Shown here piece by piece: positions 1 to 64,000 of a DNA stretch of 64,000 nucleotides. The notes under the pieces are model-generated. The model searched no databases. It had not been told where the DNA came from and was given only the letters and a program-made list of their open reading frames with translations. How positions within the stretch are numbered: position 1 is the stretch's first letter; every line of letters begins with the position of its first letter. This DNA comes from Mugil cephalus (taxonomy: Eukaryota; Chordata; Actinopteri; Mugiliformes; Mugilidae): assembly GCF_022458985.1 (NCBI RefSeq), contig NC_061771.1, forward strand, positions 22,951,501 through 23,015,500. The letters run 5' to 3'. Made by a program: the position numbers and the translations under genes.

Positions 1-516
1 ACACACACACACTCTTGAAGCACTCGGCGTTGCCCCGCGCGGCCGCCAGACCCTCATCGATTTGTGTCGAGAGATGCGCCGAGTCTCGTGTTTTCGTGGA
101 CGCAGACGAGATGCGTTTCAGAGTTTCTGACGCTTGGTATTCAGATGGGAGACGCAGGCAGACGGATGCATGTTTATTTAATCCACTGCGCGCTCGTACA
201 GTCCTGCCCTCCATCTCATGAAATCGAAACCTAAAGATCTTTGCATGGTTAATTGTGTGGAATTAAATTACATCTGCCACAAATCATTGCTAGATATTTA
301 GATTTTTTTTAATGCTTAATTAAGAATTAATGGTTAAATAAATCTGCTGCGTGTCAATGGTGGAAACACTGGCAAAACAACAAAATAGTCACAGCTTCAC
401 AGTGAAATCAAGAGCAGCCTTCAGCTCATATTCGTATCTGGATTGTTGTGATCTGTGCACGTCAAACGCGTAAACACCAGCCAAAGGATGCTTTTCAGAA
501 AAATATGCAGACTCAC

Positions 517-932
517 CTGTGTGCGCGGCTCAGTCTTGACAAGATGCAGGTCAATGGGTACACTCTCCTCTTTTTCGGTGCTCCACCTTCCTCTCCGTAT
601 TCCACTCTTTCCCTCCTCCACGCTCACTCCCTGACCTGTTTTCCTCCTCAGCACGCTCTCGTGCACTTTCAGCCGTCACTTGTGCGCTCACTCGCTCTCC
701 TCCTCCTCCTCCTCCTCCTCCTCCTCCTCCTCCTCCTCCTCCTCCACCGCCGCCACTCCTTGCAGCTCTTCGTGCCTCGGCCCGAAAACGGGCAGCGGCT
801 CTCCTCCGCCATTGGCCGCGCTCCGTTAGCCCTGCCTCTGCACCATTCGTTGACCGGCCTGTCACAATCACAGCTCCCTGCCCACCGGTGCGGCTCGCAG
901 CAACAGAAGCTCCCTCCCACACCATGAATCAT
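517..932 (-). promoter_or_regulatory. Putative CpG-type promoter and non-coding first exon of a minus-strand gene
   Basis: This GC-rich block has two inverted CCAAT boxes close by (ATTGG near 809 and near 962) and a long CTC/GAG run. On the minus strand it ends at position 517 in a consensus donor (CAG followed by GTGAGT). All three minus frames give only low-complexity open stretches (poly-Gly, poly-Arg), which fits a 5' UTR better than coding sequence. The gene it would serve runs left out of the window and I could not identify it. It could also be a bidirectional promoter shared with gtf2e2. I see no supported gene in 1-516. Confidence 0.35.
697..745. repeat. (CTC)n trinucleotide microsatellite
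   Basis: About 16 uninterrupted CTC/TCC units lie inside the GC-rich promoter-like block. On the minus strand this reads as GAG/GGA in the putative 5' UTR. Confidence 0.9.
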
Positions 933-1344
933 TCATGATTCAGAGTTGTGTTGTCGGCTCCGATTGGCCGGAGCCGAGTCCAGACCTCAGACGGCATCGA
1001 CGGGGGAGCAGCGGCATTACTGGGACTCCAGCAGAGAGAAGAACCAGCTGGCCACAATTCATGTTATTTTCATTAGACTTCTCTCATAAACGACTCCTGC
1101 GTTATTTTTTTACTGTTAAATGATGTTTTTTTTTCACTGTGTGACATGTCCCTTCTCTACCATGAGCACATCAGTGTGGATATTGTGGCATGTTTTGGTT
1201 AAATCCCACATACGTGTCCCGCTGCCCTAAATACTCACCAGCCGGAAGAACGTGTTATGTCCCCGACAGATACATTATTCATTCTGGTTTGACTCACTTC
1301 TCATTAAAAACTACAGTGTTGTTCTTACTACTTTACACACACAC

Positions 1345-1800
1345 ACTGATCAGCCACAACATTGTGACCACTAATAGGACATAAATAACACTGACCATCT
1401 TGACAATGCAGCGTTCTGCTGGGGAACAATTGGACCTGGCATTGATGTGGATGTTACTTAGACATGTAGCACCCACCTGGACCAGACCAGACCGGACACC
1501 CCCACCCCATAGCAATGACAGGCAGCAGCCACCCCCAGCAGGATGCAACCCGACACAGGCACACGCACAAAAATGGTTTAGGAACCACCTCAGAAAACAT
1601 GAAATACAGCACAAGGTGTTGACCTGGCCTCCAAATTCATTAGATCCCAAACTGATCAAGTATCTGTGGGATGATCCACAGAGCCCCAAGCCCCAAACAA
1701 CACACTATTGCCTGACACCACAGGCTCATGTCCATTCTCTGATGATTCACAACTGTTTTGGAGGAACAAGGGAGACAATATTAGGAACCATGCTAACGGG
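1345..1800 (+). mobile_element. Tc1/mariner-derived MITE, copy 1
   Basis: It starts with the terminal motif GATCAGCCACAACATTGTGA and continues into sequence resembling the 3' half of a Tc1-type transposase gene (TTCTGCTGGG, GATGTTACTTAGACA, TTGACCTGGCCTCC). The right end (AATATTAGGAACC) is truncated before the terminal repeat. It is an internally deleted, non-coding derivative. The same family recurs near 2991, 5920, 10480, 18940, 45597 and 49466. Confidence 0.75.
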
Positions 1801-2002
1801 AAAATACAGTTTTCATGGTTTTTCCTACAAGAGTGTTGACAATGTGAAAAACAGTGTATATAATGACAATATCTGGCAGAACAAATGAAGTACTGATGCT
1901 TTGTTTGACATTGACACACAACATTTTTGTCTGCATGTGGTTCTCTAGAGTCAACCTGCACTTAAACACAGTTTAACCTCTTTGTCCTCTTTTTGTTTGC
2001 AG

Positions 2003-4896
2003 AATCCAGTAATGGCAACATCAACATCAAGGCGAGTTCTGGATACAAGTTTGGCTGCCTGGCCAAGATAGTCAATTACATGAAGGTAACTTATCAATTT
2101 TTACTTATTTATTTTTAACAAACGCACTCTATCGTAGAGGGAACTCTGCTCTGTTAGGTTTCTGCATCAGCCAATAGGAGGTGCTTCAGACCACGGTGGC
2201 TTTTTCCTCTGCAAGTTCAATGAAGAAGTCAAAACATCTTCCCGCTCCATTGTTAGATTTCAGGGTTGTCGTCATCGCCATCAAAGCTCTGTTGTCTAAA
2301 AACTTGTTGTCGGTTGTATCAGTTGAGCGAGTGAGTCAGGAAGTCGTGTCTGCTGCGTAACATTTGGTGTTCAGTCTTTCTTTTTGTATGTAAACAGCTT
2401 GTTTATGGTGCCGTGGCTCTAAAGAGGCACCCAGTGCCTGACACACTCGCTGTCTGACTCATCCCTTTCTGCAGAGCTCACGCTCTGCTTGACAGATTTT
2501 CCTTGAAAGTGTGTAATTTTTTGTGCCATCTGTTGAATTCAGAGTTTTGAGCTGTGTAAAATAACTTGACAGTTTGCACGTAAGGCACCGAATTGCTGCT
2601 CACGTTTGGCAAAAACACCGTCGGAGTTACAGGACTGAGAACTTCTTATGTTTTAAAATAGGAGCTTTGAATGACTTCACACTGTTGATTTTTTTTTTCT
2701 GTTTGTGTGTGTCCTTGTGTGTTTGTTTAACTCACAGACCAGGCATCAGAACGGCGACACACACTTTCTGACTCTGGAGGAGATTCTGGACGAGACCAAA
2801 CTTCTTGACATCAGCATGAAACAGAAACAGTGGCTCATGACTGAGGTGTGTTTCATTCATTTCCAGCACCACAGTTGTGTCATCTATTGTCAGCAGTGCA
2901 CTTACTTTTGTCTTCCTCTGTCTCACTTGCAATCCAAAAAATACTTCTCACAGTCATCTGTGAGTGGATGCAAGAGTTATCACACATACAACGATCAGCC
3001 ATAACATTAAAACCACTGCCAGGAGAAATAAATGACATTCATCATCTTGTGACAATTCAGTGTTCTGCTGGGAAACTTTTGGACATAACATTTGTTTGAA
3101 AACAGAATTGGTACTTGGGCATGTAGCACCCACCTAGACCAGACCAGGTACCCCCACCCCATAGTTATGACACTCCACCCTGAAACAGACGCACAAAAAC
3201 GGTTTAAGAACAACTAAAAAACAGCACAAGGTGTTGACCTGGCCTCCAGATTCACTAGATCCCAAACTGATCAAGTATCTGTGTGATGATCCACAGAGGC
3301 CCCTCCCCTCAACCCACAGGACCCAAAGGCCCCCACTAACAACATCCTGGTACCAGACGCCTGGTACGAGAAGGCCCATGTCCATTCTCTGAGAGTGGTC
3401 ATAATGTTATGCCTGATCGGTGTGTGTGTACCTTGTATGTTGGAAGAGATAGAAGCCAACGCACTAATAACACGCATAAAGTAAAAAGCTACAATACTTG
3501 GATAAGAACTGCAGCTGGATATTACCGTAGTGTATTTGTTTGTAAAAGTTAAATGTTATTTATTTCTCATAACTTTTAATATAAAATCTTTGTTCATTTA
3601 ATTTAAAGAAATAAATGTGCTACTACTCTTAGGCCTTGGTCAACAACCCAAAAATCGACGTCCGGGACGGTACATACGGCTTCAAGCCCAAGTACAACCT
3701 GAAGGACAAGAAAGCCTTACTGAGACTCCTGGACAAACACGACCAGCTGGGCCTGGGAGGAGTGCTGCTGGACGACGTGGAGGAGGGGCTGCCCAACTCG
3801 GCCAAGGCCATCAAGGTAACCCAGATATCATTCAGCTAAAACAAATGCACGTCAGCAATGTACCGACTAAACACTCAGGACAACAAACAAATGGCTTCTC
3901 TTGTGACGGTTCACAGGCTTTGGGGGATCAGATCATCTTTGTGACAAGACCAGACAAGAAGAAGATCCTTTTCTACAATGACAAGCACTGCCAGTTTGCA
4001 GTAGATGAAGGTGAGCGTCAGTCGGCTTCGTCGGTCACTTGTGATGTTGTGTTGTGTTTTTTTTTCTTCTTCCGTTACCTGCACCGTGCATTTAAAAGAT
4101 TTGTCCGCTGTAGGTTCGTATATCCAATAAATCTTGAAGGTTACCTCTTAAAACTTGATGATTCCAATTTGCTTTTCCATTTTCCTGGAAGAGTTTATTT
4201 TCTTTTGCCAGCTGGCTGTTAGCCTCGCGGTGTGTTCAAGTGCTCAGATAGAGGTAATGTGAGGTGACACTGCAGCCAGGCTTCATCGGCAGTAAATCTT
4301 TTAATTATATTTTGGGAGTCTGTACTTTAATACCTCACAATACTGAAGAGCCAAAACCCTTTACCGTGCATTATGGTGTATTCAAATTAGCTCATTTAGT
4401 TTAAACCTTGATTTAATTTCTTATAGTTAACGGGACATCAGACTAAGATCTATATCCACATTTAGATTTAGTTCCCTACATTATTTGCTGCGTTCGGTGT
4501 CCAGCTCTTTAATCCGTGAACTTATCTCATTTGCAGAATTTCAGAAGCTGTGGAGGAGCGTCCCGGTCGACTCCATCGATGAGGAGAAGATTGAGGAGTA
4601 CCTGAAGAAACAAGGCATCTCCTCCATGCAAGAAACAGGACCAAAGAAAGTGGTCAGTTTCATTTTGTTAACAACGTGTCTCTTAGTTTCACTAAAGCCT
4701 TTAACACTCGGTATTGGAGTTTACACGTAATCGAGCGTCATAATCGGCTCCGGTTGTCCCTCTGTGCCCCGTGCAGTTACCAGTTCAGAAGAGAAAGAAG
4801 CAGAGTGGCCAGAGGAAGAGACAGTTCAAGACCCACAACAACCATTTGGCGGGAGTGCTGGAGGACTATTCAGACGGAGTGCCTGTGAAGAAGTGA
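2003..4896 (+). CDS. gtf2e2: General transcription factor IIE subunit 2 (TFIIE beta), 3' six exons
   Basis: TFIIE beta pairs with TFIIE alpha in the RNA polymerase II pre-initiation complex, helps recruit TFIIH and contacts single-stranded promoter DNA. Exons read as 2003-2085, 2738-2845, 3633-3815, 3917-4010, 4537-4652 and 4777-4896, all with AG/GT borders and continuous phase, giving 233 residues to the stop. The sequence covers the tandem winged-helix core ([56 protein letters not shown]) and the basic C-terminal helix region ending in [14 protein letters not shown]. Human TFIIE beta is about 291 residues, so roughly 55-60 N-terminal residues (the Ser/Lys-rich leader) are missing. No exon encoding them was found at 1-2002, so it probably lies to the left of the window. 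Intron 2 contains a Tc1-type MITE. The 3' UTR runs to an AATAAA near 5448. Identity is very secure; only the 5' end is open. Confidence 0.95.
2991..3425 (+). mobile_element. Tc1/mariner-derived MITE, copy 2 (gtf2e2 intron)
   Basis: Both terminal inverted repeats are present: GATCAGCCATAACATTA on the left and TAATGTTATGCCTGATC on the right. The interior keeps fragments of transposase 3' sequence and no usable frame. It lies in the intron between the second and third gtf2e2 exons of this window. Confidence 0.8.
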
Positions 4897-5447
4897 AATC
4901 TTCTCACTGAAAAACGGCTGGAGATGGAGGAGACCCTGGCCCCACTACGATAAAGACATTTAATGGCAGTCTGTGATGTCAGACAAACTAGCTTATTTTA
5001 CTTTCTTCCCATTCCCCCTGTGAATTACTTGGAGTCAATAGCAACTGTGTTGTGGAATTGTTTTTTTTTTCTAAGTCAGTCGTACCAGAAATACGCTGGA
5101 AGGAGGAAAAAAAAGTACAAAGATGCTGTTTGAAAACACATAACTCCTGACAGGGGACGCCACAGTCATACTGTTAAAGTGTAAATACATTTTGCCCTCA
5201 TTTCATTTAGTTTGTTGCAAAGAGGCGTGTGAAAAGATTTATTTCAATGGTTAACAGTTGTCTGATGGCTGCTTCCCGTCGTCTAATGGGAGCTGCAGTG
5301 GAAAGTCGCCGTGTGGTGCGCAGCGCATCGCCCTGAAGCCTCGGCCGGCATCAAACATCTTCAACTTCTGATTCAAAACATGTAAATATGTTACACCGTA
5401 GCACCGAGGCGTGGGGGTTGAAAATGAGGACTTTTTGAACTGATTTT

Positions 5448-5453
5448 AATAAA
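5448..5453 (+). terminator. gtf2e2 polyadenylation signal
   Basis: AATAAA lies about 550 bases after the gtf2e2 stop, at the end of an AT-rich 3' UTR with no competing frame. It is the first canonical signal after the stop. Confidence 0.6.
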
Positions 5454-5751
5454 GGACATTATTACACAATGGTGCATCGCTTCTCCTGGATCAGAGTTGT
5501 GCTTTTCAATAATCAACATTAATCCCACAGATGCGCAGTTGGATTGAGTGGTCAAGGCCACGCCTTCAGCTGAAAGTGTTTTCAGCGCGGCAGGGTGTAC
5601 TGTACCCTGAGACAGCCCACTGCCACCGAGGAACACTGTTGCCATGCCAACGGAGTCTGCAACAGTGTTTACCTGCCGCATGTCAAAGTAGCATCCACAA
5701 ATAAGACAAGACAGGAGACGGCGTTTCCCAAAATAACGCTGCCCAGAGCAA

Positions 5752-5793
5752 TGTATGCACTCCTGCAAGACGTCTCCTGCAGGAGTGCATACA
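5752..5793. repeat. Perfect 16-bp inverted repeat (foldback hairpin)
   Basis: The arms 5752-5767 and 5778-5793 are perfect reverse complements separated by a 10-base loop. The site is between the ends of gtf2e2 and dctn6, in a stretch (about 5460-5900) with no recognised gene, although a 162-codon minus-strand frame (5391-5879) spans it. That frame matches no family I know. Confidence 0.8.
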
Positions 5794-5919
5794 GCTGTCA
5801 TCTCTTCCTCAGGTAAACCACACATCCGTCCAAACATGAGGCCTTTTCCAGCAAATAAAATCAAGAACCGAATGTTCACTTGCTATTCTAATATCCCACC
5901 CCAGGGCAGGTGCCGTTTT

Positions 5920-5981
5920 AACTTAATCAATGCTATTCACTTAACTGGTCAGTGGTTTTAATATTATGGCTGATTAGTGTG
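5920..5981 (+). mobile_element. Solo terminal fragment of a Tc1-type MITE
   Basis: Only the right-hand terminal repeat is recognisable (TGGTTTTAATATTATGGCTG, then ATTAGTGTG), without a partner. I see no gene between this fragment and the dctn6 stop at 6414, a stretch that should include the dctn6 3' UTR. Confidence 0.55.
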
Positions 5982-6413
5982 TAGAATATAGAATTCAGAG
6001 GGTCAGTGTAAATGCTGGACGTGTCATTTTTTTGTGAGTTTGTATCATTTTGACACTGGGTATTCACTGTAAACGTGTGTATTCATATAATCTACACTAT
6101 TTTAAGCCATATCAGTAGAACACTGATAAATAGATAATACTCAGAGATCAGCACATCAAGTAGACATTCAACACTTTAGGTTATTTAATGACAAAATGGT
6201 GCATAGGCACAGCATGATGAAGTTTAAAAACCTGATCTGCTGTTGCAGTTTAGAATAGAAAATATCAGTCAGGAAAAATTATTCAGGCTAGAAACATATT
6301 ATATAATTATATACATACATGTTGTTTTGCAGCAAGATCTATTTAAACGCGGGTTCGCCGGCCATTTACAATCCAACTTAAAAAAAACAACAAAAAAAGT
6401 ATAAAGTTATGTC

Positions 6414-8486
<2,073 letters not shown>

Positions 8487-8557
8487 TGTGATATTTGAGG
8501 TTGGATGGGAGGCGCCCTTGTTTCATTCAGTCATCGATTTCTAATCCTTGCCACGAA

Positions 8558-8567
8558 TGCGCATGCG
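8558..8567. promoter_or_regulatory. NRF1 site in the dctn6 promoter
   Basis: TGCGCATGCG is a full palindromic NRF1 consensus about 70 bases upstream of the dctn6 start codon, a typical position for a TATA-less housekeeping promoter. Binding is inferred. Confidence 0.6.
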
Positions 8568-8779
8568 TCCATCGACAACCGGAACTTATAATATAAATAA
8601 TAAGTTCTGCTTAATGTTTAGAAACTGGAATTCAAATAATTTGGAAACTCGTGTAGTTTTTAAAGTTATTAGACAGAGGTATATGTGAATATACATTTAA
8701 ACAAGTTAACTTAAATATTTTGCAACATCATTATTTAGAGTTTGACCACAAACCCCGCCTATAATTGTGTATGTGTTTA

Positions 8780-8787
8780 TCACATGA
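8780..8787. promoter_or_regulatory. MiT/TFE-type E-box upstream of hgsnat
   Basis: TCACATGA is the extended E-box (M-box/CLEAR-like) bound by MITF, TFE3 and TFEB, which control lysosomal genes. It lies about 360 bases upstream of the first hgsnat ATG in the dctn6-hgsnat intergenic space. The motif is short, so chance occurrence is possible. I see no other gene in 8487-9142. Confidence 0.35.
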
Positions 8788-9142
8788 CAAACATTTGATC
8801 CGAGAGAAAGGCGACATCTGCCGTTGTATCTGAGGCTAATGTTACCATGTTACTTTTACAATGTAGAGATTGTTATGTGACTATTATGTTTGTATAGTTG
8901 AATGCCTTTTCTCGGTCAAAATAGCCCTAATATTTACAAGTGAAAATACAATTTTTGTATTATATAACTCTTATATGAGAGTGAAACGCTGGTGTGAGCG
9001 CAAGACATGCTTTGCTGTGACATTTGGACTTTTACCTGCGATCTGAACAGGTAGCGTCACTAAAAATAGTAAGTTTGTCCCTCGTCGCGTCCACTACAAT
9101 ATCAAAACAGGGAAGCACCGGAGGTGGGATCTGCCTCCTGCT

Positions 9143-19717
<10,575 letters not shown>

Positions 19718-20994
19718 AAGCGTGTCCCTAAGTGACGGGAAAAAACAAAAGCGAAGGACACTGTTTACATCATGATTGCTGGAGATATAAACTTAAAATG
19801 TTTATATATGCGAAACGGGAAAACTGATTTATTTTGTCAAAACTGCAATGATTCTCTCTAAACCTCTTCGTTTATTTGAATGTCACTCACTACTTTATAG
19901 GACCAAACACCTCTTTTCAAAGGTCTTTAATTACAAAGCGGCTGAGAACCTGCCAGATATCTTCTCTCACTCAGGAAGAATAGTTTGTAAACATGATAAC
20001 TAAAGTATTAATACTGACTGTGTGTTATAGACAAAGGTTTTCATCCCTATTCTAGGACAGCGCACTACGGCGGCCGACTGTTGCAGTTGCGGTTCAACAA
20101 ACCCTCGTTGACTTCACGGTGGCACAATCACCGCTGCCATCTCAGTTACTGTTGAAACTTAGGTGTGGTTTTGTGACTCCTGAGCGGAGGACTGTAAATG
20201 ATGTACCCTCGAAACAAAAAAAAAAATGACACCAAGAATGCGTTATCTTGCATCAACAGTGCAAGATGGACCTGATAAAAGTAAACAAGAGGGGACACGG
20301 TGCAGCATCTGCAGCATCTCATTCCTCAGATGCTGGTGTGGCTTTAATCGCGGTTCATCAGTTTGCAGTTGCGCTTGAGTCTAAACGTCATTTGCAATAT
20401 CAGGTCAACATAAGGAGCTGGATGTTACCAAGTGTTGAGGGGAAGTAGAGGACGGCGTGTCAGTTGACTGTTGAGGTCTGCTGGGGGTTGCTGGCTTTGC
20501 ATTTTTGGTAAATGCAGAACCAGTGAGTGTGTCTATTTTTTGATCAGGTTTTCCAAAAAAAAAAAAAAATCGTCACACAACCTCCTTTTTTTTTATGGTT
20601 TCACACGCATATTTTCAGTTTAGCGGTGGCAGAAATGATTGGCCCTCATCTTGCCAAAACATTCACTAGCTATTGTGTCATCATCGAACTCGTTGCTCGT
20701 GCTGTGTATCTCCATATAAAGTGGTTTCATTATGAGATTTTAAAGTACAGTATAAAACCAGGCAGTGTCTTAACCCTGTTGCCGTTGCCCGCGCTGTATC
20801 GTATAAATGTGGCCCCTTTTTTAGGATTCATGTAAACCTTACTTTTAATAACAGTTTTGTGGGCATATGCTGTGACAGATTGTGGAATTACTGCTCATCT
20901 AGTACTGTCTTAATTGATTTCCTTTATTTTGTTGAACTTTTGTACACATTTTTTTTTTTTTTTTTACCTACACTATTTGCAACTACATTTATTT

Positions 20995-21000
20995 AATAAA
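20995..21000 (+). terminator. hgsnat polyadenylation signal
   Basis: AATAAA occurs about 1.28 kb after the hgsnat stop. The stretch 19718-20994 holds no other supported gene and reads as 3' UTR. Another candidate is the AATAAAA near 21111. Confidence 0.5.
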
Positions 21001-21596
21001 ATCTATTCTGAAATATTATTGGCTTTGAGTTTGATGTCGATTTATTAATTTATTAATTTTTATTATTTATTTGTAATGTGGTCTTGCTGTATATACCCTC
21101 CTCTGGTTAAAATAAAAAAAAAAAACTTTCTTTGAGAATAAAATAAATAATTGCACGTCTTATCAAACCCCATGTGGAGGATTTCACATAACTGCACGCC
21201 TTTCCAGTGCTGCAGATCATTTATCGTATAGCTGCGGTGGTTCCAGCTCTGCGGTGTGGAAAGGTGCAGTCTGTTTTATTGCTCAATAAGGCGTGGGAAT
21301 CGAGTTACAGTGTGAGAAGGGAGAGGAGAAAAAAAAAGCGAGTTGTGAGAACGCCTCATCCTCTCGCGATACCGCCGCTCCATCTCCATTCATGTTTATT
21401 GTGAGAGTTTTTCTACTCTCGCGCGACTTTGCAACTTTCCCACGCCTGTTGTTTTGGCGTCTGCCCTCTGCCCCTCCCTCCCCCCCTCCCCCTCCCTCTC
21501 TCCCCTACTTCTCACCCCTTTGCCCCATCACACCTCCCCCTCGTTCTCTCCCTTCTTTTCCTCCCACTCTGTTTGTGCCGTTGGCTTTGGTTAAGG

Positions 21597-21703
21597 AGAG
21601 AGGGGGGGTGAGGGGGGGGGGGGAACTTGGGGGAGGGATCTCGCGATTGTTGGACTTTTTTTTTTTTTTTTTCTTTTGGGGGTGGAGGGGGGGGGGGAGT
21701 TAT
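21597..21703 (+). promoter_or_regulatory. G-rich 5' UTR/promoter of rbpj with G-quadruplex potential
   Basis: Several runs of five to thirteen G occur at 21602-21640 and 21678-21699, just upstream of the rbpj ATG, after a long pyrimidine-rich stretch (about 21460-21580). The start codon itself is in AAGATGGCGCC, which resembles a YY1 site as found at TATA-less start regions. Confidence 0.5.
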
Positions 21704-21710
21704 TCGGAAG

Positions 21711-27769
<6,059 letters not shown>

Positions 27770-30200
27770 TAGCGTTAGTTAAATGTGTGTGTGTGTGTGT
27801 GCGTGCAATGAATGACTGAGTGTAAAGCTGTTGGCATGTACTCCAAAGAGGCCCATGGACCCGGGGAAGAACTGCAAAGAAGCATTTCAATGAGGCAACT
27901 GTGAAATCAAGAGAAATGCTTGAGAGTTGGAAAAAAAAAAGACAAGCTCTGACTTGTGATAATTGACCCTTTACTTTAGCGCCCTCTTGTGGACACCTTT
28001 GGACATGTCATAATCCCCAATCTGAGGAACTTGTTTGCCTTGATCTTCACCTACAACAAAAAAAAAAAACAACCTTGTGTATGACATCTTAACTCTCACA
28101 GCAATGACATTTGTACAATAACATTTTTTTTTATACACTCGAGGGTTTGGAAGCTACTTTTTACTCTGCTTTCTTACTACCATGGTCAAATATTCTTATT
28201 GAAAAACACGTTGATCTAACGATTGTGAGCAAGGGAAATTTTTTTAAGAGTAACATAGTTTTTATGGACCAAGGAATATTATTATATTATTTTATTCATA
28301 TTATATTTTATAAGCTTTTTGCTGAGGTACATTTTGACATGGTGTTTTTTTGTATGATACTGCATAGTAACTTCACTTTACCAAATAGTTTGTGATGCTG
28401 TCAGCTCCTGAAATGGTGAAGGTGGACAACGACGTCTCCATATGTCTCCTCACCTTTTTTTTTTTTTTTAAATGCCTACTGACTTAATAGTGATCAACCT
28501 TTTAACAATGAAAAAATCTGTCTTTGTTTTTAAGGTGGTGCCTTAGAGAAAAAAGACGGTTATTTGCGTGCTCCTCGAGGCCACTGACCAGTTTCTTATT
28601 TCACTTCCCGTAAAAGATCACACTTTTGATGAGCATAAGAGAGAACGTGTGAGTTTGGGAGTACGCATCAGGGCGTTCTGCTTTCTAATCAGTATGCTCT
28701 TCTTGTGCTAAAACTCAAATCTGAACTTAATCAGCCTCTCTTGTGAGCGTAGCTATGAACGCAGCAGTGTTTCTCTTCCCGAGCAAGTGCCTCCTTTGAA
28801 CAAAAAAAAAAAAACATGGGTTTCTGTTCTCCTGGGTGTATTCGCACAACCCAGAAGACATTGAAGGAATGTCAAAGCTGTAATTCAGAGGGGCTTTGAA
28901 GTTTTCTTTTGATACTGTGCCTATGTGTTCGGAAGCAGAGCTTTACTACCATCTTTGCCTTGTAGCGATTTCTTAGTAATCCCACCCTGGTAATGACCGG
29001 GGTTGACTTTTTCTGAAGCTGAAGTTTTGTCAAACATGACCTCTGGCTGCAAATGTGGTCGGCCGTGAATGTGTTTTTAGGTCATACTGTATGTGATGAG
29101 GTACCAACATCAGCTCAGAGTAAAAACAAAAAAAAAACAAAAAAAAGGCACTGACTTATCAAAGTAAGTCAAGATGCGCTGCCCTAACTACTACCACTAC
29201 TGTACCGACAGTATCTGTCTCGTTTCTCACACGTTACCCTGATTTCCACGCTTCTTGTGTGTGTTGTACTGTACATGACGTCAAAGTGATATGTAAATAA
29301 CAGTAAATGTTCATAAAAAGGATGTGAATCACTTTTTTTGTATTTGTGTTTTCAGCAGGATGCGGATTTTATGCGCATTATTTACATCAACAACACCTCT
29401 TGGTGTTGAAATCCTTTCAGTTTATTCTATACATCTACCCTCTCTCCAACTCCGTTTTGCACAATACCTGACAGTTAAACCTCATAAACATACTGTCTTT
29501 GCTCAGTTAGGATCATATTCCAAGGGGGATGTCAGGATAATAATGGCTAGAAAGATTTATTTCAGCTTTTACTCTCAAAAAAAAGAAAAAGAAAAACTCA
29601 AACTGATTGTAGGGCTTTGTGATAGCTACTTAAATACCTTAACTTTGTTGTCCTTAAAAGGATACTACACCACCCATATGTGGAATTTAGTCACTCAGTG
29701 TATCGCCCAGAGTTGGATAAGTGAGGACAGATCTAGACTTGGGCAAAGCACCGCTGCCTCTGTACTGGACAAGTGAGTACAAGTCATGAGGTGGTGTCAA
29801 GACCACAAACAAATTGTACGATGAGGACTGTACCTTAGTGAGCTGCTTTGGCTTGGAATATGCTCCCATGTAATATCAGAAACATCAGTAGTTGATTGTA
29901 GTTTAAGAAGTTACTTAAACATAAATTGCTATAGTCCTATATGGCTAAGTACTTGGTAAGTCACTGTATAGATTCATAATTTGTGTGCTGTATTTCGGAG
30001 ACTATATTGGTTATTGGTGTTTTATTTACACTTAGAGTGACTTCAGTTATTTGCTGAATTATTATATTTAATCTGTTTTGTTGTTCTATTTAGTTATTTA
30101 GCACAATTTCAGTTTTTTTTTATTTTCATAGCTGAATTTGTTATGTGGGACCCCAGGAAGACTAGCTACCACTTGGTGGAAGCTAATGGGGACCCTAATA
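27770..30200 (+). other. rbpj 3' UTR and intergenic sequence
   Basis: No convincing coding exon was found. The first 1.5 kb reads as a long 3' UTR (AT-rich, short homopolymer runs, a TG/GC repeat near 27785). A sequence near 30145-30200 (GGACCCCAGGAAGACTAGCT, then AATGGGGACCCTAATAAA) resembles the 3' end of a common interspersed retroelement. Confidence 0.4.
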
Positions 30201-30208
30201 AAGGTGCA

Positions 30209-30271
30209 AAGACACCACGCAGCACCTGAACACACCAGCGTGACTGGTTTTCAGGTGCTGCGTGGTGTCTT
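30209..30271. repeat. Perfect 22-bp inverted repeat hairpin
   Basis: The arms 30209-30230 and 30250-30271 are perfect reverse complements separated by a 19-base loop. The loop itself holds a further 5-bp ACCAG/CTGGT stem. The hairpin lies just downstream of a retroelement-like tail, between rbpj and stim2. Confidence 0.85.
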
Positions 30272-30536
30272 CACGTCTGGTAGTGGTGCTTCATCGGAAT
30301 ATAGTCCCAAGTCCATATCTGCCTACGCTATTCCTGGGTGTTAATTGCGTTGACGTTTGAGTTTATCTCTTTTGCGAACAACTGGCCAAGTGACAACACT
30401 TCATTACAGCACCTATGCTAAGCTAAAGCTAACAGCTGTGCTGCCGGATTATGACGATGCCTTGATTGCTTTAAAAGTGCCTTTTGTCACTTATCCAACT
30501 CTAGGGAATACAGTGAGTGCAGTGAAGTACGCTTAG

Positions 30537-30790
30537 GGTCATCCTCTACATGTAAGACCCATTTGAGGCCAAGCTTCAAAAAGATTTTGAGATGTTGCCT
30601 TAATATGTCCACATATTCTGCCTTTCTCATGGTGCCATTTATTTATATTCTGAAGGACACCAGTCGATCCTGCAACGAAGCACCCCCACAGCATGATGCT
30701 TCCACCATCATGCTTCACTGTTGGGATCCACCTTCTTTCTTGCTCCATGTTAACAGTCGGGTGATGCAAGTCAGGTCTGATATAAGGTAT
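30537..30790 (-). mobile_element. Tc1-type transposase fragment, decayed
   Basis: The minus-strand frame keeps the recognisable Tc1 block VKHDGGSIMLWGCFVAGSTG followed by a degraded remainder. Both transposon ends and the catalytic DDE set are missing, so it cannot be active. I see nothing else supported in 30272-30536 or 30850-31670. Confidence 0.75.
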
Positions 30791-31677
30791 GCTAAAATAA
30801 CCTCATTGTGTCATCATTCCACCTCCTTTGTGGAGTTTATGGAATAAGTGTTTTACTCTATAGGTACTGGTAAATCAGTCTGCTGAGGTTTAAGGGGTTT
30901 AAAAATTAGTTTAAGATGAATGTTTATGTATTTTGGGGTCTATTTCTTTCATTGTGCCGGGTTTTCATAAGCATATTTTCCCCTTGCCTTTGCATCCATG
31001 TCCCAAAGCAGATGCAACCTTGTAAAATGCATATAGTCTATACTTAATCAAATCCAACTGGGGCCCTTTTGGACACATGCCACTTGGGCATGCTCCAAGG
31101 GCTAGAGGACGACTCGCTATTTTTGAACTGGGGGGTCGGGTTGCTGGAATGAAACCCAACACTTTGTTACTGTTAAAGTTTGCATGCATGTGTGTTGTGC
31201 CGCCTGCTTGAGCCCCTTGATGTTTCTACCTGAGTGTCTTTCTGCACGTGCGTCTAATAAATCGCAATGCCGCATATAGACATCAGAAACCCGACGAACA
31301 GGTGCGCAAGCATTTGTTAAGCCTTTTGAAAGAACTGTGAACAAGAGTGCAACTCTTGTTCAGTTAGGCTGTATGACATGAGTCATGCTATTCTTGGCAT
31401 GATAGTCTAGATAACTTCCCATCCATAGGGCTATTATCTAGGAATTAGTGTCAGATTAAGGACAGTACATCGATGCAAACCAGAATGTTTTCCTCCAAGT
31501 ATAGGTTTGTGCTGGGAATTGGGTTCAGGGACATTATGAGGGGGCCCATATTGCTAGAGAGAGGGAGAGAGGAAGGGGGGGCCCATTTCCGCGTAAATAC
31601 GTCACATCTACGTCTCCGTTGGGAAATGAGTGATGGACAAGAGAACAGAAAGCTGGTCGTACGGCTCAAGAGCCATT

Positions 31678-31686
31678 TATAAAAAG
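31678..31686 (+). promoter_or_regulatory. Possible TATA box of stim2
   Basis: TATAAAAAG lies about 545 bases upstream of the stim2 start codon, which would place transcription start near 31710 with a long 5' UTR. This is a motif match only. Confidence 0.3.
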
Positions 31687-32224
31687 ACTGAAGGCCCACA
31701 CAAACGGACTCCGTCTAGACACGAGGGCCAGAGAAGGCCCGGGCACCCTGATCAGGATCCCTTTTCTTGCATTTTAAAAACATTATTTGTTTCTATGGAT
31801 TTTATCTGAATGCACCAGTCTCGCGAAGATCTAATTAAACCGGGAATGGATTCATCTTAGAAGAACCTGTTGGGTTTTTTGTTGTTTTTGTTGTTGTTGT
31901 TGTTTTTTCCTCTTGGAGAGTTTTTACGCACAGCCTTCGTGCGTTTGGGTCCCTCAACAGATTTCTAGTGCAGACTTTTTGACGTGTTTGGAAACGTTTT
32001 CTTCGCGCTATCATCCATTTCAAAGTGCACTCCAGTTCGGCTCGCCCGATTTCTCAAGTGCACATCGGTATCACATCACGCTTCTGGCAGCACCAGTAAT
32101 AGCAACACAGATCGCTTAACACTTCTCGCAAGACTTGACACTGGTGTCTCCTAAACGGGGGCCGGTTATGTTTGCGTTCTTTTGAAAAGTTTTCTCAACT
32201 ACCGGATATTATCTACCTTCTGAA

Positions 32225-41606
<9,382 letters not shown>

Positions 41607-43600
41607 CAGTCAGCTGAGAATGTTTTAGTTTGTTTTCCTTTTGAGGTTTTGTTGAACCAGAAAGTAGCTTTAGACACTCTTTAATGAGATCTGGCAGTGA
41701 TAAAGCACAAGGTTTTAGAAATCATAATCTTCCAGAGTCAAAAGTAAAACTAAATTAAGGAGATAAACTAATAACATCTTTTAGTTTCCATTCTCTTACT
41801 CTTTTTAAAGCACTGACAGATTCATGACATCTCAATCTGAACACTTAAGTTAGACATATAGTATTCAATAGGTTTTACATAACTTACTTTCTCTTATTAA
41901 GTCTTACATACACATGGTCGATGCCATATATTTATTTTAGATGCTGATATTTTTATGCTTTGCCTATGGTTGAAGGATTAAATTGTGTTTTTACAGATGC
42001 TGCTCTTCTTTACAACAGAGGTAATGCTTGAATTGAACTTGAATTGCGAATTAAGACATTTGCTACAGTGAAAAACTAATGCATTCACTTCAAAGAGAAT
42101 TGTTGATCTGATCTGAGTTCTGTTATTTTGTACTTACTATATGTGGCAGCTGGACTCCAGCTCCAGTGGTCACAACATCACATGACTAGCCCTATTACCA
42201 TGCTTCGTGCTATGCGAGCTATGTGTCTTTGGCCGATGCACGTAGATACAGAGCAATCAGTGTCCTGTGAGTCACTATTTTCAGCTTTTGGCATGTTTTA
42301 TGTGAGGCAATGAAGACAGCTTCAAAAATAAGACAAGAATCATTAGAGCTCGTCATATTTACAGGGAAAATGCACACATACAATGCAGCAAAATACCAAA
42401 TGTCGCTTCTTGTTGTTGTCACTGAAGACTGTTGTCACACATAAAATACACTCATAACTTCCAGTAGTTCCAAATGCATAATCTGAAGGCTGGCCAGAGG
42501 GATCCTCACATGGTTTTACAGGATTTAGCAAACCTCAACCTCAAACCTCCTGCGAAATAGAATAAAGTAATAGGGAGTCATACAATCACAAAAGTAATAA
42601 TCTTTCTGGGTTTTTATTTTTATTTGTGGAGAGTATAATGTAAAGCAATTTAAATTCTAATTAGTGATATGTTTTTGTTTCTTTGCTTTGATTTTCAAAT
42701 AATCAAACCACATGTTGATTGTCCCAATGAGACAGATTAGACGAGTTTAGACGTGTTTGCTCCTCTGCTATTTATGATCGTATCATGTTTCTTAATAGGC
42801 TTGACTACTGATTTTTACTCAGGTTTGAAATCAAATTTTAAAGGTTCTTAAATATGTTTGACAGTTGACTAGTAATAAAACATCCCGGAACAGAGAAGAG
42901 TTTATTTTAAGATACATTTTCTCCATGATTTATTATTATATCATTTTGTATTGTGCAGTAATATTTTAATGAAAAATTGGTTTTGTATTTATGGAAAGTG
43001 GTTAGCGTGCGATTAAGGACTTTGACAGAGCGTAGAGATTTATTTATTTATTTTTTAATCTCCTTAATAGTCAAAAGGCAAAATACTATTTTCGGTCAAC
43101 ATGAGCACTTTTGAGGTAAAGTGAAGTAGACAAATGCATCATAATTACTGTTCCCTGATGCACGTGCTGTCCCAAATTAAATTGCTTTTAATTTATTTTA
43201 TTTTGGTCACAGCTTTGTAGTGATGCCTTCTGCATTTTTGACGGCTGTGCACTAGGAAAAGGTTTTGAAATGTTTCAGATCTATCGCCCATTTAATTAAA
43301 AAAAAATCTCCAATATTTTTTTTTTCTTTTTTGTTGTTGCCTGAATTATAATAGTATTTGGAGGATTTCTTTTTCTTTTATTGTTTACAGGGATAATGTC
43401 AGTCCTTTCTCCAAATGCTAATAATTCAGTAATTATTCTTATTATTATTCTTACTGTGAAATGACTTGTAGATGTTTATATTCATTTATTTACTTTTGTT
43501 CATACTTTGTGGTATGGACACAAAACTTAATAGGCTGTTATTTGATGACAGATGTAATAATAAAAAAAATGGTACAACAATGAAATAAAACAGAAACAGA
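41607..43600 (+). other. stim2 3' UTR (probable)
   Basis: This is AT-rich sequence without coding potential after the stim2 stop. AATAAA signals occur near 42561, 43559 and 43584. The last two, close together, make a plausible distal poly(A) site giving a 3' UTR of about 2 kb. Confidence 0.5.
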
Positions 43601-44159
43601 ACCCTAAACAGAACCGGCATGTTCTATCATTTTGAAAGATGTGACTTTTAATTTGCAGCATTAATGAGAACACTGCTGGTTTTATACAGCAAAGTCAAGA
43701 GGTCAAAACTGTGACCCCCCTTTAATTTTCAGGCTTCCAGGTTGGGAAACACTGTGATCATTCAGTTTATTCCATTGTATTTAATTAGACAGTGTCAAAA
43801 CTGTACGTTCAGTTAAGAATCTTTGCTGTACAAGTGCATTTGGTGAAGTTAACTATTCAAAAAATGGTAAGATAAAAACTGGATGTCTTTAAACAGCTTT
43901 TAAATCCTTCATACAATTGGCATCTGATTTCTGCAAATTAGCCCAACATCTCTAAATTCAACATCACCAACATAGACCTTATACAATGTTTGCAAACAAG
44001 CACATTTTTAAATAGAATATGAAGTATATTTTAACCTCGTATATTTTAACTTTCAATGCATTATTGTCACACTTAGGTCACATTGCTCTAACATGTAGTC
44101 ATCAGCTGGTCAGACAGAAACATACTGAAAAGGATTCATTCTTGCCACATTTTAGGTGT

Positions 44160-44415
44160 AGCAGAGGCCCTCATCAGAGTCAGCAGGTCATAACGTACAG
44201 AGAACTCCAGGAGAAAGGATTCGTAATGTTTTCTCTGTTAGTGTCATCCATCAGTTCCTCGTGTGGGCATCGTGTTCGAATAACAAGAGAAGGCTGCTTC
44301 TCATGTATGCTCCAGCTGATGTTTTTCAGCCGCGGTAGAGTCATGTTGTCTCCTCGTCTGGCTTGGCTGTCACCTCCAGGACTGACCCAGATATCTGATC
44401 TTGGCTCCAAGAAAC
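44160..44415 (-). pseudogene. Degenerate V-set exon of the immune receptor family
   Basis: The minus strand keeps the frame and DNA of the V exon found in the intact genes. GTCCTGGAGGTGACAGCC matches their CTGGAGGTGACAGTC, GGAGACAACATGACTCT matches GGAGACAACATCACTCT, and the tail GACCTGCTGA, then TCTGATGAGGGCCTCTGCTAC, matches their DLLI...SDEGLYYC block. The B-strand cysteine, the WF motif and part of the middle are lost, and there is a stop after MTC. No signal-peptide or membrane exon was found near it. It extends the receptor cluster to within about 3 kb of stim2. Confidence 0.7.
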
Positions 44416-45596
44416 AGGTCCCAGAATACAGTGTCATTAAGCTGCAACATGTCCCGTGTTTTAGAAACGCAAGTGCTGCTTTTTAAGATTTAGCAGAAGA
44501 GAGTAATTTGTGTGAAGTCGTGTCTGATGGTTAAAACGATGCTCAGTGTTGTTTGTACGGTGCGACAGCTAATGCACTTAAATCTTGCAGCGTGTAATAT
44601 AAGAATTTTGGTGAAGCAACTTTCCTTTATTTGGAATTTGATTGGAAAAAAAGAATTGCTTTGAATAAAACTTGTCAAAAAAAAAATCTAGAGGACTGTT
44701 TTTCGTGTGCTTTCTACATCAAGACTTACTGTATATGTTATTTAATCCTGACTGATGATGCATTAATGTGACAAAAATCCTTCATTAGCAACTTCAGATG
44801 TAATATTTTTTAAATTTGTAATTGATTGCTTAAATACCTACATATGCATAGATAATTTTTTGTCAACAGCAATTTTCCCATGGTGCATCACAGCTTCATT
44901 CAGAGGGAGATGTTCTCCTCGAGCAAGGCAGGCATTTGGGCCCCAGGCCACTAGAGGGCCCCTGAGGGCTGACAAGGTTTAAAAAAAAAAAAAAAAACTA
45001 CAGGGGTGTCTGTAAATCTTCAGTGACCACAGGAGACCTCACTAAGGTGCCCCTCACATGTCACAACTCTGCACACTATGCCCAATTCAAAGTGAAATGA
45101 AGGTATTTCAATTGAAGCGTGAGAGAAAAGAGAAGAGAAAGCCAGGTCATGCTAAATGAAGCAGATAATGACGGTTAATAATACTACCAGACCGCTAGCT
45201 GAATGCTGCTAGTCGAGGATTAAATATGAGGGGAAGAGCAGCACATCTAAACTCTTCTCAAGTAATTTTTTTTTCAGTTAACATTCATTAACTTAGACAG
45301 CAGAGCAATTTAAATGTACAATTATATATAAACCTATGTGTATACATGTGCACAGCTATTCACAGTATTGCTTGGTATTTATTTATTTATTTATGTTTTT
45401 GGTTTATTACTCATTATAACCACTAGGGGTCAGTAGTGTCTCAAAAGGAGCCTGTGAGGCTTTTGAGTGACGTTGACAGCTGAAAAAACTCTTCCACTAC
45501 TACACAGCCTGGGCAGTCTATGCAGAAAGGAAAAATGTGACCGCTCACAAGTTTTTCACTCATATCTGCTGCATCAATAAAAACAGTTACACACAC

Positions 45597-45990
45597 AAAT
45601 GCAGCCACAACTTTAAAGCCACTGACAGGTGAAGTAAATAACATTGACCATATCTTGTGATAATTCAGTGTTCTGCTGGGGAATTTTTGAACCTGACACT
45701 CGAGTGTTTGTAACTTAGACACGTAACACCCACTTAAACCCCCACCTCATAGCAATGACACTCCTTGTTGGCATCAGTCGTGCCCAGCAGGATGCAGCCT
45801 GACACAGAATGGTTTAGGATCAACTTAAAAGAAAAAATAAATAAACAAATAAAACAGCACAAGGTGTTGACTTGGCCTCCGCACACCACAGGACATCCTC
45901 AGAAGGCCCATGTCCATTCTCTGACGAGTCACCTCAACTGTTCAGGCACAAGTGAGACCTTCACAATATTAGGAAAGTGGTCATGTCTGC
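45597..45990 (+). mobile_element. Tc1/mariner-derived MITE, intergenic copy
   Basis: The left end (GCAGCCACAACTTTAAAGCC), the interior (GTTCTGCTGGGGAA, AAGGTGTTGACTTGGCCTCC) and the right end (CACAATATTAGGAAAGTGGT) match the family. I see no gene in 44440-45596. Confidence 0.75.
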
Positions 45991-46786
45991 ATATGAACAC
46001 ACATCACTCTACCCTCCACAAACACAACTGTCTGTTTTTTCAATCTCACATGATGTTAACACACATCAATAGAAAGTAATACTTTCTCAGTCGAGGCAGC
46101 TACAGAGCTGCTATCGAGACTATTTGTAGAGGTGCATAATAAAACCACACTGGTGTCATGCACCAACACATCAAAAATCAGGCCACTTATCTGCATGTGT
46201 AGCTCCATCTGATGGACTTGTTATTAAGCGTGGGTTTCCTGTGAAGCTTTCGCTGATGGGGCCAGCACGATGGGGCTGCGGTTAACTTCACTGCGCGCTT
46301 TTTTTTTTTTTTGTAAAATTGTAACAGCAGATCATAAAGAAAGATAATTATTTAGAGACACATTTAGTGGCTCACCGTCTAACACTGTGAACCAATCTGT
46401 GGAAAGTTATCTGATGGCGGCCGTCAGATAAGATCAGCAGTGTGGTATTTTCTCGTGACTGTTACTGTTTTTTTTTTGTTTGTTTTTTTAAATGTAAATT
46501 TAAATATATTATCGTACAGATACATCATTTCTTACACTGTTGTGTTTATTACATGCCTGGAGACTATGGACAAAAAGAAACTAGTGGCTAAATAAAATAT
46601 TAGTAGAGTCTTATGTCATTACTTGACATGATTTTAATATGGTTTCAAATAAAATAATTTTTTAAAAATAAACTTTATTGCCAAATTAAACTGTAACATT
46701 TAAGACATGTAAAATATATTATCATGTAATATGTATATTAAATGTAAATAGGCTGACTAATGATATTTTAAGATAATACTGCTTTT

Positions 46787-47104
46787 GGCTGGGCTCATTA
46801 GCTGGTGTCTTGTTGTGGGTTGTTAGTTGGTAGCTAACTGCAAGCCTGCTGGCTGGGATTGTTTTTTTTTTTTTTTTTTTTTTTTTTTAGTTGGACAGGG
46901 CTTGTGCCTTGCCCCAAATCTTGTTACAAGGTGTTGGTTTACATGTAGTCGCATTATCCCACTTCTTACCTGCTGCTGTTGGCTAGGCTAGTTAGCTGGT
47001 GTCTTCTTCTTGGTTGCTAGTTGGTGGCTAACAGCTAGCCTGCTGGTCAGTTTTTCAGTTGGACCGGGCTTCTGAATGTGTTTTGCCTCGGATCTCGACA
47101 CAAG
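46787..47104 (+). repeat. Two diverged direct repeats of about 125-145 bases
   Basis: Copy 1 (46787-46930) and copy 2 (46981-47104) share TTAGCTGGTGTCTTSTT, TTAGTTGG, AGCCTGCTGG and AGTTGGACMGGGCTT in the same order. A run of 28 T interrupts copy 1. No coding frame is present. Nothing else is recognised in 45990-47700. Confidence 0.65.
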
Positions 47105-47714
47105 TGATTGTAACATCTCATCCTGCGTATTAATGAATCTTAAACAAGCTTAAAGAAACTGAAATATGTTAGAAATATGATTGGTTGTTTGCCTTTGCCA
47201 AAGTGAAAATTCTGCGTGTAAATGAGTAGTTTGGAATCAATAACATTTATCATACAGTTATTCAGCCATTTAAGGATATAAAACTATCAAATTATTAGCC
47301 ACAGTACTTATAATACAGTAAAATGTCTTTGTTCAGAGACAACAAAGTCAGTCTGTCAAAACACAGCCACACAGTTACTGGCAGCAATCTACGTGATGTA
47401 TGGAGCACATACTCATGGAGATGAGTCAAAACCTATGAAACAAATCGTGCAGAATAAAGTTATGAAATTAGATCAGTGCATTTCATCTTGCACCAGAAAT
47501 CTCTACTCGATTGTAACCTCACATTCACCCTCATTACTGAACTCATTTTGCTGGATGGTGTAATGTGATCTAGTTTGAGGGTTGTGCATCAGTATGACAA
47601 ATGTGTAGGATGTTTTGAAGTTGTTCTGGTTTCCACTCCTACGTATTGTCTTTATTTAAATTTCTTTTCAAATTAAGGCTGCAGTGCTGTTTGAAGAGGT
47701 CAAAGGTCAAAGAG

Positions 47715-48290
47715 GTTTTTTTTATTGTTATTTCAACCATATACAGCAAGGTGCAGTACACAGTGAGATGAGAGGACGTTCGTCTAGGACCCTACATGAA
47801 GAGATAGTACTAACAGGCGGTCGCCATTGTTGAAAGGGAAGCAGGAAGTCGAAACAAAAAAGAGACAGCGCCATTTTTACAGAGCATAAAGTATAAATGG
47901 CTCACAACAGCGTAGGGTGTGTGCGTAAGCTACGTTGTATATGTCCAGCTGCACCCTAAATGAGCGTATATCAAAATACGAGGGACAAGCTTATGCAGAC
48001 AATACAAAAACAGACCAAACATTATGAAAATTGTAAACGGTGCAGACAACAGAGCCAACAGTGCAAAAACTAGAGACAGCGCAAAATACTTGGGAGACTC
48101 TGCACCTATAAGACATCACACAGAACAGAAAGCAGCACCGGCTAATAAGCAAACTAACAGAGTATGAGTTAGGGTGGCTGTTATCACATGACGAGCAGCA
48201 TAATGTGTGGAGAAAAACATGATTTAGATCTGATAATAAGAAAAAAAACAAAAAACAAAACAAAACAAGAAACAACCAATCACAGCGAGC
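47715..48290. repeat. Interspersed repeat, SINE/MITE-like
   Basis: It starts TTTTTTATTGTTATTTCAAC and continues with GCAGTACACAGTGAGATGAG, ACCAAACATTATGAAAATTG and AACAGTGCAAAAACTAGAGA. I recall sequence of this type as a common interspersed repeat in teleosts but cannot name the family. No gene is present. Confidence 0.45.
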
Positions 48291-48619
48291 TGGGTAGTTA
48301 ACATAATGCTAGTCTGTTCTGGCATTTGAAAGGGGGAAAAAAAAGATTCTTATCTTTATTCTGTTGTCTGCGGTTTGATCTGTTGTTTGTTAATGAGAAG
48401 GATGCAACTTCAGTCTTCCTGCGTGAGAGGCTTTTTGTCACTGTGGGTTTCCTGTGGGCCTCATTACATGGGCAGCATGATGTGTTTGAAGCAAACATCG
48501 TTTTCACTCTGTATTGTGCTGCGTCTTATCGGAAATAGCTTTGCAAAGAAGCAAACTCTGTCCCATAGGGGCATCATAAGAGTGTATGTAGGTGATTACC
48601 CTGCTGGTTTGCAATGGAA

Positions 48620-48860
48620 ATTCATTCACTTTCTGTAACCACATCCTCTGTAGGGTCACCGGACGGCCTGTTTCAGCTGTTCTTGGGCGAGAGGCGGGAT
48701 ACACCCTGCACAGGTTGCCAGTTTATCGCAGGGCCAACACAAAGAGACAGAGAAACCCACGCAGACACATAGAGTACATGTAAACTCCACACAGAAAGGC
48801 CCGAGTCGGCCTATGGATTCAATCCCAGAACCTACTGGGCATCAGTGCTAACCACCCCAA
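48620..48860 (+). repeat. LINE-tail-like interspersed repeat fragment
   Basis: It contains GCCAGTTTATCGCAGGGCCA, GAAACCCACGCAGACACATA, CTCCACACAGAAAGGCCCGA and GTGCTAACCACC, the same type as near 36330 and 61070. It lies directly downstream of the receptor 1 stop, so it may form part of that gene's 3' UTR. Confidence 0.6.
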
Positions 48861-48895
48861 TAAGGAAATTAAAAAAGAGAAATAAAACGCATTCA

Positions 48896-51104
48896 TTATT
48901 CAATTTGTGTTTCTGTTTGCCTGTACACAACCGCAGAATAGGTGCTGATCTCTTTACTAATCTCTGGATGCTGGGGTTTCATCTTCCTTGGTTTCTGGGA
49001 TGCGGGACTGATTTCCAGCGCAGCATAGCATACATCTTCATCCTAATATGACAAACAACTTCATATGAGTGACGCACTGTTACACACATCATATGATAAG
49101 CTCACTAAAGAATGGCTGTAGTAAGAGACACCAGCAATGGCACTAAGAAAAGTTAACACTGACTGATATCAGGAAAGCATGGGAATTATGCAGAAGTTCA
49201 TGACATGAGAAGATTAATGATTATTCTGTTAGATATCATTACGTAGAATTATTAACATCTCTGTAAAGTAAAACACAGGCAACAGTGACCTGACAGATGT
49301 GTTTACCTCAGACCCTCGTGTTTGGCGTCTGGTGTCAGTTCTTTTCTTTTCGGCCTTGTGTTCCTTGGCTGCAGACATGATCACAGTGTCATTAAACCAA
49401 AAATCCCATAATAATACCTTCAGAGGGCGAATTAAGAGTTTAATGATTTACTAAAAAAGACATATGCGGATCAGGCGTAACATTATGACCACCTTCCCAT
49501 TTTTGCGTAGGTCTCCATTGTGCCTCCAGAACAGTTGGACATAGGCTTTCTGAGGGTGTCCTGTGGTGTCTGGCAAGAGAATGTTGTTACTGGGGGCCTT
49601 TGGGTGCTATGGGTTGAGGGGATCTTCCAACAGATCCTTGATCGGTTTTGGATCTAGGTACATGTCATCCACATGAATGCCAGCAGAACATCGCATTGTC
49701 ACAAGACGGTCATTGTTATTTACTTCCCCTGTAAGTGGTCATAATGTTGCGGCTGATCGGTGTATACAGTACAGCATGTACCTGTTTTTTGACAGGAGCA
49801 ATAAACCACAATAGAGGAGAGAAAACAAGAGAGAGCAGCACAGGCCGGACAGAGAGAGTACAGCAGCATCCAGCACGGAGCACAGTCTGGAGGCGTCTCA
49901 GTCTGTTGAGGTTCGCTGGAGTCTGTATCAAACACGACATTAAGATCTTTAGAATTCATTATGTTATATTTTTATTTATATTGATATTATTTTGCCCTTC
50001 AACTTTAAATTAGGTAGCCTATATAATGTCATCTCATCTTCATCTCTCACTCGGATCACTAGGCTATTGCAGGGGTTGTGGGCTTTTATTTTGCTCTTAT
50101 TTTGCACTTTTTAAAGGGATATTTCATTAAATATGTTCATACTCGTTTTTTGCACTGAAACCAGAAGAAAATCTGGAGTTGTCGTTATTTATACATTATT
50201 ACTTTAAATTATGTTTCTACTTTGGTGAGGTGTCAATGAAGAAAAGTTTTTCAGAACAATAATTGTTAAGCAGTCATATATTATTTTCATGTGCTCACAA
50301 TCATAGTACATTAGTGTTTTAAGATGCTACTATACCATACCAGTTTACTGTTATATATTAATGTCACTTTCATTCACCTCTGCACTAATTGCATTCATTT
50401 GCGCATCCCTTTAATTGCATACAGTGTAGATTTTATTGTGTATTGCTGCCGTAGTTTTTATCTTTGTGCTGCTACAGCTTTTATTTTTACTGCTTCCGAA
50501 CCGGAGCACTGATAAACTGTATTTTCATGTGTAGCCTTATGTAAATTGAGCAGAATACTTACCGACTATGATCCTTGTTGTTCTGTTGCCATAAACAAGT
50601 GCCTTGGTTGTGGTTTTTTCACTTCCACAGTAGTACAGACCTTCATCTGAATCCATAATATTTGTGATCAGCAGGTCAGTGGATTCAGAGGACTGGTTGC
50701 TCACCAACTGGAAACGAGGAAGAGGACTCAAAAAGCCAATGGTATCAACCTCTATTTTCCATGCCTCAAGGTTTAGTTTTAGAACAAGAGGAGGCTGGTT
50801 CAGATGGGAGCAGTTTCTGAACCACACTATTAATCTTCCAGATTTTTTACAGTCACAGTAGAGAGTGATGTTGTCTCCTGCTCTGACTGTCTCCTCCAGC
50901 ACCGATCCAGAAACAGTCCCTAGAATACAAACAGAACCACGAAACAGGTGAAAACGTAGAAATGACTTCTCGATACAGCAACACAACACTGATAACACAA
51001 GGTCATATTCAGCTAAATAGAATCAATAAAATAATGTTGATGCCTCATTGATGTTACTAAAACTTACCCAAGAGAACGAACAGAAAAATCTGCAGCCCAT
51101 CCAT
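48896..51104 (-). CDS. V-set immunoglobulin receptor 1, two ITIM-like motifs, complete, 5 exons
   Basis: This is a single-pass leukocyte-type receptor, probably inhibitory. Minus-strand exons: 51104-51068 (signal peptide, MDGLQIFLFVLL), 50919-50563 (V domain), 49922-49782 (stalk and membrane), 49368-49307 and 49042-48896 (cytoplasmic). They total 744 nt, or 247 residues. The V domain has the B-strand Cys (NITLYC), VWF in strand C and the DSDEGLYYC F-strand block. It also has an extra cysteine pair (CDC and RNCSH) that could form a second disulfide, several N-glycosylation sites and a YGNRTTRIIV end resembling a J-type strand. The membrane segment (WMLLYSLCPACAALSCFLSSIVVY) has no charged residue. 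The tail carries VCYAAL and STYSAV, both fitting (I/V/L/S)xYxx(L/V/I). The family looks like a teleost-specific immune receptor of NITR-like architecture, but I cannot assign a name. Splice phases 1-1-1-0 match receptor 2. A reversed Tc1-type MITE is in intron 3. Confidence 0.85.
49466..49765 (-). mobile_element. Tc1/mariner-derived MITE, reversed copy in receptor 1 intron 3
   Basis: Both terminal repeats are present (GGATCAGGCGTAACATTATG at the left, TGTTGCGGCTGATCGGTG at the right). The interior reads as the reverse complement of the other copies. Confidence 0.8.
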
Positions 51105-51436
51105 GACTGATGATGTGTAAAGATGTCTTAACAGATCTTGCTTACTGTATGTCATGACCTGCGCAGATCTCTCCGTTCACGGAAATGTGCGCTGACTGGC
51201 TAGAAAAATGGAACACTGGTTTTGTTGAGATGGAAATTTATGGTCTGGAAAGATCACACAGAAACCACTTCTAAATGGGGACTGAATTCTTGTGTCTGTA
51301 TTCATGCTTTTGTATGCAGTATTTTACTGTGCTTTATATTTTTTACTGAGGGCATAGTCGAAAAGAAACGTGGCCCATCACTGACTGATGATGAAAACAT
51401 TTGTATTGATTTGGAGGTTGGTCACGTACAGTTAGG

Positions 51437-52137
51437 TCCGTATATAACTGGACAATGACACAAGTTTTGTTATTTTACAGTAGCTGTTCATCAAAACATG
51501 CTCAAGATACAGTTATATAATCAATAAGTGTAGACTCCCAGCTGTAATTTAGCTGTCTCCTTTTCAAAGGACCAAAAGTGATTGGACAGTTGACTCAAAA
51601 GCGATTTAAAGGGCCTCATTGTCTATTCCCTCATTAATCCTTTATCATTTAAGCAGGTAAAAGGTCTGGAGTTGATTCTAGGTGTGTCATTTGCATTCAG
51701 ACGCTGTTGCTATGAGCCCACAACATGTGGTTGAAGGAGATCTCAGTGGAAGTGAAACAGACCATCCTTCGACTGGAAAAAAAACAACGAAATCCGTAGG
51801 AAATGTTGACCAAATCATCAGATTTGATACAGATACATTCTGAGAAAAAAACAAAGAAACAAACAAAAAAAACACTGGTGTGCTCGGAAACTCTAAAAGG
51901 CCTGGACGTTCACGAAAGACAAAAGCGTTGGATGATGACAGGATCTTTTCATGGTGAAGAAAAACCCCCTCACAACATCAACCCAAGTGAGAACACTCTC
52001 CAGGAAGTAGGTCTATCAGTATCTAAGTCTACAATAAACAGAAGACTTTGTGACAGTAAACACAGAGGGTTCACCACAAGGTGCAAGCCATTCATCAGCC
52101 TCAAAAATAGAAAGCTAAACCAGATTAGACTCTGCCA

Positions 52138-52188
<51 letters not shown>

Positions 52189-52390
52189 AACAAACAAATA
52201 AAACAAAACAAACAAACATAAGAAACCAGTCAAATTCTGGAACAGTAGGCCTATTCTTTGGACATAAGAAACTAAGTTGAACCTGTACAAGAATAATGGG
52301 AAGAAAAACGTATGCAGAAGGCTTAAAACTGCTCATGATCCGAATCATGCCACATATTGCTACGTAAAACACGGTGGACGCAATATTTGC
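51437..52390 (+). mobile_element. Tc1-type transposon, second family, decayed
   Basis: It starts TTAGGTCCGTATATAACTGG and retains AAGGTCTGGAGTTGATTCTA, AAGTGAAACAGACCATCCTT, AGGCCTGGACGTTCACGAAA and AAAACACGGTGG in the order of a Tc1-like element. The transposase frame is broken many times and the 3' third is missing. It lies just upstream of receptor 1. Confidence 0.75.
52139..52190. repeat. (CAA)n microsatellite inside the decayed Tc1 element
   Basis: About 16 CAA/ACA units occupy the point where the transposase frame reads GCCAAAACA, so the expansion happened after insertion. Confidence 0.9.
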
Positions 52391-52544
52391 AGATGCACTG
52401 TTAGCGTCTCTTCAGCTAATATTACAGTGTGAGGAGCCTGTAATTTGCGGCCTTGTGATTGACTGAGCAGCGATAGGGGCGGGGCCTTCTGTGTACAGGA
52501 GGCTTAGACTGACAGGTCTAGTGTGGCGCTCAGTGTGAAATGCA

Positions 52545-52790
52545 TTGACTGTATATACTATGGACAAATACATCGTGACATCACCCACTAGATTGTGAAC
52601 CTGTGAAGTGGGCAGAGCCCGCAGTCGCCATGTTGGATGAGCTTTACTCTACCTACACGTGGATATTCCAAATATGGACATGGGGTGGTCATGTCGGATT
52701 TTTAGACTCACCCCTATAACTCTGCTACCTGCCAGCTAAGGCTACTGCCTGTCATTCAAAGGGGAAAGCCCTGTATCACTGAAGGAGTGC
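52545..52790. repeat. Interspersed repeat, SINE/MITE-like
   Basis: It contains TTGACTGTATATACTATGGA, CGTGACATCACCCACTAG and GTCGCCATGTTGG, the pattern of a widespread fish short interspersed element. No gene is seen in 52800-53760, apart from a short repeat scar with TTTATTGATCCTTCATGTGG near 53160. Confidence 0.5.
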
Positions 52791-53769
52791 TGACTTAAAG
52801 ATAATGTCTTCTGCCTCTATTTATCCCTTCACTAAAGGATTGGATTCATGTTAATGTATATTCAAAGAAATTAAAATTTGCGAGGGCAAAATTTTAAAAG
52901 TATATATATGTATATAAAAAAGTCTAGTCAAGCGAACTGACTGTTCAAATGAAAATATGAAATGTGAAAATAGTGAGCAGGGTATGGAAAGTGTAATGTC
53001 AATCAAGGTGTCCATAGTCAGGAATTAATGACAACCGTTTTTATTATATTATTATTTAGCTTTCAAACAATTCAGGTAAAAACATTTGGCCACAGTTCTC
53101 AGGTTAGTGTGCTGATAATTTAAGTCTCAGTGACATAATAATAATAACAATTATTGTTCCTTTATTGATCCTTCATGTGGAAATTCCCACATTACAGAGT
53201 TTTGTGTCGACCCCTTCGGGACTCTTTCTTGAGCACAGTGATTTAAATTATATAAGCAGTATGTATACATTTTTAGCTGCTCTACAAATGTTTCTCCTAC
53301 TAACAAATCGCACAGCACACAAAGTCGGTGGGTGTCCTCTGGTGAATGCAGCGAAATGGTGTGCCAACACCTTTATCAGGCCATCAATCTGCAGCTCCTT
53401 CTGCCTGCTGCGTTAGTTTCACTTGTGCGAGGGGCTTTTTCATCTCTCTGGGTTTCCTCTGAGCTCGCCACGCGCTACAAGGACAGCGTTGCGGTTTAGG
53501 TTTAGCTTTATTGTCACCTCCGTCTCATCGTGACATCTTTGAAACTGGAATCAGGACACGTTGAACCCGAAGAAGAAGTTGTTTTGTGGTGTGAACACGA
53601 ACACAGAGGCATTCACGTACTGAAACTTGTTGACCTCTCATAAGATTACTGGTCAACTGATGCAATGAGTAACTTCTCATTTCTTAAACAACCAACGCAG
53701 AAATACACTAATTCTGTGGAAACGATGTCTGTTTGAGAAGGGCCAAATCATTGGCTGCATGAAGCAAAG

Positions 53770-54460
53770 AAAACATCTAGAGAGCAGAAACTACTAAAAA
53801 TGGGTTAAGTATTGTATAATGCATCATTAAAAAAGGATAGTGGGGAACCATCATGTTTGAGGAAGAAATGTCCTGATCATGACGGGCGATCATTTAAACG
53901 TTCGGTGAAATCATATTGAAGAAAAACAACAGTGGAACTCAGGGCTACGTTTAAGAGTAAAAGTAAGAACATTTCCACACAAACAATGTGAAAGAAACTC
54001 AAGGGACTGGGACTGAACAGCTGTGTAGCCTTAAGAAAACCACTAATCAGTCTAACCGCTGAATGGCTAACCGGGAAATAAGGCTTCAATTTTGCTATGG
54101 AGCATGAAGATTGTACTCTGGATCAATGGAAGACGGTCATGTGATCTGAGTCCAGATTTACTCTGTTCCAGAGTGATGGGGCATCAGGGTGAGAAGAGAG
54201 GCAGATGAAGTGACGCCCCCATCATGCCTAGTGTCTGCTGTACCAGGCTGTGGGCTCTCAAACCACATTGAGAATGTTTTTCTGTTTTTTTTTTCATCAA
54301 CACAAGATCTTGGTGTAAAATGAATGCAACACTGCATGGTAATAAATCTTGTGACATTGCAGAAGCTTCTTATCAAAACAATGCATGCTGCAAACAAAGC
54401 TAAAGGTCCAAGGAGATATTAGAGTATGTCACCTTTTTTTTGGCCAGGCATTGTAGAACT
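53770..54460 (+). mobile_element. Tc1-type transposon, third family, decayed
   Basis: It retains AAACTCAAGGGACTGGGACT, GGAAATAAGGCTTCAATTTT, ACTCTGGATCAATGGAAGAC, GTCCAGATTTACTCTGTTCC and GTAAGAAGAGAGGCAGATGA-like sequence. It ends in AGGAGATATTAGAGTATGTC and CACCTTTTTTTTGGCCAGGC, the usual right end. It is internally deleted with a broken frame. Confidence 0.7.
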
Positions 54461-56910
54461 GTATGTATCCTGCATATAGTTTCAACAGCATGATGAACTT
54501 ACTCTTCTTTTCAGGTCGCTAGTCCGGAAGGACGCGGGGGAGTTTCACCTTGAGTAAGTGTGAAGAAAACAGAACAGTGTGTGTTCTATAGTCCCTGTAT
54601 CTCTTCTAGCTACATGTTATTATTTATATAGGGCTCCATGTAAGTAGAATCAAATATATGAATCAAAACACTGCGTGCATGTGCATTTTAATGGCTTTTT
54701 TTCCCCCCAACTCTACAGCCTCCTTGTTGAGAACACAGAAGTATTTTTTTCTTTTCCGGTTTTCCGACATGCAACTTAACCATTTTGGTTCACTCTCACA
54801 TCTGTGGTCTGTGTCTTTTGTAAAGGGGGGCAGCATACTGTTAACAACCAGGCCCACCTGCTCACTACAATGGCATATAAAGCTATCAGCAGCTGAAACA
54901 TCAGTGCTGTCTCAGAAGTCGACTGATCTCGATAATCAGGCTGGCAGAAATTACTTCCAGTTTGTATTAATGCTATTCTGTCTATGCTACAATAGTTTGC
55001 TGATAATTCACCAGGTGTTGATATGTTTTGATGTGAGTAGTGTCTGTGTAAGCTTTTAAAGTTGGCACTTGGAACAAAAGACTCTGCTACCTTTCTGCTA
55101 AGTGATCATCCTCTGTGCATGTGGGTGTCATCTGTGGGTAGGCATGGCCTCTATGTGTGTCTTTACAATTTCCACTGGTACACAGCGAACATAGTGAAAT
55201 GGTGCGTACACCTTTATCAGTCCATCAAACTGCAGCTTCGGTCTGTGCACAGGTTGAGTCCCGTTGCAGGTGGGGCTGTTTGTCACTGCGGGTTTCCTGT
55301 CAACTGGCTTCTCAGTAAACGGACAGCAAAGTGGTTGAGGTTATTGTCAGATTGGTATTAACCTGCAGAATGTGTGAAGGTGCATTGAGGGCAGTGCAAC
55401 AACAAGGAAGGTGAAGTGTAGTTGTTGGTGACACGTACAGGAAGTGAATGAAAGGGAGCACAGAATGTGTGCGCGTGGTTCATCAAACCAACTGTGTTAC
55501 ACACCATTTGATTAAATGTGCATTTCAAACTTCAAACTGTATTTCTTTAAATAGCACTTCTCATACCAAAAAGCAGCACAAATGAAAAGATAAAACGTTA
55601 CGAGAAACGAAGTCAAGAAACCGCTACCACATATGCTGCTGCAGGGATCACTCTCACCCAGGCAGAGAGGCAGGGTCCTAACCACCCAGGCCGTAGGGAC
55701 CCAAGAGACACCCCCATGGGCAGACAGGCACAACCCCGTGGCCCCCAAGAGGAAACACTGGATAAAACATCTTATAAAAAACATCAAATCTTTTATCTAT
55801 TTATCAATGAATCCAACCTTGAAGTCAGACAAAAAAAAAAAATCCTAGTTCATTGTCTAATCAATCAGTTCATGGTTCCACAGCTTTATTTGTCAGAATT
55901 TCTTTAAGAATCAGTCAGAATCAGAATCAGTCAACCTTTATTTGGCCCACAAATTTGGGACATTACAGGAAACTCTGATCTGACTTAAAGGTTAAAGGCC
56001 AAGCTGATGGCAGAATCTCTCTCTCTCTGTAGTTCTTTTTACTTCCTGAAACCTGAGCTTTATGTTAATTCCTTCAAGGAGCAAAGAAGTATAAAAATTA
56101 AGCACCAACTTTGAGCATGACTTGTAATCCCAACGTCCTCAAACGAGTACTCACTTACTAGCGACACTGTAGCTTTTTACAACTGATAGAATTTGTTAAA
56201 TTAGCATGTCATATAGTTTCAACTATAAAAATAAAAATAAAATAAAGATTTCGCTTTACATGCTGTCATGTTTTTACACTGACTAGTGTATTGACCCTTT
56301 TCAACCACTAGATGGCAGATAAAGGCATCCACTCATGAGGACAACAGGTCTAAATAAAGCAGAATAAGGAGGTACCACAAACCCAAAACCTGTCCCATAT
56401 GAGGATACAGGGACTCAGGAGGTTAAACACAGGATTTTAGATTACTGGCCTTCAGTGTTTGTAATTCTAGGATTAAGTTTAAGCACGGTTTATACTTCTG
56501 TGGGACAAGGATGAAATGATATGCTTGTATATACTTATGCACTCGTCAGTCCGCACAAAAACATAAAAACGTCAGCACTGACTTGTTTTACCAGTTGGAT
56601 TCATTTTTGTTTCTGCTTCCATTTCAACAATGGCAACTGAAACTTTTGCTGAAATTTTGCCGAAAATGAGTCATAAAAATTTGTGTCTCCGAAACTCCTA
56701 AGTTAATCTTTCCTTGATGTGTTCCATCTTTCTACTACCGCTTATTATCAATTCTAATATTTAGGGTTACTTAGGGAGATTCAAGAGATTCAAAGTAAAG
56801 GAGAAGAACTGAAATGAAATGAGGATTTTGTGTATTTATACTGTATTTATTTTACATACTGAATTAAAAAAAAAAGTTATTTTCTCATCATCACAGGGTA
56901 TTCACACATG
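54461..56910. other. Intergenic, no supported gene
   Basis: This stretch holds scattered repeat scars and one short exon-like block at 54514-54552 (see findings). The minus-strand frame at 55512-55787 is hydrophobic in parts but matches nothing I recognise and has no exon neighbours. Confidence 0.4.
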
Positions 56911-59530
56911 CATTCAATTATGACAGGATGATAACACAGTGAAGCACATGAAGCACAAAACAATAAAGAGTATTAAAATATTGGATAATATGATGATAAT
57001 AATAATAATATCAACATTACGAATGGCTTCACAGCAACATAAAATTCTGCAATTTTAAAAACAGGCATAAAGAACAAAATATATATATAAAACTAAAACT
57101 CACTTCGCACACAACTAAAAAACATGAAACGCTCTCTGCTAACAGTATGTCTTACGTAGCAGATTAAAGGAGATCACTGACCTAATTTCCTCAGGCTGAT
57201 TCTTCCACAGACGAGGGGCCCTAACCAAGAACAACCTTCAGTTTTCAGCCAGGCCCCTGGAACAGACAGCAGACCTCAGCCTGAGGATCTTAAGGTACAT
57301 ATCAACCTGTGTGGTGCTAAAAGGTCAGTAACATGTAGTAAGTGATCAATAAGAGCTTAAAATCAATTCTAAAACACAGTGGGAGTCAGAAGTGATCTGC
57401 TGAAACCAGAGTGATGTGATCTCTTTTGTTCTGATTCTGTGTCTTTAAAAGATGTCAGGAATCCAAACTGATAAGCAATCAAGGAAAGAGAACACAGGCA
57501 ACAACACAAAACAGGAAACCAAGGAACTTAACAAAATAAAACAGGAAACTCAAAACATGATTATGAAAAAACAATTCTAATATTACATCATTAGGTCAGA
57601 GGTTCTGACGACAGAGTAGGTGCAGGCTGTTATGTCAGAGCTCCAGATCTTCATCCTCTTTGGTCTCTGTGTTGCCTGATGGAGTTCCAGCGCAGCATGA
57701 AACACATCTTCATCCTACAGTGTCGTCATCAGTGTAATTATTTAGTGTCATAATCACACATGCTTTACCAGCAATCACCTGATTTAATGAGTTTAATAGC
57801 ACACTATTCATCTACTGGTTCTCCTCCACCATTAAGGAAGTTATTGGTTATAATCACTATTGACACTTAGTGGTTGATACTAGTCAGAGTGTTCAACATG
57901 TTTGCCGTTATAAAGTCAGGACTAATAAACTGTCTCTCTATAAGTTACCTGAATGGGTGGTATCTGGACTCTGGTGTCAGTTCTTTTCTCATCAACTTGA
58001 AGACGTTTGGCTGCAGAGATAATAACAGAGGAGAACTTTATCTTAAGCCAGATTAATTTTTATGAGTCTGACAAGAAGGAATTCAACTTTGGGGATTCAG
58101 AGTCATGGCAATACAAAAAAAAGAAAAGAAAAAAGTTTCTCAAGAAAAATGGGAAAATACGATGGTATTATGTTATTATAAAGACAATAAACTGAAGTTA
58201 GAATAAGTGAGTAAATATAGAACTTGTACCTGTTTCCCGACAGAGCTGTAAAATGAACATGGAGGAGAGAATGGCAACAGACGGACACAGAGAGAAGAGC
58301 AGCTTCCAGCACAGACTGCAGTCTTCCAGGGTGTCGTGGACGTCTCCTTGAGGTTCACTGGAGTCTGAGTCAAACACAGAGTTGTGTTATTTAGCTCTGG
58401 GAGAACATGTGTGTGACTTTAGACCTTATTGTCCCCATGGGGAAATTCTTTTTCACAGCACCATCTCCACTCCACAAAGTCGCCCACAGCACAGCACAGG
58501 ACTCAGAAACATTAATGTTGTGCACTTCCTAAATATTTAATTTATAGCACATTGTCATGCATTGTATTTCACTAATCAAAAAATATATGAACCTCTCAAA
58601 GTAGCAGAGTTAAAATTAAAACATAATCATCATTACTCCATCAAGTAGGTGCAGTTTGTGATAACTGGTTATCACAGGTTATATAGATATTTTTTTTTTT
58701 TTCATCATTTACTTTCATCAGCTATTACTAGCTGAAATAAAATGCGGAGACCTGGCTGCATGCGGACTTCCTGGACCACAGTGCGTCTGTGCTCGGCTTC
58801 GGGACTCTACAGGCAACAGTGTGTGACAATATGTTGACCTGAAACTGTCCAATATGGCCTAATATATCAGCAACATAACTGAAAACATAATCACAATACA
58901 ATTTTATGTTCTTTATTAATTATAATTATCAATTAAGCCCCAATAGTCTTCCAGTACCGGTGGTAAAATACCGCTGGCTTGACGTTTTTCTTCAAGTGCA
59001 TGATGAATAATAACAAAAAAAACTTCCTCCTCTTTTTTTTTTCTCATGGATGGCCTTAATACTCTCAGTCCCTCATTTAACAAGTGTCTTTCATAGCTCC
59101 TGATAAACTAGAAGAACTGATCAGACTCATATGATATATGACACGCTGTGAAGACACAACGAGTTTCAAGATGTCTTCTATTTATGTGTCCTAGTTGACA
59201 CTTGGGTTGACTTTATTCATAATTAGAGTTTGGATCCTTGAGTCAAAACATTTGACACAACGTCCTCTGATCAAAATCACTGAATTAGTTTATCTTGGAG
59301 TCAAAGTAGATGTTTGTTCCAAATACAAAAACAAAAAACCTCTCAGGGCTTCGGATCACGGATAAACTCCAGTGCAGCAGTTACCTTGTTAACAACAGAG
59401 GCTACAAAGCAGAAACAAAACAAGAAATGAGAGTAGAAATGACGACAACAGCTGGACACAGAGACAGACCAGCAGCACTGATTATGATTTGAACAGTTGA
59501 TGGATTGAGTTTGTGCAGCTAACACGGAGC
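56911..59530. repeat. Segmental duplication, copy A
   Basis: The sequence from TTCAATTATGACAGGAT through receptor 2 exons 5-3 and the extra membrane exon is near-identical to 61297-64000. Differences are small substitutions and a few indels: copy B has about 100 extra bases near 61950-62100 and about 60 near 63240-63325; copy A has extra sequence near 59140-59225. Confidence 0.9.
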
Positions 59531-60729
59531 TGTTATCAATAGATCTGTGGATTTCATGTTGAAACACAATTTGCATTAATGCTAAATTGCTGATTTTTCA
59601 ATTTGGTATCGAATGACATTATTTAAATGATTTATATATGCGTTTTGGGAGCATTAGTTATTGTTTTTGGTGCAGTATTGGTCTTGTATTGTTGATGGAA
59701 GAATGATGGCCCTATTTCAACGTTGTAACTAATTATGCTGTTATGCGAAATGAAAAAATTACAAAATATATGGAGTACATTTAAAGGTGCGTGAACAGTT
59801 TCAAGCCGTCTCTCATTAAGCAGTAGCAGCATTTTACTGAATTTTCAGCATATAATAATAGTCAAGGAGTTAGGAGCTTGTTCAAAGCACCTCAGCCATG
59901 ACAAGTACAGATCTGTGACCATAAGTTTCCAGTCCCATACTTTACCATTATTTACCATGAAAAGCACGTAAAATAATCTCAAAAACTACAACACATTAAA
60001 ATTGTAGGTATAAAACTTCACATTTCTATCTGGTATAAACTGTAAACAATGTGTTTGCATCGTATAGGCACCATTTACATAAGTGATCACATACCTCAGA
60101 ACTGCTTTCTGACATAAACATGGATATAAATCACTCACCTAATATGAGTTTTGTTGTGATGTTGCCGTATGTGTAAATATGTCTTCTAGTGTTGTATTCT
60201 TTATCCTCCACCTTGGTCTTTTCAGTTGCACAGTAGTAGAGACCTTCATCAGAATCAGTGACGTTGGTGATCAGCAGGCCATAGGAATCAGTGTAATTGT
60301 TCTTCACCAGGTCAAAACGAGGACGTAGTATAAGGCCTGCAGAACTCCACAGTTTCTCACCTTTTGAATCTAGAACAAGAGTAGGCTGGTACTCATGGGA
60401 ACAGTTCCTGAACCACACTATGTATTCTCCACGTGATGGTCTGCAGTCACAGTAGAGAGTGACGTTGTCTCCAGGTCTGACTGTCACCTCCAGTGTTGGT
60501 ACAGAAATCCAACCATGACTGGAGGAAACAACTCCTAGAAGACAATTGTGAGAACATGTGACAAAACATTTAAGCTAAGTAACATTTTATCAGGTTACAA
60601 CTTGGCAGAACAACACTGACACAGTAAGTATGAAATAATTTTCCCAATGTGTGTCGACTATTGCAATTTAAATGTTTAAAATCTAAACTAACCTGAGAGA
60701 GCAATGAGAATAATCCACAGTCCGTCCAT
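57583..60729 (-). CDS. V-set immunoglobulin receptor 2, ITIM lost, complete, 5 exons
   Basis: Minus-strand exons: 60729-60693 (signal peptide, MDGLWIILIALS), 60534-60139 (V domain), 58364-58230 (stalk and membrane), 58010-57949 and 57714-57583 (tail). They total 762 nt, or 253 residues. The V domain has NVTLYC, VWFRNCSH, DSDEGLYYC and the same extra cysteine pair as receptor 1, ending in YTYGNITTKLIL. The membrane exon reads CSLCWKLLFSLCPSVAILSS, with a lysine at its outer border where receptor 1 has methionine. In the tail the ITIM tyrosine is replaced by histidine (VFHAAL in place of VCYAAL). The remaining tyrosine (ACTYSVV) has Cys at -2, so it is not a canonical ITIM or ITSM. This combination suggests an activating or neutral partner of receptor 1. 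All junctions are GT-AG with conserved phases. Confidence 0.85.
59385..59477 (-). other. Extra membrane-segment exon with terminal stop, in receptor 2 intron 2
   Basis: This 93-nt segment has an acceptor (CATAATCAG) and a donor (AAG before GTAACT), with phase 1 at both ends like the used membrane exon. Read in that phase it gives a purely hydrophobic segment (VLLVCLCVQLLSSFLLSFLV and on) ending LCSLCC, then TAA. It would yield a receptor with almost no cytoplasmic tail, or it is a decayed duplicate exon. The frame is conserved in copy B. Confidence 0.45.
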
Positions 60730-61069
60730 GTCTGATGATGACCCGGGGCTGAAAGGCAGCTTCACACGTCCTTCTCACACAAGTTATGACTTACACACTA
60801 TTTTCCATTTAAGGCAATCTAGCTGGTGATTGGCTCGTCGAATGGAACAATTTCTTCTGTGGTGAATTTGCACGCACGTGTTGGTTTTTGCATTGATGTA
60901 TAGATACAACTGTTTTTTGTTGTTTGTTTTTTGATTTTCAGAAAAAACGTCATGATGGACCTCAGATGAAACCAGCTACACTACAAAGGCCTTTCACCAA
61001 CGCTTGGACTGGAGTCAAGAATAGATTGTTTGATGTGAGCCAGACCGCGGTGTTCCAGTTAAGAACGCA

Positions 61070-61235
61070 GGGCTAACACAGAGAGTCAGACAATCATTCA
61101 CACTCACAGCTATTGTCAATTTAGAATCAGCAGTTAACCTAACGAGCATGTCTTTGGAGGCGGGGGGAAACCCACGCAGACACAGGGAAAACATGCAAAC
61201 TCCACATGGAAAGGCCCCAGTCGGACTAACTGCTC
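61070..61235 (+). repeat. LINE-tail-like interspersed repeat fragment
   Basis: It contains GGGCTAACACAGAGAGTCAG, TTTAGAATCAGCAGTTAACC, GAAACCCACGCAGACACAGG and ACATGCAAACTCCACATGG. It lies upstream of the receptor 2 start and before duplication copy B. Confidence 0.65.
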
Positions 61236-62112
61236 TTTAGACGGATGAAATCATTAAATCAACCGTCTGTAAAGGTGGATCTGATTTATTGCCACATGAA
61301 TTCAATTATGACAGGATAATAACACAGTGAAGCACATCAGAAACAATACAGAGTATTAAAATATTGGATAATAAAATGATGATGATAATCAAGTCAACAC
61401 TTTAAACAGCTTCACAGCAACATAAAAATCTGCAATTTTAAAAACAGGCATATATAAAAAATTTAAACTCACTTTATACACAACTAAAAAACAGGAAACA
61501 CTCTCTGCTAACAGTATGTCTTAAGTAGCAGATCAAAGGAGATCACAGACTATAGTGACCTAATTTCCTCAGGCTGATTCTTCCACAGACGAGGGGCCCT
61601 AACCAAGAACAACCTTTTGTTTTCAGCCAGGCCCCTGGAACAGACAGCAGACCTCAGCCTGAGGATCTTAAGGTACGTATCAGCCTGTGTGGTGCTAAAA
61701 GGTCAGTAATGTGTAGTAAGTGATCAATAAGAGCTTAAAATCAATTCTAAAACACACACTGGGAGTCAGAAGTGATCTGCTGAAACCAGAGTGTTGTGAT
61801 CTCTTTTCTTCTGATTCTGTGTCTTTAAAAGATGTCAGGAATCCAAACTAATAAGCAATCAAGGAAAGAGAACACAGGCAACAACACAAAACAGGAAACC
61901 AAGGAACTTAACAAAATAAAACAGGAAACTCAAAACACGATCATGAAACATCAGAGTCATGACGGCAGGAAGTTGGTTGGAAGCTAGGCAGCTAAGTCTG
62001 AGCATCATAAAGAATGGAAAGAGACACCCTGCCTGCTAATTATGTTTCCTCCAAAGAGGATCCATTTACAATATGTGGCCCCTGTTATCGGTTCATTGTG
62101 TTGTTTCTAATA

Positions 62113-62888
62113 TTACATGGTTAGGTCAGAGGTTCTGATGACAGAGTAGGTGCAGACCGTTATGTCAGAGCTCCAGATCTTCATCCTCTTTGGTCTCTGT
62201 GTTGCCTGATGGAGTTCCAGCGCAGCATGAAACTCATCTTCATCCTACAGTGTCGTCATCAGGGTTATTATTTAGAGTCATAATCACACATGCTTTACCA
62301 GCAATCACCTGATTTAATGAGTTTAATAACACACTATTCATCTACTGGTTCTCCTCCACCATTAAGGAAGTTATTGGTTAAAATCACTATTGATACTTAG
62401 TGATTGATACTAGTCAGAGTGTTCACCATGTTTGCTGTTATAAAGAACTAATAAACGGTCTCTCTATAAGTTACCTGAATGGGTGGTATCTGGCCTCCGG
62501 TGTCAATTTTTCTCTCATCAACTTGAAGACGTTTGGCTGCAGAGACAATAACAGAGGAGAACTTTTTCTTAAGCCACATTCATTCTTATGAGTCTGACAA
62601 GAAGGAATTCAACTTTGGGGATTCAGAGTCATGGCAATACAAAAAAGAAAAGAAAAAAGTTTCTCAAGAAAAATGGGAAAATACCATGGTATTATGTTAT
62701 TATAAAGACAATAAACTGAACTTAGAATAAGTGAGTAAATATAGAACTTGTACCTGTTTCCCGACAGAGCTGTAAAATGAACATGGAGGAGAGAATGGCA
62801 ACAGACGGACACAGAGAGAAGAGCAGCTTCCAGCACAGACTGCAGTCTTCCATGGTGTCGTGGACGTCTCCTTGAGGTTCACTGGAGT
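62113..62888 (-). CDS. V-set immunoglobulin receptor 3, 3' part only (exons 3-5)
   Basis: Minus-strand exons: 62888-62754 (stalk and membrane), 62536-62475 and 62244-62113 (tail and stop). They correspond one to one with receptor 2. The membrane exon again has CWKLLFSLCPSVA with the lysine. The tail reads DEDEFHAALE, so the ITIM tyrosine is also histidine here and the -2 position is glutamate; the last tyrosine is in VCTYSVI. The V domain and signal peptide must lie beyond position 64000 if the gene is complete. The frame is open in all three exons, so there is no sign of decay in the part seen. Confidence 0.75.
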
Positions 62889-63886
62889 CTGGGTCAAATA
62901 CAGAGTTTGTGTTATTTAGCTCTGGGAGAACATGTGTGTGACTTTAGACCTTATTGTCCCCATGGGGAAATTCTTTTTCACAGCACCATCTCCACTCCAC
63001 AAAGTCGCCCACAGTACAGCACAGGACTCAGAAACATTAATGTTGTGCACTTCCTAAATATTTAATTTATAGCACATTGTCAAGCATTGTATTTCACTAA
63101 TCAAAAAATATATGAACCTCTCAAAGTAGCAGAGTTAGAATTAAAACATAATCATCATTACTCCATCAAGTAGGTGCAGTTTGTGATAACTGGTTACCAC
63201 AGGTAATATATATATTCCATCATTTACTTTGAGAAAAAAAGCTGAAATAAAATGTTGACATTGACAAACTGTGTGTGTTTGTTGGGATCCACAGGGAGTG
63301 TGTGCCACTGTTGTGTGTTGTGCGGAGACCTGGCTGCATGTGGACTTCCCGGACCACAGTGCGTCTGTGCCCGGCTTCAGGACTCTATAGGCAACAGTGT
63401 GTGACAATATCTACGCCACTGTTGACCTGAAACTGTCTAATATGGCCTAATATATCAGCAACATAACTGAAAACATAATTACAATACAATTTTATGTTCT
63501 TAATTAATTATAATTATTAATTTAGCCCCAATAGTCTTCCAGTACCGGTGGTACCATACCGCTGGCTTGACTTTTTTCTTCAAGTGCATGATGAATAATA
63601 ACAAAAAATCTTCCTCCTCTTTTTTTTTCTCATGGATGGCCCTAATACTCTCAGTCCGTCATTTAACAAGTGTTTTTCATAGCTACTGATGAACTAGAAT
63701 AACTGATCAGACTTATATGATATAGAGTTTGGATCCTTGAGTCAAAACATTTGACACAACGCCCTCTGATCAAAATCACTGTATTAGTTTATCTTGGAGT
63801 CAAAGTAGATGTGTGTTTCAAATACAAAAAAAAAAAAAAACCTCTCAGGGCTTCGGATCAGGGATAAACTCCAGCGCAGCAGTTAC

Positions 63887-63979
63887 CTTGTTAACGACAG
63901 AGGCTACAAAGCAGAAACAAAGCAAGAAAAGAGAGTAGGACTGACAACAACAGCTGGACACAGAAACAGACCAGCAGCA
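63887..63979 (-). other. Extra membrane-segment exon with terminal stop, receptor 3 copy
   Basis: This is the 93-nt counterpart of 59385-59477, with the same acceptor and donor, the same phase, and a hydrophobic reading that ends LCSLCR, then TAA at the same codon. Confidence 0.45.
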
Positions 63980-64000
63980 CTGATCATGATTTGAACAGTT

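Follow-up and report, generated by a model that had tools for sequence, protein, structure and literature searches.

A tandem array of single-V-domain receptors in Mugil cephalus that carries inhibitory-type and lysine-type signalling ends and probably forms a paired-receptor system

The 64,000-nt window of the Mugil cephalus genome analyzed here holds part of a tandem array of single-V-domain type I teleost receptors which, judging by their sequences, on balance probably work as paired receptors: members with a methionine in the transmembrane (TM) segment and ITIMs in the tail (Met/ITIM) would be inhibitory, members with a lysine in the TM segment (Lys-type) would be adaptor-coupled and activating, and their ectodomains would be kept matched by exchange of V exons. 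The Met/ITIM receptors would inhibit via SH2 phosphatases, the Lys-type receptors would pair through their basic residue, located at the outer edge of the membrane, with an ITAM dimer of the FcRγ/CD3ζ type and then activate, and one mixed member (R9) would be bifunctional, with one ligand family evoking opposite outputs. The preliminary description of this DNA had proposed such pairing for three receptors; that reading is supported, and more strongly by V-exon comparisons that reach beyond the window (R2/R11 and R6/R9).

When traced beyond the window into the genome, the array comprises 12 complete gene models (R1-R7 and R9-R13), the broken member R8 and other fragments over ~73 kb, and all 13 V exons on C2, the contig of the window, lie on the minus strand (Table 1, in which positions past 64000 are extended coordinates). 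Each of the 12 models holds one open frame in a common five-exon layout. GT-AG was found at every junction in 11 of them; in R6, CT replaces GT at the V-exon donor, and this copy may therefore be dead. R1 (247 aa) and R2 (253 aa) each have five exons, an uninterrupted reading frame and a V domain that passes the Pfam V-set cut-off, and all their junctions, like those of R3 inside the window, are GT-AG. The exon layout and V domain previously ascribed to all three are indeed shared in the genome, but the window contains only the last three exons of R3 (62888-62113) and its V exon lies outside. To the left, the array adjoins Pfam matches to SOAR (STIM) and TIG_SUH (RBPJ). The genome may contain additional members elsewhere that lack this V domain. 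The second intron of R9 contains an open stretch of 142 residues. A scan of viral contigs with the R2 protein returned five pattern matches and no relative, and nothing on this receptor family or on an NITR-like array at STIM2 was found in the open-licence literature, which is not proof that it is unpublished.

Table 1. Exons and exon relics of the receptor array in and next to the window.
Feature	Position	Strand	Evidence
R1 exon 1, start of signal peptide MDGLQIFLFVLL	51068..51104	-	gene model, donor GT
R1 exon 2, V-set Ig domain	50563..50919	-	Pfam V-set 26.6 bits (cut-off 26); gene model
R1 exon 3, stalk and TM CWMLLYSLCP, no charge	49782..49922	-	gene model
R1 exon 4, cytoplasmic	49307..49368	-	gene model
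R1 exon 5, cytoplasmic, ITIMs VCYAAL and STYSAV	48896..49042	-	gene model; shuffle test
R2 exon 1, start of signal peptide	60693..60729	-	gene model
R2 exon 2, V-set Ig domain, 96% aa identical to R11 (outside window)	60139..60534	-	Pfam V-set 41 bits
R2 exon 3, stalk and TM with Lys, CWKLLFSLCP; conserved among R2-R7	58230..58364	-	gene model
R2 exon 4, cytoplasmic	57949..58010	-	gene model
R2 exon 5, cytoplasmic, VFHAAL (Tyr to His) and CTYSVV	57583..57714	-	gene model
R3 exon 3, TM with Lys	62754..62888	-	gene model
R3 exon 4, cytoplasmic	62475..62536	-	gene model
R3 exon 5, cytoplasmic, EFHAAL and CTYSVI	62113..62244	-	gene model
R3 signal exon, beyond window	extended 64993-64957 = C2:23016493-23016457	-	genome gene model
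R3 V exon, beyond window	extended 64806-64411 = C2:23016306-23015911	-	genome gene model
Decayed TM exon in R2 intron 2, 658 bp after V	59393..59481	-	nhmmer E 1.5e-4; spacing
Decayed TM exon in R3 intron 2	63888..63980	-	nhmmer E 0.0012
Decayed V exon (gene fragment), left end of array, frame broken	44158..44418	-	nhmmer E 1.7e-23; blastn 73% over 76-79 bp

Five of the 12 genes (R1 and R10-R13) combine the Met TM with two strict ITIMs, six (R2-R7) have the Lys TM and no strict ITIM, and R9 is mixed, with a Lys TM and one ITIM (VCYAAV). Both motifs and the uncharged membrane segment first noticed in receptor 1 were recovered in its open frame; two ITIMs in this tail exceed chance (a fraction of 0.00075 of 20,000 shuffles), and TM charge is absent from all of R1 and R10-R13, as in the inhibitory members of paired receptors. 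Likewise, the histidine and TM lysine reported for receptors 2 and 3 were confirmed, but the ITIM loss reported with them is incomplete: the first Tyr is replaced by His, and a second Tyr is kept in all six Lys-type tails (CTYSVV or CTYSVI), where the strict ITIM is missed at the -2 position only. R2 and R3 arose by tandem copying (their aligned blocks outside V share 89-94% of the DNA sequence) and therefore do not count as two independent cases, and R2-R7 together represent about one event for the Lys/His state. The coupling of ITIM loss to a basic TM residue, as first proposed, thus fits 11 of 12 genes, with the six Lys/His genes being tandem copies. As a law, however, the Tyr/His-Met/Lys rule was rejected, since R9 combines the lysine with an ITIM, the kind of case that the preliminary description had itself named as refuting. 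On the V tree, just two pairs on starred branches are independent (sign test, median p 0.5), too few for a statistical verdict on the correlation.

The V domains cross these tail classes and look homogenized by conversion or recombination. R2 (Lys/His) and R11 (Met/ITIM) differ at five of 132 V residues (96% identity) and share only 51% of the TM and 53% of the tail, an arrangement of near-identical ectodomains on differing signalling ends that is characteristic of paired receptors. Their V exon differs at 7 of 396 positions (1.8%) vs 48 of 672 (7.1%) in the flanking noncoding DNA (p = 8e-5). The R6/R9 V exon shows 14 differences in 384 positions between diverged flanks, and the high-identity stretch corresponds almost exactly to the V exon. 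Homogenization of the binding-domain exon between types is thus apparent in R6/R9 and R2/R11 but not in R5/R12, where the V exon did not stand out from its surroundings in identity (p 0.35). V trees join R2 with R11 (100/99) and R6 with R9 (100/98), and TM and tail trees place R2-R7 in one clade; AU tests reject the R2-R7 clade on V (8e-75), and R2+R11 (4e-5) and R6+R9 (3e-6) on the tail. The outer domains apparently stay similar because the exon that encodes the binding domain is copied from gene to gene. Pairing of R2 with R1 was rejected, since R1 diverges furthest of all members, its V identity to each of the other 11 being just 53-58%.

The position of the lysine near the membrane border, as remarked at the outset, was borne out by hydrophobic windows, which place it on the extracellular edge or slightly beyond: it falls outside the best windows of 19 and 21 residues and inside the best one of 23 residues, so that the second refuting case of the preliminary description, a lysine outside the membrane, holds or fails with the length chosen. 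Against coupling, the lysine stands 22-23 positions before the next charged residue, whereas the Asp in two FcRγ-like exons stands 16 positions before the first cytosolic Lys/Arg. A search with PF11628 yielded four adaptor candidates over the cut-off in this genome, two of which were compared and proved closest to FcRγ among solved structures, and the putative partner of the Lys receptors is likelier to be of the FcRγ/ζ type than DAP12. In catfish, a Lys to Ala change in LITR 2.6b did not abolish adaptor binding, according to excerpts of PMC4810170, and a TM lysine alone is therefore no predictor of coupling.

The lysine at the membrane edge, the disappearance of the strict ITIM from all six Lys-type genes and a tail that evolves like noncoding DNA would also suit non-signalling decoys, which keep the V domain and compete for ligand with the inhibitory members, the lysine being merely a helix-anchoring interface residue. 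We regard this explanation as unlikely, though with some real chance of being correct. It is at odds with the Lys TM exon, which among R2-R7 is far more conserved than introns (1/135 variable sites vs 72/852 noncoding, p = 3e-4), with the recurrence of a basic residue in R9 (Lys) and in a broken TM at 117717 (Arg), and with the presence of adaptor exons with a TM Asp in this genome. A conserved TM exon beside a drifting tail (13/190 variable sites; 11 of 12 variable codons nonsynonymous) is as expected if signalling passed to an adaptor, and the tail drift fits loss of function as well. It is improbable that the Lys-type receptors are instead weak inhibitors acting through the remaining Tyr, the lysine being incidental: all six keep that Tyr, and NITR authors, in the available part of PMC2442602, count as “itim” a motif missing the first or last consensus residue, but none of the six has either motif intact (His replaces Tyr in one, Cys replaces Ser at -2 in the other) and nearly every variable tail codon is nonsynonymous. 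A functionless, decaying block of amplified pseudogenes, suggested by the R6 donor, the broken R8, several relics and the neutral-like tail, is very doubtful given six open frames (R2-R7, 249-253 aa, with all sites GT-AG in five), a constrained TM exon and a closer match between R2 and R11 in the V exon than in the DNA around it.

In the Lys-type genes, the TM exon that originally belonged to the V unit appears to have decayed, and V appears to be spliced instead to a second, basic TM module ~1 kb downstream. The distance from V to the relic TM exon is 431-660 bp in R2-R7 and 578 bp in R9, for comparison with V-to-TM distances of 382-641 bp in R1 and R10-R13. The relics are individually weak (nhmmer E 5.5e-5 to 6.4e-3), and they score 36-44 to R13 and 36-43 to R9, the Met- and Lys-type ranges overlapping. 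It is tempting to speculate, although we consider it rather unlikely, that the switch occurred via a change of TM exon and not by point mutation in place. The ancestor would have had one V followed by a pair of TM modules, the first uncharged and linked to ITIMs and the second basic and ~1 kb downstream, perhaps yielding both receptor types through alternative splicing. The first TM exon would have decayed in Lys-type genes (Met-type genes show the first module only), R9 would be a surviving intermediate or recombinant, and V-exon conversion since then would keep the two sides matched. If this is true, the array would show the origin of paired receptors in a family other than KIR, CEACAM and NITR.

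Paired receptors are already known as a class. If the paired-receptor reading is right, the array is a further case, adjoining STIM and RBPJ genes and separate from the NITR, TCR and NILT families, in which a matched inhibitory/Lys pair (R2/R11), a nearly V-limited exchange (R6/R9), the mixed R9 and relic TM exons, which may record the inhibitory/Lys switch, are united. It would open direct tests of adaptor use by an edge-of-membrane lysine in fish and of whether ligand pressure holds V exons matched.

By the features tested, the array is not NILT and not a typical NITR. Its exon order is the L-V-TM-C1-C2 order of V-only NITRs, which also occur in clusters with ITIM members and basic-TM members (excerpts of PMC2442602). 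However, the sections available of that paper place NITR clusters by map4k2/men1/rtn3 or fgfrl1 (its Table 1), with a third medaka cluster of unexplained origin, and describe the NITR charge as mid-membrane, whereas the lysine of the array is at the edge. A second Ig exon (the six-Cys I domain, which some V-only NITRs lack) was found in none of the 12 models, whose second introns gave one DxxxYxC-like match (R5, DILFFFC), not Ig-like by eye. The YGNITTKLIL-like V end matches the NITR J motif FGXGTXLXV inexactly, J-like variants being allowed in NITRs. An NITR-like V+I gene, recognized by eye, lies at C1:37.3 Mb, with a V 28-33% identical to R2; three other C1 V matches show 31-38% identity. 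A PDB sequence search with the R2 V returned mostly antibody or other Ig chains and no NITR-named entry among the best 60 of 247, and the absence of NITR from the best 50 of each PDB fold list (TCR V, PD-1, antibody V) excludes nothing. NILTs, according to excerpts of PMC3022915, also have mostly a single V domain, with an ITIM exon in phase 0 and earlier introns in phase 1. By contrast, stalk and TM form one exon in the array and two in NILT, and the extra cysteines (YCDC...WFRNC; positions 41, 43, 57 and 114 in the R2 V) do not form the CX3C, CX6C or CX7C pair of NILT. Filing under NITR or NILT was therefore rejected for want of an I domain, of matching synteny and of the NILT cysteine pair.

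TCR identity was considered in view of the best V matches outside the array in this genome, TCR alpha/delta V on C7 (32-40% identity), and the predicted fold is closest to TCR V and PD-1 in the best 50 fold rows (a 28-row AlphaFold model, pLDDT 73.5, having replaced a 2-row model, pLDDT 34). However, all 16 of the C7 loci examined have a recombination signal after V, as against none of the 12 array V exons; these are followed by splice donors (CT in R6) and contain a J-like end.

In layout, the array resembles KIR and CHIR, in which inhibitory, basic-TM activating and bifunctional forms (KIR2DL4, CHIR-AB) are described in the available parts of PMC3601082 and PMC8102735; CHIR domains are C2-type, and the likeness does not imply common descent. 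R9 combines a basic TM with an ITIM tail in the bifunctional manner, with one ITIM where CHIR-AB has two. In CEACAMs of mammals and Xenopus, excerpts of PMC2832619 and PMC5112662 report a V exon homogenized between opposite signalling types, as in the array, and in one dog pair the leader and ~1 kb upstream as well; an ITAM or ITAM-like motif is built into the CEACAM partners themselves, whereas the Lys-type receptors have a basic TM residue and no ITAM.

The window corresponds to C2:22951501-23015500 in a genome of 635 Mb and 24 contigs, whose gene content points to a teleost. A genome-wide search with the V domain of receptor R2 gave at least 74 matches, with 150 of 239 candidates scored. 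The 13 strongest, at 305 to 84 bits, are V exons of a tandem array (R1–R13) on the minus strand of contig C2 (NC_061771.1), and the best match outside it reached 40.1 bits, the order being the V segments of contig C7, then C1 and C17. Model building drew on the window and 99 kb of flank and gave 12 complete gene models (R1–R7 and R9–R13). R1 and R2 each comprise five minus-strand exons (leader, V, transmembrane or TM, and two cytoplasmic) with GT-AG junctions and a single open frame, and both exceed the Pfam V-set cut-off; the window holds only exons 3–5 of R3. R8 is broken, with a stop in V and no more of its TM exon than a 41-bp relic, and the V donor of R6 is CT, not GT. The broken TM exon with arginine at the Met/Lys position is a dead basic-type member. 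Just outside the membrane, ahead of the TM segment, CxxCW is kept in the 12 models (CxxCC in R12), possibly with a role in inter-chain disulfide formation or palmitoylation. Left of the array, Pfam found SOAR (STIM) and TIG_SUH (RBPJ) in two of ten reading frames scanned.

Features in and around the receptor array and elsewhere in the genome (extended coordinates carry the window numbering beyond 64000; adding 22951500 gives the C2 position)
Feature	Position	Strand	Remark
V fragment	44418-44158	minus	
V pieces	extended 115855 and 119009		
Broken TM exon, Arg at Met/Lys position, CALCWRLLFCLCPAV	extended 117717-117586 = C2:23069217-23069086		near V fragments
TM piece, 48 bp	extended 117999		
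R9 intron 2	extended 92898-91216	gene's strand	142-residue open stretch
Interspersed repeat family	window 1333-1762, 2981-3361, 10477-10827, 18938-19292, 45587-45971, 49470-49765	both orientations	67-82% identity; one copy in R1 intron 3
Exon presumably resembling dynactin 6 (DCTN6)	window 7169-7543	minus	Pfam scan of the exon: no match
Gypsy-like retroelement reading frames	L038:1324-3704		right of array; by eye
Large TCR alpha/delta-like V cluster	C7:38928-1005640 (loci L014-L030 without L021)		alpha/delta label by eye
NITR-like gene	C1:37319492 (L021)		V and Cys-rich I domain in a single exon, J-like end, adjoining tail with ITIM-like motifs; by eye
Three further weak V matches	C1, reaching C1:37752457		

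The C7 segments are TCR V segments: a recombination signal (heptamer, 22-24-base spacer, nonamer) follows V in all 16 loci fetched. None of 12 V exons from the array, nor V at the C1 locus, is followed by such a signal.

The preliminary description had proposed that the ITIM state tracks the membrane lysine. This relation holds in 11 of the 12 models, six of them tandem copies (R2–R7), and an independent-pairs test had only two pairs. Five (R1, R10–R13) combine Met with two strict ITIMs, which exceed chance in every tail (shuffle fraction 0.0001-0.00075), and six (R2–R7) combine Lys with His replacing the first Tyr and CTYSVV/I as the second motif. The class codons are ATG/AAG (Met/Lys), TAT or TAC/CAT (Tyr/His) and AGC/TGC (Ser/Cys). 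R9 is the one exception, having both Lys and an ITIM (VCYAAV) with the second motif lost; its lone ITIM is not by itself above chance (0.088), and its position is the conserved site.

Among R2–R7, six copies from one assembly that are not independent, the Lys TM exon varies at 1 of 135 sites versus 72 of 852 in nearby noncoding sequence (p 3e-4). Neither cytoplasmic exon differs from noncoding (exon 4, 6/62, p 0.64; exon 5, 7/128, p 0.30), and of the 12 tail codons that vary, 11 do so nonsynonymously. This variation is consistent with a receptor whose TM segment would matter and whose tail would not. Conversion can also level an exon; the introns on either side of the Lys TM are not levelled.

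The R2 lysine falls before the most hydrophobic stretch of 19 or of 21 residues and inside the best one of 23 residues, and the next charged residue follows 22-23 positions further on in Lys types versus 26-27 in Met types. In KIRs, DAP12 goes with Lys at TM position 9 and FcRgamma with Arg at position 4 (PMC8102735), so that the outer-edge Lys of the array is closer to the FcRgamma pattern. Catfish LITR 2.6b carries a Lys in its TM; it associated with adaptors of the FcRgamma type, DAP12 was not bound, and adaptor binding persisted once the Lys was removed (PMC4810170). Four FcRgamma/CD3zeta-type TM exons exceed the Pfam cut-off in this genome (0/14 control genomes), and FcRgamma is the best match for both of the two compared. 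Taken together, these comparisons favor FcRgamma/zeta coupling, and an adaptor of this type is the likeliest predicted partner of the Lys types.

Intron 2 of R2–R7 and R9 contains a decayed TM exon (nhmmer E 5.5e-5 to 6.4e-3) 431-660 bp past V, and the TM of Met-type genes lies 382-641 bp past V; the Lys TM sits 1.0-1.1 kb beyond the relic. R9 joins R2–R7 in the TM tree (78/84, weak); in the tail tree it joins R10–R13, and R2–R7 join R1 (81/80, not starred). Grouping R9 with R2–R7 on the tail survives the AU test (p 0.14). The proposed course of events is a single replacement of the first TM by a basic module, followed by losses or swaps of tails.

V-domain similarity runs across these classes. 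The V domains of R2 (Lys) and R11 (Met) agree at all but 5 of 132 residues, versus 51% identity in TM and 53% in the tail. Their common block, 1.2 kb at 92.5% identity, begins ~340 bp ahead of the start codon and ends ~250 bp inside intron 2, with 7/396 differences in the V exon versus 48/672 in flanking noncoding sequence (p=8e-5). R6 and R9 differ at 14/384 V positions; divergence is seen in the leader and in introns 1 and 2, and high identity starts and stops near the V exon edges (40-column windows). The V tree unites R2+R11 (100/99) and R6+R9 (100/98), whereas R2–R7 form a single clade in the TM (100/99) and tail (100/100) trees; AU tests reject the R2–R7 clade on V (p 8e-75), and R2+R11 (p 4e-5) and R6+R9 (p 3e-6) on the tail. 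R5/R12 show no V-specific identity excess (35/393 differences, not distinguishable from the flanks, p 0.35), and their relation either dates further back or reflects simple duplication. Sorted on V similarity, R3, R4, R6 and R7 group with R9, and R2 and R5 with R10–R12; thus, each group has members with an ITIM and members without. CEACAM pairs show the same pattern in published work (PMC2832619, PMC5112662).
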